Positions 1-64,000 of a stretch of 64,000 nucleotides of DNA are shown here, piece by piece. Under the pieces are notes generated by a model. It worked only from the letters and a program-made list of their open reading frames with translations, made no database searches and was not told where the DNA came from. Numbering within the stretch: the stretch's first letter is position 1; every line of letters starts with the position of its first letter. The stretch is taken from NCBI RefSeq assembly GCF_003568845.1, contig NZ_CP030126.1, forward strand, positions 2,711,501-2,775,500. The letters are read 5' to 3'. The DNA is from Indioceanicola profundi. GTDB taxonomy: Bacteria > Pseudomonadota > Alphaproteobacteria > Azospirillales > Azospirillaceae. The translations under genes were made by a program, and so were the position numbers.

Positions 1-1592
1 CCGCGGGCGGCGGTCTGTTCGAGCGGACGGCGGCGGTGATCGAGGATATCGGCCAGGAGATCTCCGGCCAGGATAAGGAAGAGCCTCCGCCCACCTCCCC
101 CCGCGCGCCCATCAGCCAGAGACCTGCCGACGCGCCCAAGGAACCCGTCCTGGTCCGGGTGGAACCGGCGCCGGCGACGCCGTTCGAAGTTCTGCGCGAG
201 GTGGCGGGACCGGTGATCGCGCCGGCCGCGACGGCGGGGCTGGTCCTGGTCTTCGTCATCTTCATGCTGTTGCAGCGCTACGACCTTCGCGACCGGATGA
301 TCAGCCTGGCCGGCACCCGCGACATGCGCCGAGCGACAGCCGCCCTGGACGAGGCGGGGCAGCGGGTCAGCCGCTATCTGCTGACCCATCTGGTGCTGAA
401 CCTGCTGTACGGCGTGCCGGTGGGCATCGGGCTGTGGCTGATCGGGGTGCCGAACCCGGCGCTCTGGGGGCTGCTGGCGACCGTTCTGCGCTTCATCCCG
501 TTCCTGGGACCGGTGATCGCCGCCAGCTTCCCCGTCGCGCTGTCCGTCGCGGTCGATCCCGGCTGGACCCTGCCGGTCCTGACCATCGCCCTGTTCATGG
601 GGCTGGAGCTGTTCAGCAACAATGTGCTGGAGCCGTGGCTGTACGGAAGCAGCACCGGCCTGTCCCCCTTCGCCGTGGTGCTGGCCGCCATTTTCTGGAC
701 TGCGCTCTGGGGGCCGGTGGGGCTGCTGCTGGCCACCCCCTTGACGGTCTGCCTGGTGGTGCTGGGCAAGCATGTTCCGCAACTGGGATTCCTGGAGGTG
801 CTGCTGGGCAACCAGCCGGCCCTGCCCGCCCCTGCCCGCATCTATCAGCGCCTGCTGGCGCGCGCACCGGACGAAGCGGCGCTGATCGCCAACGACATGG
901 CCCGGACAGAGGGCGAAGCCGAGGCGGTGGACCAGCCGACGGAGCCGAAGGGGGCGACCTGGATTTACGACACGCTGCTGCTGCCCGCCCTGCGTATGGC
1001 GGAGCAGGACCGGCGGACAGCCAAGCTGTCCCAGGAAAGCCAGGCGGTGATCCTGCAGGGTGTTGAAGCCCTGGTGGACCACCTGATCGACGGGCGCGAC
1101 GACGAGGACCAGCCGGTGCCGCCCGGCGCCGGCCGCGTGCTGTGCATCAGTTCCCGCGGGCATCTGGACGAGGCGGCGGGGGTTCTGCTGGCCGACCTGC
1201 TGCACGACAAGGGGCTGGAGGCGGAGGTCCTGCCCTGCGAATCGGTGGGTGTGCGCACCCTGCCCCGACTGGGGCGGGAAGGGGTGGAGGCCCTGGTCGT
1301 CTCCTACCTCGACATCGGGTCGGGCCGGCATGCGGCGCGGCTGGTTCGGCGGCTGAAGCGTCATTTCGGGCCGCAGATGCCGGTAGTGATCGGAGACTGG
1401 ACCCCGACGATCCAAGCGGATGGCGAGTTGAAAGAGGATACGGACGCGAAAGCGCAGGAAACGGCCCGGCCGCAGGTGACCGGCGCAGATGCCGTGGCAC
1501 GGTCACTGGCGGAGGCGGTGGCCCTGGTCACCCATCTCGGAACCGACACTGGGACCCGTCCCGAGACAGGAACCACTGTAGCCGCTTCCTGA
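1..1592 (+). CDS. AI-2E family (PerM-like) permease with C-terminal soluble domain, 5' partial
   Basis: The reading frame is open to the left edge of the window, so the start is missing; a GTG at 36 is only an internal candidate. The first part carries hydrophobic helices and the loop and helix pattern of the AI-2E exporter/PerM family (for example LRFIPFLGPVIAA and TALWGPVGLLLATPL). After the last membrane segment (near 780) there is an acidic linker and then a soluble alpha/beta region at about 1130-1520 (VLCISSRGHLDEAAG, then VVSYLDIGSG), which resembles the fold pattern of a B12-binding-like domain but lacks the DxHxxG cobalamin motif. The substrate is unknown. Family assignment is firm; the role of the tail is not. 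Confidence 0.8.
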   Translation, partial: AGGGLFERTAAVIEDIGQEISGQDKEEPPPTSPRAPISQRPADAPKEPVLVRVEPAPATPFEVLREVAGPVIAPAATAGLVLVFVIFMLLQRYDLRDRMISLAGTRDMRRATAALDEAGQRVSRYLLTHLVLNLLYGVPVGIGLWLIGVPNPALWGLLATVLRFIPFLGPVIAASFPVALSVAVDPGWTLPVLTIALFMGLELFSNNVLEPWLYGSSTGLSPFAVVLAAIFWTALWGPVGLLLATPLTVCLVVLGKHVPQLGFLEVLLGNQPALPAPARIYQRLLARAPDEAALIANDMARTEGEAEAVDQPTEPKGATWIYDTLLLPALRMAEQDRRTAKLSQESQAVILQGVEALVDHLIDGRDDEDQPVPPGAGRVLCISSRGHLDEAAGVLLADLLHDKGLEAEVLPCESVGVRTLPRLGREGVEALVVSYLDIGSGRHAARLVRRLKRHFGPQMPVVIGDWTPTIQADGELKEDTDAKAQETARPQVTGADAVARSLAEAVALVTHLGTDTGTRPETGTTVAAS

Positions 1593-1666
1593 CGTAGTAG
1601 CGGCCGGCCATTTCGCCCGGCGAACTGTTCGATACTTCAGAGAAGCACCCGCTCCGGAGTCAGTGC

Positions 1667-2740
1667 ATGACGGCAACCGCCTATATCAACCGTATCGCCA
1701 CGGCGGTCCCGCCGCATGAGGTTCACGGCAAGTTCCTGGACTATGCGCCCGCACTGCTGGAGGACACCCGCCGCCGCAAGCTGCTGAACCGCATGGCGGA
1801 GCGGTCGGGGATCGAGGCGCGCTATTCCGTGCTGGAGCCCGATCCGGAGCCAGAGCGGCTGGACAGCACCGGCCTGTTCCAGCGCGGGGCCTTCCCCGGC
1901 ACCCAGGCCCGCATGGAGCTGTACGAGCGGCACGCCCCGGAGCTGGCGGCGGAGGGGGTGGAGCGGCTGAAGCTGACGGAGGCCGAGCAGCCGACCCATC
2001 TGATCCTGACCACCTGCACCGGGCTGCACGCGCCGGGCATCGACCTGGACCTGCTGCGCCGGCTGGGGCTGGATGGCGGGGTGGAGCGCACGGTGGTGGG
2101 CTTCATGGGCTGCTACGCCGCCATCAACGGGCTGAAGCTGGCGCACCACATCGTGCGGTCGGAGCCGGCGGCCAAGGTGCTGATGGTGAATGTGGAGCTG
2201 TGCACCCTGCACATGCAGGAAACCCAGGATCTGGACACGCTGCTGTCCTTCATGGTCTTCGCCGATGGCTGCGCCGCCAGCCTGGTGAGTGCGGAGCCGG
2301 TAGGGCTGGAGATCAAGGGGTTCGGGGCCGCCGTGATCCCGGACAGCGACGACCAGATCACCTGGCGGGTGGGCAGCCAGGGCTTCGACATGCGCCTGTC
2401 CGGCCGGGTGCCGGGCACGATCGCCCGCGGCCTGCCCGGCGTGATGGACGGCCTGCGCAACCGCTTCCGCATCAACGATCTGGCGCTCTGGGCCGTGCAT
2501 CCCGGCGGACGGTCGGTGCTGGATGCCGTGGAGGGCGCGCTGGACCTGCCGCCCAGCGCCATGGCCGCCAGCCGGGAGGTGCTGCGCAGCTACGGCAACA
2601 TGTCGTCGCCCACCGTGATGTTCGTGCTGAAGGCGCTGATGGAGGAGGCGGAGCCGGAACAGGCCGGCGTCGCCATGGCCTTCGGCCCCGGCCTGACGGC
2701 GGAGACCATGGTGTTCCGTTCCGCCGGAGGTGCCGCGTGA
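1667..2740 (+). CDS. Type III polyketide synthase (chalcone/alkylresorcinol synthase-like)
   Basis: A 357-residue thiolase-fold enzyme of the chalcone/stilbene synthase family, expected to extend an acyl-CoA starter with malonyl-CoA and cyclise the product. The catalytic triad is visible: Cys149 in GFMGCYAAING, His278 in AVHPGG and Asn311 in YGNMSSPT. Length is typical for a bacterial type III PKS. The stop overlaps the next gene (GTGA), and that gene in turn overlaps an FAD oxidoreductase, giving a three-gene operon in the order PKS, methyltransferase, flavoenzyme. The same set of activities occurs in the Streptomyces srsABC phenolic-lipid operon. The product (alkylresorcinol, alkylpyrone or other) cannot be read from the sequence. 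Confidence 0.93.
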   Translation: MTATAYINRIATAVPPHEVHGKFLDYAPALLEDTRRRKLLNRMAERSGIEARYSVLEPDPEPERLDSTGLFQRGAFPGTQARMELYERHAPELAAEGVERLKLTEAEQPTHLILTTCTGLHAPGIDLDLLRRLGLDGGVERTVVGFMGCYAAINGLKLAHHIVRSEPAAKVLMVNVELCTLHMQETQDLDTLLSFMVFADGCAASLVSAEPVGLEIKGFGAAVIPDSDDQITWRVGSQGFDMRLSGRVPGTIARGLPGVMDGLRNRFRINDLALWAVHPGGRSVLDAVEGALDLPPSAMAASREVLRSYGNMSSPTVMFVLKALMEEAEPEQAGVAMAFGPGLTAETMVFRSAGGAA

Positions 2741-3444
2741 GCGTGCTGGCCGGCCGCAGCCGCGCCCTGGAGCTGATGGATACGGAGCAGGTGCCCTATC
2801 CCGAGTTCCAGGACTGCCTGCGGCAGTTGGAGCGGATCAACCGCGCCTCGCTGGGCTACCGCCCCACCCTGCGCTGGCTGGACCGGCTGGTGGAACGGCG
2901 GGGAGCCGCCGCGCCGCTGACCATCCTGGATGTGGGCTTCGGCCATGGCGACATGCTGCGCCGGGTCGCCGGCTGGGCCGGGGCGCGCGGCGTGCCGGTC
3001 AGGCTGGTGGGCGTGGACCTCAGCCCCTGGTCCGCCCGCTCCGCCCAGGCGGCCACCCCGCCGGACATGCCCATCGCCTACCATGTCGGCGACGTCTTCG
3101 AATGGCGGCAGGACGAGCCGGTGGATGTGGTGCTGAGCGCCTTGTTCACCCATCACCTGCCGGATGCGGAGCTGGTGCGGTTCCTACGCTGGATGCGGGA
3201 GCGGGCGCGGGCCGGCTGGTTCATCAACGATCTGCACCGCCACCCTATCCCCTACGGCTTCGTCGGCGCGGCGGCGCGGCTGCTGCCCGTCAATCGGCTG
3301 GTCCGGCACGACGCGCCGCTGTCCGTGGCCCGCAGCTTCACCCGTGCGGACTGGGACCGGCTGATCCGCAGGGCGGAGCTGGAGGGCGTCACCGTGGAAT
3401 GGCACTTCCCCTTCCGCTGGGGCGTGGGCTGGATGGCGGGATGA
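2737..3444 (+). CDS. Class I SAM-dependent methyltransferase, polyketide tailoring
   Basis: A 235-residue Rossmann-type methyltransferase. The SAM-binding motif I, ILDVGFGHGD, lies at about residues 63-72 and an acidic motif II (LVGVDLS) follows. The GTG start at 2737 overlaps the polyketide synthase stop by four bases, so translation is probably coupled. The end overlaps the next start as ATGA. From context it most likely O- or C-methylates the polyketide made by the upstream enzyme; this is an inference from operon structure. A role in quinone methylation is an alternative. Confidence 0.88.
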   Translation: MSVLAGRSRALELMDTEQVPYPEFQDCLRQLERINRASLGYRPTLRWLDRLVERRGAAAPLTILDVGFGHGDMLRRVAGWAGARGVPVRLVGVDLSPWSARSAQAATPPDMPIAYHVGDVFEWRQDEPVDVVLSALFTHHLPDAELVRFLRWMRERARAGWFINDLHRHPIPYGFVGAAARLLPVNRLVRHDAPLSVARSFTRADWDRLIRRAELEGVTVEWHFPFRWGVGWMAG

Positions 3445-4589
3445 GCGGGGCCGACATCGCGATCATCGGCGGCGGCCCGGCCGGCAGCGCCGCCGCCGCC
3501 TGGGCCGCGGAAGCGGGTGCGCGCGTGATCCTGCTGGAACGCACCGCCGGTCCCCACGACAAGGTCTGCGGCGAATTCGTGAGCGTGGAGGCGGTGGGGC
3601 TGCTGCGCGGGCTCGGTCTCGACCTGGAGGGGCTCGGCGCGGTGCCCATCGACCGGGTGCGGCTGGTGGGCGGCGGGCGGGCCGCCCAGTCGCCCCTGCC
3701 CTTCCCGGCCATGAGCCTGTCCCGCCGGGTGCTGGACGAGGCCATGCTGGAGCTGGCGGCGTCGCGGGGTACGGAGCTGCGCCGGGGCGTCGCCGCGCGC
3801 GGGGTGGAGGTCGCACCGGATGGCGTCCGCATCCTGCTGTCCGACGGCGGGGAGGTCACCGCCCGTACCCTGTTCCTGGCGACCGGCAAGCACGAGCTGC
3901 GCGGGATGGCGCGGGGACCTGGCATCCAGACCGGGATGATCGGGCTGAAGATGCATCTGGCGCTGGACCCGGCGCAGGCCGCCGACCTGGCGGGGGCGAC
4001 CGAGCTGCTGCTGTTCCCCGGCGGCTATGCCGGTTTGCAGCCGGTGGACGGGAACCGCGCCAATCTGTGCCTGCTGGTCCGGCGGGAACGGTACCAGCGG
4101 CTGGACCGCTGCTGGCCCCGGCTGATGGCGGAACTGGCCGCCGGGTCGCCCCTCTGGCGGGCGCGGATGGCCGGGGCGCGGGAGCTGTGGCAGCGGCCCC
4201 TGTCCATCTATGGCGTGCCTTACGGCCATGTCGCGCCGGAGGAGGTCGGGCCGGTCTACCGGCTGGGCGACCAGATGGCGGTGATTCCCAGCTTCGCCGG
4301 GGACGGCATCGCCATCGCGCTCCGCTCCGCCCGGCTGGCGGTGGACGCCTGGGCGGAGGCGCAGGGGACGGGCGGCGACGGGGCGGCAAACTATCACCTT
4401 GCCGCCGCACGGCGCTTCGCCGGCGTGCGGCTGGCCGCCCGCGCGGCACGGGCGATGGAGGGACCGCATCTGCAACGGGCGGTACTGGCCGCCGCGTCCA
4501 GGTTGCCCCGACTGCTGTCCTGGGCGGCGGCACGCACCAGGCTGGCCCATGACGCCAACCATTCCGGGCGGGACCGCGCCGCGCTGTAA
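3441..4589 (+). CDS. FAD-dependent oxidoreductase (geranylgeranyl reductase/hydroxylase-like)
   Basis: A 382-residue flavoprotein with an N-terminal dinucleotide-binding motif IIGGGPAGSAAA (about residues 8-19), the following LLERTAGPHDKVCGEF segment typical of the geranylgeranyl reductase/FixC-like and aromatic hydroxylase group, and a second FAD motif near the C-terminus (GDQMAVIPSFAGDGI). Start ATG 3441 overlaps the methyltransferase stop. It is probably the third step of the polyketide pathway, a ring hydroxylation or a side-chain reduction; the sequence does not separate these. The run of A residues just after the stop has no clear hairpin in front of it. Confidence 0.87.
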   Translation: MSGADIAIIGGGPAGSAAAAWAAEAGARVILLERTAGPHDKVCGEFVSVEAVGLLRGLGLDLEGLGAVPIDRVRLVGGGRAAQSPLPFPAMSLSRRVLDEAMLELAASRGTELRRGVAARGVEVAPDGVRILLSDGGEVTARTLFLATGKHELRGMARGPGIQTGMIGLKMHLALDPAQAADLAGATELLLFPGGYAGLQPVDGNRANLCLLVRRERYQRLDRCWPRLMAELAAGSPLWRARMAGARELWQRPLSIYGVPYGHVAPEEVGPVYRLGDQMAVIPSFAGDGIAIALRSARLAVDAWAEAQGTGGDGAANYHLAAARRFAGVRLAARAARAMEGPHLQRAVLAAASRLPRLLSWAAARTRLAHDANHSGRDRAAL

Positions 4590-4601
4590 AAAAAAGCGAT
4601 A

Positions 4602-4670
4602 TGCTTTCCGGAAAGCACGGATGAAGCGGCGGACCCGCACGTTTGTGGGACGGTTCGCATCCATACGAAC
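4602..4670. promoter_or_regulatory. Two inverted repeats upstream of the ECF sigma factor gene
   Basis: The gap between the polyketide operon and the sigma factor gene holds a perfect 16-bp palindrome at 4602-4617 (TGCTTTCCGGAAAGCA) and a second inverted repeat at 4653-4670 with arms GTTCG and CGAAC around an 8-base spacer. Either could be an operator or part of the sigma operon promoter region. No match to a known regulator site is claimed. Confidence 0.3.
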
Positions 4671-4737
4671 TGGCTCCGCCGCCGCACGCAGCCCCACGCG
4701 GCGGCGGGGCCACTTTCTCCCGGGGTGCGGGCCGGCC

Positions 4738-5289
4738 ATGGCGACGCTTGAGTTCGAAGACCAGCTTACCGCGCATCTGGATGCGCTGCGCCGCTACGCC
4801 ATCGTCCTGACCCGCAATCGTACGGAGGCGGAGGATCTGGTGCAGGACTGCATGGTCAAGGCAATGGCGTCGTCCGCACAATGGCAGCCGGGGACCGACC
4901 TCCGCGCCTGGCTCTTCCGCATTCTCTACACCTCCCACATCAGCCTGATGCGCAAGCGGCAGGTCCGGGAGCGCGTGCATGCGGCCGAGCAGTGGGAGAC
5001 GCATCTGGACCCGAATCAACAGTTGCGGCTGGAGGCGCGCCAGGTCGTCGACGCGTTGCAGGCCCTGCCGGAAACGCAGCGGGACGTGATCCTGACCGTG
5101 GCGCTGGATGATCTGCGCTATGAGGATGCGGCCCGCCGGCTGGGTATTCCCGTCGGAACCTTCATGTCGCGCCTGTCGCGGGGACGGGAAGCGTTGCGCA
5201 ACATCATGGAGGGGCGGCAGGCGGACGGGAAGCGGCGACCACCGCCGTTGAGGATTGTCGGGGGCGGCAAGCGGGGACAGGACAAATGA
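4738..5289 (+). CDS. RNA polymerase ECF-type sigma-70 factor
   Basis: A 183-residue group IV sigma factor. Region 2 is seen at about residues 10-75 (AEDLVQDCMVKAM, LRAWLFRILYTSHISLMRK) and region 4 at about 100-160 (LPETQRDVILTVALDDLRYEDAARRLGIPVGTFMSRLSRGREAL), with no region 1 or 3. ATG 4738 is chosen because region 2 begins soon after it. The end overlaps the anti-sigma gene (ATGA at 5286), the usual sigma/anti-sigma arrangement. Target promoters and the inducing signal are unknown; the polyketide operon just upstream is one possible target. Confidence 0.93.
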   Translation: MATLEFEDQLTAHLDALRRYAIVLTRNRTEAEDLVQDCMVKAMASSAQWQPGTDLRAWLFRILYTSHISLMRKRQVRERVHAAEQWETHLDPNQQLRLEARQVVDALQALPETQRDVILTVALDDLRYEDAARRLGIPVGTFMSRLSRGREALRNIMEGRQADGKRRPPPLRIVGGGKRGQDK

Positions 5290-6044
5290 ACGGCATCGGC
5301 GATCTGGACCTCCAGGCCTATCTGGACGGGCAGCTCGACCCCGAGCGGGAAGAGGAGCTGCTGGCCTGGCTGGAGGTGAATCCGGAGGCGAAGGAGCGTA
5401 TGCGCGCCATTGCGGAGCAGAACCTGCTGCTGCGCGCGGCGACCCTGGATGGCGACTTGCGGCACAGCCTGCGCCCCATCCCCGCCGCTCCGGCGGCCCA
5501 TGCTCGAGCCCTCCGCCCCCGCACACTGCCCCGGATGGCGCAAGCGGCCGCCATCGTGCTGACCTTCGCCCTGGGCTGGGTCGCGCACGGCGTGGCGGAC
5601 CATCTGGCCCGCGGCGGCCTGCCGGCCTATGCGCGGGAGGCGCTGCAATCGCACGAGGCCTTCGCCGAACCGCTGGAAGCCTCCATCGAGCTGCCCGCCG
5701 GCAACCGCAACGATGTGGTCCGCTGGCTTTCCGCCAAGCTCGGCGAACCGGTGGAGGTGCCGGAGCTGCGCTCCATGGGCCTGCAACTGGTCGGTGCCCG
5801 CCTGATGGGCACGGAGGACGGGGCCGGCGCGGTGCTGATCTATGAGGATGCGCAGCACAAGCGCCTCACCTTCTCCCTCGCACCGGACGAGCTTGAGGGT
5901 CCGGACCAGCTCCACCTTCAGGAGGCCGACGGGTTCATCGTCGGCTATTGGCGGGGCCAGCGCTTCGCCTATGCGCTGATCGCCAAATCCACCCCCTTGC
6001 AAATGGCGGAGATCGCCTCGGCGGTCGGCGCGCCGCGACCCTGA
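5286..6044 (+). CDS. Membrane-bound anti-sigma factor
   Basis: A 252-residue protein whose start overlaps the sigma factor stop. The N-terminal cytoplasmic part (LDLQAYLDGQLDPEREEELLAWL, about residues 7-30) matches the anti-sigma domain pattern but shows no HxxxCxxC zinc motif. A single transmembrane segment lies at about residues 84-103 and the rest (about 150 residues) would be periplasmic and sense the signal. It should hold the upstream sigma factor inactive at the membrane until stressed. Assignment rests on the pattern and the gene pair. Confidence 0.85.
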   Translation: MNGIGDLDLQAYLDGQLDPEREEELLAWLEVNPEAKERMRAIAEQNLLLRAATLDGDLRHSLRPIPAAPAAHARALRPRTLPRMAQAAAIVLTFALGWVAHGVADHLARGGLPAYAREALQSHEAFAEPLEASIELPAGNRNDVVRWLSAKLGEPVEVPELRSMGLQLVGARLMGTEDGAGAVLIYEDAQHKRLTFSLAPDELEGPDQLHLQEADGFIVGYWRGQRFAYALIAKSTPLQMAEIASAVGAPRP

Positions 6045-6058
6045 CCGGAGGGGCTGCG

Positions 6059-6550
6059 ATGGATGGCGCCGCCACGCTGGACGGCAAGCGGAAGCGCCCC
6101 AGCCGATGGGGGCGCCGACGGCTCCTGGCCGCCGGAGCGACCGGTCTGACACTGGTCACCATGGCTGCCATCGTCTTTGCCGTCGACCGCTCCCGCTCCG
6201 CCCTGACCGAGGTCCTTCATACCACCTGCGATATCGGCGGCAGCGATGCGGACATCGCCTTGCCGCTGGATCTTCTGCGGGCCGCATCCAGGAACCTGCC
6301 CCTTCGCGTCGGTCCCCTGGACGGGACCGCGGCGGAGCCGGGGATCAGCCTGGAGTTCCGCCCCGCCACGGACGGGGAGGATGGAGTGCATCGCTACGGG
6401 CAGGTCATCAGCCTGCCCATGCTGGAAGATGCACGCGGGCGGTTGCCCCGCCGGGTAGTGCTGTCCTGCCGTGAGGGACGGGTGGCAGCGGCGCGCTATG
6501 AGTGGAGGGATGGCAGCCGGCGGGACCTGCCGGTGCCGGTCGGCGACTGA
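6059..6550 (+). CDS. Hypothetical membrane-anchored protein, third gene of the sigma operon
   Basis: A 163-residue protein of unknown function beginning 14 bases after the anti-sigma stop, with a good ribosome binding site (GGAGG, about 6045-6051). The N-terminus is strongly basic (KRKRPSRWGRRRLL) followed by one hydrophobic helix (about residues 25-43), then a soluble, probably periplasmic domain with two Cys residues (TTCDIGG, LSCREG). Its place suggests a role in signal sensing or as a target of the sigma factor. No family was recognised. Confidence 0.65.
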   Translation: MDGAATLDGKRKRPSRWGRRRLLAAGATGLTLVTMAAIVFAVDRSRSALTEVLHTTCDIGGSDADIALPLDLLRAASRNLPLRVGPLDGTAAEPGISLEFRPATDGEDGVHRYGQVISLPMLEDARGRLPRRVVLSCREGRVAAARYEWRDGSRRDLPVPVGD

Positions 6551-6584
6551 CGCCGCCGCAGGCGCGGGAGGCCGGCGCGCGGCC

Positions 6585-6845
6585 CTAATCCCGGCGGAAG
6601 ATCGCCAGATCGTCCAGGCGGGCGGCGGGATCGTTCGCGATGTCGAAGGCGATTTCCAACAGATCCTCTGCATCCAGCCCGCAACGGATGGCGATGGTGG
6701 TCAGCGCCTCCGCCAGATGGTCGGACGGGCTGCCGCCGAGTTCCACCCCATGACGGATCGCCATCGCCACCAGACGGGTGATGAAGGCAGCATCCTCATC
6801 GAACATTATGGTGCCGGCCGGCGTGGAGATCGGAAAGCGGGTCAT
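6585..6845 (-). CDS. Small hypothetical protein (86 aa)
   Basis: Start ATG at 6845 gives MTRFPISTPAGTIMF and an acidic, helical protein (HLAEALTTIAIRCGLDAEDLLEIAFDIAND). The start overlaps the stop of the small gene upstream as ATGA, which supports both as a translationally coupled pair. A longer reading is open further upstream but would overlap that gene completely. Function not recognised. Confidence 0.6.
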   Translation of the reverse strand: MTRFPISTPAGTIMFDEDAAFITRLVAMAIRHGVELGGSPSDHLAEALTTIAIRCGLDAEDLLEIAFDIANDPAARLDDLAIFRRD

Positions 6846-7036
6846 GGCGCGATCCACAGCCGCGCCACGCGCGCCGGCGGAGCTTCCCGCGGAGATTCGC
6901 CGGTCTTGAGGCGCCAGAGCCGCTGCATGATGCGGCGGGCCCGCTCCAGGTCGCGCTCGGGCGCCCCCGTGCTGTGCCGCATGAAGGAACGGATGGTGCG
7001 CGGAATCCCGGCGGGTTCGCGGCCGACGGTCTGCAT
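6842..7036 (-). CDS. Small hypothetical basic protein (64 aa)
   Basis: A short Arg-rich protein (IRSFMRHSTGAPERDLERARRIMQRLWRLK) ending in an ATGA overlap with the next small gene. It resembles no family I can name. The overlap and codon bias support it, but no strong ribosome binding site was seen and its start is uncertain. Confidence 0.45.
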   Translation of the reverse strand: MQTVGREPAGIPRTIRSFMRHSTGAPERDLERARRIMQRLWRLKTGESPREAPPARVARLWIAP

Positions 7037-7247
7037 CGCAAGGCATCCCTGGTGCTGATCAATGCAGGAACAACGTTCAGGGTAAGCGGTTCATCCCTCG
7101 CGCAGGCGGGAATTCCGGAGATAAACAGGGAGCTAATCCCTTCGAAAGTGGCAGATTTCCGCTGCGATTCCGGAAATGCCCGTTAACCGACGCGTTAAGG
7201 AACTTCTGCGATGCTGAACCGGTACACCCCAGTTCAGGTCCGGTTCC

Positions 7248-8453
7248 ATGCGCCAGCGCCCGCTCGCCCTTGCCGCCGTCGCCCTTCTGCTGACCACCGG
7301 CGTGCCCAACGCCGTTCCTGCCGCGCGCCCCGTCTCGGCCGCCCCGCAGACGGAAGCGGCGCGGGCGGAGGAGGAAGCGGCGGTGAAGCTGTTCCTGGAG
7401 ACCTTCCGCGCCGTCCGGACCAGCTATGTGGACCCGGTTCCCGCGCAGGAGCTGGCGGAGGCCGCGGCCCGCGCCATGGTGCAGCAGGACCGCTGGTCCA
7501 CCTATCTCTCCACCGGCCAGTACGAGGAGACCCGGCTGAAGCGCGACGGCGCGATGGTGGGGTTGGGTCTGACCTATACGCGCTCGGACGCCGGCCTTGC
7601 CGTGACCTCCATCGTCGAGGGGTCGCCCGCCGCCGGTGCGGGATTGCAAGCGGGCGATCTGATCACCGCCGTTGACGGCGTGCCGGCCGGCGGCATGGAT
7701 CAGGAAACCGCCACCAAGGCGCTGAAGGGTCCCCGCGGCTCGACCGTACGGCTTCTGGTGGAGCGCGGCGGCACGGACGCCCGGCAGGCCGTGAGCATGA
7801 CCCTGGCCCGCGACCTGCTGACGCTCCAGTCCGTCGAATACAAGGCCATGGACGATGTGGGCTATGTACGCATCGCCCGTTTCGACCGGCAGACCTATCC
7901 CGGCGTCACCCGGGCGGTGGAAACGCTGCGCAAGGAAAAGGGGGCGATGCTGCGGGGCCTGATCCTCGACCTCCGCGGCAATCCGGGAGGGCTGGTGAAG
8001 GCGGCCGTGGACACGGCGGACGCCTTTCTTGAGGGCGGCGTGATCCTGCGCCAGGAACTGCGCGCCGGCGCCGAGGGGCCGACCGAGCATGCCCATAAGG
8101 GTGATGTCGCCGGCGGGCTGCCGCTGGTGCTGCTGGTGGACAGCAAGTCCGCCTCCGCCGCGGAAATCCTGGCCGGCGCCCTGCAGGACAATCGCCGGGC
8201 CGTGCTGGTCGGGCAGCGGACCTATGGCAAGGGCGTGATCCAGTCCTTCCTGCCTGTCCATGACGGCGGCGCCATCAAGCTGACCACCGCGCGCTACCGC
8301 ACGCCGGAAGGCCATCCGGTGGATCAGGTCGGCATCTCGCCCGACCATCAGGTAGCGATGCCGGACCCGGCGGGCGGGGCTTCGGCACAGGCCGAAGCCG
8401 GCGCCGATCCGCAGCTCGCCCTTGCCCTGTCCCTGCTGCGCACGGGTGCGTGA
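7248..8453 (+). CDS. S41 family carboxy-terminal processing protease (CtpA-like)
   Basis: A 401-residue secreted or periplasmic serine protease. It has an N-terminal signal sequence (about residues 1-25), a PDZ domain (about 100-190; GLGLTYTR, GSPAAGAGLQAGDLITAVDG) and the S41 catalytic core with LILDLRGNPGG, a SASAAE motif at about residues 301-306, and Lys328 in TYGKG, the Ser/Lys dyad expected for this family. CtpA-type enzymes trim or degrade exported proteins from their C-terminus. It is monocistronic here, and the gene downstream converges on it. Confidence 0.93.
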   Translation: MRQRPLALAAVALLLTTGVPNAVPAARPVSAAPQTEAARAEEEAAVKLFLETFRAVRTSYVDPVPAQELAEAAARAMVQQDRWSTYLSTGQYEETRLKRDGAMVGLGLTYTRSDAGLAVTSIVEGSPAAGAGLQAGDLITAVDGVPAGGMDQETATKALKGPRGSTVRLLVERGGTDARQAVSMTLARDLLTLQSVEYKAMDDVGYVRIARFDRQTYPGVTRAVETLRKEKGAMLRGLILDLRGNPGGLVKAAVDTADAFLEGGVILRQELRAGAEGPTEHAHKGDVAGGLPLVLLVDSKSASAAEILAGALQDNRRAVLVGQRTYGKGVIQSFLPVHDGGAIKLTTARYRTPEGHPVDQVGISPDHQVAMPDPAGGASAQAEAGADPQLALALSLLRTGA

Positions 8454-8486
8454 GGTCGGGCCTCGGCGGGAAGACCGCCGCTGCCT

Positions 8487-9059
8487 CTATTCCTCACCCG
8501 CCTCATCCCCGCCCGGGGACCAGCCGCCCAGCGGATAGCTGCGGACCTCATGATAGACGGGACCGCTGCGGCCGAGGATGCTCTCATAAAGACAGAACCG
8601 CTCCACCATGATGGGGCCGTCCTGGAACATGCCGTTCTCCTCCAGGAACCGGCCCAGCTTGGCGGAATTGGTGTCCTTCAGCCGGGCCAGGGTGATGTGC
8701 GGACTGTATTTCCGCTCCTCCGCGGGAAGGCCGGCGCGGACCACAGCGGATTCCACCTTGTCCCGCAGGTGGTGCAGGGCCGGGTTCTTCTCCACCCCCA
8801 CCCAGAGCGTGTGCGCCCGGTGACCGCGGCCGAAATTTCCAAGGCCGGAGAGAGTCAGCGGAAACGGCTGGGCCGTGACAGTGTCCAGCGCCGCGTCGAT
8901 ATCCTGGGCCCGGCCCTCATCCACCTCGCCGATGAAGCGCAGGGTGATGTGCATGTTCTCCGGCGCCACCCAGCGGGCGCCGGGAACCCCGCCATTCAGG
9001 CGGGACAGCCGCTCCCGCATCGCCTCGGGCAGCGGAATGGCGGCGAACAGACGGATCAT
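8487..9059 (-). CDS. thpR: RNA 2',3'-cyclic 3'-phosphodiesterase ThpR
   Basis: A 190-residue member of the 2H phosphoesterase family, with both signature motifs HITLRF and HITLAR. These enzymes open 2',3'-cyclic phosphate ends of RNA (once called 2'-5' RNA ligase). The start at 9059 gives the family N-terminus MIRLFAAIPLP. It lies downstream of an aldo/keto reductase on the same strand with about 70 bases between. Confidence 0.93.
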   Translation of the reverse strand: MIRLFAAIPLPEAMRERLSRLNGGVPGARWVAPENMHITLRFIGEVDEGRAQDIDAALDTVTAQPFPLTLSGLGNFGRGHRAHTLWVGVEKNPALHHLRDKVESAVVRAGLPAEERKYSPHITLARLKDTNSAKLGRFLEENGMFQDGPIMVERFCLYESILGRSGPVYHEVRSYPLGGWSPGGDEAGEE

Positions 9060-9129
9060 GTGCGTCCTCCCCAGCTCGGATTTCAGGCGGGCCGCCGCAT
9101 TGCAGGCGGCGGCTCCAAGGGCAGGAAGA

Positions 9130-10173
9130 TCAGGGGCAGGGATTCGGAATGGCGCGGTGCACCGCCTCGATCTCCTCCAGCACCTCCGGGGTGAGCTGGA
9201 CGTCGAAGGCTGGCAGGTTGCGCTTGAGCTGGTCCAGCCGGGTCGCCCCGATGATGGTGGCCGTGACATAGGGCCGGCTGCGCACCCAGGCGATGGCCAT
9301 GTGCGCCGGCTCCAGCCCGTGCCGGCGGGCGATCTCCACATAGGCGGCGGTGGCCTCGTCGCCGCGCGGGCGGTCGTAACGTGACCTGCGCGGGTCGAGG
9401 TCGCGGCGCGATCCCTCCGGCATGGTGCCGCCGAGATATTTACCGGTCAGCGTGCCGCCGGCCAGCGGGGAATAGGCCAGCAGGCCCACACCTTCCCGCA
9501 GACAGACCTCCATCAGCGCATCCTCGAAGGTGCGGTTCAGGAGGTTCAGGGCGTTCTGGATGGTGACGATGCGCGGCAGCCCCGCCGTTTCCGACGCTTT
9601 CAGCCAGGTCATCAGGCCCCAGGCCGTCTCGTTGGAGACGCCGACAGCCCTGATCTTCCCGGCCTTCACCAGATCGCCCAACACCTCGAGCGTCTCAGGG
9701 ATCGGTACGCCCTGGTCCCCCGCCTCCCCCTCCACCGTGCCGGAGCCGAACAGCGCCATGGGGCGGTCGGGCCAGTGGATCTGGTAGAGGTCGATACGGT
9801 CCGTCCTCAGCCGGCGCAGGCTGTCCTCCACCGCGCGGGTGATGTTGGCCCGGTCCAGGCGGTTCTTCCCGTCCCTGATCCATTCGAAGCCGCCGCGCGG
9901 GCGGCCGATCACCTTGCTGGTGAGGAATATCTCATCCCGCCGGCCGGTGCGAACGAACCAGTCGCCGATGATCTCCTCCGTCCGGCCATAGCTCTCCGGC
10001 GAGGGCGGAACGGCATACATCTCCGCCGTGTCCCAGAAGGTCAGGCCGTTGTCGACGGCGAAATCCATCTGGGCGAAGGCGCCGTCCGGGTCGGTGGCGG
10101 CCCCGAAAGTCATGGTGCCGAGGCAGACCGGGGGAACGGTGATGCCGGTGCGGCCAAGGGGGCGGTTCTGCAT
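9130..10173 (-). CDS. NADP(H)-dependent aldo/keto reductase (Tas-like)
   Basis: A 347-residue aldo/keto reductase. The N-terminus RPLGRTGITVPPVCLGTMTFG, the DTAEMY motif with catalytic Asp and Tyr, and QIHWPDRP are typical of the Tas/AKR group. It reduces a carbonyl with NADPH; the substrate is not predictable. ATG 10173 has an AGGAG ribosome binding site. It follows csaA with about 30 bases between, so the two probably form an operon. Confidence 0.9.
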   Translation of the reverse strand: MQNRPLGRTGITVPPVCLGTMTFGAATDPDGAFAQMDFAVDNGLTFWDTAEMYAVPPSPESYGRTEEIIGDWFVRTGRRDEIFLTSKVIGRPRGGFEWIRDGKNRLDRANITRAVEDSLRRLRTDRIDLYQIHWPDRPMALFGSGTVEGEAGDQGVPIPETLEVLGDLVKAGKIRAVGVSNETAWGLMTWLKASETAGLPRIVTIQNALNLLNRTFEDALMEVCLREGVGLLAYSPLAGGTLTGKYLGGTMPEGSRRDLDPRRSRYDRPRGDEATAAYVEIARRHGLEPAHMAIAWVRSRPYVTATIIGATRLDQLKRNLPAFDVQLTPEVLEEIEAVHRAIPNPCP

Positions 10174-10204
10174 CGGAAACTCCTGGAGGAAACGGAAGGC
10201 GGCC

Positions 10205-10561
10205 CTAGTACATCCGGCCGCCATCGGGAACGGAGAGATCGGGCCGTAGCAGCACGACCTCCCCGTCCTTGTCGGGAACACCCAGAACCAGGACCTCGCT
10301 CATGAATTTGCCGATCTGCCGCGGCGGAAAATTCACCACCGCCATCACCTGCCGCCCCACGACCGTTTCGGGCGTGTAGTGCCGGGTGATCTGGGCGGAG
10401 GATTTGCGGACGCCGATCGGCTCCCCGAAATCCACCCAGAGCTTGATGGCAGGCCGCCGCGCCTCCGGGAACGGCTCGGCCTTCACCACCGTGCCGACGC
10501 GGATGTCCACGGCCTGGAAATCGTCATAGGTCACGGTGCCGATAGCGGCGGAGTCTGTCAT
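10205..10561 (-). CDS. csaA: tRNA-binding domain protein CsaA
   Basis: A 118-residue single-domain OB-fold protein: DFQAVDIRVGTVVKAEPFPEARRPAIKLWVDFG and the MSEVLVLG segment match the CsaA / EMAP-II-like tRNA-binding family. CsaA has been described as an export-related chaperone; its exact cellular role is unsettled. Length is normal. Confidence 0.93.
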   Translation of the reverse strand: MTDSAAIGTVTYDDFQAVDIRVGTVVKAEPFPEARRPAIKLWVDFGEPIGVRKSSAQITRHYTPETVVGRQVMAVVNFPPRQIGKFMSEVLVLGVPDKDGEVVLLRPDLSVPDGGRMY

Positions 10562-10652
10562 CGGTCCTGTTCCGGTTCTTGAACGACCCGCGCATCATAG
10601 GACAGGCCGCCCGGCGGGCAAGCCCGCCCTGCGGCCAACGCGGCCCGGAACG

Positions 10653-10690
10653 AAAAAGGGCGCGCGGACCGGACCGGCCCGCGCGCCCTT
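10653..10690 (-). terminator. Rho-independent terminator of folE
   Basis: Perfect 12-bp stem AAGGGCGCGCGG (10656-10667) with its complement at 10679-10690, followed on the minus strand by a run of T (the A run at 10653-10657). It lies 20 bases after the folE stop. Confidence 0.88.
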
Positions 10691-10709
10691 CTCAAAACCC
10701 CGAAGCGGC

Positions 10710-11375
10710 TCAGGCCTCCACGCGGGAGGACGGGTTGCCGACCATGGACAGGAATTCCCGCCGGGTGGTGGGATTGTCGCGGAAAGCGCCCAGCATCCGG
10801 CTGGTCACCATGCTGACGCCGGGCTTATGCACGCCGCGGGTGGTCATGCACTGGTGCTGCGCCTCGATCACCACGGCCACGCCCAGGGGCTGCAGCACCT
10901 CCTCGATGGTGTTGGCGATCTGGGCGGTCATCTTCTCCTGGATCTGCAGCCGCTTGGCATAGACCTCGACCACCCGCGCCAGCTTGGAGATGCCCACCAC
11001 GCGGGTGCGCGGCAGATAGGCGACATGCGCCCGGCCGATGATCGGCACCATGTGGTGCTCGCAATGGCTCTCGAACCGGATGTCCTTCAGCAGCACGATC
11101 TCGTCATAGCCGCCCGTCTCCTCGAAGGTGCGCTTCAGCAGCTCCACCGGGTCCTCGTCATAGCCGGCGAAGAACTCCTCGTAGGAGCGGACGACACGGT
11201 CCGGCGTGCCCAGCAGCCCTTCCCGCGCCGGATCGTCGCCGGCCCAGCGGATCAGGGTGCGCACCGCCTCCTCCGCCTCGGCGCGGGTCGGCTTCTGCGG
11301 AGCCGCCGCGGTGCGGCGCTGATGGACGGGCCCGGCCACGATCTTTTCCGCGGTGGAGGAATTGGATGAGGTCAC
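10710..11375 (-). CDS. folE: GTP cyclohydrolase I FolE
   Basis: A 221-residue enzyme converting GTP to dihydroneopterin triphosphate, the first step of folate/tetrahydropterin synthesis. Zinc ligands are visible in ESHCEHHM and QHQCMTTRG, as is the substrate-binding [20 protein letters not shown] segment. The first 30 residues or so are a variable tail. A terminator follows it, and apaG lies upstream on the same strand across a 213-base gap. Confidence 0.97.
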
Positions 11376-11588
11376 GGGCAGGCTCCTTCTCGACGCCAGA
11401 CGGCCGGAAACCGGCGCTGGCGGGTCTTAAAACGCAGGGTGGCCGGGGCGGGGCCGCTGGCCGGCGAAGGACCGGCGGCGGTGCGCTCCGCCACATGCAG
11501 GTGGCGCGGACGGGACCCGGTTCAAGCGGCCCCGGCACATTGGAGCCGACGAATTAGCACATGGCGTCACGGCGGTGCCAGCGCCGGC

Positions 11589-11981
11589 CTAATTCAGGCT
11601 GCGTGCCTGGTGCGGGCTGTCCAGGGAGAAGGCGGGGATCTGGACATCGAACCGGTCGCCGAGATCGTCCACCATCTGGTAGCTGCCCTCCATGATGCCG
11701 GACGGGGTCGTGAGCGGGCAGCCGGAGGTGTATTCGTACTCGCCGCCGGGCTCCAGAACCGGCTGTTCGCCGACGACGCCGGGACCGCGCACCTCCTGCA
11801 CCCGTCCCAGGGCGTCCGTGATCTTCCAATAGCGGGAGCGGAGCTGGACCGTCAGATCGCCCTTGTTCTCGAGTCGCACCTGATAGGCCCAGACATAGCG
11901 GCCTTCGGCCGGCGAGGACTGGTCTTCCAGGTAGGTGGGGGTGACGGTCACCGCGATGGACCGCGTCGTGGCACTGTACAC
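11589..11981 (-). CDS. apaG: ApaG protein (Co2+/Mg2+ efflux-associated)
   Basis: A 130-residue fibronectin-III-like fold protein with the family segments [27 protein letters not shown] and [22 protein letters not shown]. ApaG is linked to Co2+ resistance and Mg2+ efflux in enterobacteria; the molecular function is not settled. Length is normal. Confidence 0.95.
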
Positions 11982-12352
11982 CGGCGCTGCTCTCTATTGC
12001 TCGGAACGGGCTCGTGCGCAGATATAGACGCCGCCGCGCAGGGCACAATCCTTATCTCTTCCGGGCACACGGTTGCGTCGCCGAACCTTGCGGAAATCAC
12101 GTAGCCGCCTTGCCCGAAAATGGGTCTTGCGTGAAGGGGGCATTGGCCTCATATAGCGGTCCAGGTGAAACCACCCATGAGCCGCGCGATGCTGCGCCCC
12201 CTCTGCCTGCGACGACGACCGATGGCACGCCCGTTTGCCGGGCGGCGCATCGTTGCGGCCGGGGTCCTGCGGCGCGGTTGACGCGACGGGGGACCCGGCC
12301 CCCACCGCCCCTGCGGCGGCCCATCTTCTGGATGCCGGGACACCCAAACCCA
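11982..12352. other. Intergenic region between divergent apaG and acetyltransferase genes
   Basis: About 370 bases without a convincing gene. Reading frames that cross it are Arg/Pro/Ala-rich and lack a ribosome binding site or family resemblance. It must hold the divergent promoters; I see no well-conserved -35/-10 pair. An in-frame upstream ATG at 12332 could extend the acetyltransferase slightly. Confidence 0.4.
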
Positions 12353-13066
12353 ATGATCATCACCCATGAGCTGCCGGCGCACGCCGGCGCCATCGAAGCC
12401 TTGCTCGACGGGTCCTTCGGCCCGAAGCGTCACACCAAGACCGTCTACAAGCTGCGCCGCGGCGTGGCCCACCTTCCGGAACTGTCCTTCGTGGCCATGG
12501 ACGATGACGGCCAGGGCGGGCAGAAGCTGGTCGCGACCATCCGCTACTGGCCGGTGCTGATCGGCGGTTCGGTGCAGGCCGTGATGCTGGGCCCGATCGC
12601 GGTCGACCCCGCCTACCGCAGCGCCGGCCTGGGCGCCACGATGATCCGCTACAGCCTGGAGCAGGCGAAGCTGCTGGGCCACCGCATCGTGATCCTGGTG
12701 GGCGACGCCCCCTATTATGTCCGCTTCGGCTTCAGCCGGGAGAAGGCCCTGGGCCTGTCCCTGCCCGGCCCGGTCGATCCCGACCGGTTCCTGGGGCTGG
12801 AGCTGGCGGAGGGGGCCATGGACGGCCTGACCGGCATGGTCGGCCGCGCCGCCCCGGCCCGCGCCACCCTGCGGGGGGCTGTTCGATCCGGTGCCGCTGC
12901 CCGCATCCGCAGCATCGCCCCGACCGCCCAGGACGGCACGGTGATCCAGGGCCTGCCCGCCCCGGCCGCGGCCGAGGTGCAGGCGGATGCGGACATGATG
13001 GCGGCGGCCCCGCTGGCCGCGGCGGCTGGCGGCAGCCGACGACGCCTACGCCGTTCGATGCGCTGA
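12353..13066 (+). CDS. GNAT family N-acetyltransferase (YhbS-like)
   Basis: A 237-residue acetyltransferase. The acetyl-CoA binding region is clear: VMLGPIAVDPAYRSAGLGATMIRYSLEQAKLLGHRIVILVG, then YYVRFGF. The GNAT domain fills about residues 1-165; the remaining 70 residues are Ala/Arg-rich and look unlike a structured domain, so a C-terminal frame change after about 12880 is possible. ATG 12353 gives the family start MIITHE; ATG 12332 is the alternative. Substrate unknown. Confidence 0.85.
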   Translation: MIITHELPAHAGAIEALLDGSFGPKRHTKTVYKLRRGVAHLPELSFVAMDDDGQGGQKLVATIRYWPVLIGGSVQAVMLGPIAVDPAYRSAGLGATMIRYSLEQAKLLGHRIVILVGDAPYYVRFGFSREKALGLSLPGPVDPDRFLGLELAEGAMDGLTGMVGRAAPARATLRGAVRSGAAARIRSIAPTAQDGTVIQGLPAPAAAEVQADADMMAAAPLAAAAGGSRRRLRRSMR

Positions 13067-13094
13067 ACCACCGCTTCCGCGCATCACGGACCGC

Positions 13095-13123
13095 TTGAAC
13101 ACCGTCCCCGAACCGCTTATAAA
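13095..13123 (+). promoter_or_regulatory. Sigma-70 promoter of tRNA-Gly(CCC)
   Basis: TTGAAC (13095-13100), 17-base spacer, TATAAA (13118-13123), placing transcription start near 13130, just ahead of the tRNA at 13136. Confidence 0.75.
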
Positions 13124-13135
13124 CACGGGGCCGGC

Positions 13136-13209
13136 GCGGGTGTAGCTCAATGGTAGAGCAGAAGCTTCCCAAGCTTACGACGAGGGTTCGATTCCCTTCA
13201 CCCGCTCCA
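13136..13209 (+). tRNA. tRNA-Gly (anticodon CCC)
   Basis: Full cloverleaf of 74 nt with encoded CCA: acceptor GCGGGTG pairs with CACCCGC, D stem GCTC/GAGC, anticodon loop TTCCCAA giving CCC, and T arm GAGGGTTCGATTCCCTT. The first pair of the anticodon stem is a G-A mismatch. A good promoter lies directly upstream. Confidence 0.95.
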
Positions 13210-13359
13210 ATCTCTTCCGGCCACCGAACCCCGCATCGCAGTTTGTGAACCGCTCCGGCTTCCGCCGGCAGCGATAGCGTGCGTGCGCATCTCCGCGATC
13301 CCGCGGCCCTGGCGCTGTTGCGGTTCCGAAGCGGAACATGCAGCGGCGGGAGATGCGGG

Positions 13360-13731
13360 ATGGGTATGGGGCGGCGGCGGTGGGCGGTTGCGGAGGGGTA
13401 TATTCCGGAGGGGAGCAACGGGCCGGCTCCCACGATGACCAGCCATGAATCGGTCTGCATCCTGAATACCGGCAGCCAGGACGCACAGGTGGAGATCACG
13501 GTCTATTTCAGCGACCGCGACCCGGCCGGCCCCTACCGGCTGACCGTGCCGGCCCGGCGCACCCGGCATGTGCGGTTCAACGACTTGAAAGACCCGGAGC
13601 CGGTGCCGCTGGGCACCGAATATGCCAGCACCATCGTGTCCGACGTGCCGGTGGTGGTGCAGCATACCCGCCTGGACAGCCGGCAGGCCGAGAATGCGCT
13701 GCTGTCCACCATCGCCTATGCCGAGGATTAG
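13360..13731 (+). CDS. Sensory rhodopsin transducer (ASRT) family protein
   Basis: A 123-residue protein matching the family of the Anabaena sensory rhodopsin transducer: WAVAEGYIPEGSNG, VCILNTGSQDAQVEITVYFSDRDPAGPYRLTVPARRT, HVRFNDL and VPVVVQHTRLDSRQAENALLSTIAY. The Anabaena protein is a small soluble beta-rich tetramer that binds a rhodopsin and may bind DNA. Many relatives occur in bacteria with no rhodopsin and probably bind small molecules or carbohydrates. No opsin gene is in this window. ATG 13360 has a GGGAG ribosome binding site; ATG 13366 is an alternative. Confidence 0.85.
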   Translation: MGMGRRRWAVAEGYIPEGSNGPAPTMTSHESVCILNTGSQDAQVEITVYFSDRDPAGPYRLTVPARRTRHVRFNDLKDPEPVPLGTEYASTIVSDVPVVVQHTRLDSRQAENALLSTIAYAED

Positions 13732-13800
13732 GGAACCGCGTGACCCGCACCCGTGCGGCCTGTTGGAACCGTCCAACTGTCGCAGCAGAGGACAAGGCCG

Positions 13801-14145
13801 ATGACGACGGATCGCAAGGACCAGCCGCCCACCAACCCCCAGGTGCCGGAGGTGGACCTCCAGCGCAAGGGCCATTCCTCCCAGGGCAGCGCCACGGGCG
13901 GCGGCGGGCATGGCGCACCGGTTGAGCGGTCGCCCGCCGAGAACCCGAAGGAGCACGGCCTGCCGCCCGCAGCCGCCGGCGGCAGTGGCGGTGGCGGTGC
14001 CGGCGGCACCGTGGCCGGCGGCCCGGCGGCGTCCACGGGCGTGTCCTCCGGCCTTCAGCCAGGCGGCATGCGGCCGGAGACCGGCGCGCCGGGGAACATC
14101 GGCAAGGTCGGCCAGGGCGGCGGGTCCGCCCCGGACCGGGGCTGA
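13801..14145 (+). CDS. Gly/Pro-rich low-complexity hypothetical protein
   Basis: A 114-residue hydrophilic protein rich in Gly, Pro, Ala and Ser (for example AAAGGSGGGGAGGTVAGG) with no hydrophobic core, signal peptide or Cys, so it is probably disordered. It follows the ASRT gene on the same strand with about 70 bases between. The second low-complexity protein at 44008 has a similar composition. Function unknown; disordered stress proteins are one possibility. Confidence 0.6.
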   Translation: MTTDRKDQPPTNPQVPEVDLQRKGHSSQGSATGGGGHGAPVERSPAENPKEHGLPPAAAGGSGGGGAGGTVAGGPAASTGVSSGLQPGGMRPETGAPGNIGKVGQGGGSAPDRG

Positions 14146-14152
14146 GCCAGGA

Positions 14153-14962
14153 TCAGGCGGCAGCCATCCAGCGGCGGATCGTGGCCAGGGTGACCATGGG
14201 CCCGTCCGCCGCGGCGCTGCCGCCGATCCGGCGGCAAGGGGCGTCCGCCTCCCCCAGGTCGCTGAGGGCGCAGAGCGTGCCCTCCAGCGGGCCGGGGTCG
14301 GTGTAGCTGGAGCAGGTGACCAGCACCGGCAGCCCCGCCGCCCGCGCCGCCGCCACACCGGCCGCGGAATCCTCCACCGCCAGGCACTCCTCCGCCTCCA
14401 GCTCCAGCATGCGCAAAGCGAGGTGGTAGACGTCGGGGGCCGGCTTCTTGCGGGCCACCATGTCGCCGGCGGCGATCACGCCCACCGCCTTCTCCACCTC
14501 CCGCCCGGCCGCGCGCAGCAGGGCCGCCACATTCTCCGGGCTGGTGGTGGTGGCGAGGGCGACGGCGACACCCTCCGCCCGCGCCTCCCGGATCAGCCGG
14601 GCGATGCCGGGGCGGAGCACGGTGGGGCCGGTCTCGACCAGGGCGGTGTAGCGCGCCGTCTTGGCGGCGTGCAGCTCCGCCACCCGCTCCAGCATCTCCG
14701 CCCCGCGGGACGGGGTGTGGGCGGCGATGTAGTGGGCCAGCCGCTCCTTGCCGCCGGTCACCTTCAACAGGCGGCGATAGAGGTCCGGGCTCCAGTCCCA
14801 GTCGAGCCCGAACTCCCGGAACGCGCCGTTGAAGGCGAGACGGTGCAGCTCCTCCGTCTCCGCCAATGTGCCGTCCACGTCGAAGATGATGGCGCGGGGA
14901 CGGGCGGCCGGCCCGGACCGGGGCGCGGCCACAGGGCACCCTGCCGCTTCGGACGGCGGCAT
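14153..14962 (-). CDS. cbbY: CbbY, HAD-family xylulose-1,5-bisphosphate phosphatase
   Basis: A 269-residue HAD phosphatase with motif I AIIFDVDGTLAETEELH, motif II ATTTS, the Lys of KKPAPDVYHLAL and motif IV VEDSAAG. In red-type Rubisco organisms CbbY removes xylulose-1,5-bisphosphate, a misfire product that inhibits Rubisco. It is the last gene of the cbb cluster; its ATG (14962) comes one base after the aldolase stop, with a GGGAGG ribosome binding site inside the aldolase end. It and the Gly-rich gene converge. Confidence 0.95.
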   Translation of the reverse strand: MPPSEAAGCPVAAPRSGPAARPRAIIFDVDGTLAETEELHRLAFNGAFREFGLDWDWSPDLYRRLLKVTGGKERLAHYIAAHTPSRGAEMLERVAELHAAKTARYTALVETGPTVLRPGIARLIREARAEGVAVALATTTSPENVAALLRAAGREVEKAVGVIAAGDMVARKKPAPDVYHLALRMLELEAEECLAVEDSAAGVAAARAAGLPVLVTCSSYTDPGPLEGTLCALSDLGEADAPCRRIGGSAAADGPMVTLATIRRWMAAA

Positions 14963-14963
14963 C

Positions 14964-16094
14964 CTACACCTCCCGGTGGGCCACGGCGGCGGCCGGCATG
15001 ACCCCTGCCCCGCGCGCCGCGGGCGGAGCCGCGGGAATGGCGGGATCGAGCGCGCCCGCGGCGTAGAGGGCGGCCATCCGCTCCAAGGGCAGCGGGTTGA
15101 TCTTCTCCGCCTGGCCGGCGGAGCCGAACGCCTCGAACCGCTCCACGCAGAGGTCGCGGGCGGCCTTCGTCGCCTCCGCCAGGAACTTGCGGGGGTCGAA
15201 CTCGTCCGGCTTCTTCGTCAGCAGCCGGCGCACCGCACCGCTCATGGCGAGGCGGATGTCGGTGTCGATGTTGACCTTGCGCACACCGTTGCGGATGCCC
15301 TCCTGTATCTCCTCCACCGGCACGCCATAGGTCTCCTTGATCGTCCCGCCGTTTGCGCGGATCACCTCCAGCCATTCCTGCGGGACAGAGGAGGAGCCGT
15401 GCATCACCAGATGGGTGTTGGGGATGCGGTCATGGATTTCCCGGATGCGGGAGATGGCCAGCACGTCGCCCGTGGGCTGGCGGGTGAATTTGTAGGCGCC
15501 GTGGCTGGTGCCGATGGCGATGGCCAGGGCGTCCACCCCGGTCCGCGCCACGAAATCCGCGGCCTCGTCCGGGTCGGTCAGGAGCTGGTCGTGGCTGAGC
15601 TTGCCCTCCGCCCCCGATCCGTCCTCCTCCCCCGCCATGCCGGATTCCAGCGAGCCGAGGCAGCCCAGCTCCCCCTCCACCGAGACGCCGACGGCATGGG
15701 CGAACTCCACCACCTTGGCCGTGACCCGGACATTGTAGTCGTAGCTGGCCGGGGTCTTCATGTCCGACATAAGGGAGCCGTCCATCATCACGCTGGTGAA
15801 GCCGGAGCGGATGGATTGCTGGCAGATGGCCGGGCTGGCGCCATGGTCCTGGTGCAGGCAGATCGGGATCTGCGGCCACATCTCCACCGCCGCCTCCACC
15901 ATCCGGCGCAGGAACGGCTCGCCGGCATATTTCCGCGCTCCGGCGGAGGCCTGGAGGATCACCGGGCTTTTGCAGGATTCGGCCGCCTGCATGATGGCCT
16001 GGATCTGCTCCATGTTGTTGATGTTGAAGGCGGGCACGCCATAGCCATGCTCGGCGGCATGGTCCAGGAGCTGTCGAAGGGAAATCAGGGCCAT
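14964..16094 (-). CDS. cbbA: Fructose-bisphosphate aldolase, class II (Calvin-cycle type)
   Basis: A 376-residue zinc aldolase that joins DHAP with glyceraldehyde-3-P or erythrose-4-P in the Calvin cycle. The N-terminus [27 protein letters not shown], the HQDHG zinc ligand motif, TSHGAYKF and HGSSSVP are those of the CbbA type, longer than the E. coli FbaA type. The last 30 residues are Ala/Pro-rich. It is separated from transketolase by a 200-base gap that contains a palindromic repeat. Confidence 0.97.
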
Positions 16095-16163
16095 CGGGGT
16101 CCTCTCCTGTTCGGTTCGTCATTCTGGTGCGGGCCGGGTCCCATGCCCTCCCGTTCACATTCA

Positions 16164-16251
16164 TCCGTCACCCCGGCGGAAGCCGGGGCCCAGGGGCCGC
16201 TTGCACCGGTGCTTGTGACTCCTGGGTCCCGGCTTTCGCCGGGATGACGGA
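16164..16251. repeat. Palindromic repeat between transketolase and aldolase genes
   Basis: An imperfect inverted repeat whose arms read CCGTCACCCCGGCGGAAGCC at the left and the complementary GGCTTTCGCCGGGATGACGG at the right, about 45 bases apart. This is the common bacterial intergenic repeat type beginning GTCATCCCGGC. It can fold into a long hairpin in the operon mRNA. Confidence 0.85.
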
Positions 16252-16293
16252 GAGGAGGGGCCGCCCCGGCCCCTCCGTCCGCGGTTCAGGCCG

Positions 16294-18339
16294 TCACAGC
16301 AGCGCCGCCGCCCGGTCCGCCACGGCCTCGGCGGTGAAGCCGAAATAGGTGAAGAGGTCGCCGGCGGGGGCGGATTCGCCGAAGCGGTCGAGCGAGACCA
16401 CGTCGCCGGAGAGGCCCACATATTTGCGCCAGAGGTCGCCGGCCCCGGCCTCCACCGCCAGCCGCGGCACGCCGGGCGGCAGCACCTCCCGCCGCCATGC
16501 CCCGTCCTGCCGGTCGAAGGCCTCGCAGCAGGGCATGGAGACGACACGGGCGGAGATGCCGCGGTCGGCCAACAGGGTGCGGGCCTGCATGGCGAGCACC
16601 ACCTCCGAGCCGGTGGCGATCAGCACCAGGGAGGGCCGGCCGTCCGGCGCATCGGCCAGGATGTAGCCGCCCCGCGCCGCTCCCTCCGCCCGGCCCTCGC
16701 CCGTCTGGGCGGGGAGACCCTGGCGGGAGAGGAGCAGGCTGGTCGGGCCGTCCGCACGCTCCACGGCGGAGCGCCAGGCGATAGCGGTCTCCAGCGCGTC
16801 GCAGGGCCGCCAGACATCCATGTTGGGCATCAGGCGCAGGCTGGCGGCATGCTCCACCGGCTGGTGGGTGGGGCCGTCCTCGCCGAGGCCGATGCTGTCA
16901 TGGGTGAAGACATGAACCACCCTGATCCCCATCAGTGCGGCCAGCCGCAACCCGTTGCGGGCATAGTCGGAGAAGACCAGGAAGGTGCCGCCGAAGGGCA
17001 GGTAGCCGCCATGCAGGGCGATGCCGTTCATCACGGCGGCCATGCCGAACTCCCGCACGCCGTAATGGATGTAGCTGCCCCCGCCGGTCTTGCGCACATC
17101 CGCGCAGCCCTTCCAGTCGGTGAGGTTGGAGCCGGTGAGGTCGGCGGAGCCGCCCAGCATTTCCGGCAGCATGGCGGCCAGCGCCTGGATCGCCTGCTGG
17201 GACGCCTTGCGGCTGGCGACGGTATCGGTGCGGGCGGCGGTTTCCGCGATCCAGTCATCGGCCTTCCGCGCGAAGTCGGCGGGCAGGCCGCCCCTCATCC
17301 GCCGGGTGAATTCCGCGGCCAGCTCCGGGAACTCGCCTGCGTAGCGGTTGAAGGCGGACTGCCAGCGGCTCTGCGCTTCCGCCCCGGCCGCGCGGGCGTC
17401 CCAGCCGGCATGGACATCGTCCGGAATTTCGAACGGGGCGGAGGTCCAGCCCAGCTCCGCCCTGGCGGCGGCGGTCTCCTCGGCTCCCAGGGGCGCGCCG
17501 TGGACATCGTGGGTGCCGGCCTTGCCGGGGCTGCCCCAGCCGATCACGGTGCGGCAGCAGATCAGGGTGGGCTTGCCGCAGGGCTCCATCGCCTCCGCGA
17601 TGGCGGCGTCCAGGGCGGCGCCGTCATGGCCGTCCACGCCGCGGATCACCCGCCAGCCATAGGCCTCGAACCGGCCCGGCGTGTCGTCCGCGAACCAGCC
17701 CTGCACATGCCCGTCGATGGAGATGCCGTTGTCGTCGTAGAACACCACCAGCTTGTCCAGCCCCAGCGTTCCGGCCAGGCCACAGACCTCGTGGCTGATG
17801 CCCTCCATCAGGCAGCCGTCGCCGACGAAGCACCAGGTGCGGTGGTTGACGATCTCATGCCCCGGCCGGTTGAACTCGGCCGCCAGCAGCCGCTCCGCCA
17901 GCGCCATGCCGACGGCATTGGCGATGCCCTGGCCCAGCGGGCCCGTGGTGGTCTCCACCCCCGGCGTGATGCCGTATTCGGGGTGGCCCGGCGTCCTGGC
18001 GTGGAGCTGGCGGAAGCGCTTCAGCTCCTCCATCGGCAGATCGTAGCCGGTGAGGTGCAGCAGGGCGTAGAGCAGCATGGAGCCGTGGCCGTTGGACAGC
18101 ACGAAGCGGTCGCGGTCGGGCCAGCGCGGGTCGGCCGGGTTGTGGCGGAGATTGCGCCGCCACAGCGCCTCCGCGATGTCGGCCATGCCCATGGGCATGC
18201 CGGGATGCCCGGACTTCGCGGCTTCAACCGCGTCGATGGCGAGAACCCGGATCGCGTTCGCCAGGCGGCGGCGGTCGTGCAGTCCGGCCTGCATCGGGGC
18301 AAGGCGGTCCTGTTCGCGGACCTCGACGGTCGCGGTCAT
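16294..18339 (-). CDS. cbbT: Transketolase
   Basis: A 681-residue thiamine-diphosphate enzyme that moves two-carbon units in the regenerative part of the Calvin cycle. The ThDP motif ([11 protein letters not shown] to DDNG), [26 protein letters not shown] and the pyrimidine-domain FVFSDY-like segment ([18 protein letters not shown]) are all present, and length is normal. ATG 18339 gives the usual N-terminus. Assigned as the Calvin-cycle copy (cbbT) because it sits between prk and the aldolase. Confidence 0.97.
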
Positions 18340-18406
18340 TGGCGGTCTCCTCCGCTGCTGTTTATTTTTCACTGGGCCTGGACGCCCATGGGCGTCGTCG
18401 GCGAGA

Positions 18407-18497
18407 CCCGTAGGTCGGATTGGCGGGCGGATGCCCGCGTAATCCGACACGCTGCGCAGGAAATGTCGGATTACGCTGCGCTAATCCGACCTACGGG
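18407..18497. repeat. Palindromic repeat between prk and transketolase genes
   Basis: Perfect 15-bp arms CCCGTAGGTCGGATT (18407-18421) and their complement (18483-18497), with an inner pair TAATCCGACA / TGTCGGATTA, so TCGGATT occurs four times in alternating orientation. It can form nested hairpins. It is of a different family from the repeats in the neighbouring gaps. Confidence 0.9.
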
Positions 18498-18516
18498 CCT
18501 GGGTGACGGTTTTCCC

Positions 18517-19392
18517 TCAGAACGCCCGCTTCTTCCGGTCCATGAGCTGCCAGATCATGGGGGTGAAGATGAGCTGCATGGCCAGCGCCATCTTGTCGCC
18601 CGGACAGACGATGGTGTTCGGGCGGCTCATGAAGCTGTCCTTCAGCATCGAGAGCAGATAGGGGAAGTCGATCCCCTTGGGCTTCGCGAAGCGGATCACC
18701 AGCATGCTTTCGTCGGAGGTCGGGATGTCGCGGGCGACGAAGGGATTGCTGGTGTCCACCATGGGGACGCGCTGGAAATTCACGTCGGTGACGCTGAACT
18801 GCGGGCAGATGTACTTCACATAGTCCGGCATCCGGCGCAGGATCGTGTCCACGATCGCCTCCTCCGAATATCCGCGCATGTTGCGGTCGCGGTGGATCTT
18901 CTGGATCCATTCCAGATTCACGATGGGGACGACGCCGATCTTCAGATCGACATAGCGCGCGATATCCACCGTTTCGGTCTGAACGCAGCCGTGCAGGCCC
19001 TCGTAGAATAGAAGGTCGGTGCCATGCTCCACATCCTCCCAGGGGGTGAAGGTGCCGGGCTCCTGGCCGTAGGGCTCCGCCTCCTTGTCGTCGTGGAGAT
19101 ATTTGCGGGTGCGGCCGCTGCCGGTTTCGCCATAGCCGCGGAACAGCTCCTCCAGCTCCTCGAACAGGTTCGCGTCGGGGCCGAAATGGCTGAAGCTGGT
19201 GAGCTGCTTCTCCTGCGCCTCCTTCATCTTGCCCCGCATCTCCTTGCGGTCGTAGCGGTGGAAGCTGTCGCCCTCCACGATGGCGGCCGTCACCCCCTCG
19301 CGCCGGAAAATCTGCTGGAAGGTGCGGGTGACGGTGGTGGTGCCGGCCCCGGAGGAGCCGGTGATCGCGATGATCGGATGCTTGACCGACAT
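18517..19392 (-). CDS. cbbP: Phosphoribulokinase
   Basis: A 291-residue proteobacterial-type phosphoribulokinase making ribulose-1,5-bisphosphate, the substrate of Rubisco. The P-loop ITGSSGAGTTTV is at about residues 10-21; EGDSFHRYDR and FYEGLHGCV hold catalytic and substrate residues. The length and lack of the plant regulatory Cys pair fit the octameric, NADH-activated bacterial form. It follows fbp by 13 bases. Confidence 0.98.
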   Translation of the reverse strand: MSVKHPIIAITGSSGAGTTTVTRTFQQIFRREGVTAAIVEGDSFHRYDRKEMRGKMKEAQEKQLTSFSHFGPDANLFEELEELFRGYGETGSGRTRKYLHDDKEAEPYGQEPGTFTPWEDVEHGTDLLFYEGLHGCVQTETVDIARYVDLKIGVVPIVNLEWIQKIHRDRNMRGYSEEAIVDTILRRMPDYVKYICPQFSVTDVNFQRVPMVDTSNPFVARDIPTSDESMLVIRFAKPKGIDFPYLLSMLKDSFMSRPNTIVCPGDKMALAMQLIFTPMIWQLMDRKKRAF

Positions 19393-19405
19393 GTGCGGGG
19401 CCTCC

Positions 19406-20518
19406 TCAGTCCTGGGTGGCGGGAACGGGGGTGATGAAGAGGGAGCGGGTGCCGAACAAGGGGGCGGAGAATTCCAGATCCTCGCCCTTGTCGTGGGCCG
19501 TGTGGTAGGCGACCAGCCGCTCCACCTCCGCCTTCGATCCCAGGATCAGCGGAACCCGCTGGTGCAGCGACTCCGGCTGGATGTCCAGGATGCGCTCCCG
19601 GCCCGTTGTGGCGGCGCCGCCGGCCTGCTCCACCACCATGGCGATGGGGTTGGCCTCGTAGAGCAGGCGCAGCCGGCCCGGCTTGCAGGAGGGGCGGGTG
19701 TCACGGGGATACATGAACAGCCCGCCCCGGATCAGGATGCGGTAGACCTCCGCCACCAGGCTGGCGATCCAGCGCATGTTGAAATCCTGGCCGCGGATGC
19801 CGGCCTTGCCCTCCACGCACTCTTCCACATAGCGGCGGACGGGGGGCTCCCAGAACCGCTCGTTGGAGCTGTTGATGGCGAACTCGCAGGCATTCTCCGG
19901 GATGCGCATGTTGGGATGGGTCAGCGTGTAGGCGCCGATCTCCCGGTCCAGGGTGAAGCCGTGCACGCCGGCGCCGAAGGTGGCGACGATCATGTCCGCC
20001 GGGCCGTAGAGGGCGAAGCCGGCGGCCACCTGCTCGGTGCCGGGCTGCAGGAAGTGCTCCAGCTCCGGCTCGTCGATGCCTTCGGGGGCGCGCAGGATGG
20101 AGAAGATGGTGCCGACCGTGACGTTGACGTCCAGATTGGAGGAGCCGTCGAGCGGATCGAAGACCAGGAGGTAGCGGCCGCGCGGATATTGCGGGGGAAT
20201 GCGGTACAGCTCCTCCATCTCCTCCGACGCCATGCCGCAGAGCTGGCCGCCATATTCGCAGGTGCGCAGGAAAATCTCATTGGCGATGATGTCCAACGGC
20301 TTCTGCGCTTCGCCATGCACGTTGGTGCCGGGGGCGGCGGCCTGGGTTCCGGCGGGGCCGGGGGCCTGTTTCAGCGCACCGCGGGCAACGGCGGTGGCGA
20401 TGAACTTGCAGGCGGTCTGCACATCGTTCAGCAGCGCCGTCAGGTCGGTGTCGCAACCGCCGCGGCGGCGCTGGTCCTCGATGATGAACTTGCTGAACGT
20501 CATTCGACGATGCGGCAT
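19406..20518 (-). CDS. cbbF: Fructose-1,6-bisphosphatase class 1
   Basis: A 370-residue class 1 fructose bisphosphatase (in Calvin-cycle bacteria often also acting on sedoheptulose-1,7-bisphosphate). The metal-site motif [14 protein letters not shown] is clear, as are [14 protein letters not shown] and [29 protein letters not shown] 20518 is preferred because a GGGGGA ribosome binding site lies about 7 bases upstream; ATG 20503 is an alternative. It is tightly followed by prk. Confidence 0.96.
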
Positions 20519-20610
20519 TGCGTTTCCCCCGTGTTTCGTGCGGCCTTCCTGTTCGACCACGCTTCTCTTTATGTCCGCCGCCATTCGCGGGCGGCTGGTT
20601 TGGTCATTTT

Positions 20611-20720
20611 CCCCTCTCCCCAGCGGGGAGAGGCCGGGAAAGGGGGCGGTTCCTCACCGTCCTGACCCGCGACGGCTCCGATACCCCCTCACCCCATCCC
20701 TCTCCCCGCTGGGGAGAGGG
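20611..20720. repeat. Pair of short-loop hairpin repeats between cbbX and fbp
   Basis: Two near-identical palindromes: CCTCTCCCC/GGGGAGAGG around AGC at 20613-20633, and CCCTCTCCCC/GGGGAGAGGG around GCT at 20698-20720. The same element type occurs at 25411-25534. REP-like; it may protect mRNA or attenuate transcription between Rubisco/cbbX and fbp. Confidence 0.85.
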
Positions 20721-20742
20721 AGCTGATTTCAGCCTAGCGCGG

Positions 20743-21666
20743 CTATTGCGCGAAGACGCGGCTCTTCCGGATATCCTCCCCCGTGATGGTCTGGAGGGCC
20801 TCGATGCCGATGGCCTCGCCGCGCTGCTCGAACAGGCGGTTGGCCTGGCGCAGGCGGGCGCGGTCCAGCGCGTTGCGGATGGAGCGGGCATTGGAGAAGC
20901 GGGGCTGCTCCATGCGGCGGAGGATGTAGTCCTGCATGGCCGTCTCGGCCTCCGGGGTGAAACGGTAGCTCATCCCGTCCATCATCAGCCGGGCGATCTG
21001 CATCAGCTCGCCGGCCTCGTAGTCCGGGAAGTCCACATGGTGGGCGATGCGCGACGCCATGCCGGGGTTGGACTTGAAGAAGGTGTCCATCCGGTCCTTG
21101 TAGCCGGCCAGGATCACCACGAGGTCGTCCCGGTTGTCCTCCATCACCTGGAGCAGGATCTCGATCGCCTCCTGCCCGTAGTCGCGCTCATTCTCCGGCC
21201 GGTAGAGATAGTAGGCCTCGTCGATGAACAGCACGCCGCCCATGGCGCGCTTCAGCACGTCCTTGGTCTTGGGCGCGGTGTGGCCGATATACTGACCCAC
21301 CAGATCGTCGCGGGTCACGCTGACCACATGGTCGCGGCGGATATAGCCCAGCGCGTGCAGGATGCCGGCCATGCGGCGGGCCACCGTGGTCTTGCCGGTG
21401 CCGGGATTGCCGCTGAAGCACATGTGCAGCGGCGGCGGTTCCGCCTCCAGCCCCAGCTTGCGCCGGGCGCGCTCCACCAGCAGCAGGGCGGCGATCTCCC
21501 GGATGCGGGTCTTGACGGGCTTCAGCCCGACCAGCTCCCGGTCCATCTGGCCCAGTATCTCCCCGATACCGGACTCGCGGTAGAGCGCGTCCAGGTCCAC
21601 CGTGCCGGCGGCGGCGGCGGGCGGAGCCGCGTCCGCCCGGTCCAGCATTTCGGCTGCCGAGGTCAT
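20743..21666 (-). CDS. cbbX: CbbX, red-type Rubisco activase (AAA+)
   Basis: A 307-residue AAA+ ATPase that remodels inhibited form IC Rubisco, pulling the C-terminal tail of CbbL. Walker [11 protein letters not shown], Walker [12 protein letters not shown], the pore-region YIGHT and a sensor-2-like region ([17 protein letters not shown]) are seen. Its ATG overlaps the rpe stop. It fits the red-type large subunit encoded upstream. Confidence 0.98.
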
Positions 21667-22388
21667 GCTGCCCTCCCTTGCGCCGCCAGGGGCGCCGCCA
21701 GCTCATCGCGCATCCGGCCCACCACGCCGCGATAGCCGCCGCCCGCATCCGGGCTGCCGAAGATGGCGGAGCCGGCGACGAAGGTGTCGGCCCCGGCATC
21801 GGCCACGGCGCGGATGTTGGCCGGCTTGATGCCCCCATCCACCTCAAGCCAGATGTCGGACCCGGTGCGCGCCGCATGCTCGTCGATGCGGCGGCGGATG
21901 TCCGCGATCTTGTCCAGGGCCGACGGGATGAAGCTCTGCCCGCCGAAGCCGGGATTGACCGACATGACCAGGATCAGGTCCAGCCGGTCCATCACATGGT
22001 CAAGATAGTGCAGCGGCGTGGCCGGGTTGAACGCCAGCCCGGCGCGGCAGCCCTGGTCGCGGATCAGGGACAGGGTGCGGTCCAGATGGTCCGACGCCTC
22101 GGGATGGAAGCTGATGATGTCGGCGCCCGCCTTGGCGAACATGGGCACCAAAGCATCCACCGGGCGGACCATCAGATGCACGTCGATGGGGGCCTTCGTC
22201 CGCGGACGGATGGCTTCGCACACCAGCGGGCCGATGGTCAGGTTCGGCACATAGTGGTTGTCCATCACGTCGAAATGGATGATGTCGCACCCGGCCTCCA
22301 CCACCCGCTCCACCTCTTCCCCCAGGCGGGAGAAGTCGGCGGAGAGGATGGAGGGGGCAAGGCGCTGCCCCCTCACACGCTCAGCCAT
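21663..22388 (-). CDS. cbbE: Ribulose-phosphate 3-epimerase
   Basis: A 241-residue TIM-barrel epimerase interconverting xylulose-5-P and ribulose-5-P in the regenerative phase. Motifs [33 protein letters not shown] and [11 protein letters not shown] are diagnostic. ATG 22388 overlaps the end of cbbS by 8 bases and its stop overlaps the cbbX start, so cbbS, rpe and cbbX are translationally linked. Confidence 0.97.
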
Positions 22389-22815
22389 GACCCGCCTCCG
22401 CATAGCGCTGGCCGGCCGGGCGGTTGGTCGCGTAGCTGCGGATCGTGTAGTTGACCTGCCGGCCGGGACCCTCGGCCCGCACCAGCTCGAAGCCGGGCTC
22501 CACCGCCGGGCGGTTGACGATGAACGACATCCGCACCGTCTCGAACCCTTCGGAGCTGTCGAAGGCGAGCACCTTCACATAGCTGTCCGCGTTGGCCTTG
22601 CGGCAGGCATCCACCTCCATCATCACGCCCTTGGCGTCGCGGAGGTCGAACATGGGGGTGCCCCACATGGTCCAGTAGGTGTTGCGCGGGTGCGGATCGT
22701 CGGTGTGCTCCACCGCCACGGCCCAGCCCTGGTCCAGGGCGTACTGCACCTGCATCGTGATCTCCTCGTCCGTCAGCTCCGGCAGGAAGGAGAACTGGCC
22801 TTGGGTCAGTCGCAT
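22381..22815 (-). CDS. cbbS: Rubisco small subunit, form IC
   Basis: A 144-residue small subunit. [19 protein letters not shown], the [14 protein letters not shown] segment and the long C-terminal extension after NRPA (about 40 residues, the beta-hairpin found in red-type small subunits) identify it. It follows cbbL with a 29-base gap. Confidence 0.98.
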
Positions 22816-22844
22816 GGGTCTGCTCCTCTATCTGAAGCGCCGGC

Positions 22845-24380
<1,536 letters not shown>

Positions 24381-24386
24381 CTAAAT

Positions 24387-24399
24387 TCAAATATGCTGA
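24387..24399. promoter_or_regulatory. Candidate CbbR binding site (TNA-N7-TNA)
   Basis: In the 128-base gap between divergent cbbL and cbbR, TCA-N7-TGA (24387-24399) fits the LysR-type CbbR half-site pattern. A perfect inverted repeat GTGAGGGATTCCTCAC follows at 24408-24423, next to the cbbR ribosome binding site, and could serve in autoregulation. Pattern match only. Confidence 0.4.
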
Positions 24400-24439
24400 C
24401 GGTTATGGTGAGGGATTCCTCACGTATGGAGGCTGGCCG

Positions 24440-25396
24440 ATGACCCTTCAGCACGCCACATTGCGGCAGATGCAGATCTTCGCCGCCGCCGCCCGCACCC
24501 TGTCCTTTGCCCGCGTGGCGGAGCAGTTCGGGCTGACTCCGGGTGCCGTTTCCTTCCAGATCAAGCAGATGGAGGGGCATTGCGGCTTCCCCCTGTTCGA
24601 GCGGGTGGGCCGGCGCGTGGTGCTGACGGAGGCGGGAAGCGGCCTGCTGGAACATGCCAGCGTGATCCTGAAGGCGCTGACCGATGCGGACCGGCGTATG
24701 CAGAGTTTGAAAGACTTGACCGGCGGGCACGTCAATATCGGGCTGGTCAGTACTGCGAAATACATCGTCCCGCACATGCTGTCCCGCTTCCAGGCCGACC
24801 GGCCCGGCGTGTCCGTCCATCTCCAGGACGGCAACCGGCGGGAGGTGAACGAGGCGGTGGCGCGGGGCGATGTCGACCTAGCCATCATGGGCCGCCCGCT
24901 GGAGGATGCGGACGTCGTCGCCGAGCCCTTCGCCCAGCATCCTAGCGTGATCGTCTGCGCCCCCAACCACCCGCTGGCCGATGCGCCGAAGCTGAAGCTG
25001 CTGGATCTGGCGGAGGAGGAGTTCGTGGCGCGGGAACAGGGGGCCGGCACCCGCGCCATGACGGAAAGCTATTTCCAGAAGCAGGGCTTCACGCCCCGCA
25101 TCGTCATGACCAGCAGCAGCAACGAGACCTTGAAGCAGGCCGTGATGGCCGGCATGGGCATCGCCCTGATCTCCCGCCACACCATCAGCCTGGAGCTGGG
25201 GCTGGGCATGCTGAGGGTGATGAATGTGGAGGGGCTGCCGCTGATGCGGGCCTGGTACGTGGCCCACCGCCGCAGCCTGCCGCTGCTGCCGGTGCATGCG
25301 CGGCTGCAGGACTTCCTGCTGCGCCGCGGCCAGGAGATCATCGACGAGCTGGATGCCAGGCACCAGCAGATGGGGGCGGCGCGGGCGGCGGGGTGA
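24440..25396 (+). CDS. cbbR: CbbR, LysR-type regulator of the cbb operon
   Basis: A 318-residue LysR-family protein. The N-terminal winged helix (TLRQMQIFAAAARTLSFARVAEQFGLTPGAVSFQIKQME) is at about residues 5-65 and the effector-binding domain follows (GHVNIGLVSTAKYIVPHMLSRF). Divergent placement from cbbL is the classic CbbR arrangement; it would activate the operon in response to Calvin-cycle metabolites. ATG 24440 has a GGAGG-type ribosome binding site. Confidence 0.95.
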   Translation: MTLQHATLRQMQIFAAAARTLSFARVAEQFGLTPGAVSFQIKQMEGHCGFPLFERVGRRVVLTEAGSGLLEHASVILKALTDADRRMQSLKDLTGGHVNIGLVSTAKYIVPHMLSRFQADRPGVSVHLQDGNRREVNEAVARGDVDLAIMGRPLEDADVVAEPFAQHPSVIVCAPNHPLADAPKLKLLDLAEEEFVAREQGAGTRAMTESYFQKQGFTPRIVMTSSSNETLKQAVMAGMGIALISRHTISLELGLGMLRVMNVEGLPLMRAWYVAHRRSLPLLPVHARLQDFLLRRGQEIIDELDARHQQMGAARAAG

Positions 25397-25410
25397 TCCG
25401 CGCGTAAGCC

Positions 25411-25562
25411 CCCTCTCCCCCGCGGGGAGAGGGGGCAGAGTTGCGCCTCCTCACATATCGTGGTTTTGCCTGCACCGGGCAGGCTGGAGAGGGCCACCCC
25501 CTCTCCCCAGCCCTCTCCCCGTGGGGGAGAGGGGGCGGGAGTTGTGCCTTCTTACATATCGT
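25411..25562. repeat. Two diverged copies of a hairpin plus prmB-tail unit
   Basis: Unit A (25411-25461) and unit B (25511-25562) align over about 51 bases: a CCCTCTCCCC...GGGGAGAGGG hairpin followed by a stretch ending in ACATATCGT. Unit B contains the true 3' end of prmB (its last codons and TAA), so unit A looks like an old partial copy of the prmB end together with the palindrome. Unit spacing is 100 bases. Confidence 0.75.
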
Positions 25563-26487
25563 CGAGCTGTTCCTTGCTCAGCCAGAAGACCTCGCCGAAG
25601 CTTTCGGCGGTCTGGAGCCAGAGGAAGTCCGTGTCCGGGAACTCCTCCTCCAGGATTTCGCGGCCGGTGCCCATCTCCACCAGCAGGCCGCCATCGGCGG
25701 TGAGGTGCTTGGGCGCTTCCTTCAGGATGCGGCGCACGATGTCCAGCCCGTCCGGCCCGCCGGCCAGCGCCATCTCCGGCTCCGCCCGGTATTCCGGCGG
25801 CAGGGCGGCCATGGCGTCGGCGTCCACATAGGGCGGATTGGTGATGATGAGGTCGTATTTGCGGCCCTTCAGCGGCTTGAACAGATCGCCGTGGATCAGG
25901 TTGACCCGCCCCTCCATCCCGTGGTCGGCGACATTGATCTTCGCCACCTCCAGCGCGTCCTTGGAGAGGTCGACCGCATCCACCACAGCGTCCGGGAAGA
26001 CCAGCGCCGCCAGGATGGCGAGGCAGCCGGAGCCGGTGCAGAGGTCCAGCACCTTCTCCACCTCGCCGGGGTCCTCCACGATGGTGAACTCCTCCCCGCC
26101 GACGATGTCGGAGAAGAGCAGCTCCCCGATATAGCTGCGGGGCACGATCGCCCGCTCATCGACATAGAAGGGCACGCCCTGGATATAGGTGCGCTGGGTG
26201 AGGTAGGCGGCCGGCTTGCGGGTGGCGACCCGCGCCTCAATGATGTCCGCCAGCGCCTGCCGCTCCACCGCCGTCAGCCGGGCATCCAGATAGGGGTCGA
26301 GCTGGTCCACCGGCAGCTTCAGCGTTTCCAGCACCAGGAACACCGCCTCGTCGAAGGGGGTCGTGGCGCCGTGGCCGTGGAACAGGTCGGCGCTGCGGAA
26401 GCGGCTCACCCCGTGGCGGATGAAGTCGCGGACGGTGCGCAGCTCGGCCGCGGCGGCGGCGGCATCGACGGTGATGGTCTTGGTCAC
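25552..26487 (-). CDS. prmB: Ribosomal protein L3 glutamine methyltransferase PrmB
   Basis: A 311-residue SAM-dependent methyltransferase modifying a Gln of ribosomal protein uL3. The SAM motif VLDLCTGSGCLAILAAL and the NPPY catalytic motif (LIITNPPYVDADAM) are present, and the N-terminal helical domain (TVRDFIRHGVSRF, FDEAVFLVLETLKLP) separates PrmB from PrmC. It converges with cbbR. Confidence 0.94.
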   Translation of the reverse strand: MTKTITVDAAAAAAELRTVRDFIRHGVSRFRSADLFHGHGATTPFDEAVFLVLETLKLPVDQLDPYLDARLTAVERQALADIIEARVATRKPAAYLTQRTYIQGVPFYVDERAIVPRSYIGELLFSDIVGGEEFTIVEDPGEVEKVLDLCTGSGCLAILAALVFPDAVVDAVDLSKDALEVAKINVADHGMEGRVNLIHGDLFKPLKGRKYDLIITNPPYVDADAMAALPPEYRAEPEMALAGGPDGLDIVRRILKEAPKHLTADGGLLVEMGTGREILEEEFPDTDFLWLQTAESFGEVFWLSKEQLDDM

Positions 26488-26682
26488 GGCGGGGCGGTTC
26501 CGGTGTGGAGGAATGGGCAGGGCCTGATTATCAGGCCGGCGGCTTCCTCAGCAAGGGCGAGGCCCGCCCCTCCCCAAATCGTCATTTCCGCGGGCCGGGA
26601 AGGCCGGCGGGAGCCACGGCCCCGGGCGGAGCGGTTCCCCGCCCTGGGGCCGTGGTGAACGGGAAGCTGGACTGCCCAGCCC

Positions 26683-27249
26683 TCAGGATGCGGTGCGCGC
26701 GGAGGTCTGCTCCCGCCCCGCCTTCCGGAACAGCCAAGCCGACAGCAGCCACAGCGCGACGAAGCCCGCCGTCAAGATCAGGACGAAGCCCCAGCCGGCG
26801 ACCAGGGCGATCAGGCCGACCAGCGCCTGGGCGATGGCGGTCGCGACCAGCGCGCGCGCCATTCCATGGGGCCTGAAACGTGCGATGAGGGCGCCGACGA
26901 TGCCGATGGCGAGCACGCCGGCATACATCAGGTTGGCGGGGTTGTCCTCGGACCCGATGATGCCGACGGCGAGGTTCATCCAGACGAGGATGAACGAAGT
27001 GGCGAGGGCGACGCCGACGCCGACCCGGTAAGCCGTGCTGGCCGACATCCTCACGGCCAGCTCGAAGGCACCCCCGGCGGCGGCCAGCATCGCGCCGAAG
27101 ATGATGAAATCCTCGGCGCCCCAGTTCATTTCATCGGTGACCAGCTCCCCGATGACGGGCAGCAGGAACAGGACACAAGCGGCGCCCCAGCCCGCCCCTC
27201 TCCAACCGTTCCCGCGCCGCACGCCACCATTCCCCTCATTTTCCGTCAT
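26683..27249 (-). CDS. Hypothetical multi-pass membrane protein
   Basis: A 188-residue protein with about five hydrophobic helices (AACVLFLLPVIGELV, DFIIFGAMLAAAGGAFELAV, VGVALATSFILVWMNLAVGI, MYAGVLAIGIVGALIA, ALVGLIALVAGWGFVLIL). ATG 27249 has a GGAGG ribosome binding site. It is divergent from a membrane-bound winged-helix regulator whose start is 89 bases away, which suggests that the regulator controls it. No function recognised. Confidence 0.75.
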   Translation of the reverse strand: MTENEGNGGVRRGNGWRGAGWGAACVLFLLPVIGELVTDEMNWGAEDFIIFGAMLAAAGGAFELAVRMSASTAYRVGVGVALATSFILVWMNLAVGIIGSEDNPANLMYAGVLAIGIVGALIARFRPHGMARALVATAIAQALVGLIALVAGWGFVLILTAGFVALWLLSAWLFRKAGREQTSARTAS

Positions 27250-27337
27250 TGCCTTGCCTCCATGCTTGGGTGAGGCTTCCACCCTTGCCCGCGGGGCTGG
27301 TGAGCGGCATGAGAAACTTCTGAGGTTTTGCTGAGCA

Positions 27338-28437
27338 ATGGATTCCGGCGGCTTCCGCTTCCAGCGTTTCTTCCTCGACACCCGCGAGCGCCAGCTCCTG
27401 CTGGACGACGTGCCGGTGGAGATGAACAGCCGGTATTTCGACGCCCTGGTCCTGCTGGTGCGCGAGCAGGGCAAGCTCGTCTCCAAGGACCGCTTCTTCG
27501 AAGAGGTCTGGCGGGGCGTGCCCGTCACCGACGAGGCCCTGACCCAATGCATCAAGACGCTCCGCAGGCAGCTCGGCGACAGCGCCGCCAGCCCCTGCTT
27601 CATCGAGACGGTCCCGAAGCATGGCTACCGCTTCATAGCGCCCGTCGAATGGGTCGGTCATGAAGCCGCGCCGCCCGCGCAAGCCGCGGTCCCCGCATCT
27701 TCTACGGCAATAGCCCCGCGGCCCTATTCCTGGCAGCAGTTCCTCCTGCTCGGCGGGGCCGGAATGACCGGCGCCGGGGTGTCCGGCATCATCGGCGGCC
27801 TGTTCTACGGCTTCGTGGGGGCCTCGCACCCGCTGCAGCCCGGCATGGGGGCCGTCTCGGTGCTGCTGGTCCTGACCTGCCTCACCATCCTGATGGCGCT
27901 GGTCGGGGGCGCGGGGGTCAGTTTCGGGATCGCGGCGGCGGGCTTCGCCTCCAGCCGCCTATGGCAGTGGAGCGTCGCCGGCGGTGCGGCCGGGGGCTGG
28001 TCGTGGGGGCCGTCGTGAAACTGCTGGGGCTGGACGCCTTCAACCTGCTGTTCGGCCGGTCGCCGGGCAACATCACCGGGGCGGCCGAGGGGCTGGTCCT
28101 GGGCGGTGCGGTCGGGTTGGGGTTCTGGCTGGCGAACCGCGGGGCGGGCACCCTCTCGCTCCGCAGCGGCATCGCCATGGCGGCCCTGTCGGGCGCTGCC
28201 GCCGGCATCCTCATAACACTGCTGGGAGGGCGGCTGATGGGCGGCAGCCTCGACCTGCTGGCCCGCAGCTTCCCGGAATCCCGCCTGCGGCTGGACCACA
28301 TCGGCGGCCTGTTCGGCGAGAGCGGTTTCGGGCCGATCAGCCAGGTCGCGACGGGCGCCTTGGAAGGCGTGCTGTTCGGCGCCTGCATCGTGGGCGCCAT
28401 GATCGTCGCGCGGCGGGGCCTGGGCGGAAACGGGTAG
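27338..28437 (+). pseudogene. CadC-like winged-helix membrane regulator, frameshifted
   Basis: The frame from ATG 27338 gives an OmpR-type winged-helix domain (about residues 5-105: VPVEMNSRYFDALVLLVREQGKLVSKDRFFEEVW, IETVPKHGYRFIAPVEW), a linker and then transmembrane helices, but it stops at 28018. From about 27995 another frame continues the same kind of membrane domain (LVVGAVVKLLGLDAFNLLFGR to GACIVGAMIVARR) up to 28437. Adding one G to the five-G run at 27992-27996 joins both into about 366 residues. The two parts are therefore one gene with a one-base deletion or a sequencing error. If real, the truncated product still has the DNA-binding domain and three or so helices. Confidence 0.75.
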
Positions 28438-28477
28438 CGGGCCGGCCGCCCGCTTCCCCGACGGGCTTCGGGCCGGG

Positions 28478-29122
28478 CTAGCCGTTCATGGCCGCCTTCA
28501 GGAAATCCCGGATCTTCTCCGGGCTCTTGCTGCCGGGGCGGCTCTCCACGCCGGAGGAGACGTCGACGGAGGCGGCCCCGGTCAGGCGCACGCCCTCGGC
28601 CACATTGTCCGGGTTCAGGCCGCCGGACAGCATCCAGGGCTTGGCCCAGCTCCGCCCGGCCAGCAGGGTCCAGTCGAAGGACAGGCCGTTGCCGCCGGGC
28701 AGGGCCGCCACGTTCTTCGGCGGCTTGGCGTCGAACAGCAGCCGGTCGGCGCTGTCCAGATAGGCGGCGGCCCGGTCCAGGTCGGCCGCCTCGCCCACCT
28801 TCACCGCCTTCATCACCTCGATATTGTAGCGCTTGCGGATTTCCGCCACGCGGGCCGGCGTCTCCTCCCCGTGGAGCTGGATCATGTCCAGCGGCACGGT
28901 GGTGACGATCTGGTCCAGATACCGGTCGTCGGGGTCCACGAACAGCCCCACCACCCGCACGCCGGTCGGCGCCAGACGGGCAAGCTGGGCCGCCAGCGGG
29001 CCCGGCACATGGCGCGGCGAGCGCTCATAGAACACCAGCCCCACATAGCGCGCCCCGCCCTCCACCGCCGCCTGCATGGCGTCGGGATGGTTGATGCCGC
29101 AGATTTTGACCTGGGTGGCCAT
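28478..29122 (-). CDS. trpF: Phosphoribosylanthranilate isomerase
   Basis: A 214-residue TIM-barrel enzyme of tryptophan synthesis. Catalytic Cys lies in VKICGINHPD and Asp in GLFVDPDDRYL; LSGGLNPDNVAEGV and VDVSSGVESRPGSKSPEKI form the phosphate-binding end. trpB and trpA are not next to it here; pyrF lies upstream across a repeat-filled gap. Confidence 0.97.
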   Translation of the reverse strand: MATQVKICGINHPDAMQAAVEGGARYVGLVFYERSPRHVPGPLAAQLARLAPTGVRVVGLFVDPDDRYLDQIVTTVPLDMIQLHGEETPARVAEIRKRYNIEVMKAVKVGEAADLDRAAAYLDSADRLLFDAKPPKNVAALPGGNGLSFDWTLLAGRSWAKPWMLSGGLNPDNVAEGVRLTGAASVDVSSGVESRPGSKSPEKIRDFLKAAMNG

Positions 29123-29170
29123 GATGTCCTCTCAAATCCGGCGTTTGCTGTGACAGCGAGACCCGCACCC

Positions 29171-29360
29171 TCGCCCTGGCCGCCTTCGGCAACGACAGGC
29201 TCAGGGTACTCAGACTCGCCCCCTCGCCCTTCGACAAGCTCAGGGTGAGGGTGCCCCCTGAGTTCTGTATTCTTAATGGGCCGGGTAGGCCGGCTGATCA
29301 GCAATTCCTCACCCTGAGCCTGTCGTTGCCGAAGGCAGACGCCGAAGGCGGCTAGGGCGA
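29171..29360. repeat. Inverted-repeat cluster between pyrF and trpF
   Basis: A perfect 25-bp inverted repeat: left arm 29183-29207 (begins CCTTCGGCAACGACAGGCTC) and right arm 29311-29335. A related shorter copy containing CTTCGACAAGCTCAGGGTGA lies between, at about 29222-29252. The outer flanks (CCTCGCCC...CCGCCTTCGGC) also pair, with an inserted partial duplication of GCCGAAGGC near 29330-29352. This is a known style of bacterial intergenic repeat. Confidence 0.88.
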
Positions 29361-29381
29361 GGACATGCGGGTCGCCTCGTC

Positions 29382-30107
29382 TCACCCCAGCTCCGCCGCG
29401 ATCCGGCGGGCGGCTTCGGCGGGGTCGGGGGCGGCGGTGATGGGGCGGCCGATGACCAGATGGTCGGCGCCGGCCTCCACCGCCTCGCGCGGGGTCATGA
29501 TGCGCTTCTGGTCATTGGCGGCGGCCCAGGCCGGGCGGATGCCGGGAACCATCAGGACCAGCTCCCGGCCCAGCCGCGCCCGCACCGGCGCGATCTCCGC
29601 GGGGGAGCAGACGATGCCGTCCGCGCCGGCCGCCCGCGCCGTTTCCGCCAGCCGCAGCACCTGGTCGGCCACCGGGCCGCGCTGGCCCACCGCCTCCAGG
29701 TCCTGTTCGTTCAGGCTGGTCAGCACGGTGACGGCCAGGATTTTCATGCGCGGCACGCCCAGCCGGTCCGCCGCCTCCCCCGCCGCGTCGGCGGCGGCGC
29801 GCAGCATGGCGGGGCCGCCGCCGGCATGCACGGTCAGGAATTTCGGGGCCAGCGGGGCCACGGAGCGCACGGCCCCCGCCACCGTGTTCGGGATGTCATG
29901 CAGCTTCACATCCAGGAACAGCGGCAGCTCCAGCCCGTCCATGGCGGCTCGGATGCCGGCCGGTCCCTGGGCCATGAAGAACTCCAGCCCCAGCTTCACC
30001 CCGCCCGCGAGCCCTGCGACCTGCGCCGCCATGGCGCGGGCGCCGGCCACATCCGCCATGTCCAGCGCCACGAAGATGCGGTCGGTGGGTCGGGGCGGGA
30101 TGGTCAT
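29382..30107 (-). CDS. pyrF: Orotidine 5'-phosphate decarboxylase
   Basis: A 241-residue TIM-barrel enzyme giving UMP in pyrimidine synthesis. IFVALDMADVAGA, the catalytic LFLDVKLHDIPNTV with Asp-Lys-Asp, VPGIRP and the phosphate-binding LVIGRPIT motif are complete. Divergent from the CorC-type gene. Confidence 0.97.
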   Translation of the reverse strand: MTIPPRPTDRIFVALDMADVAGARAMAAQVAGLAGGVKLGLEFFMAQGPAGIRAAMDGLELPLFLDVKLHDIPNTVAGAVRSVAPLAPKFLTVHAGGGPAMLRAAADAAGEAADRLGVPRMKILAVTVLTSLNEQDLEAVGQRGPVADQVLRLAETARAAGADGIVCSPAEIAPVRARLGRELVLMVPGIRPAWAAANDQKRIMTPREAVEAGADHLVIGRPITAAPDPAEAARRIAAELG

Positions 30108-30378
30108 GGCGCTGCCTCAGCTCTGTCTCGATTGCCGCGGCCCAGCGCCGCGCGCCCTTGACGGCGGCGGGGCCGGACAACCATGTAGCGTCAATCACGC
30201 CCGAGGCGAAGCCCGCTGTTGCCCCTGCCTGCCATGCGCAGGCCGGAGGGGCCGACATGCGGGCCCTTTGCCTGTTCCACTGATGCTTGACAGCATCGGG
30301 CCGTTCCCGTCCCGTACCGCCACACCGCAGGGCGCCGCGGATCGGGCGCGCGGCCCCGCCTTTGCCTGGAGTACGATC

Positions 30379-31758
30379 ATGGACCTGACGATGTGGATGA
30401 TGGTCGGCGCCATCCTGGTGCTGCTGATCCTGTCCGCCTTCTTCTCCGGTTCGGAAACGGCGTTGACGGCGGCCAGCAAGGCGCGGCTGCATTCCATGGC
30501 CAAGGAAGGCGACAAGCGTGCGGCCATGGTCAATGAGCTGCGGGAGCAGAAGGACCGGCTGATCGGCGCCATCCTGCTGGGCAACAACCTGGTCAACATC
30601 CTGTCCTCCGCCCTTGCCACCTCCCTGCTGATCACCCTGGTGGGGGAAGCGGGGGTCGCGGTGGCGACGCTGGCCATGACCCTGCTGATCCTGATCTTCA
30701 GCGAGGTGCTGCCCAAGACCTATGCGCTGCACTATGCCGACCGGGCCGCGCTGGCGGTGGCGCCGGTGGTGCGGATGGTGGTGATCGTGCTGTCGCCCAT
30801 CACCATGGCCATTACCGCCATCGTCCGCGGCGTTCTGCGGCTGATCGGGGCGGATGTCCGCAATGTCACCGTGGGCGACCATGCCGATGAGCTGCGCGGC
30901 GTCATCGAGCTGCACCAGGGTCCGGAGGAGGAGGTGCGGCACGAGCGGGCCATGCTGCGCTCCATCCTCGACCTCGCCGACGTGGAGGTGCTGGAGATCA
31001 TGACCCACCGCCGCAACGTGATCGCCATCAACGTGAACCAGCCGGCGGAGCAGATCGTGGACGAGGTGCTAGCCTGCCCCTTCACCCGCGTGCCGCTGTA
31101 CGAGGACAATCCCGACAACATCGTCGGGCTGCTGCATGTGAAGGCGCTGCTGCGGGAGGTGCGCGCGCGCGGGGGCGACCCGTCGGGCATCGACGTCAAG
31201 GCGCTGGCGGCCAAGCCCTGGTTCATCCCCGACACCACCACCCTGTTCGACCAGCTTCAGCAGTTCCGCAAGCGGCGGGAGCATTTCGCCCTGGTGGTGG
31301 ACGAGTACGGCACCATCATGGGCATCGTCACGCTGGAGGATATCCTGGAGGAGATCGTGGGCGAAATCAGCGACGAGCTGGACGTCCACGTCGCCGGTGT
31401 CCGCCCGCAGCCGAACGGCACCTACATCATCGACGGCTGGGTCACGCTGCGCGACCTGAACCGCGAGTATGAATGGAACCTGCCGGACGAGCAGGCCAGC
31501 ACCATCGCCGGGCTGGTGCTGTACGAGGCGCGGCGGATTCCGGAGGTGGGGCAGAGTTTCAGCTTCTACGGCTTCCGTTTCGAGATCCTGCGCCGCCAGC
31601 GCAACCAGATCACGGCCCTGCGCGTCACCCCGCCGGAGCATCTGCGCATCAGCCTGCCCAGCGTCGCGGCTCCCGGAACCCGCGCCGCGGCCATGACCGG
31701 CGCTGCCGTCCAGCTCCCCGCGGGCGAACGGGCCGAGGGTCCAAAGCCGGCGGCGTGA
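30379..31758 (+). CDS. HlyC/CorC (CNNM/DUF21) family ion transporter
   Basis: A 459-residue membrane protein with an N-terminal DUF21 domain (three to four helices, with FSGSETALTAASKARLHSMA at about residues 19-38), a pair of CBS domains (about 215-345: THRRNVIAINVNQ, ALVVDEYGTIMGIVTLEDILEEIVGEI) and a C-terminal CorC_HlyC domain (IIDGWVTLRDLNREYEWNLP). Relatives take part in Mg2+/Co2+ transport. ATG 30379 follows GGAG. The C-terminal 40 residues are Ala/Pro-rich. Confidence 0.93.
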   Translation: MDLTMWMMVGAILVLLILSAFFSGSETALTAASKARLHSMAKEGDKRAAMVNELREQKDRLIGAILLGNNLVNILSSALATSLLITLVGEAGVAVATLAMTLLILIFSEVLPKTYALHYADRAALAVAPVVRMVVIVLSPITMAITAIVRGVLRLIGADVRNVTVGDHADELRGVIELHQGPEEEVRHERAMLRSILDLADVEVLEIMTHRRNVIAINVNQPAEQIVDEVLACPFTRVPLYEDNPDNIVGLLHVKALLREVRARGGDPSGIDVKALAAKPWFIPDTTTLFDQLQQFRKRREHFALVVDEYGTIMGIVTLEDILEEIVGEISDELDVHVAGVRPQPNGTYIIDGWVTLRDLNREYEWNLPDEQASTIAGLVLYEARRIPEVGQSFSFYGFRFEILRRQRNQITALRVTPPEHLRISLPSVAAPGTRAAAMTGAAVQLPAGERAEGPKPAA

Positions 31759-31793
31759 CCTGATCCAAAGCGGCTCCGGGCAGGCGAAAAGCT

Positions 31794-32624
31794 TCAGGCA
31801 GGCGGCGGAGCGCGAAGCGGGTCCGCCGGTTCCTCCTCCAAGCAGTCTTCCGTGCCCATTGGATAAGCGTCGATGATGCGCTGCCACTCCCCGGTCGCCC
31901 GGAGTTGCGCCAGCCCTTTATTGAAGGCGTCCACCAGTGCCTTCGCATTCGGCCTGTCCATGGGAACGGCCAGGTGCAGGGGCGTATGGCCCACCGGCTG
32001 GCCGGCGTAGCTCAGCCCTTCCCTTCCGCCCGGCGTACAGGCCAACGCATGGCGGACAAGGAACTCGTTCCCGATGAAGACATCAAGGCGGCCGTGCAGC
32101 ATCATGCGCAGGCAGCTCTCCACATCCGGAGACAGGATTTCCTCCACATCCCCGCTTTGGACCAGCGCCGACACCGCCCGGTTCAGGGCGAAGCCCAGCG
32201 GATTGCAGAGCCGCAGGCCGCGGACGCTCTCCGGGCTTTTGTATTCACGGCCGGACTGCACGGTGAAGACGGCCACTGTCTTCACCTCGATCAGAGGATC
32301 GGAGAAGATGAAACGCTTCAGCCGGGCGTCCGTGACCTGATACGGAAACGTCGCGTCATACCGCCCGGCTGCGGTGCCTTCCAGGCCCCGCAGCCACGGC
32401 TCGAACACGACCGGTCGGGTGTTCAGCCCGGCCGCGGCAAAGCTGGCCCGCACGATCCTGGACAGCATGCCGCCGTCCGGTAGACCAGAACCGACAAGAG
32501 GCGCGTAGCTGGGACCGCTCACCAGACGGATAGAGGACACCTCTTCCGCAAACGCTGAAGGTCCCGCCAGTGCGAACACCGTCATCAGCAGGATGGCCGC
32601 GCGGCAGGGAGACAACCGGACCAT
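31794..32624 (-). CDS. Periplasmic solute-binding protein (SBP_bac_3 family)
   Basis: A 276-residue exported protein with a signal peptide (about residues 1-26, ending AFA) and the amino-acid-type binding fold (GGMLSRIVRASFAAAGL, ATFPYQVTDARLKRFIFSDPLIEV, LHGRLDVFIGNEFLVRHAL). Orphan: no permease or ATPase is nearby, as often seen for this ABC-like group in alphaproteobacteria. Ligand unknown. It ends in an acidic, Pro-rich tail. Confidence 0.88.
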   Translation of the reverse strand: MVRLSPCRAAILLMTVFALAGPSAFAEEVSSIRLVSGPSYAPLVGSGLPDGGMLSRIVRASFAAAGLNTRPVVFEPWLRGLEGTAAGRYDATFPYQVTDARLKRFIFSDPLIEVKTVAVFTVQSGREYKSPESVRGLRLCNPLGFALNRAVSALVQSGDVEEILSPDVESCLRMMLHGRLDVFIGNEFLVRHALACTPGGREGLSYAGQPVGHTPLHLAVPMDRPNAKALVDAFNKGLAQLRATGEWQRIIDAYPMGTEDCLEEEPADPLRAPPPA

Positions 32625-32851
32625 CGAGCCTCTTCGTTCGGGGTAAGTCTGTTCCTGATATATCTATCTATAATGATTTCCGCGGCGCTTCCAACAACTC
32701 GCATATCGGCGTATTCGCATCGCGCGGGACGGAGGGCGTCGCCGGCAGCCCTCAAGGGCGAGGCCCGGAAAAGCGCGAACGTTCGTATTGGCTTGACCTT
32801 GCTTTCCCGCCACCCGGATACTGCACCGCAACGGAGATCCGGAGTTCGGTC

Positions 32852-33469
32852 ATGCCACTGTCGCCGCCTGTGGAGCGCCAGCACATCCATACCCGCAAGG
32901 TCACCTGCACCGGCTACCGCCGGGCGGACGGGCTTTGGGATATCGAGGGACACATCACCGACGAGAAGACCTATCCGTTCGAGAATCCCTACCGCGGCCG
33001 GCTGGAGCCGGGGGACTTCATCCACCAGATGTGGGTGCGGTTGACGGTGGACGACACGCTGACCGTCCAGGCGGTGGAGGCGGTGACGGACCACTCGCCC
33101 TTCCCCGTCTGCCCGGCCATCACGCCAAACTTCCAGCGCCTGATCGGGCTGCGCATCGCCGCCGGCTGGACCGCGGCGGTGAAGGAGCGGCTGAGCGGCA
33201 TCCAGGGCTGCACCCATCTGGTGGAATTGCTGGGCCCGGTAGCCACCACCGCCTTCCAGACCATCATGCCGCTTCTGAACAAGGAGCAGGAGGAACGGCG
33301 GAAGGCCGCGGAAGCAGCCGGTGCGCCGAAACAGGCGCCGAAGCGACCGCCCCTGCTGAACACCTGCCACGCCTTCCGTAGCGACGGCCCCGTCGTCAAG
33401 GCGGCCTGGCCGGACTTCTATACCGGCCCCGACAAGGAAGCGGCGGGAACAGAGTCCCGGCGGGACTGA
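32852..33469 (+). CDS. DUF2889 domain protein
   Basis: A 205-residue soluble protein with the family N-terminus HTRKVTCTGYRRADGLWDIEGHITDEKTYPF and the CTHLVELLGPVATTAFQTI segment, followed by an Ala/Lys-rich linker and NTCHAFRSDGPVVKAAWPDFYTG. The conserved Cys and His residues suggest metal or cofactor binding, but the function of the family is not known. ATG 32852 follows GGAG. Monocistronic, convergent with the ribbon-helix-helix gene. Confidence 0.85.
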   Translation: MPLSPPVERQHIHTRKVTCTGYRRADGLWDIEGHITDEKTYPFENPYRGRLEPGDFIHQMWVRLTVDDTLTVQAVEAVTDHSPFPVCPAITPNFQRLIGLRIAAGWTAAVKERLSGIQGCTHLVELLGPVATTAFQTIMPLLNKEQEERRKAAEAAGAPKQAPKRPPLLNTCHAFRSDGPVVKAAWPDFYTGPDKEAAGTESRRD

Positions 33470-33490
33470 CGCCCGCCGGTCATGGACCCA

Positions 33491-33904
33491 TCAGGCCGGC
33501 GTCGCCGACGAGTTGCCGGCGGCCGGGGCCTTGGCGCGGCCACGCCGCGGCTGCATCTGCTTCTGCGTGTCGGCGAAAACCTCATCCAGGTTCAGCAGCC
33601 GCCCGTTGCCATGGCCGGCCCTCAGATGCCCCTCCTCCGTCGCCGCATGCCGGAAGTAGGAAAGCAGGAACACACGGATGGCGCCGGTCAGCGACGCCTC
33701 CGGTTCCTTGCGGTCCGCGATCCTGCTGCACACGTCGTGGGCGGTCAGCCGTTCCCGCTCGCACACATCGATGAGCGCGTCCCACATCTGCGGTTCCATC
33801 CGCAGGCTGGTGCGCTTGCCCAGCACGGTGACGTTCCGGATCACCAGGTTGGATTCCCCGGGGGCGGCATTTGCGGACAGGCGTTTGGATCGCGGCGGCA
33901 ACAT
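33491..33904 (-). CDS. Ribbon-helix-helix (RHH_4-type) DNA-binding protein
   Basis: A 137-residue protein with the core IRNVTVLGKRTSLRMEPQMWDALIDVCERERLTAHDVCSRI (about residues 22-62), a beta strand plus two helices as in Arc/MetJ-like repressors, then SLTGAIRVFLLSYFRHA. The C-terminal tail is basic and Ala/Pro-rich. A paralogue is encoded at 55572-55958. Probably a transcription factor or nucleoid-associated regulator; targets unknown. Confidence 0.85.
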   Translation of the reverse strand: MLPPRSKRLSANAAPGESNLVIRNVTVLGKRTSLRMEPQMWDALIDVCERERLTAHDVCSRIADRKEPEASLTGAIRVFLLSYFRHAATEEGHLRAGHGNGRLLNLDEVFADTQKQMQPRRGRAKAPAAGNSSATPA

Positions 33905-33974
33905 GGCCTCCCTCGGTCAAGCGCGGCCGCCATTGCGATGACAGGGACGGTCGCGAACTGGTCTCTGCATAATT

Positions 33975-34003
33975 ATTAATGCTAAGACATATGACCGCTT
34001 CAA
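33975..34003 (-). promoter_or_regulatory. Candidate promoter of the ribbon-helix-helix gene
   Basis: On the minus strand TTGAAG (34003-33998), 17-base spacer, ATTAAT (33980-33975) inside an unusually AT-rich patch for this genome. About 70 bases ahead of the start codon. Confidence 0.4.
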
Positions 34004-34063
34004 CCCCCTTATCGCTGGCGTTGTCAAGAATCCTCCGGTCACAACCGGGTTCGCCCGAAAACC

Positions 34064-34354
34064 CTATTCCTGTGCGGTCCGGGCCGACTGTTCGGCGGGA
34101 GTCAGGGTGCGGAGCTGGAGGGCGTGGACCCGCTCCCGAAGCTCATCGGCCAACAGGTCGTAGACCAGCCGCTGGCGCGCCACCCGCGTCATCCCGTCGA
34201 ACCGGTCGGAGACGACGGTGACGTTGAAATGGGTCTCCCCCGCCGGATCGGCCCCTGCATGGCCGGCATGCAGGTGCGAGACATCCTTGATGGTCAGCGC
34301 CTGCGGCGCTAGAGCCTGGACGAGTTTGGTTTCCATGCGGGTCCGGTAATCCAT
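34064..34354 (-). CDS. BolA family protein
   Basis: A 96-residue BolA/IbaG-type protein: METKLVQALAPQALTIKDVSHLHAGH, THFNVTVVSDRFDGMTRVARQRLVYDLLADEL and VHALQLRTLTPAE. BolA proteins pair with monothiol glutaredoxins in iron-sulphur cluster handling and regulation. ATG 34354 gives the normal length. In many alphaproteobacteria bolA lies divergent from or near the J-domain protein/cobS pair, as here, though an EamA transporter is inserted. Confidence 0.95.
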   Translation of the reverse strand: MDYRTRMETKLVQALAPQALTIKDVSHLHAGHAGADPAGETHFNVTVVSDRFDGMTRVARQRLVYDLLADELRERVHALQLRTLTPAEQSARTAQE

Positions 34355-34461
34355 CGCGCCTGTTCCAGTCTGGGTCGGAAGGGCCGACAGCTTGGCCCGC
34401 CGCCGGGCGCCATTCAACCGGCTCATGCCCGCCATTCCCGTCGCACGGACCAGTAACAATC

Positions 34462-35424
34462 ATGCCAGACACCCATTCCAGCCCGGCCCCCGCCGCGCAG
34501 GCAGCACCCACCGCCCCGCCGCCCCGGTCCAGCAGGCCCGTCCGGCCGGTAACCGCGGCGGTGCTGCTGGCGCTGGTGATCCTGCTCTGGGGCGTGAACT
34601 GGCCGGTGATGAAGGTGGGCGTGCAGTTGATCCCGCCCCTCACCTTCTCCTGCCTGCGGCTGTTCCTGGGGGCCATCACCCTGTTCGGGGTGGCGGCGAT
34701 GGCGGGTCAGTTGCGCCTGCCCTCGCGCCACGACCTGCCCATCGTCATCTCGGTGGGGCTGCTGCAGATGGCGGGGTTCCTGCTCTGCATCGGCATTGCC
34801 CTGCAGTACGTGCCGGCCGGACGCTCCGCCATCCTGGCCTACACCACCCCGCTCTGGGTGGTGCCGCTGGCGCTGGTCTTCCTGGGGGAGCGGCTGAACA
34901 GGCTGAAGGTCCTGGGCCTGGCGCTGGGGCTGGGCGGGGTCGCCGTGCTGTTCAACCCGGCCGCCTTCGACTGGACCGACGATGCGGTGCTGCTGGGCAA
35001 CGGGCTGCTGATGCTGGGGGCGCTGCTGTGGGCCGTCAACATCGTGCAGGTCCGCGGCCACCGATGGGAGGGCACGCCGCTGTCGCTGGGGCCGTGGCAG
35101 ATGCTGGTGGGGGCGACCGCCCTGCTGCCGGCGGCGGTCTGGGCGGATTGGGGGAAGCCCATCGTCTGGGGCACGGACCTGGCGCTGGTGGTGGCCTATA
35201 ACGGCCCTATCGCCACCGCCTTCTGCTTCTGGGCCCTGGTTTCGGTGAACCGTGCGCTGCCGGCCATCACCACCTCGCTGGGCACGCTGGGCACGCCCGT
35301 GGTGGGGCTTCTGGCCTCCGCCTGGCTGCTGGGGGAGAGGGTGACCGCGACCAACCTGGGCGGGCTGGGGCTGATCGCCGCGGGGCTGGTCATGGTGCTG
35401 CTGGCGGAGCGGCGGAAAGGCTGA
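34462..35424 (+). CDS. EamA/DMT superfamily transporter
   Basis: A 320-residue protein with ten predicted membrane helices in two EamA repeats (LLALVILLWGVNWPVMKVGV in the first; GNGLLMLGALLWAVNIVQVRG in the second). Drug/metabolite exporters of the RhaT/YdcZ type; substrate not predictable. The first 28 residues are a Pro/Ala-rich cytosolic extension. Divergent from bolA. Confidence 0.92.
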   Translation: MPDTHSSPAPAAQAAPTAPPPRSSRPVRPVTAAVLLALVILLWGVNWPVMKVGVQLIPPLTFSCLRLFLGAITLFGVAAMAGQLRLPSRHDLPIVISVGLLQMAGFLLCIGIALQYVPAGRSAILAYTTPLWVVPLALVFLGERLNRLKVLGLALGLGGVAVLFNPAAFDWTDDAVLLGNGLLMLGALLWAVNIVQVRGHRWEGTPLSLGPWQMLVGATALLPAAVWADWGKPIVWGTDLALVVAYNGPIATAFCFWALVSVNRALPAITTSLGTLGTPVVGLLASAWLLGERVTATNLGGLGLIAAGLVMVLLAERRKG

Positions 35425-35528
35425 CCGCACGGGGACTTGGGGCCGTTGAACCCGCGCCCGGCGCGCCCCGCTCATGCACCCCGCCCGGGTGCCTTGCCAG
35501 CACTGCGCGCCGCACCCATACTTCGCCC

Positions 35529-36134
35529 ATGCAGAAGAACCGTCCGAACCTGTCCTTCGATTTCCGGGAAGCGGGCCGCGCCAATGTGCGGTCCTGCGAC
35601 CATCCCGGCTGCGTGGAGCTTGGGGAACACCGGGCGCCGAAGGGCCGCGACCGGCTGAACGACTATTTCTGGTTCTGCCTGGACCATGTCCGGGCCTACA
35701 ACAAGGCCTGGGACTTCTACGCCGGAATGTCGGAGCAGGAGATCGAGGCGCATGTCCGCCGGGACACCACATGGCAGCGTCCGACCTGGCCGATGGGCAG
35801 TTGGAAAGCCCGCGAGGAAGCCATGCGCGAGGGCGTGTTCGCTGAGGATTTCGCCTTCGGAGCCGGCTGGACCGGCGCGGATTCCAGCGAGGCCAAGCGG
35901 GAGCAGCGCCGCCGGCGCGCCCGCACCCCGGAGGAGGAGGCGCTGGCCGAGCTGGACCTGGAACCGCCGGCCGACATGGCCAAGGTGAAGGCCCGCTACC
36001 GCGAGCTTGCCAAGCTGCACCATCCGGACGCCAATGGCGGGGACAAGGCGGCCGAGGAAAAGTTGAAGCGGATCAACCAGGCCTATAACACTCTGAAGGC
36101 CAGCTTCGCCGCCGGCGCCCGGCAGGACCAATGA
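35529..36134 (+). CDS. J-domain (DnaJ-like) protein upstream of cobS
   Basis: A 201-residue protein. The J domain is C-terminal (about residues 145-195) with the HPD motif at 165-167 ([11 protein letters not shown]). The N-terminal 70 residues carry conserved Cys/His ([28 protein letters not shown]) that may bind zinc. The ATGA overlap with cobS indicates co-translation. The gene pair is widespread in alphaproteobacteria, so the protein may assist assembly of the cobaltochelatase or another Hsp70 client. Confidence 0.94.
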
Positions 36135-37192
36135 TCGACGCCCGCACCAATCCACAGAACGAGAAGATGGCATCCCAAATGGCACCTACCCAAGCCGCGA
36201 CCGCACACGCCCAGACGCTGGCGCACACGAACCTGCCGGACATCCGGGTTTCCGTGCGCGAGCTGTTCGGCATCGACAGCGACATGATGGTGCCCGCTTT
36301 CTCCCAGCCGACCGAGCATGTGCCGGAAATCGACCCGGCCTACCGCTTCGACCGGGAAACCACCCTGGCCATCCTGGCGGGCTTCGCCTACAACCGCCGC
36401 GTCATGGTCCAGGGCTATCACGGCACCGGCAAATCCACCCATATCGAGCAGGTGGCGGCCCGCCTGAACTGGCCCTGCATCCGCGTCAACCTGGACAGCC
36501 ACATCAGCCGCATCGACCTGATCGGCAAGGACGCCATCGTGCTGCGCGAGGGCAAGCAGGTGACGGAGTACCGGGAGGGCATCCTTCCCTGGGCGCTGCA
36601 GAACCCCTGCGCCATCGTCTTCGACGAGTATGATGCCGGCCGCCCGGACGTGATGTTCGTGATCCAGCGCGTGCTGGAGGTGGAAGGCAAGCTGACCCTG
36701 CTGGACCAGAACAAGGTGATCCGCCCCCACCCCGCCTTCCGCCTGTTCGCCACGGCCAACACGGTGGGGCTGGGCGACACGACGGGCCTGTATCACGGCA
36801 CCCAGCAGATCAACCAGGGCCAGATGGACCGCTGGTCCATCGTCACCACGCTGAACTACCTGCCGCACGACCAGGAGACGGAGATCGTCCTGGCCAAGGT
36901 GCCGGGCTATGACAGCGACGAGGGGCGGAAGAAGATCAGCGCCATGGTGCGGCTGGCCGACCTGACCCGGGCCGGCTTCATGGCCGGCGACATCTCCACC
37001 GTCATGAGCCCGCGCACGGTCATCACCTGGGCACAGAACACGGAGATGTTCGGCGGAGACATCGGCTTCGCCTTCCGCCTGACCTTCCTGAACAAGTGCG
37101 ACGAGATGGAGCGGCCCACCGTGGCCGAATATTATCAGCGCTGCTTCGGCAAGGAGCTGCCGCAGTCGGGCGTACAGGCCGATCTGGTCTGA
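36131..37192 (+). CDS. cobS: Cobaltochelatase subunit CobS
   Basis: A 353-residue MoxR-type AAA+ ATPase that drives cobalt insertion by CobN together with CobT in aerobic B12 synthesis. Walker [10 protein letters not shown] is at about residues 95-103, Walker [10 protein letters not shown] follows, and the N-terminal [28 protein letters not shown] is the CobS signature. cobT, usually the next gene, is absent here; a terminator follows instead. B12 is used by the mutase at 56 kb. Confidence 0.97.
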
Positions 37193-37244
37193 AGGCCGGT
37201 CTGGTCTGAAGAGTGAGCGCCGGGGCGCACCACTCCCCGTGAGG

Positions 37245-37277
37245 AAAAGGCCGCTGGATGAACCCAGCGGCCTTTTT
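37245..37277 (+). terminator. Rho-independent terminator after cobS
   Basis: 13-bp stem AAAAGGCCGCTGG (37245-37257) with complement at 37264-37276 and a T run to 37277. Confidence 0.9.
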
Positions 37278-37557
37278 CATGTCCGTGCGCCTGTCGGATG
37301 GCGGCGTGAGCGCCGTCACACCGCATGCGCTTGCATCATGACGCCTCCCCCGCTCGCTGCATTGCTCCTGTGACCGGCCGCACAGTTCGGCCCGAGATGC
37401 GGGCCTATACAAATCCCATCACGGACGGCGGGGCCTGACAGCAAGTCACCTCCCCGATCCAGTGGAATATGGACTGGCATGAATACCAGTCCACGGAGCA
37501 GGCCGGACTATGGATCAGCGCCGACCCTCCGCTGGGAACCTTATCAGGAGATGCATC
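37278..37557. other. Leader region of the outer-membrane protein gene
   Basis: No gene seen in this 280-base stretch. It holds a perfect 8-bp hairpin TGGACTGG/CCAGTCCA (37470-37493) with the loop CATGAATA, probably in the 5' untranslated region of the following gene, and a CAGGAG ribosome binding site at 37545-37550. No clear -35/-10 pair found. Confidence 0.4.
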
Positions 37558-38184
37558 ATGCGTCGTTTTGCTTTCGCTCTGCTTGCTGGTGCTGCGCTGA
37601 CGGTGGTTGCCACCGCGCCGGCCATGGCCCGCAGCCCGTTCGACGGCCCGTATGTCGGCGCCTTCGCCGGTTACAGCGATGGCGACGTTGAGACCACGGT
37701 TGGCGCCATCGCCGACGATGTCGGTGTCGATGGCTTCACCTTCGGCGGCTATGCCGGTTACGGCAAGACCTTCGACCGCTTCTATGTCGGCGGCGAGGGC
37801 GAGGTCGCCTACTCCGACCTGGATGGTGACCGTACTGTCGGCGGGCTGGCCACCAGCTTCGAGACCGACTGGACCTACGGGCTGTCCGCCCGCGCCGGTT
37901 ATCTGGTGACCCCGACCGTCCTGGCCTATGGCCGCGTCGGCTACCAGTGGACCGAGTTCGAGGGCACGGCTGCGGCCGGAACCACCGCGGTCAGCTTCGA
38001 CCGCACCTTTGACGGCTGGCGCTTCGGCGGCGGCGTCGAGGTGGCGATCACCGACAATCTGCTGAGCCGCGTCGAGTACACCTACACCGACTATGACGAG
38101 TACGACGTGACCGTCGGCACCTCCGTCGGCGGGCTGGAGCCCAACGCCCACACCGTCAATGTCGGTCTCGCCTATCGGTTCTGA
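37558..38184 (+). CDS. Outer-membrane beta-barrel protein (OmpA-like/Omp25-like porin family)
   Basis: A 208-residue protein with a signal peptide (MRRFAFALLAGAALTVVATAPAMA) and alternating aromatic/hydrophobic strands typical of an 8-strand barrel (YVGAFAGYSDGD, TFGGYAGYGK, TYGLSARAGYLVTPTVLAYGRVGYQWTEF, RVEYTYTDYDEYDV), ending in the outer-membrane signature Phe (VGLAYRF). Strongly translated: good ribosome binding site. Role is structural or in surface interaction; unknown in detail. Confidence 0.9.
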   Translation: MRRFAFALLAGAALTVVATAPAMARSPFDGPYVGAFAGYSDGDVETTVGAIADDVGVDGFTFGGYAGYGKTFDRFYVGGEGEVAYSDLDGDRTVGGLATSFETDWTYGLSARAGYLVTPTVLAYGRVGYQWTEFEGTAAAGTTAVSFDRTFDGWRFGGGVEVAITDNLLSRVEYTYTDYDEYDVTVGTSVGGLEPNAHTVNVGLAYRF

Positions 38185-38289
38185 CCGTTCCGGCCGCGGC
38201 CCTGCGCCTGCCCCTCCCCTGGGGTCGTGACCGATCTACCGCCCCTCCGGCCTGCCCGCCGGAGGGGCGGACTTTCTTGGAGGCCCGCC

Positions 38290-38829
38290 ATGCGCACCCG
38301 GATCGGATTTACCGCCCTGCTTCTCGCCGCCCTGCTGCAGACGCCCGCCGCCGCAGCCCCGGTCGAGGCAGGTCCGCCCGGCGGGCAGTATCTGATGATC
38401 CTGGCCAGGGACGGCGCTTTCGCCGGGCAACTCTGGTCGCTGGCCGGGCGCAGCCTCGCCATCGACCCGGCGGCTCCCGGAACCGGGCGGCTGCTGACCC
38501 GGCTCACCGACGCCCATGGCTGGAGCGATGCCGACCGCGCCCACTGGCAGAGGCTTTCCCTGGAGGAGGCGGTGCAGGCCGTCTGCGCCGACGACATTCC
38601 CGCCCTGGCCACCATGTCCGGCCCGGACGATATCCGGCTGGCGGTCCTGCCGGAAAGCTGCCGCCTGCGCATGATCGACCTCGGCGACGGCGTCAGCCGC
38701 GCCTTCGCGGAGCAAGCCGCCGGGCTCGCATCCGCCAGCATCCCGGACGGCCGGCTGGCAGCCGTTCCGCTGGGAGCCGACACCATTCTCGACATGTCCG
38801 ACGTGCAGGTCGCCGACCGCGCCGAGTAA
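38290..38829 (+). CDS. Exported hypothetical protein, possibly TAXI-type binding fragment
   Basis: A 179-residue protein with a signal peptide (MRTRIGFTALLLAALLQTPAAAA) and a GGAGG ribosome binding site. The segment from VCADDIPALATMSGPDDIRLAVLPESCRLRMIDLGDGVSRAF to the end recalls the C-terminal part of TAXI-family TRAP solute-binding proteins, but the protein is about half their length and the resemblance is weak. No transporter genes are adjacent. Confidence 0.6.
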   Translation: MRTRIGFTALLLAALLQTPAAAAPVEAGPPGGQYLMILARDGAFAGQLWSLAGRSLAIDPAAPGTGRLLTRLTDAHGWSDADRAHWQRLSLEEAVQAVCADDIPALATMSGPDDIRLAVLPESCRLRMIDLGDGVSRAFAEQAAGLASASIPDGRLAAVPLGADTILDMSDVQVADRAE

Positions 38830-38905
38830 CGCCGGCATGGCCCGCCCTGCAGCGGGCATCGCCGGCCTCTTCCGTCCAGCCGCGTTTCGCGCCATATGGG
38901 GCCGC

Positions 38906-40075
38906 ATGACCAGCCCCGCCCCCACCGCCCCCGGTTTCGCGCTCTATGTCCACTGGCCCTTCTGCAAGGCCAAGTGCCCGTATTGCGACTTCAACTCCCA
39001 TGTCCGCGCGCGGGTGGAACACGCCCGCTGGCGCGCCGCTTTGCTGCGGGAGCTGGACCATTTCGCCGATTTGACCCCCGGCCGCACCCTGACCTCCGTC
39101 TTCTTCGGCGGCGGCACGCCCTCTTTGATGGAGGCGGAGACGGTGGAGGCCGTGCTGAAGCGCGCCGATGAGCGCTGGGGCCTGCCCGCCGGAACGGAGG
39201 TGACGCTGGAGGCCAACCCCACCAGTGTGGAAGCCGGCAAATTCCGCGCCTTCCGCGCCGCCGGCGTCAATCGCGTCAGTCTTGGCATCCAGGCGCTGAA
39301 CGCCGCCGACCTGAAGTTCCTCGGCCGGGAGCATTCGGCGGAGGAGGCGCTGGGGGCCATCCGTCTGGCGCGGGAGCTGTTCCCCCGCTTCAGCTTCGAC
39401 CTGATTTATGCCCGCCCTGGCCAGACCGTTTCCGGCTGGCAGGCGGAGCTGACGCGCGCGCTGGAAGAGGCGGTGGGCCACCTCTCCCTCTACCAGCTCA
39501 CCATCGAGGAGGGGACGAAGTTCCACACCCTCTACAGCCGGGGCGAGCTGGTGATGCCGGAGGAGGAGCTGCAGGGCGAGCTGTACGATGCCACGCAGGA
39601 GCTTCTCACCGCCGCCGGCCTGCCGGCCTATGAAATCTCCAACCACGCCCGTCCGGGCGAGGAGAGCCGGCACAACCTCACCTACTGGCGCTATGGCGAC
39701 TATGTCGGCATCGGGCCGGGCGCGCATGGCCGCCTGACGCTGCCGGACGCCGGCAAGGTCGGCACCAACACCCACCGCGCCCCCGAGATCTGGCTGGAAC
39801 GGGTGGAAGCCGGCGGCACCGGCGCCAAGCCCTTCGAGCCCATCGCCCATGAGGACCGGCTGACCGAGCTGCTGATGATGGGGCTTCGTCTAGCCGAGGG
39901 CGTGCCGCTGGCGCGGGTGGAGGAGGAGGCGGGCCGGCACTGGCGCGAGGTGCTGAAGCTGGACCGCATCGACCGCCTGTCCCGCCATGGCCTGCTGGAG
40001 CTGTCGCCCGAGCGCCTGCGCGCCAGCCATGAGGGACGGACCCGCCTGAACGGCGTGCTGGCGGAGCTGGTGTAG
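38906..40075 (+). CDS. hemW: HemW, radical-SAM heme chaperone
   Basis: A 389-residue radical SAM protein: Cys20, Cys24 and Cys27 form the CX3CX2C cluster motif (WPFCKAKCPYCDFNSH). FFGGGTPSLM, VTLEANPTSVE and RVSLGIQALNAADLKFLGREHS are typical of HemW, which carries heme to acceptor proteins; it is often misnamed coproporphyrinogen III oxidase HemN, whose CX3CX2CXC motif has an additional Cys that is absent here (Phe instead). ATG 38906 is chosen over ATG 38837 for normal length. Confidence 0.93.
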   Translation: MTSPAPTAPGFALYVHWPFCKAKCPYCDFNSHVRARVEHARWRAALLRELDHFADLTPGRTLTSVFFGGGTPSLMEAETVEAVLKRADERWGLPAGTEVTLEANPTSVEAGKFRAFRAAGVNRVSLGIQALNAADLKFLGREHSAEEALGAIRLARELFPRFSFDLIYARPGQTVSGWQAELTRALEEAVGHLSLYQLTIEEGTKFHTLYSRGELVMPEEELQGELYDATQELLTAAGLPAYEISNHARPGEESRHNLTYWRYGDYVGIGPGAHGRLTLPDAGKVGTNTHRAPEIWLERVEAGGTGAKPFEPIAHEDRLTELLMMGLRLAEGVPLARVEEEAGRHWREVLKLDRIDRLSRHGLLELSPERLRASHEGRTRLNGVLAELV

Positions 40076-40136
40076 GTGACTTCCGCCCCGGCCTCCATCA
40101 CAGTGGGGGCTGGAATCCTCTCGGAACAGGCGGAAC

Positions 40137-40673
40137 ATGCCGAGCTATGCGGCGCTGCTGCGCGGGGTGAATGTCGGCAAGGCGAAGCGCATCGCCATGG
40201 CCGATCTGCGCAGGCTGGTGGAGGAGCTGGGTTACGGCCGCGTCCGCACCCTTCTGAACAGCGGCAATGTGGTGCTCGACGCCGATGGGGAGGAGCCGGC
40301 GCGGATCGCGGCCCGGATCGAGGCCGCGCTTGCCGCCGCGGCCGGCATTAAGGCGCGAGTCTTCGTGTTTCCCGCGGATGAGCTTGCGGCCGCCATCGCG
40401 CAGAACCCCTTTGCCGATATCGACGTCGACCCCGCCCGCCTGCTGATCGCTTTCGTCGGGGATGCCGGCGGGCTGGAGCGGCTGCGCGTGCTCGAAGCGA
40501 CCGACTGGACGCCGGAGCGGATCGCGGTGACCGGACAGGCCGCCTATCTGCTCTGCCCGGACGGCATATCGGCGGGCAGGCTGGCGGAGGTGGCCTTCAA
40601 GGCGCTGGGGGACGCCGGTACCACGCGCAATCTCGCCACCGCGATGAAGCTGCTGGACCTCGCCGGGAGGTGA
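40137..40673 (+). CDS. DUF1697 family protein
   Basis: A 178-residue soluble protein with the family N-terminus YAALLRGVNVGKAKRIAMADLRRLVEELGYGRVRTLLNSGNVVL and the C-terminal TTRNLATAMKLLDL. The family is widespread, small and of unknown biochemical role. Monocistronic, upstream of tRNA-Arg. Confidence 0.93.
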   Translation: MPSYAALLRGVNVGKAKRIAMADLRRLVEELGYGRVRTLLNSGNVVLDADGEEPARIAARIEAALAAAAGIKARVFVFPADELAAAIAQNPFADIDVDPARLLIAFVGDAGGLERLRVLEATDWTPERIAVTGQAAYLLCPDGISAGRLAEVAFKALGDAGTTRNLATAMKLLDLAGR

Positions 40674-40719
40674 TGGTCCCGCGCGTTGGAATAGAACCCC
40701 CGCCTTGCCCAGATTCGGG

Positions 40720-40747
40720 TTGGAAAGCGGCGCGCCCCCGTCTAAAT
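40720..40747 (+). promoter_or_regulatory. Candidate promoter of tRNA-Arg(CCT)
   Basis: TTGGAA (40720-40725), 16-base spacer and CTAAAT (40742-40747), ending 10 bases before the tRNA. Confidence 0.45.
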
Positions 40748-40757
40748 TGGCCGCGGC

Positions 40758-40834
40758 GCGCCCGTAGCTCATCAGGATAGAGCGCGAGTTTCCTAAACTT
40801 GAGGCAGCAGGTTCGAGTCCTGCCGGGCGCACCA
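40758..40834 (+). tRNA. tRNA-Arg (anticodon CCT)
   Basis: 77-nt cloverleaf with encoded CCA: acceptor GCGCCCG/CGGGCGC, D stem GCTC/GAGC, anticodon stem CGAGT/ACTTG with loop TTCCTAA (anticodon CCT), T arm GCAGG TTCGAGT CCTGC. Accessory-looking small genes follow, but no integrase was seen. Confidence 0.95.
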
Positions 40835-40941
40835 CCCCAACCTCATCCTCGGTCCCGCTGTTCATCCGGCACGCAACGCTGCCGCGTATGGTGCTGTTCT
40901 GCCTGCATCCCCGAACGAAGGTGCGGAAAGGACCCGGCGGA

Positions 40942-41364
40942 ATGAATGAGAATGGTGCGGGCGCGCAGGGCATGGATGTGGCGGAACCGGCCTGGTTCGA
41001 CGCGACGCTCCACTACGCCGCCATGCTGATCGAACTGGCCGGGGTGGCTGTGATCGCGTTCGGCATCCTGGCGGCGGTGGCGATCTTCGCCATGGCGCTG
41101 TCGAGAGGGGTCGGCTGGGCCAAGGCGTACCACCGGCTGCGCACCAGCTTGGCGCGCGGCATCCTGCTCGGGCTGGAATTCCTGGTGGCCGCCGACATCA
41201 TCGGCACAGTGGCAGTGGAACCCACCCTGGACAATCTCTATGCGCTGGGCCTGATCGTCATCATCCGCACCTTCCTCAGCTTCTCCCTGGAAGTGGAGAT
41301 CGAGGGGCGCTGGCCCTGGCAGAAGCCCACCGATCCGGCCGACAGCATCTCCCGCCACGGCTGA
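40942..41364 (+). CDS. DUF1622 family membrane protein
   Basis: A 140-residue protein with three hydrophobic helices (MLIELAGVAVIAFGILAAVAIFAM; RGILLGLEFLVAADIIGTV; LYALGLIVIIRTFLSFSLEVEIEGRWPW). The last, with RTFLSFSLEVEIEG, is diagnostic of DUF1622. The function is not known. ATG 40942 is chosen as the nearest start before the first helix. Confidence 0.9.
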   Translation: MNENGAGAQGMDVAEPAWFDATLHYAAMLIELAGVAVIAFGILAAVAIFAMALSRGVGWAKAYHRLRTSLARGILLGLEFLVAADIIGTVAVEPTLDNLYALGLIVIIRTFLSFSLEVEIEGRWPWQKPTDPADSISRHG

Positions 41365-41486
41365 CGCCCGTTCGGCGCGCCACCTCCTCCGAACGTGCCG
41401 CTCCCCTCCCCGGACGGAACAAAGCGGCTCCGGCTGCGTTCCCCGTGCAATCAGCCGGAAGCGCCGCAATCCAGGGAGGGTCTGTC

Positions 41487-41708
41487 ATGGCCTATGTCGT
41501 CACCCGTGTGCCCCGAATTTCCAAGCACTGGGGCATCCATGACCGCCAGACCAATCTCTGGTGCCCTGTTCCCGCCGGCGAGGATGCGGCCATAAAAGTC
41601 TGCGAGCGCCTGAACAACGGCGCCAAGGCGCCGCCGCTGCCCTGGATCGAAATTCCGGCCGAGAAGCACGGCGCCACCGACAGCCGCAGCTACCGCGGAG
41701 CCGGCTGA
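41487..41708 (+). CDS. Small hypothetical protein (73 aa)
   Basis: MAYVVTRVPRISKHWGIHDRQ... with a perfect GGGAGGG ribosome binding site 7 bases ahead. Soluble, with two Cys and several Trp; could be a small nucleic-acid- or metal-binding protein, but no family was recognised. Confidence 0.65.
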   Translation: MAYVVTRVPRISKHWGIHDRQTNLWCPVPAGEDAAIKVCERLNNGAKAPPLPWIEIPAEKHGATDSRSYRGAG

Positions 41709-41889
41709 CGCCGTCCGGCACTCCCGAAACCGCACCGACCGACGGTCGCAGGTTGGTTCCCGCCTTGTAGGGCATGGGCGCCATGCGGCCGTCTCAGCTT
41801 GACCAATCTCATCCGATACAGGATGTATTGCTTTCCCGCACATATCTGCTGTGGGCCCGCCAATACCAGGCCGTATCGGGAGATTTCCC

Positions 41890-42171
41890 ATGATCGCGCA
41901 TGTTCTCAGGCGCCTCGGCGCCCTCGTTTCCGGCCCGCCGCGGGCCGATTTCAGCGGAATTCCGCCAAACCTGCTCCGTGATGTGGGGCTGGACGGGTCG
42001 CATATCCGGATGATCGCTGTCTCTCCGCGGGAGCAGGATACCGCCCCGTCCAAGCGTCCTTTTTCGTTCCGGACCCATCCGGCATCGGAACTGGTTGAGT
42101 TGAGGGACAGATCGGCTGTTGCATCCGTTTCGGATTTCCGGCACAACATTGCCGGTTCGCTGGCGGCCTGA
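41890..42171 (+). CDS. DUF1127/YjiS-like small protein (93 aa)
   Basis: Contains FSGIPPNLLRDVGLDGSHIR at about residues 21-40, close to the LSDRLLRDIGL-type motif of DUF1127 proteins, which in alphaproteobacteria bind RNA and affect phosphate and C/N metabolism. The remaining residues are polar and not recognised. GGGAG ribosome binding site at about 41877. Confidence 0.6.
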   Translation: MIAHVLRRLGALVSGPPRADFSGIPPNLLRDVGLDGSHIRMIAVSPREQDTAPSKRPFSFRTHPASELVELRDRSAVASVSDFRHNIAGSLAA

Positions 42172-42296
42172 CTGCCGCCGGTGGATGCCGGGTTCGACGT
42201 GCCCGGCGGTGAGAGCGGTGTACGAAGCTGGCGGAACGATCCGGTTCCGGCGGTGTCAGAAGAGAAATCCCCTCTGAACGAGAAGGAGATCGAGAC

Positions 42297-42473
42297 ATGA
42301 CCATGACCCTGATGAGCTACGGGACCGGCGTCCTGCTGTGCGCCAACTCTCCCTTTGCCGCGGGCGTCGTGGAAGGCGCGCCCAAGGCGCGACGTCTCGT
42401 CAAATATCGTTTGAAAGAGGGAAGACATGAGCATCTTCGTATCGCTGGGCGCCGGGCCCAAATTCTTCATTGA
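42297..42473 (+). CDS. Small ORF (58 aa), overlaps the next gene
   Basis: MTMTLMSYGTGVLLCANSP..., preceded by AAGGAG (42283-42288) at good spacing. It ends inside the next small gene (which begins at 42427 in another frame). The second half is Arg/His-rich. Real translation of the first half is likely; function unknown. Confidence 0.45.
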   Translation: MTMTLMSYGTGVLLCANSPFAAGVVEGAPKARRLVKYRLKEGRHEHLRIAGRRAQILH

Positions 42474-42675
42474 GCTGGCCCGCTGGGCCGACGCCCCTCG
42501 GGGCCTGGACATCCGCCGTGAGAATGGGGAAGTCCTGATCTGGCTCGGCAGGCTGCACGTTATCTACACGCCGGCCCGTTGGCGGCCGGAAACCCGCGGT
42601 CCGACGATTGGAGGCCCCACGATTGGACCCACGTTCGATGGACAAGACCCGAGCAGCCGCAAGCTTGCGGCCTGA
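42427..42675 (+). CDS. Small hypothetical protein (82 aa)
   Basis: MSIFVSLGAGPKFFIELARWADAPRGLDIRRENGEVLIWLGRLHVIYTPARW... A GAGGGA ribosome binding site sits just ahead of ATG 42427. The N-terminal 50 residues look folded (alternating strands with Trp/Phe); the C-terminus has a short PTIGGPTIGPTF repeat that overlaps the MarR start. No family recognised. Confidence 0.55.
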   Translation: MSIFVSLGAGPKFFIELARWADAPRGLDIRRENGEVLIWLGRLHVIYTPARWRPETRGPTIGGPTIGPTFDGQDPSSRKLAA

Positions 42676-43066
42676 ACAGCTCGATCCGCTGGTCCGGGTG
42701 CTGGAGGCGTTCCGCCTTCTGGACCCGGACCTGCCCATCCAGTACGCGCTGAGCTTTCTGACCATCGCCCAGAATGAAGGCATGTCCATCCGCGACCTGT
42801 CGGAGCGGCTGGGCATCGCGCAGAGCAGCGCCAGCCGCAATGTGGCGGCGCTGTCCAAATGGCACAGCTTCGGCAAGGAGGGCCACGATCTGGTGCAGGC
42901 GGAGGAGGACCCTCGCGAGCGCCGGCGCAAGATCGTGACCCTGACCCCGAAGGGCCGCACCCTGGCACGTCATCTGGCCGAGCTTATCGGCGGTGACGGC
43001 AGCCAGGGCGGCGGCCGCGGCGGTGATGCCGACGAAGCGCCCCTGCGCCGCGCCCGCGCCGGCTGA
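42638..43066 (+). CDS. MarR family transcriptional regulator
   Basis: A 142-residue winged-helix protein: FRLLDPDLPIQYALSFLTIAQNEGMSIRDLSERLGIAQSSASRNVAALS (helix-turn-helix, about residues 27-75), then HDLVQAEEDPRERRRKIVTLTPKGRTLARHLAELI (the MarR wing). ATG 42638 is chosen; a TTG at 42608 is an alternative. It overlaps the small gene upstream by 38 bases, so it is probably co-transcribed. The tail is Gly/Arg-rich. Confidence 0.85.
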   Translation: MDKTRAAASLRPEQLDPLVRVLEAFRLLDPDLPIQYALSFLTIAQNEGMSIRDLSERLGIAQSSASRNVAALSKWHSFGKEGHDLVQAEEDPRERRRKIVTLTPKGRTLARHLAELIGGDGSQGGGRGGDADEAPLRRARAG

Positions 43067-43266
43067 TCCCCTTCCCGCTTCTGTTCATCCCAGCTTCCGG
43101 GGGGAGCGGATGCGCGCCGTCGATCGCGTGCGGCCGGTCCCGCCGCCGCCCTTTGCAGGCGGGGCTGCGGCGCGCGTGAGCTGGATTGCCTTCTGGCGGC
43201 CTTTTGGATACACGCCCGCCGGTCCGGCAGGGTCCGCCGGGCCGTCCGTCGAAGTTATCCGCGCAA

Positions 43267-43922
43267 ATGATCTGGGAAGAGCTGTACGCCCTGGCACAGG
43301 TGCTGTTCATCGACCTTGTGCTAGCGACAATGCCATCGTGGTCGGAATGGCCGCCGCGGGCGTGGCGCGCAGCCAGCGCCGCACCGTCATTTTCTGGGGC
43401 ATCGCGGCGGCGGCCGTGCTGCGCATCGTCTTCGCCCTGCTGACCACCCAGCTGCTGGCCATCATCGGCATCACGCTGGCGGTCGGCGTCCTGCTGCTCT
43501 GGGTCTGCTGGAAACTTTGGCGCGGACTGCGCCAGCAGGCGGAGGAGGACACCGGAGCCGAGCTGGTGGCGGAAGCCGCGGGCGAACATGCCCCGCATCC
43601 GAGGGCCGACGCGCTGCCCGATGAGGGCACCAAGCCGGTGGGAGTCGCCATCCGCCAGATCATCCTGGCCGACGTCTCCATGTCGCTGGACAATGTGCTG
43701 GCCGTGGCCGGCGCATCCCAGGACCATGAATGGGTGCTGGTGGTGGGGCTGGCCATGTCGGTGGTGCTGATGGGCGTGGCGGCTACCGTGATCGCCCGCG
43801 TGCTGGAGCGGCACCACTGGATCGCCTATATCGGCCTGGCCGTGATCGGCTGGGTGGCCGTCAACATGATCTGGACCGGCGGGTTCGAAGTATTCGATAC
43901 CGTGAACAGCGCCGGCGGCTGA
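43267..43922 (+). pseudogene. TerC/YjbE-type integral membrane protein, frameshifted near the N-terminus
   Basis: From ATG 43267 one frame reads MIWEELYALAQVLFIDLVLA, the expected first helix, but it breaks at 43324; the body (DNAIVVGMAAAGVARSQRRTVIFWG to AVIGWVAVNMIW) continues in another frame to 43922. The family consensus there is DLVLAGDNAIV, so four bases (about one Gly codon plus one base) appear to be missing. The downstream frame is also open upstream to an ATG at 43110 with a ribosome-binding-site-like GGGGGAG, so a fusion protein without the first helix could be made. The family exports metal ions (Mn2+ in relatives). Sequencing error cannot be excluded. Confidence 0.72.
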
Positions 43923-44007
43923 TCGCCGCTACTGCCCTCCCCATCCCCACGGAACCAGCATCCGCCATCCCTGTTGGCGCGGGTCCGATCAGTGTCAGGA
44001 GGACAGC

Positions 44008-44313
44008 ATGGCGGAGAAGCACGCGACCCGTAGCGGCGGCGGTGTGGACATCACCGACAATGCCAATGGCGGCCAAGCCCCCAAGGGCATGGAAGGCCAG
44101 GAACAGGACCAGAATGGCCGGGACAAGGCCGCCGGCTCCGGCGGTTCGTCCCATATGCCGCCGGCCGGCGCCGGCGCCGGCGGGGTTTCCGGCGCCAAAT
44201 CCGGGACCGGCATGGGCACCGCGGGCAGCGAGGACACCCGCAATCCCGACGGCAGCGCCCAGAATCGCGGCCCCGGCACCACCATGACGGTGGGCAAGGA
44301 CACCGGGCAGTAA
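44008..44313 (+). CDS. Gly-rich low-complexity hypothetical protein (101 aa)
   Basis: A hydrophilic, probably disordered protein (AAGSGGSSHMPPAGAGAGGVSGAKSGTGMGTAG) with a CAGGAGGA ribosome binding site. Composition resembles the 114-residue protein at 13801, but clear sequence homology is not evident. Function unknown. Confidence 0.6.
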   Translation: MAEKHATRSGGGVDITDNANGGQAPKGMEGQEQDQNGRDKAAGSGGSSHMPPAGAGAGGVSGAKSGTGMGTAGSEDTRNPDGSAQNRGPGTTMTVGKDTGQ

Positions 44314-44354
44314 CCGGCGGACACCCGCGGGCCGGATCGAAGCCGCGATCCGGC

Positions 44355-45563
44355 CTATGCCCGGTCCAGCGTGAACAGCTCCTGCGCACGGGCCACGCCG
44401 CGCAGGGCGTAGCGCCCGACCGAGACCAAGTGACGCCGTTCCGGCTCCGGCGTCGCCGCGGCGAACTCCGAGGAAACCAGCACCTCCCGGTCCGCCGACC
44501 GGCACATGGAGGCAATGCGGCTGGCCTCGTTGACGCAGGGGCCGACCACGGTGAAGTCCAGCCGCTCCTCGCTGCCGATATTGCCGTAGAACACGTCCCC
44601 GATATGCAGACCCAGATAGACCGTGGTGACCGGGCGCCCCTCGGCCGCGCGCCGCGCATTCAGCGCCCGCAGCCGCTCGCGCAACGCCCCTTCGGCGGTC
44701 AGCGCGCAGCGGCAGGCGGTGGCCGGGTCCGCCGCCTTGAAGATCGCCAGCACACCGTCGCCCATCAGCTTCAGCACGTCGCCCCCGGCATCGTGCACGG
44801 CGGAGATCACGGCATCCGCATAGTCGTTCAGCAGCGGGATCAACTCGTCCGGCGGGGCTGCGTCGGCGATGGTGGTGAAGCCGCGCAGGTCGGAATACCA
44901 GATCACCGCCCCGATCTTCTCCGTCTCCCCGCGGGAGATGCGGCCGCCCAGCACCATGCGGCCGGGGTCGCGGCCCAGATAGACCTCCACCAGCGTCTCC
45001 GCCACCCGCGCCAGCGAGGCGCTCTTCACCCCGAGCGCCAGCAACGGCGCCAACCGCCGCAGGGCGGCCATGCCCGCCTCGGTGAAGCCTTCGGGGCTGC
45101 GCGTGGACCATGAGGAATAGACGCAATCCATCTCCCCGATGATGCGCCCGCCGGTCAGCCGGTGGATCATGGCCGCGTAGTCGGTATGCCCGTCGGCCCG
45201 CATCTGCTCCAGCACCGGGAACCCCAACGGCTCGTTCCCGCGCAGGGAAAAGCGCAGCTCGTCCAACCCATCGGCCAGCATGTGGAAGAAAGGACTCTGC
45301 CGCCACGCCTCCGCCCCCTTGCCTTCCTGGCTGCGGCCATAGGCGAAGACCGTTCCGTCCTCCCCGCCATCATCGTGCCAGATGAAACTCCGGCCCTCAT
45401 GAACGGGGTGCAGCGTGTCGATCATCACCAAGGCGCGGGCCAGCGGCAGTCCGGCCTCGCAGCACCGTGCCGCCAGTCCGGTCAGCAGCTCGGTCTCCGA
45501 CGCCCCGGACAGTCCGCTCTGGACCAGCCAGGCGGAAATCCGCTCGATATCGCCGTCAAGCAT
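44355..45563 (-). CDS. Class III adenylate/guanylate cyclase
   Basis: A 402-residue protein. The C-terminal catalytic domain (about residues 195-360) has the metal-binding Asp in WYSDLRGFTTIAD and in LKLMGDGVLAIF, the Lys of KLMGD in the base-recognition position expected for ATP use, and the LHIGDVFYGNIGSEERLDFTVVGPCVNEASRI segment. The N-terminal about 190 residues form a soluble sensory region (EMDCVYSSWSTRSPEGFTEAG) of no named family here. cAMP is the likely product. Good GGGAGAGG ribosome binding site before 45563. Confidence 0.93.
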   Translation of the reverse strand: MLDGDIERISAWLVQSGLSGASETELLTGLAARCCEAGLPLARALVMIDTLHPVHEGRSFIWHDDGGEDGTVFAYGRSQEGKGAEAWRQSPFFHMLADGLDELRFSLRGNEPLGFPVLEQMRADGHTDYAAMIHRLTGGRIIGEMDCVYSSWSTRSPEGFTEAGMAALRRLAPLLALGVKSASLARVAETLVEVYLGRDPGRMVLGGRISRGETEKIGAVIWYSDLRGFTTIADAAPPDELIPLLNDYADAVISAVHDAGGDVLKLMGDGVLAIFKAADPATACRCALTAEGALRERLRALNARRAAEGRPVTTVYLGLHIGDVFYGNIGSEERLDFTVVGPCVNEASRIASMCRSADREVLVSSEFAAATPEPERRHLVSVGRYALRGVARAQELFTLDRA

Positions 45564-45800
45564 GGTGCCGCCTCTCCCAATCCCATTCCCAGTATGCCCG
45601 ATTCCGCGCGCCCTGTCGGTGACGCTCATTACAGACGGCGGGTGGGCGGATGCGCTTGGCGTACCGGACTTCAGCGCGATTTGTGCGACAGCGGCGACAC
45701 TCCGTCCAGGATCGGACTATTGTTCCCGCCACTGCCCGGCGCACATGACGACGATCCGATGGCGCCGAGGCGTCGCGCTTTCCCGACCAGGAGGTTCCCC

Positions 45801-46664
45801 ATGACCGCACGCAGCCTCAAGGCCGTCCACCCGGCCCACCGGGACGATATCCGCGACCTGCAGACGCGCCGTCCGCTGCCCGGTCCGGCCGTGCCGCAGA
45901 TCGATCCGTTCCTGTTCCTGAACCATCACGGCCCCCAGACCTACCCTCCCGGCAACCAGGGCCTTCCCTTCGGCCCCCACCCGCACCGCGGGTTCGAGAC
46001 GCTGACCTTCATCCTGGAGGGGGAGCTGGCGCACCGGGACAGCGCCGGTCATGAGAGCATCATCGGTCCTGGCGGCATCCAATGGATGACGGCCGGTTCC
46101 GGCCTGATCCATTCCGAACTGTCGCCCGACCGCTTCAAGCGCAGCGGCGGCCCGCTGGAGATCCTGCAGCTCTGGATCAACCTGCCCGGCCGGCTGAAGA
46201 TGGTGCAGCCGGCCTATACCGGCGTTCAGCAGCCGGATATCCCCGTTCTCTCCCTGGCCGGGGGCCAGGCACGGATGAACCTGATCGCCGGCAGCTTCGA
46301 CAGCACGGCCGGCCCGATCCAGTCCCTGACCGGCATCATGATGTCCACCGTCACGCTCGAGCCAGGAGCGGAGGCGGCGCTGGCGGCGCCGCAGGACCGC
46401 AACGTCTTCTTCTATGTGGTCCGGGGGGAGGTCGCGCTGGCGGGACGGAAGGTGCCGCAGTTCAATCTGGTGGAGATGAGCCGCGACGGCGATGAGATAC
46501 GGATCGAGTCCGCCTCCGGCGCCGTGCTCCTGTTCGGCCACGGCCAACCGATCAACGAGCCCGTCGTCGCCCACGGCCCCTTCGTGATGAACAGCCGCGA
46601 GGAGATCATCGCCGCCATCCGCGACTATGAGGCCGGCAAGTTCCACGGCGTTCAGCTGGCCTGA
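45801..46664 (+). CDS. Pirin family protein
   Basis: A 287-residue double-cupin protein. The N-terminal metal-site motif PFGPHPHRGFETLTFILEGELAHRDSAGH (His, His, Glu) and GGIQWMTAGSGLIHSE are those of pirin. Bacterial pirins include quercetinases and redox-linked regulators; the present one cannot be assigned further. AGGAGG ribosome binding site just upstream of 45801. Confidence 0.95.
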   Translation: MTARSLKAVHPAHRDDIRDLQTRRPLPGPAVPQIDPFLFLNHHGPQTYPPGNQGLPFGPHPHRGFETLTFILEGELAHRDSAGHESIIGPGGIQWMTAGSGLIHSELSPDRFKRSGGPLEILQLWINLPGRLKMVQPAYTGVQQPDIPVLSLAGGQARMNLIAGSFDSTAGPIQSLTGIMMSTVTLEPGAEAALAAPQDRNVFFYVVRGEVALAGRKVPQFNLVEMSRDGDEIRIESASGAVLLFGHGQPINEPVVAHGPFVMNSREEIIAAIRDYEAGKFHGVQLA

Positions 46665-46676
46665 TGCCGGACAAAG

Positions 46677-46708
46677 CAAAAGGGCCGGGAAGTTTCCCGG
46701 CCCTTTTT
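46677..46708 (+). terminator. Rho-independent terminator after the pirin gene
   Basis: Stem AAGGGCCGGGA / TCCCGGCCCTT with a four-base loop (46680-46705) followed by TTT. It may also end the minus-strand tRNA transcript, as A bases flank the other side. Confidence 0.85.
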
Positions 46709-46719
46709 GCTGTTCAATC

Positions 46720-46794
46720 TGGAGCGGGCGAAGGGATTCGAACCCTCGACCCCAACCTTGGCAAGGTTGTGCTCTACCCCTGAGCTACGCCCGC
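46720..46794 (-). tRNA. tRNA-Gly (anticodon GCC)
   Basis: On the minus strand: acceptor GCGGGCG/CGCCCGC, D arm GCTCAGGGGTAGAGC, anticodon loop TTGCCAA (GCC), T arm GAGGGTTCGAATCCCTT, CCA encoded. 75 nt. Confidence 0.95.
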
Positions 46795-46859
46795 ATCGCC
46801 AGATCGTTACCGCCGCTTCGTTCGCGTCCCGGAGGAGTGCGCCCCGGCGGTGAGCGCGG

Positions 46860-46887
46860 AATATATACATGCCGCGCCGAGCTGCAA
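46860..46887 (-). promoter_or_regulatory. Promoter of tRNA-Gly(GCC)
   Basis: On the minus strand TTGCAG (46887-46882), 16-base spacer, TATATT (46865-46860). The tRNA starts about 65 bases further on. Confidence 0.65.
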
Positions 46888-47117
46888 GCGCTTTTTTCGC
46901 TGCTCCGCAAAAATCTTCGAGGCCCGCTCGGCCCGCCCGCCCGGACTGCCGCGGAAGGAGACGGAGCGGTCCGGGCGGGCCATGCGTTACCAGCCGGTCA
47001 GCCGACCTTTGCGGGTAGGCGTGGCGCGGTCTATATAACGGCGGAGTGAAAGGGCGCCTCTGCCAAGCCGCCGGGCCGATGCGCGGACGTCCTTAGAGAA
47101 GCCAAGGGATAAGACGA
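46888..47117. other. Leader region of the thioredoxin-domain gene
   Basis: No gene recognised between the tRNA promoter and 47118. A candidate promoter for the downstream operon is TTTGCG (47008-47013), 18-base spacer, TATATA (47032-47037). No strong Shine-Dalgarno is visible before ATG 47118. Confidence 0.4.
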
Positions 47118-48068
47118 ATGCAGAGCAGCTTCCCCCCCAATGGCGGAGCCTTCGGCGCAGGTGCGGGCGCGCCGCGCGGCGGGGCCGCGGACGTGGTCAA
47201 GGACGCGACCGACGCCAGCTTCATGGCCGACGTGATCGAGACGTCGCGCACCGTACCCGTCCTGGTCGATTTCTGGGCCCCCTGGTGCGGTCCTTGCAAG
47301 CAGCTCGGCCCGGCGCTGGAAAAGGTGGTGCAGGCCGCCAAGGGCGCGGTCCGCATGGTCAAGATCAATACGGACGAGAACCCGGCCGTTGCCGGCCAGC
47401 TCCGCATCCAGTCGATCCCCGCCGTCTATGCCTTCTTCCAGGGCCGCCCGGTGGACGGTTTTGTCGGCGCCCTGCCGGAATCCCAGCTGAAGCAGTTCGT
47501 CGAGCGGCTGATCAAGATGGCCGGCGGCGTGGCCCCCGGCGAGGATCTGGCCGCCATCCTGGAAGAAGCGAAGCAGGTTCTGGAGACCGGCGACATCCAG
47601 ACGGCCGCCGCCATCTATAATGACGTGCTCCAAGCCGATCCGGAGAATGCCGCCGCCTTCGCCGGGCTGATCCGCTGCCTGATCGCTGCGGGCCAGACGG
47701 AAGAGGCCAAGGTCATGCTGGACCAGGCGCCGGACGGCATCGCCAAGTCGCCGGAGCTGACGGCCATCCGCACCCAGCTCGATCTGGCGGAGCAGGCCAA
47801 GCAGGCCGGCCCGATCCCGGAGCTGATGAACCGCGTCGCCCAGGACCCCAACGACCTCCAGACCCGCTACGATCTCGCCCTGGCGCTCTATGCCGCCGGC
47901 AAGCGCGAAGAGGCGGTGGAGGAGCTGCTGGAAATCGTGAAGCGCGACCGCGAATGGAACGAGCAGCAGGCCCGCAAGCAGCTTCTCAAATTTTTTGAGG
48001 CTTTCGGGCCTACGGACAAGCTGACGGTCATGGCCCGGCGGAAATTGTCCTCTATCTTATTTTCATGA
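47118..48068 (+). CDS. Co-chaperone YbbN/CnoX-type thioredoxin with TPR region
   Basis: A 316-residue protein. The N-terminal thioredoxin domain (about residues 30-135) has a complete active site WCGPC (Cys57, Cys60), unlike E. coli CnoX, which lacks one Cys. The C-terminal half (about 145-310) has the TPR-like helices (AAAIYNDVLQADPENAAAFAGLIRCLIAAGQTEEA; RYDLALALYAAGKREEAVEELLEIVKRDREWNEQQARKQLLKFFEAF). It is expected to protect proteins from oxidative aggregation and pass them to GroEL/DnaK. Overlaps the next gene by 4 bases. Confidence 0.95.
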   Translation: MQSSFPPNGGAFGAGAGAPRGGAADVVKDATDASFMADVIETSRTVPVLVDFWAPWCGPCKQLGPALEKVVQAAKGAVRMVKINTDENPAVAGQLRIQSIPAVYAFFQGRPVDGFVGALPESQLKQFVERLIKMAGGVAPGEDLAAILEEAKQVLETGDIQTAAAIYNDVLQADPENAAAFAGLIRCLIAAGQTEEAKVMLDQAPDGIAKSPELTAIRTQLDLAEQAKQAGPIPELMNRVAQDPNDLQTRYDLALALYAAGKREEAVEELLEIVKRDREWNEQQARKQLLKFFEAFGPTDKLTVMARRKLSSILFS

Positions 48069-48727
48069 GCCGCAATCCATTCGATCCGAGCTTCGACGAG
48101 CTCCCCGCCAGCATCCCCGTCTTTCCCCTGACGGGGGCGCTGCTGTTGCCGCGGGGAAAGCTCCCGCTGAACATCTTTGAGCCGCGCTACCTGAACATGG
48201 TCCAGGACGCGCTGGCGGGCGACCGGATCATCGGCATGATCCAGCCGGCGGAAGGCGGCCTTCCCGGAGAGCCGCCGCCGCTGCTGCCCATGGGCTGTGC
48301 CGGCCGCATCACCTCCTTCGCGGAGACGGAGGACGGCCGCATCCTGATCACGCTGACCGGCCTCTGCCGCTTCACCCCGAAGCAGGAGCTGCCGCTGTTC
48401 CGCGGCTATCGCCGCGTCATCCCCGACTGGTCCGCCTTCGAGCTGGACCTGACGGAGGACGAGGCGGAGGTGCTGGACCGCGACCGGCTGGGTTCGGCGC
48501 TGCGGGCCTATTTCCAGAAGCAGGGCATCACGGCCAACTGGGACGCCATCGCCGGCACGGCGGATGAGCGGCTGGTGGCCACGCTGGGAATGATCTGCCC
48601 GTTCGATCCGTTCGAGAAGCAGGCCCTGTTGGAAGCGGCGGACCTGCCGACCCGTGCCGATTTGCTGCTTGCGCTGCTGGAAATGGCGGTGCACGACAAA
48701 CCGGGCGGCGAGTCCGCCAGACATTGA
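48065..48727 (+). CDS. Lon N-terminal (LON substrate-binding) domain protein
   Basis: A 220-residue protein that is only the LON N-domain ([34 protein letters not shown]), without ATPase or protease parts. This stand-alone form is common in alphaproteobacteria next to ybbN and trm112. Role unknown, perhaps substrate binding in protein quality control. Start overlaps the ybbN stop (ATGA). Confidence 0.95.
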
Positions 48728-48773
48728 CGCGCCGGCCGCCAAGGCCGGAGACAAGAGACGGAGGAACCCTGCC

Positions 48774-48971
48774 ATGGCTGCCGCCAAGGTCGATCCCAAG
48801 CTGCTGGAAATCCTGGTCTGCCCGCTGACCAAGTCGCCGTTGCGCTACGACGCCGAGGCGCAGGAGTTGATCAGCGACCAAGCCGGCCTGGCCTATCCCA
48901 TCCGCGACGGCATCCCCATAATGCTGGTGGACGAGGCCCGGCCGCTGGACAGCGCCAGAGCCGGCGCCTGA
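48774..48971 (+). CDS. Trm112 family protein
   Basis: A 65-residue protein: [34 protein letters not shown] then [17 protein letters not shown]. This is the UPF0434/Trm112-like fold; the second pair of zinc Cys is lost, as in most alphaproteobacterial forms. Eukaryotic Trm112 activates methyltransferases; the bacterial role is not established. GGAGG ribosome binding site. Confidence 0.94.
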
Positions 48972-48979
48972 GGAGCATC

Positions 48980-49381
48980 ATGGCCACTGAGGAACGCTTC
49001 GCCACCGACCCCTTCGGGACCAGGGCCTGGCCGGAGGAAATCCGCCTGAAGAAGGCGGAGCGGCTGCTGCATATCCGATTCGAGGATGGGGCTGAGTTCG
49101 CCCTTCCGGCGGAGTATCTGCGGGTGGAAAGCCCCAGTGCGGAGGTGCAGGGCCACGGCCCCGGCCAGAAGCAGACCGTGCCGGGCAAGCGCCAGGTCGG
49201 CATCCGCGCGGTGGAGCCGGTTGGCAATTACGCCGTCCGGATCGTCTTCGACGATGGGCACGATACCGGCATCTTCTCCTGGTCCTATCTCTATGAGCTG
49301 GGCGCAAAGCAGGCGGAGAAATGGGCTGCCTATCTGGACGCGCTGGAGAAAAAGGGCCTGTCGCGGGACCCGCGGTTCTAA
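48980..49381 (+). CDS. DUF971 (gamma-butyrobetaine hydroxylase N-terminal-like) protein
   Basis: A 133-residue protein with PEEIRLKKAERLLHIRFEDGAEFALPAEYLRVESPSAEVQGH and VEPVGNYAVRIVFDDGHDTGIFSWSYLYELG. The domain is found at the N-terminus of carnitine-synthesis dioxygenases and as a single protein here; in bacteria it is sometimes linked to Fe-S assembly. It follows trm112 by 8 bases, so the four genes from 47118 form one operon. Confidence 0.92.
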   Translation: MATEERFATDPFGTRAWPEEIRLKKAERLLHIRFEDGAEFALPAEYLRVESPSAEVQGHGPGQKQTVPGKRQVGIRAVEPVGNYAVRIVFDDGHDTGIFSWSYLYELGAKQAEKWAAYLDALEKKGLSRDPRF

Positions 49382-49461
49382 GGCGACCGGTCTCCGCGAA
49401 TGGACCCTTAATGCCTTCGTGGTAGACTCTGCCGGAACTGCCCCGCCCGGAGTTGCCCGCC

Positions 49462-50040
49462 TTGACCCTGCCCCGCCGCCATCTTTTCGCCTGCGGCGCA
49501 GCCGCCGCCCTGATGGTCCTGGGCGCCTGCGGCGGGCCACGGACGCCCGAACTGGCCGAACCGGTCCTGCCGCCCCTGCCCGGTACGCGGCGCATCGTGC
49601 TGGTCCACTCCCCCAGCCGGGAGCGCGTGGACGTGGTCTATGCCCGTGAGGGGCGCTACGACGCCACGGCCCTGGCGCAGATCAATAATCTGATGCGCGA
49701 CCGCAATACGGGGGATCTGGCGCCCATCGACCCGCTATTGCTGGATTTCCTCTGGGATCTGCTGTTCCGCACCGGCATCGCCGAAGGCACGGAGGTGCAG
49801 ATCACCTCCGGCTACCGCAGTCCCCAGACCAATGCCCGGCTGGTGTCGCAGAACAGGAACGCGGCGCGCGAGAGCTTCCACATGTCGGGCAAGGCCATGG
49901 ATTTTCGGGTGCCGCTGCTTCCCGGCGCTGCCTTGGCTGAGATCGCCAAGACCATGCAGCGCGGCGGTGCCGCCTACTACCCCTCCACTGGCCACACCCA
50001 TATCGACACCGGCCCGGTCCGCACCTGGCGGACGAAGTAG
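49462..50040 (+). CDS. DUF882/peptidase M15-like cell-wall protein, probable lipoprotein
   Basis: A 192-residue protein with twin-Arg (LPRRHLF) and a lipobox-like LGAC near residue 22, so it may be exported folded and lipidated. The M15A-type zinc site is seen as SGYRSPQTNARL, SFHMSGKAMDFRVP and HTHIDTG. YcbK-family proteins of this type are often encoded with L,D-transpeptidases. No ATG fits; TTG 49462, 9 bases after a GGAG, is the best start. Function in peptidoglycan is inferred. Confidence 0.88.
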   Translation: MTLPRRHLFACGAAAALMVLGACGGPRTPELAEPVLPPLPGTRRIVLVHSPSRERVDVVYAREGRYDATALAQINNLMRDRNTGDLAPIDPLLLDFLWDLLFRTGIAEGTEVQITSGYRSPQTNARLVSQNRNAARESFHMSGKAMDFRVPLLPGAALAEIAKTMQRGGAAYYPSTGHTHIDTGPVRTWRTK

Positions 50041-50065
50041 GTTCCGCCGCATTCGGGCATCGGGC

Positions 50066-50530
50066 CTACAGCAGGTCCCGCAGCATGGCGACCAGCGGGA
50101 TGTCCGCCGGGGGCATGGGATAGTCCTTCATCCGCACCGGCTTCACCCAGGCGAGTTGCTGCCCCTCCAGCCCCTGCGGCGTGCCCTTCCACACCCGGCA
50201 GGCATAAAGCGGCATCAGCAGGTGGAAACTCTCATAGCGATGACTGGCGAAGGTCAGCGGAGCGAGGCAGCTCTCGGCCGTGTCGATCCCCAGCTCCTCC
50301 TTCAGCTCGCGGATCAGCGCCTGTTCGGGCGTCTCCCCCTCATTCACCTTGCCGCCGGGAAATTCCCAGAGGCCGGCGAGCTGTTTGCCGGGCGGGCGCT
50401 GGGCCAGCAATATTCGGCCATCGGCATCCACCAGCGCCACGGCGGCCACCAGCACCGTCCGCACTGGCGGCAGGGCCCGGTCGGCCTCCTGCCAGCAGGG
50501 AGTATCGCCGGACTCTTCAGGCATGGTCAT
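50066..50530 (-). CDS. mutT: MutT/8-oxo-dGTP diphosphatase (Nudix)
   Basis: A 154-residue Nudix hydrolase with a full Nudix box: GGKVNEGETPEQALIRELKEELGID (about residues 62-86). The RTVLVAAVALVDADGRILLAQRP start and the WVKPVRMKDYPMPPAD end match MutT, which clears 8-oxo-dGTP. The start (50530, or 50524) overlaps the acetyltransferase gene upstream, so argJ, the GNAT gene and mutT form an operon. Confidence 0.92.
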   Translation of the reverse strand: MTMPEESGDTPCWQEADRALPPVRTVLVAAVALVDADGRILLAQRPPGKQLAGLWEFPGGKVNEGETPEQALIRELKEELGIDTAESCLAPLTFASHRYESFHLLMPLYACRVWKGTPQGLEGQQLAWVKPVRMKDYPMPPADIPLVAMLRDLL

Positions 50531-51083
50531 GGTTGGCCTCGAACGCGGTGCGGGTGATTCGGTGGATGTTGGCGGGGGCGGGGCCGCCGCGCAGCCCGCG
50601 GGGGTGCAGCGGATCGACCCGGACAATCCGGAAGCCGGCCTTCTTCAGCACGTTGTTGCTGGCATGGTTCATGGGATCGACGGCGGCCTCGATCGCGGAC
50701 AGCCCCACATCGCGGAAGCCGCAGGCCACCATGGCCTGTGCCATCTCCGTCCCCAGCCCCTGCCCCCAAGAGGCGGGGGAGAGCCAATAGCCAAGCTCCG
50801 CCTCCCCCTCCCCGCCAGCGGCCATGTCCAGCCCGATGGCGCCGATCATCTCCGCCCCGCCATCCGGCACGGCCACGAGATGGAGCAGCGTGCCGGTCCC
50901 ACGCCGGGCGCAGGTGATCGCCAGCCAGCCTTCCGCATCCGCCATGGAATAGGGATGCGGCACATGGATCAGCCACTGCGCCACTTCCCACCGCCCGATC
51001 TCCCGCACCAGCACGGGCAGGTCGGCCGCTGTCAGCTGGCGGAGCGTGAGCCGGCCGGTGCGCAGGGACATGGGCAGCTGCAC
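50517..51083 (-). CDS. GNAT family N-acetyltransferase (RimJ/RimL-type)
   Basis: A 188-residue acetyltransferase. LRTGRLTLRQLTAADL at the start and GEAELGYWLSPASWGQGLGTEMAQAMVACGFRDVGLSAIEAAVDPMNHASNNVLKKAGFR are the RimJ/RimL/AcT_3 features. Substrate unknown. It lies 3 bases after argJ and overlaps mutT; this argJ-GNAT-mutT order is common in alphaproteobacteria. Confidence 0.92.
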   Translation of the reverse strand: MQLPMSLRTGRLTLRQLTAADLPVLVREIGRWEVAQWLIHVPHPYSMADAEGWLAITCARRGTGTLLHLVAVPDGGAEMIGAIGLDMAAGGEGEAELGYWLSPASWGQGLGTEMAQAMVACGFRDVGLSAIEAAVDPMNHASNNVLKKAGFRIVRVDPLHPRGLRGGPAPANIHRITRTAFEANHDHA

Positions 51084-51086
51084 CGG

Positions 51087-52331
51087 TCAGCTCCGGTAGC
51101 TGCCATTGATGTCGATGTAGCCGTGGGTCAGGTCGCAGGTCCAGACCGTGGCGCGGCCGGGGCCGATGTTGAGGTCGATGTCGATATCGATCTCCAGCCC
51201 CTTCATGTGGGCGGCCACCGGCGTCTCGTCATAGCCCGGCACCTCCATCCCGTTTGCGCAGATCTGCACCCCGCCGACGGAGATGACCAGCTTGTCCCGG
51301 TCTGCCGCCTCGCCCGACCGCCCCACGGCGGCGACGATACGGCCCCAGTTCGCGTCCTCGCCCGCAATGGCGGTCTTCACCAGGGGGGAGTTGGCCACGG
51401 TCATGCCGATCCTCTTGGCGGCGGCGTCATCCTCGGCGCCCGCAACGCGGATGGTGACGAACTTGGTCGCCCCCTCCCCGTCCCGGATGATCTGCTGCGC
51501 CAGATCCAGGCAGACCTCCTCCAGCGCCGCGGCGAAGGCAGCGACGCGGGGGTCGTCGATGCTGGTGATGGCACTGTGCGCGGCCTTGCCGGTGGCGCAG
51601 GCGATCACCGTGTCGCTGGTGGAGGTGTCGCCATCCACGGTGATGGAGTTGAAGGTGCGCACCGTGATGCCGGACAGGAGTTGCTGGAGCACAGGGGAGG
51701 AGATGGCGGCGTCGGTGAAGACGAAGCCCAGCATGGTGGCCATGTCGGGGGCGATCATGCCGCTGCCTTTGGCGAAGCCCGCCACGGTGACGGTGACGCC
51801 GTCGATTTCCGCAAAGGCCGCGGCCCCCTTGGGGAAGGTGTCGGTGGTCATGATGGCGCGGGCCGCCTTCTCCCACGCCGCCCCTTCCGCCGGGACCAGC
51901 TTGTCGACCATCGCTGGCACATGCCTGGCGATCAGGTCCTGCGCCATGGGCTGACCGATCACGCCGGTGGAGGCGAGATAGACCTCCTCCGGCGCGCAGC
52001 CGATGGCCTGGACCGTGGCGTCCAGCGTTGACTGCACGAACGCCTCCCCGGCGGCACCGGTGAAGGCGTTGGAATTTCCGGCATTCACCACCAGCGCCCG
52101 AGCGGAACCGGTCTTCAGCGCGTGACGGCACCAATGCACCGGTGCGCTGGCTGTCTTCGACGTGGTCAGCACGCCGGCCACGGTCGTCCCCGGCTCCAGC
52201 ACCGCCAGCATGGTCTCATCCCGTTCCGTCTTGTAGCGGATTCCGCTGCGGTGCGCGGCAAGGCGGACGCCGGCCACGGGGGGCAGTTGCGGGAAGGCGG
52301 CCGGGGCGAGCGGGGAGATTTTGGAGGCCAT
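51087..52331 (-). CDS. argJ: Bifunctional glutamate N-acetyltransferase/N-acetylglutamate synthase ArgJ
   Basis: A 414-residue enzyme of arginine synthesis, recycling the acetyl group from acetylornithine. It self-cleaves before the Thr of the conserved MATML sequence, which is present (KGSGMIAPDMATMLGF, about residues 183-198), giving alpha and beta chains. SFVAATGRS-type features appear as VAAVGRSGE and VDGDTSTSD. ATG 52331 gives the normal N-terminus. Confidence 0.97.
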   Translation of the reverse strand: MASKISPLAPAAFPQLPPVAGVRLAAHRSGIRYKTERDETMLAVLEPGTTVAGVLTTSKTASAPVHWCRHALKTGSARALVVNAGNSNAFTGAAGEAFVQSTLDATVQAIGCAPEEVYLASTGVIGQPMAQDLIARHVPAMVDKLVPAEGAAWEKAARAIMTTDTFPKGAAAFAEIDGVTVTVAGFAKGSGMIAPDMATMLGFVFTDAAISSPVLQQLLSGITVRTFNSITVDGDTSTSDTVIACATGKAAHSAITSIDDPRVAAFAAALEEVCLDLAQQIIRDGEGATKFVTIRVAGAEDDAAAKRIGMTVANSPLVKTAIAGEDANWGRIVAAVGRSGEAADRDKLVISVGGVQICANGMEVPGYDETPVAAHMKGLEIDIDIDLNIGPGRATVWTCDLTHGYIDINGSYRS

Positions 52332-52453
52332 GGGGCGTCCTGTCGGTCGGGGGCGGGATGGTGCGGCGGCCGCACCAGGGATCGGGGGCATGAAGCCGGG
52401 ACATGCCGCACAGGTCAAGGGGCCAGCGGGCAGGTTCCAGCATGGCCCATAAC

Positions 52454-52484
52454 GGACAAACCCCGCCGGTAAGGGCGGGGTTTG
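52454..52484 (-). terminator. Rho-independent terminator of the porin gene
   Basis: 11-bp stem CAAACCCCGCC (52457-52467) / GGCGGGGTTTG (52474-52484) with a six-base loop, about 65 bases after the porin stop on the minus strand. The T run is short. Confidence 0.7.
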
Positions 52485-52549
52485 CCTTTGTGCCGTGCCG
52501 GAAAACCGGCCGGCCTTCTTATGAAGCTCCCGAAGGGAACGCTTCCGGA

Positions 52550-53806
52550 TCAGAACCGGACGCGGGCGCCGGTCATGACGCCGAGAACGTCGCGGTAGTT
52601 CACGCCGCCGGCATCCAGCTCGTGATTCCGGACCGAGACATAGACTTCGGAGGAGATCGCATCGAGCTGCTGCACCATGGTGACGCCATAGGCAGTTGCA
52701 TCGCTTGCAACCCCGACCGTGACGCCGGCGGTCGTGGCAGTGCGGATGTCGCTACCTTCGTAGTAATCGATCGCGAAGGCCGTCTGGCCGATCGGCGAGA
52801 ACTTGGCGGCGTAGCCGAGCTTGCCGTACCAGTAGGTGGCCGAGTCGATCGTGCCGGTGTTGTAGTTCTGCTCGCCGGCTGCGACGGTGGCGTTGATGCC
52901 CGATGCCAGCTTGACGGAGATGGAGCCGGCGTAGCCGTCCTCGAACGGAGAGCCGAAGTCGTCGGCGAAGTCCCAGTAGCCGACGGCGGCAGACACGGAA
53001 GTGTCCCCGAACTTGCCGGCATAGCGCAGCGCGGCGTCGTAGTTCCCGCCGTGGCTGGCGCTCGCCGAGGCGGTGAAGCCGGCGATGGAGGTGGTGTCGA
53101 ACCGGACACGGTCGTCACGGTTCAGACCGTCGAAGTTCTGGAACGCGGACTGGACGTTCACAGTCGTCGAGGCCCCGCCGGTCGCAAAGTTCAGACCGCC
53201 GAAGGTGGCGCCGATGTCGGAATAGATGCCGAGGTTCGCCGTGCCGGACAGGTCGACTTCGGAGACGACGTTGGAGGCCATGTCGCCCTGGCCGAGCCAG
53301 ATGCGGCCGACATTCTCAACCTGCGCCCAGACTTCCATCTTGCGCTCGTTGAAGCTCAGCGCCGTGGACTGGCTTTCAAGGCCGGTGCTGCGTGCATTGT
53401 TGGAGATCGCCTCCAACTCCAGCACGGAGCCGAGCGACAGGCTGTCATTCACCTTGCCCGACGCGCTGATGTTGAAGCGCGAGGACGCGCCGTTGTTGTC
53501 GACGAACAGGAAGTCGTCGTCAGCGCCGTTGTCGGCGTAGGTGACAGCGCGGTTGATCCAGCCGCCGAAGGTGACCTTCACCTTCGGATTGCCCTGGGCA
53601 ATCGTCGGGGCCGCGGTGACGGTCGGGGCCGGGGCCGCCGCCGGGGACTTCTCCAGCCGCTCGATGCGGTTCAGCAGTTCCTGAACCTGGCCGCGAAGCA
53701 TCTCGACTTCGGAGTTCTGGGCTGCCGCGGGGGCCGCCGACGCCAGCATCAAACCAATTACAGCGCCACCCGTCATCAGGGCGGTCCGGGCGCTACGAGT
53801 AAACAT
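52550..53806 (-). CDS. Porin (outer-membrane, alphaproteobacterial trimeric type)
   Basis: A 418-residue outer-membrane channel: signal peptide (about residues 1-30, ending AAAAQ), a short coiled coil (SEVEMLRGQVQELLNRIERLEKS) that may bind peptidoglycan, and beta strands with VKVTFGGWINRAVTYADNGADDDFLFVDNNGASSRF as in the DcaP/porin_4-like group. It ends in the outer-membrane Phe (GARVRF). ATG 53806 has a strong GGAGGAG ribosome binding site; the codon use and this site suggest high expression. Confidence 0.92.
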   Translation of the reverse strand: MFTRSARTALMTGGAVIGLMLASAAPAAAQNSEVEMLRGQVQELLNRIERLEKSPAAAPAPTVTAAPTIAQGNPKVKVTFGGWINRAVTYADNGADDDFLFVDNNGASSRFNISASGKVNDSLSLGSVLELEAISNNARSTGLESQSTALSFNERKMEVWAQVENVGRIWLGQGDMASNVVSEVDLSGTANLGIYSDIGATFGGLNFATGGASTTVNVQSAFQNFDGLNRDDRVRFDTTSIAGFTASASASHGGNYDAALRYAGKFGDTSVSAAVGYWDFADDFGSPFEDGYAGSISVKLASGINATVAAGEQNYNTGTIDSATYWYGKLGYAAKFSPIGQTAFAIDYYEGSDIRTATTAGVTVGVASDATAYGVTMVQQLDAISSEVYVSVRNHELDAGGVNYRDVLGVMTGARVRF

Positions 53807-53991
53807 GTGCAACTCCTCCCGCTGGGGATCTCACCCCTATTTGCAGTGCCCCGCCAGAATGATGATTTTCCTCTGGGACTCAAGCTCCGCGGGGATTGGA
53901 GCCGCGGGAAAGCACGCGCATGTTGCCGGTTCGACACACAATCACCGCCCCAAAGGCCCACCACCTCCACTTTTGTTGCAAAGATGTTAAG

Positions 53992-54585
53992 TCATTCTGG
54001 ACGTGTACATGCAGCCGCCTCGCGTAGCCATGGCCAGCGCGCCTTGTAGCTGGCCACCTTCTCGGCATAACGGGCCGGATTGCGCAGCAGCGGGCAGGGA
54101 CGGAGCAGCCCCTGCTCCATCTCCTCCAGCCCGTAGGGGGCGAAGAGCCGGGCAATCCCGCCATCGGCATCCGGCTGCACGCCGACGCAGGTGCCGGCCA
54201 CCAGGAAGCGGCTGATGCCATCCGTTGCGGAGGACAGCGGCGCATAGGGCACGCCGAATTTCCGCTCGTACCAGAGATGGACCCGCGCCTGGTTGCGCAC
54301 TTCCACTACAGCGCCCTGGGCCGCCAGATCGGCGAAAAGCCGCTCCGCCGCGCGGATGGCCCGGTCCTCCGCCTCATAGGACAGGTCGGCCGAATCGAAG
54401 TAGAAGACATCGTAATCCTTCACGTCGGCGTCCGGCGGCCTTCCCGACTTCAGGTTCCAGACCGCCTGATACAGGCAGCCGGCCACCAGCCAGCAGTCCG
54501 GCAGGCCGAGGGCGGGCAGCCGGCGCAGGATCTCGCCATTCAGCGGGTTGCGCAGGATGGCGGCGATGAATTCGTCCTCGGTCAT
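53992..54585 (-). CDS. Nucleotidyltransferase-like protein (NTP_transf_6/DUF925 type)
   Basis: A 197-residue protein: DCWLVAGCLYQAVWNLKSGRPPDADVKDYDVFYFD carries the nucleotidyltransferase-fold GxxxN...DxD pattern with its two Asp (about residues 53-58), and VEVRNQARVHLWYERKFG and RCGL-like end match the DUF925 family. Substrate unknown. ATG 54585 is chosen; GTG/ATG upstream alternatives give 8 more residues. Confidence 0.9.
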   Translation of the reverse strand: MTEDEFIAAILRNPLNGEILRRLPALGLPDCWLVAGCLYQAVWNLKSGRPPDADVKDYDVFYFDSADLSYEAEDRAIRAAERLFADLAAQGAVVEVRNQARVHLWYERKFGVPYAPLSSATDGISRFLVAGTCVGVQPDADGGIARLFAPYGLEEMEQGLLRPCPLLRNPARYAEKVASYKARWPWLREAAACTRPE

Positions 54586-54664
54586 GGCGGCGAATCTACC
54601 CCTCGCCATCCGTCAGCCCAGGCCCTAACTTCCGACCGTCCGGAACGCATCCATCTCTCCGTCC

Positions 54665-55555
54665 ATGGTGACCATGACCTCCGCAATCCCCTTGATCGAC
54701 GGCCTGTCCCGCGTGGCCGACCGTTATGACGGCTTCATCCTGGACCTCTGGGGGGTGGTGCATGACGGGGCGGAGCCCTATCCCGGCGTGCCGGAGTGCC
54801 TGGCCAAGCTGAAGCGCCGGGGCAAGCGGGTCTGCCTGCTGTCCAATGCGCCGCGCCGGATTGCCTCCAGCCGGGCCAAGCTGGACGGGATGGGAATCAC
54901 CGCCGATCACTATGACGCCCTCTACACCTCTGGCGAGGCGAGCTGGGAGGCGTTGCGCGACCCGCCGGACGCTTGGCATATCGCCCTGGGCTCCCGCCTG
55001 CTGCATATCGGCCCGCCGCGCGACAACGACGTCTATGCCGGGCTGCCGGGCCGCGTCCGCGTGACCGACCCGGCCGAAGCGGACTTCGTCGTCAACACCG
55101 GCATCGACGATTTCGACGAGACCCTGGCCGATTACGAAGGGGTGCTGCAGGCCTGCGCGGCGCGGCGCCTGCCCATGCTGTGCGCCAATCCGGACCTGGT
55201 CGTGGTGGTGCAGGGCCGCATGGTGATCTGCGCCGGCGAGTTGGCGCGGCGCTATGAGGAGCTGGGCGGCAGCGTGGCCTATCACGGCAAGCCGCATGCG
55301 CCGGTCTACCGCCGTTGCCTGGAGCTGCTGGGCGGGGTCGCGCCGGACCGGATCTGCATGGTGGGCGACAGCCTGCGCACCGATATCGCGGGCGCCAACG
55401 CGGCTGGGATCGACGGCATCCTGATCACCGGCGGCATCCACCGGGAGGAGCTGGGCACCGAATGGGGAGCCCACCCGGACCCGGAGCGGCTGGGCGCTCT
55501 CGCCGCCGCCAGCGGCCACCGTCCGACGGCGGCGATGCCCCGGCTGGCATGGTAG
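54665..55555 (+). CDS. HAD-IIA family hydrolase (TIGR01459-like)
   Basis: A 296-residue HAD phosphatase of the NagD-like group with cap type C2: motif I GFILDLWGVVHDG (first Asp kept), motif II LLSNAPRR, the Lys of HGKPHAPVYRRCL and motif IV MVGDSLRTDIAGANAAGI. Relatives hydrolyse sugar or nucleotide phosphates. ATG 54665 or 54674 (MTSAIPL). Monocistronic. Confidence 0.93.
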   Translation: MVTMTSAIPLIDGLSRVADRYDGFILDLWGVVHDGAEPYPGVPECLAKLKRRGKRVCLLSNAPRRIASSRAKLDGMGITADHYDALYTSGEASWEALRDPPDAWHIALGSRLLHIGPPRDNDVYAGLPGRVRVTDPAEADFVVNTGIDDFDETLADYEGVLQACAARRLPMLCANPDLVVVVQGRMVICAGELARRYEELGGSVAYHGKPHAPVYRRCLELLGGVAPDRICMVGDSLRTDIAGANAAGIDGILITGGIHREELGTEWGAHPDPERLGALAAASGHRPTAAMPRLAW

Positions 55556-55571
55556 GCGGCAAAACCCGGGA

Positions 55572-55958
55572 TCAGTCCTCGGCCTTCTCGGGCGTTTCGG
55601 TCGAGAACACGTCCATGGCGCGCTCGAACACGCCGCTGGACGCGCCGGGTCCGTCGAATCGGGCCTGGCTTTCCTCCAGCCCGGTGAGGCGGACGGTGGC
55701 CTCCCGGAAGTAGCTGAGAATGAAGACCCGAAGGGCCGCCGTCAGTGAGCTGTCGCCACGGCGGTGGTCCACCAGGGTGGCGATGTCATGGACTGATTTC
55801 ATCTCCCGCTTGCAGATATCGGCAAGACTGTCCCACTGCAACGGCTCCATCCGCACGCTGGTCCGCCGGCCGGACACCGTGATGTTCTTGCAGACGGATT
55901 GCATCACTTCCGGTGCTGTCGCATTCGGCTCTACCGCCGGACGCCGTCTTGCGGCCAT
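55572..55958 (-). CDS. Ribbon-helix-helix (RHH_4-type) DNA-binding protein, paralogue of the one at 33.5 kb
   Basis: A 128-residue protein: VCKNITVSGRRTSVRMEPLQWDSLADICKREMKSVHDIATLV then SLTAALRVFILSYFREAT, the same core as the protein at 33491-33904 with a different N- and C-terminus. ATG 55958 has GGAAGG six bases upstream. Divergent from the methylmalonyl-CoA mutase gene, which it could regulate together with itself. Confidence 0.85.
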   Translation of the reverse strand: MAARRRPAVEPNATAPEVMQSVCKNITVSGRRTSVRMEPLQWDSLADICKREMKSVHDIATLVDHRRGDSSLTAALRVFILSYFREATVRLTGLEESQARFDGPGASSGVFERAMDVFSTETPEKAED

Positions 55959-55995
55959 CTGAACCTTCCAACCAACCACATCCAAAACGTTGGTC

Positions 55996-56014
55996 GTGAA
56001 GATATGACCTTCAC
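55996..56014. promoter_or_regulatory. Inverted repeat in the RHH/mutase divergent region
   Basis: GTGAAG-N7-CTTCAC, about 40 bases upstream of the ribbon-helix-helix gene and about 40 bases upstream of the mutase promoter -35. A candidate operator for autoregulation. Confidence 0.4.
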
Positions 56015-56053
56015 TAGTATGACACAACGTTTCTTCGTTAACCTCTGCGTAAG

Positions 56054-56082
56054 ATGACAGCGCTGCGGCATGGGTCTATAGT
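56054..56082 (+). promoter_or_regulatory. Promoter of the methylmalonyl-CoA mutase gene
   Basis: ATGACA (56054-56059), 17-base spacer, TATAGT (56077-56082): one mismatch to consensus in each box. Confidence 0.7.
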
Positions 56083-56147
56083 AGCGGCCACTGTATGACC
56101 GGCGGGAAATTGCCCGCCCAACCAATGACTTGCCAGTGGGAGGGCAT

Positions 56148-58301
<2,154 letters not shown>

Positions 58302-58309
58302 GGAGGAGA

Positions 58310-58342
58310 GGACCGGCACCGCCTTCACAGCGGCGCCGGTCC
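58310..58342 (+). terminator. Possible terminator hairpin after the mutase gene
   Basis: 8-bp stem GGACCGGC (58310-58317) / GCCGGTCC (58335-58342), about 9 bases after the stop. No T run follows, so this may be a processing hairpin instead. Confidence 0.4.
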
Positions 58343-58480
58343 GTAGCATCATGCCCTGGGAAGGTGTGGCTGGCGTCTGACCCAGCCATGAGCGGCACGT
58401 AACGGGCCGGTGAATTTTGTAACGGCAGTGTCACTGCCCGCGACAGCCGGCCGGGACGCGCAATTATAGGGGAAGTTCCC

Positions 58481-59680
58481 GTGACCCAGCGCAGGATGCG
58501 AACCATGAACGCCCCCGCCCTCCCCGACCGCCCTCGGCTTCAACCCGGTGTCCCCGCCGGCGGCATCGCCGCGCTCGCAGTCGCGGGCGTGATGCTGGTC
58601 TGGGGTCTGGTGGCCGGTGGAAATGAGGAGCAGCGGGACTTCGCAGCACCTCGTGCGCCTCAAGCGCCCCACGCCCCTCTGGCACCGCTCGCGCCCATTC
58701 CGCCGCTGCCCCATATTTCGGTCGGACATGAGGATATCCAGGGCGTCGTCGCCGAAGCCATGCGCAACGTGGATGTCGAGGCGATCCGCCGCGATGCCAT
58801 GGCCGCGGTGGAGGATGCCCGGCGGGAGATGGAGGCGATGCAGACCGAGATGCAGCGCTCGACCGGCCAGCGCGCCACCGCCGCCGGCCAGTTCCATGGG
58901 ACCGACGCCATCGATGCCGTCTATGAGGTGACCGGCGGCGTGAAGCTGGTCAATCTGCGCGGCGATCTGGTGATAAGCGCCGGAGCGCCCGGCCAGGTGC
59001 GGCTGATGGTGGAGGAAGGCGGCAGGAAGCTGAACACGGTCGTGGCGGACGGGCAGCTCACCGTCACCGGGATGGGAGACCAGAGCCCGGTGACCGCGAT
59101 ACTGGAGATCCCGGCGGACAGCCACCTGTTCCTGGCGGCGTTCAGCGGGGACCTATCCCTGGACGGCAGCTTCCATGGGGACCTGACCGCCGACATCATG
59201 TCCGGCGACATCGCGGCGGAGCAACTCGCCAGCGCCACCATCCAGATCCATAACCGCGGCGACGTATCGGTGGATCGGGTGGACGGCAAGCTCGGCCTGT
59301 CCGTTTATGGCAGCGGCGACTTCTCCGCCAATCAGGTCGGGTCGCTCGCCCTGGAACTGCCGGGCCGGTCCAGCATCTCCATCGAGCGCGTCGCCGACGG
59401 CGCGTTCATGTCCATTCCAGGCCGGGCGGAAGTGCATATCGGCGAGGTGTCGGGCCCGGTGAAGGCCGCCTTCATGGGCTCCGGCGAGATCACGGTGGAA
59501 CGCGGGCGGGCGGAAAGCCTGAACGTGGCCATGCTGGGCAATGGCGACTTCACCTTCACCGGCACCGCCGTGGACCCCGAGCTGTTCATGGGCGGGTCCG
59601 GAACCATCCTGGTCCCGAACATCGAGGGCACGCCGCGCATCCACCGCGCCGGGTCCGGCGATATCGTCACGAAGCACTGA
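58481..59680 (+). CDS. DUF2807-type beta-helix protein, membrane-anchored
   Basis: A 399-residue protein. One hydrophobic segment near residue 35-50 (AALAVAGVMLVWGLV) anchors or exports it; a Pro/Ala linker and coiled coil (about 85-125: AIRRDAMAAVEDARREMEAMQTEMQR) precede a repetitive beta region (GDLVISAGAPGQVRLMVEEGG, GDLSLDGSFHGDLTADIMSGDIAAEQLA, GSGEITVERGRAESLNVAMLGNGDFTFTG) of the GIN/DUF2807 auto-transporter-adhesin-like type. GTG 58481 and ATG 58505 are both possible starts. Role unknown; envelope or stress associated. Confidence 0.8.
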   Translation: MTQRRMRTMNAPALPDRPRLQPGVPAGGIAALAVAGVMLVWGLVAGGNEEQRDFAAPRAPQAPHAPLAPLAPIPPLPHISVGHEDIQGVVAEAMRNVDVEAIRRDAMAAVEDARREMEAMQTEMQRSTGQRATAAGQFHGTDAIDAVYEVTGGVKLVNLRGDLVISAGAPGQVRLMVEEGGRKLNTVVADGQLTVTGMGDQSPVTAILEIPADSHLFLAAFSGDLSLDGSFHGDLTADIMSGDIAAEQLASATIQIHNRGDVSVDRVDGKLGLSVYGSGDFSANQVGSLALELPGRSSISIERVADGAFMSIPGRAEVHIGEVSGPVKAAFMGSGEITVERGRAESLNVAMLGNGDFTFTGTAVDPELFMGGSGTILVPNIEGTPRIHRAGSGDIVTKH

Positions 59681-59721
59681 TCACGGGTTTCCGCCGTTCA
59701 CGGCTGACCGGGCTGAGGCCG

Positions 59722-60159
59722 TCAGGCTTCCAGCCGGTCGGCCATGGCGGCCAGCAGCCGGTCCAGCCCGGCCCGATGCTCCGGCTCCAATTGATAGAAG
59801 GCGGCCCCCATCCGGTCGCCCCGGCGCCAGGCCACGATCGCCTCCCCCGCCAGATCCAGCGTCACGTCGGTACGGTCGGCACCGTTCCCGTCGCAGGTCA
59901 CCGACAGGCTGAAGGCGAACCGGTCCTGCCGGTCCAGCACGCCGCGATAGCCGATCAGCTTCATGCCGCCCCGCGACACGTCGCCGAGGCCGACCATGAT
60001 GCCGTCCACGCGGGCGAAGCCCCTCAGGTCGGTCAGGCGCGGCGCGCTCCGACGGTTCGGCCACCAGATCCGTTCCAGCCAGAATGACGCCTTCCAGGGC
60101 GAGGCCGGGCGGCGGCTCGCCAACTCCGGCGACGGGATCAGGATTTCGGGGCTGGCCAT
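59722..60159 (-). CDS. PilZ-like domain protein
   Basis: A 145-residue protein with the PilZ features RRSAPR (about residues 36-41, the RxxxR arm) and DVSRGGMKL (about 60-68, the D/NxSxxG motif), then a beta barrel and GEAIVAWRRGDRMGAAFYQLEPEHRAGLDRLL. This suggests cyclic di-GMP binding. The linker between the two motifs is longer than normal, so the call is probable, not certain. Confidence 0.7.
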   Translation of the reverse strand: MASPEILIPSPELASRRPASPWKASFWLERIWWPNRRSAPRLTDLRGFARVDGIMVGLGDVSRGGMKLIGYRGVLDRQDRFAFSLSVTCDGNGADRTDVTLDLAGEAIVAWRRGDRMGAAFYQLEPEHRAGLDRLLAAMADRLEA

Positions 60160-60358
60160 TTCGGATGCCTCCCTTGGGGAGCCTCCTTTTTGTCACGACA
60201 ACCGCGGACGGTGAAGCTGTCCATTCGTCGTCTATCTTCAGGGGAATATAGCCCTGCCGGCCTATGGCGGACTAGACCGGGCGACGGGCGGGTTTGACGC
60301 GGGCGCCGCCTGCGGAGCACACTCCCTGCTGTTCCCGCAATCACCGACGCAGCCTGCC

Positions 60359-61354
60359 ATGCCGGACCAGACCGCCCCGCAAGAGCTTGCCGCCCGCCTG
60401 TTGCAGGGGGACCGGCGGGCGCTGGCCAGGGCCATCACGCTGACCGAATCGACCCGCGCGGATCACCGGGACCAGGCGGACGCGCTGCTGGCGGAGGTGC
60501 TGCCCCAGACAGGTCGGTCCGTGCGCATCGGCATCTCCGGCGTGCCCGGCGTGGGCAAGTCCACCTTCATCGAGGCATTCGGGCTGCACACCATCGGCCA
60601 GGGCCACAGGGTAGCGGTGCTGGCCATCGACCCGACCAGCCAGCGCACGGGCGGCTCCATCCTGGGCGACAAGACCCGGATGGAGGAGCTGTCGCGGCAC
60701 CCGTCCGCCTTCATCCGTCCCTCCCCCGCCGGCAGCACGCTGGGCGGCGTCGCCCGCCGCACGCGCGAGGCCATGCTGCTGGTGGAGGCGGCGGGATTCG
60801 ACGTGGTGATCGTGGAGACGGTGGGGGTGGGCCAGTCGGAGACCGCGGTGGCCGACATGGTGGATCTGTTCCTGCTGCTGCTGCCCCCGGCCGGCGGGGA
60901 TGAGTTACAGGGCATCAAGAAGGGCATCGTGGAACTGGCCGACCTGATTGTCGTCAACAAGGCCGACGGCGATCTGGCCGCCGCCGCCCGCCATGCCGTT
61001 GCGGAGTACCGCCATGCGCTGGCCATGCTTCGTCCGCCGCAGAGCGCATGGCGTGTGCCGGTGCTGTCCTGCTCCGCCCTGACCGGGGCCGGCATCGACA
61101 AGGTCTGGGACAGCATCGGCCGATACCGGGACACGCTGGCCGGCGAGGGCGGTATCGAGCGTCGGCGGGCGGAGCAGGCGCGCGCCTGGATGTGGAACGA
61201 GATCAAGGAAAACCTGATCGCCGCCTTCTCCGCCGACCCTGCCGTGCGGGCGGAGCTGAAGCTGCTCGAGCGGGAGGTGGCGGAGGGCGCCACCACGCCC
61301 GGCCTCGCCGCCAAGCGCCTGCTGGGCCTCTTCCGCGGTCAGGCCGGATCATAG
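60359..61354 (+). CDS. meaB: MeaB, methylmalonyl-CoA mutase-associated GTPase
   Basis: A 331-residue G3E-type GTPase that protects and reloads the mutase with adenosylcobalamin. P-loop GVPGVGKS at residues 61-68, [36 protein letters not shown] (switch and G3) and VVNKADGD (G4) are all conserved. Its partner is scpA 2 kb upstream on the same strand. Confidence 0.96.
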
Positions 61355-61367
61355 GCTGGAGCGGCGG

Positions 61368-61928
61368 TCAGTAGCGGACGCAGGCTTCGCAGGGCCGCGA
61401 CACCCGCCATGTGCCCGGCTGCTCCTCCACCGGGCTCACCTGATACTGGAGCCGACGTCCGGACGGTCCCGGCCCCTTGGTTCCGCAATACATGCTCCAC
61501 CCCTCCGCCACCTCGGTGATTCCCTCGCAATAGAGCAGGGTCGCGGTCGGGCCCTGGGCCACGCGGGTATCCACGGTGATACCGGGTTCGGTCTGGCAGA
61601 TCGCCAGCGGCGACCAGTCCTTCCGTCCGGCGGCAAGGATGTCGAGCAAAGGTCCCGGCAGGCTGAACAGGTGGCGGGCATCGGCCGCCACCTCCGGCGG
61701 GCCGGCGGCCGGGCTGACATAGCCGACGCAGGCTCCGCGGTCCAATGCCGGCCGGTCGGCATTCTGCTGCACGAAGGTCATCAGGGCGGCCGTGACCGCC
61801 TGCTCGAAGCGACGGCCTTCGGCGGGCACGGTCTGGACCGTGTCCTCGGTCGCCGCCCCGGCCGGAGCGGACTGGGCGGCGAGCAGCAGCAGCAGGGAAA
61901 TGACCGGCAGAAGGGACGGGATGGTCAC
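61368..61928 (-). CDS. Exported hypothetical protein (186 aa)
   Basis: Signal peptide (TIPSLLPVISLLLLLAAQSAPAGAA) followed by a soluble domain with six or more Cys (RGACVGYV, AICQTEPG, LLYCEGI, YCGTKG, PCEACVRY), so it is probably disulphide-rich and periplasmic. No family recognised. It is converging with meaB and lies downstream of the barrel-like protein on the same strand, with a 63-base gap. Confidence 0.7.
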   Translation of the reverse strand: MTIPSLLPVISLLLLLAAQSAPAGAATEDTVQTVPAEGRRFEQAVTAALMTFVQQNADRPALDRGACVGYVSPAAGPPEVAADARHLFSLPGPLLDILAAGRKDWSPLAICQTEPGITVDTRVAQGPTATLLYCEGITEVAEGWSMYCGTKGPGPSGRRLQYQVSPVEEQPGTWRVSRPCEACVRY

Positions 61929-61991
61929 GGCGGCGCTCCATCGCGGTGGTGCGACGTCAACCGCCGGCTGGCCTCCCCGCTCCCGTCCCCG

Positions 61992-62966
61992 TCAGAAGCG
62001 CATGCTGGTTCCCAGACGCAGGGCATGGTCCCCGCTCTCCTGCCAGTCGAAACCGGCATTCAGCCGGACCGGCTGGCCATGCATCTCCCACATGGTCAGC
62101 TCGGCGCCGACCTGCCCCGCTTCGCCCACCATGTTGGCGCGCAGGCTGCTCAGCCCGGATTTGGCCAGGAAGGTGAAGCGTGCCGGCCGGTATTCCAGCC
62201 CCAGGCTGTTCACCGTCTCCGTCCCGAAATCCTCCATCCCGGCGGTGATCCGCCAGCCCGCCTGCCCCTGCGTGCAGGCGGTGCCCCAGCTTGTCCGCAG
62301 ATATCCCGACCAAGCGCCGATCCCATGATCGTCCCGCCCGGCGCTGAAGCTGCTGCTGACATCGTTGGGCATCCAGAGGGATGAACAGTCGCCCTTGAGG
62401 GAGAAGGACTGGTTCAGCGACTCCGTCCCGACCCGCACCCCGACCAGGCTGTCCAGCCCGAGAATGGAAAGCGTGCTGTCGGCCGCGATGCCCTGGGACA
62501 GATAGCCCCGCGGATCGGCCCGGAACGTCAGGCGCTCCAGCTCCAGCGTGCCCAGCGTCAAGGTCTGGAGGGAGCGGGCCGCAGGCTGCGCCGCCTCTGG
62601 CAGGGGGACCGGCGCGTCCAGACCCAGCTTGGCCTTCGCCCCGTCATAGAGCCGCCCCACCAGATTCGCCAAGGTGGCGAAGAGCGCCCCGCGCCCCTGG
62701 TCCAGCGTGGTGCCGGCATCCGTTCCCAGGGGATCGTAATCCGGCATCAGGCGATGCCGCGTATCATGGCTCGCCAGCGTTTCGGCGACGGCAGGTACGG
62801 TCAGACTGCCGGCCAGCAGCGCCAACACGGTTGCCGCGGCATGTCCGGCCTGTCGAATCGTGGGGTTTCCCCCGGTTGCGGATGCCGCGCAGCGTTCCCC
62901 AGCCACAGCGCACTCCCCGAATCGCCCTGCATTCCGGAAAAGCGTACCGACGACTCCTTTAGCCAT
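61992..62966 (-). CDS. Putative outer-membrane beta-barrel protein of unknown family
   Basis: A 324-residue protein with a hydrophobic export segment at about residues 42-62 (HAAATVLALLAGSLTVPAVAE), a Leu-rich middle and, from about residue 145, alternating strands (LTFRADPRGYL, VGVRVGTESLNQSFSLKG, GWRITAGMEDF, VNSLGLEYRPARFTFLAKSG, VRLNAGFDWQ) ending in Phe (LGTSMRF). The long N-terminus before the export segment suggests the true start is internal. Function unknown. Confidence 0.65.
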   Translation of the reverse strand: MAKGVVGTLFRNAGRFGECAVAGERCAASATGGNPTIRQAGHAAATVLALLAGSLTVPAVAETLASHDTRHRLMPDYDPLGTDAGTTLDQGRGALFATLANLVGRLYDGAKAKLGLDAPVPLPEAAQPAARSLQTLTLGTLELERLTFRADPRGYLSQGIAADSTLSILGLDSLVGVRVGTESLNQSFSLKGDCSSLWMPNDVSSSFSAGRDDHGIGAWSGYLRTSWGTACTQGQAGWRITAGMEDFGTETVNSLGLEYRPARFTFLAKSGLSSLRANMVGEAGQVGAELTMWEMHGQPVRLNAGFDWQESGDHALRLGTSMRF

Positions 62967-63237
62967 GTTGTGAAAACACCTGAGTTACCTCTTATGCCCA
63001 AACTTGTCCCAGCGGATCGGGGCGGAATGGCGGTTTTCCTGGGGAAAGGCCGGGGCGGCGACCTCTGCCCGACCGGACGAGGTGCGGCAGACATGCCGCG
63101 CTGGCACTGAAATGAAACACCGGACCTTATGCGGGGCTGGACGCGCGCAGGTCGCATTGTCCAGAGTTGCGCCACCCGGACGGTGGGGCGGAATGCGCCG
63201 TTCTGCTGTATCGGGCGGACCAACGCAGGTTTCCCGG

Positions 63238-63981
63238 ATGACGACAAGGCACGACATGGGCCGCGACCCCGGACCGATCACCAGCCCGCTGGGCGAAGAC
63301 CTGACCGCCGAGGATGTCGCGGCATATCTGCGCGACCATCCGGATTTCCTGGCCAACCGGCCCGACCTGATCCCGCATCTGGTTCCCCCGGCCGCCGACC
63401 GCGGGGACGGCGTGCTGGACATGCAGTATTTCCTGCTCCAGAAGCTGCGGGCGCAGTTGGAGGGCCTGCAGGAGCAGCAGCGGGAGCTGATCGCCACCAC
63501 GCGGGCCAATCTGAACAACCAGAACCGCGTCCATGCCGCGGTCCTGTTTCTGCTGGACGCCGCCAGTTTCGAGCAGCTGGTCCAGACCATTGCCACCGAT
63601 CTGGCCGTGCTGCTGGACCTGGATGTCGCCGCCTTGGCGGTGGAGGGCGTGTCGTCCGACATGCCCCATATCCACCGCAGCGGCGTGCGCGTGCTGGAGC
63701 CGGGCACGGTGGATAAGTGGCTGGGCACCAAGCGCGATCTGGTGCTGCGGGAGAACAGCCCCGGCCTGCCGGAAATCTACGGCGCGCAGGGGGCCGGCAT
63801 GGTGCGTTCGGAAGCGCTGGTGCGGCTGCGCATCGGCGCCGACGCGCCGCAGGGCATCCTGGCGCTCGGCTCGCGCGAGCCGGACATGTTCCACCAGGGC
63901 CAGGGCACCGAGCTGCTGACCTTCCTGGCCCGCGTGGTGGAGCGCGCGATCCGCATGTGGCTGGACATCCCGCGGGCATAG
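63238..63981 (+). CDS. DUF484 family protein
   Basis: A 247-residue protein with the family opening LTAEDVAAYLRDHPDFLANRPDLIPHL and a GAF-like domain (LVQTIATDLAVLLDLDVAALAVEG to APQGILALGSREPDMFHQGQGTELLTFLARVVERAIRMWL). DUF484 often precedes xerC; the right edge of the window prevents checking that. ATG 63238 or 63256. Confidence 0.92.
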   Translation: MTTRHDMGRDPGPITSPLGEDLTAEDVAAYLRDHPDFLANRPDLIPHLVPPAADRGDGVLDMQYFLLQKLRAQLEGLQEQQRELIATTRANLNNQNRVHAAVLFLLDAASFEQLVQTIATDLAVLLDLDVAALAVEGVSSDMPHIHRSGVRVLEPGTVDKWLGTKRDLVLRENSPGLPEIYGAQGAGMVRSEALVRLRIGADAPQGILALGSREPDMFHQGQGTELLTFLARVVERAIRMWLDIPRA

Positions 63982-64000
63982 GCGGGCCGGGGAACGAAGT

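Follow-up and report, generated by a model that had tools for sequence, protein, structure and literature searches.

P2, P3 and P4, three small open reading frames, and the marR gene behind them constitute, judged by comparison of their sequences across genomes, a conserved chromosomal module. It most likely represents an autoregulated switch of a repressor and its partner, which shares its ancestry with temperate T7-like phages. We consider it fairly probable that P2-P3-P4-marR is a self-regulated operon, fixed in the chromosomes of the Azospirillaceae and of a small number of further alphaproteobacterial families, and that its P4-marR part and the repressor/partner pair of temperate T7-like phages are homologous to each other; the last two genes could be a viral control circuit retained by the host. 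The sequence-based part of this reading comprises the gene order, the P3 frame, the repeats, the MarR homology and the P4-like ORFs beside phage MarR genes.

The window, i.e., the whole stretch of 64,000 nucleotides that was analyzed, lies in a genome of 5.4 Mb whose closest relatives by named matches are Niveispirillum, Oleisolibacter, Skermanella and Azospirillum. The following features were located:

40758-40834: tRNA-Arg (CCT)
41487-41708: P1, the first small ORF, small hypothetical protein
41799-41824, plus strand: candidate operator O1, TTGAC-N7-ATCCGATACAGGAT, an inverted repeat behind a -35-like TTGAC, upstream of P2
41890-42171, plus strand: P2, 93 aa, N-terminal half weakly DUF1127-like
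42077-42090, plus strand: candidate operator O2, ATCCGGCATCGGAA, within the 3' part of P2
42119-42135, plus strand: TTGCAT promoter-like element, overlapping a further inverted repeat ATCCGTTTCGGAT (printed copies inspected)
42297-42473, plus strand: P3, overlapping leader ORF of 58 aa, Shine-Dalgarno (SD) sequence AAGGAG at 42283-42288
42427-42675, plus strand: P4, microprotein of 82 aa, putative MarR partner
42638-43066, plus strand: marR, MarR-type winged-helix regulator, 142 aa

The starts of the four small ORFs (41487, 41890, 42297, and 42427) agree with those of the first-pass annotation, and the coordinates bear out the nested overlaps described there: in the window copy P3 and P4 share 47 nt in different frames, and P4 overlaps marR, which starts with the ATG at 42638, by exactly 38 nt. 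The proposed tie of the small ORFs to marR holds for P2, P3 and P4, for which the link is conserved in other genomes, but not for P1. The latter was rejected as a module member, having few relatives (matches in 2 of 59 genomes, one of them its own) and no tie to P2-P3-P4-marR; P1 and the tRNA-Arg gene are bystanders of the module. A paralogue of P1 is encoded elsewhere in the same genome (C2:961371, 40%), and one further relative was detected in genome G014.

P4 and MarR were searched in 59 genomes, including the one carrying the window. Matches to P4 were obtained in 21 and matches to MarR in 27 of them, 20 of the latter containing a close MarR (153 bits or more). In all 20 genomes with a close MarR the P4 gene lies directly upstream of it, so that the co-occurrence which the first-pass annotation had suggested as a check was indeed found; the leftover P4 match (G003, E 3.4e-4) has no adjoining MarR. 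The pair is present in every sampled species of the genera g8, g12, g13, and g5 and in none of g2 and g6. A scan of GTDB yielded 48 loci, mostly named Azospirillum, Niveispirillum, and Skermanella, and within a class-wide sample 15 of 385 genomes, own family counted in, matched at E 1e-8 or better. P4 also occurs in other families (loci L168, L169, L170), and other alphaproteobacterial families display the same architecture with repeats at L181 and L182 and a looser one at L183. Of the 72 loci gathered, L151 and L184 (apparently the same contig) have no P4 and L113 is cut; the others were collapsed to 56 distinct copies, which are related and hence do not stand for 56 independent events. By eye, the P4-less MarR relative of L184 (4871-6512) is located directly upstream of dnaN- and recF-like genes.

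The first-pass annotation had made its case depend on conservation of the small frames. A P3 frame with SD and ATG is present in 56 of the 56 distinct copies (other two frames: 1/56 each), and this conservation rules out chance ORFs. The stop codon of P3 sits 35, 44 or 47 nt inside P4, and the frame persists across clades even where the P3 peptides have lost their mutual resemblance. Since the P3 peptide is weakly constrained (pN/pS 0.63-0.98; other frames of the same DNA 0.83-1.32) and P4 more strongly (pN/pS 0.08-0.51), it looks as if for P3 being translated counts for more than the peptide made. Folding gave no support for a coupling of P3 and P4 through RNA structure (mean z -0.17; unpaired value of the P4 SD 0.39 when free and 0.37 when P3 was kept open).

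For residues 1-50 of P4 the AF2 model, which is confident there (block means 79-90), predicts a five-stranded beta fold. Comparison of this fold with the PDB gave no match at E 0.001 or better; in a second PDB comparison the best match was RseB (Z 4.5, rmsd 2.8 over 48 residues), which means little. In a comparison with viral models, the third rank went to a protein of 42 aa from phage S35-C6; a 42-aa CDS, which may encode this protein, is annotated directly upstream of MarR in that phage. Neither P2, P3 nor P4 matched a component of the anti-phage defence systems in PADLOC, and MarR gave weak CARF/wHTH-type matches only (best E 1.7e-4).

The candidate operators follow the palindrome-like consensus ATCCG-N4-CGGA(T/A), the O1 repeat being placed 7 nt behind TTGAC; the window O1 departs from this consensus at one position. 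When each part was allowed a single mismatch at most, O1 was found in 49 of 56 copies and O2, near the 3' end of P2, in 52 of 56; one of the 56 (L150) has just 185 nt upstream, with O1/O2 out of view. These counts come from the very copies on which the motif was defined. A downstream control region, which is mostly coding and consequently of different composition, gave 0 of 56. From these counts it appears likely that MarR autoregulates its own operon, and we infer binding of MarR to O1 and O2 from their co-occurrence. The TTGCA of the promoter-like element is kept in most copies, and the repeat overlapping it differs between clades by inspection. The exact pattern TTGAC-N7-ATCCG-N4-CGGA occurs 26 times in the 59 genomes: 17 module genomes out of 20 have it at the module itself (17 occurrences), three occurrences fall in the 39 module-free genomes and six elsewhere in module genomes, five of the six being one near-identical sequence. 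This distribution supports the notion of a regulator that would be devoted mainly to its own operon. The sixth site (L214 1513-1537, G017:C2:634717), in Azospirillum sp. TSO35-2, precedes an MFS transporter by about 140 nt and may be an extra target. In the window's own genome a perfect CATCCGAGATCGGATG palindrome lies at C1:224753 (L194), within an AT-rich gap that is close to a gene recognized by eye as of the ABC-F type.

The regulator is, according to its profile scores, related to the MarR fold and outside the curated Pfam MarR models. It exceeds the cut-off of the winged-helix DNA-binding domain PF13463 (27.7 bits, cut-off 22.2), matches phrog_9665 (transcriptional regulator) with E 3.9e-30 and misses MarR_2 (26.4 bits vs. 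27) and MarR (19 vs. 24.6). With chromosomal autoregulated operons of the TcaR-like or MarR type the module shares a winged-helix regulator and palindromic operators in its own promoter region, which here are candidates. Its MarR is only remotely similar to these in sequence, TcaR being the best match among solved structures (E 0.0011), and the module differs from them by having P4 as the partner and, in the exact pattern search, almost no targets beyond its own operon.

P2 homologues occupy the same position in many module copies. Within clades their pN/pS is about 0.35-0.56, a rough value since some ORFs were wrongly picked (e.g., L135, L110). The DUF1127-like motif of the first-pass annotation was recovered in part: two of eight scanned P2 homologues show a weak DUF1127 (PF06568) match, the better one at E 2.7e-4 and 21.1 bits, below the cut-off of 23.3, whereas the window copy matched no Pfam family, DUF1127 included. 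P2 homologues resemble the DUF1127 (YjiS-like) small proteins in a motif of the kind L-xx-D/RDIGL and differ from them by scores under the Pfam cut-off. This likeness, together with the position of P2 as the first gene behind O1, agrees with a stress-response operon whose output would be the DUF1127-like P2, with P4 and MarR as its control only. P2 is, however, the least uniform part of the module, L054 retaining only its 3' part, and such an operon is without a known inducing condition; we regard this explanation as possible, though not probable.

A tblastn search against 50,697 phage records revealed a MarR match in 55, the best being gp10 of LUZ100 (52.6% identity, E 4e-23). T7-like phages were long held to be strictly lytic; a role of the LUZ100 MarR in the control of lysogeny has the status of a proposal (PMC10134795). 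The marR of HTVC022P is described as an early gene (PMC12753301), and TRX32-1, a phage bearing P4, was induced from a lysogen as stated in its record. To 25 phage loci, 24 of them from named phage records and the other from an unverified faecal contig, we applied a P4 profile (A2) built from 18 chromosomal P4 sequences and zero phage rows, two identical Azospirillum rows having been dropped. Among 919 phage ORFs ranked by this profile, 60 of which are directly upstream of MarR, the best seven all have this position: LUZ100 gp09 and ORFs of two Rhizobium phages and four HTVC120P-type pelagiphages (E 2.7e-5 to 0.0043), altogether about three lineages. The eighth match (E 0.2) is unrelated. After two profile rounds in which six phage or prophage ORFs were added, a P4-like ORF was found in 16 of the 25 loci at E 0.006 or better; it was not found in nine, cyanophages and the HTVC200P/HTVC119P type included, nor in the temperate phage Pasto. 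In the cyanophages P-SSP7, S-CBP1 and S-CBP3 (L155, L162, L208) a look-alike ORF upstream of MarR was recognized by eye, the profiles being not significant; these ORFs, which have the motif YLG-DKES...HIG-RLEW in common, may encode P4 proteins that have diverged.

Scans of IMG/VR with the alignments of MarR (A1) and P4 (A2) gave zero confirmed relatives. A1 contained 20 of 21 intended rows (L031, with a stop inside, was omitted) and includes LUZ100, whose score with A1 is therefore by construction. In the same database the 18-base operator pattern matched one sequence, in 2,071 nt of which neither profile matched, and the full palindrome plus flanks had zero matches. Overall, P4 appears to represent a family of MarR-partner microproteins that is undescribed and is shared by temperate T7-like phages and Rhodospirillales chromosomes; in the open-access literature, to which the survey was confined, no prior description of a P4-MarR module was found.

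The lysogeny module of temperate T7-like phages (gp09-gp10-integrase in LUZ100; Pelagibacter phages of the HTVC022P and HTVC120P types; the Rhizobium phages RHEph01 and TRX32-1) accordingly has in common with the host locus a homologous MarR and, in those 16 phage loci, a P4-like microprotein ORF immediately upstream of it. The two differ in several respects. With LUZ100, RHEph01 and HTVC022P queries, tblastn detected neither integrase nor T7-type RNA polymerase in the window and the chromosomal copies, and by this gene content the window module is not a prophage module. P2 and P3 are additions of the host locus, and the host copies are fixed in chromosomes of several genera. An ATCCG operator shared with LUZ100 was rejected, since a scan of 6.6 kb allowing up to one mismatch detected no such repeat there. 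In the simplest reading, temperate T7-like phages and Rhodospirillales share a two-gene switch of repressor and microprotein, which the former use and the latter maintain with extra upstream genes.

In the mechanism that we propose, a MarR dimer would bind ATCCG-N4-CGGA(T/A) at O1, in the P2 promoter, and also at O2, upstream of the second promoter-like element ahead of P3, and would thereby repress its own operon. Ribosomes on the P3 leader would pass over the start of P4 and terminate 35-47 nt within it, tying P4 output to P3 translation. P4, a predicted small beta-sheet protein made just before MarR, presumably acts on MarR as an antagonist or a co-repressor, and the result would be a two-state switch. 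The pair bears on the question of lysogeny control in T7-like phages: the conserved ORF in front of the phage MarR, unannotated in several of the examined phage records, is a candidate for the missing half of the lysogeny switch, and the fixed host copies in Azospirillum offer a tractable and non-pathogenic system for studying it.

The MarR tree leaves the direction of transfer unresolved. It is compatible with an operon born in an alphaproteobacterial host as an autoregulated MarR operon, from which P4-marR was captured by T7-like phages; the chromosomal copies are moreover stable and constrained, as the pN/pS of P4 indicates, and occur throughout the sampled species of some genera. Outside the group, however, sampled MarR relatives often adjoin a LUZ100-like integrase: in a phylum-wide sample five other genomes of 397 matched at E 1e-15, with such an integrase at three of the five loci and a clear P4 at one, and L187 likewise has this neighbor. 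In addition, the order P4-MarR-integrase-RNA polymerase spans phages of Pelagibacter, Rhizobium and Pseudomonas. A host-born operon seems unlikely to us. A P4-like ORF, MarR and a LUZ100-like integrase occur together in L223, a prophage from a different class of the same phylum. On account of the integrase neighbors of MarR relatives elsewhere we lean towards a phage origin of the P4-marR pair, which then presumably passed from phage to host and not in reverse. An extended version, in which the Rhodospirillales domesticated a T7-like phage switch, P4 founds a family of MarR antagonists setting lysis or lysogeny, and the host copy may still serve for immunity against such phages or for sensing them, appears quite improbable.

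The idea of island remains beside the tRNA gene, put forward in the first-pass annotation, did not survive: among 20 relatives' loci of 8-12 kb, one of which (L072) is a weak P4-only match without MarR, 18 lack a tRNA gene and the other two carry tRNA-Leu and tRNA-Lys, and the composition deviates not strongly, with a GC content of 65.0% compared with a window mean of 68.5% (8th percentile) and a tetranucleotide distance at the 34th percentile. An island was rejected on this tRNA survey, the neighborhoods, the composition and the lack of a LUZ100-like integrase or RNA polymerase nearby. A decaying prophage remnant, to which the phage-type regulator, the tRNA 0.7 kb from the first ORF and the slightly low GC could point, is already largely refuted by conservation and hardly credible, as the module is present in 20 of 59 genomes, several genera having it in all their sampled species and other genera in not a single one, the ORF frames are intact in 56 copies, LUZ100-like integrase and RNA polymerase are absent near the copies (a diverged integrase could escape detection), and T7-type RNA polymerase occurs in just one of 82 family genomes, far too few for judging whether module-bearing genomes exclude T7-like prophages. 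This genome (G028) belongs to a genus without a P4 match and showed no MarR match (best E 0.79) in 18 kb around the polymerase gene.

As to the further surroundings, the tRNA is the only Rfam match between 38000 and 46000, apart from a plastid model that scored below threshold on the strand opposite to it. The hemW neighborhood is common to the window and two of the 20 relatives' loci. Downstream of marR, at 43267-43922, a gene for a TerC/YjbE-type membrane protein is apparently split across two frames, by a frameshift or an assembly error.
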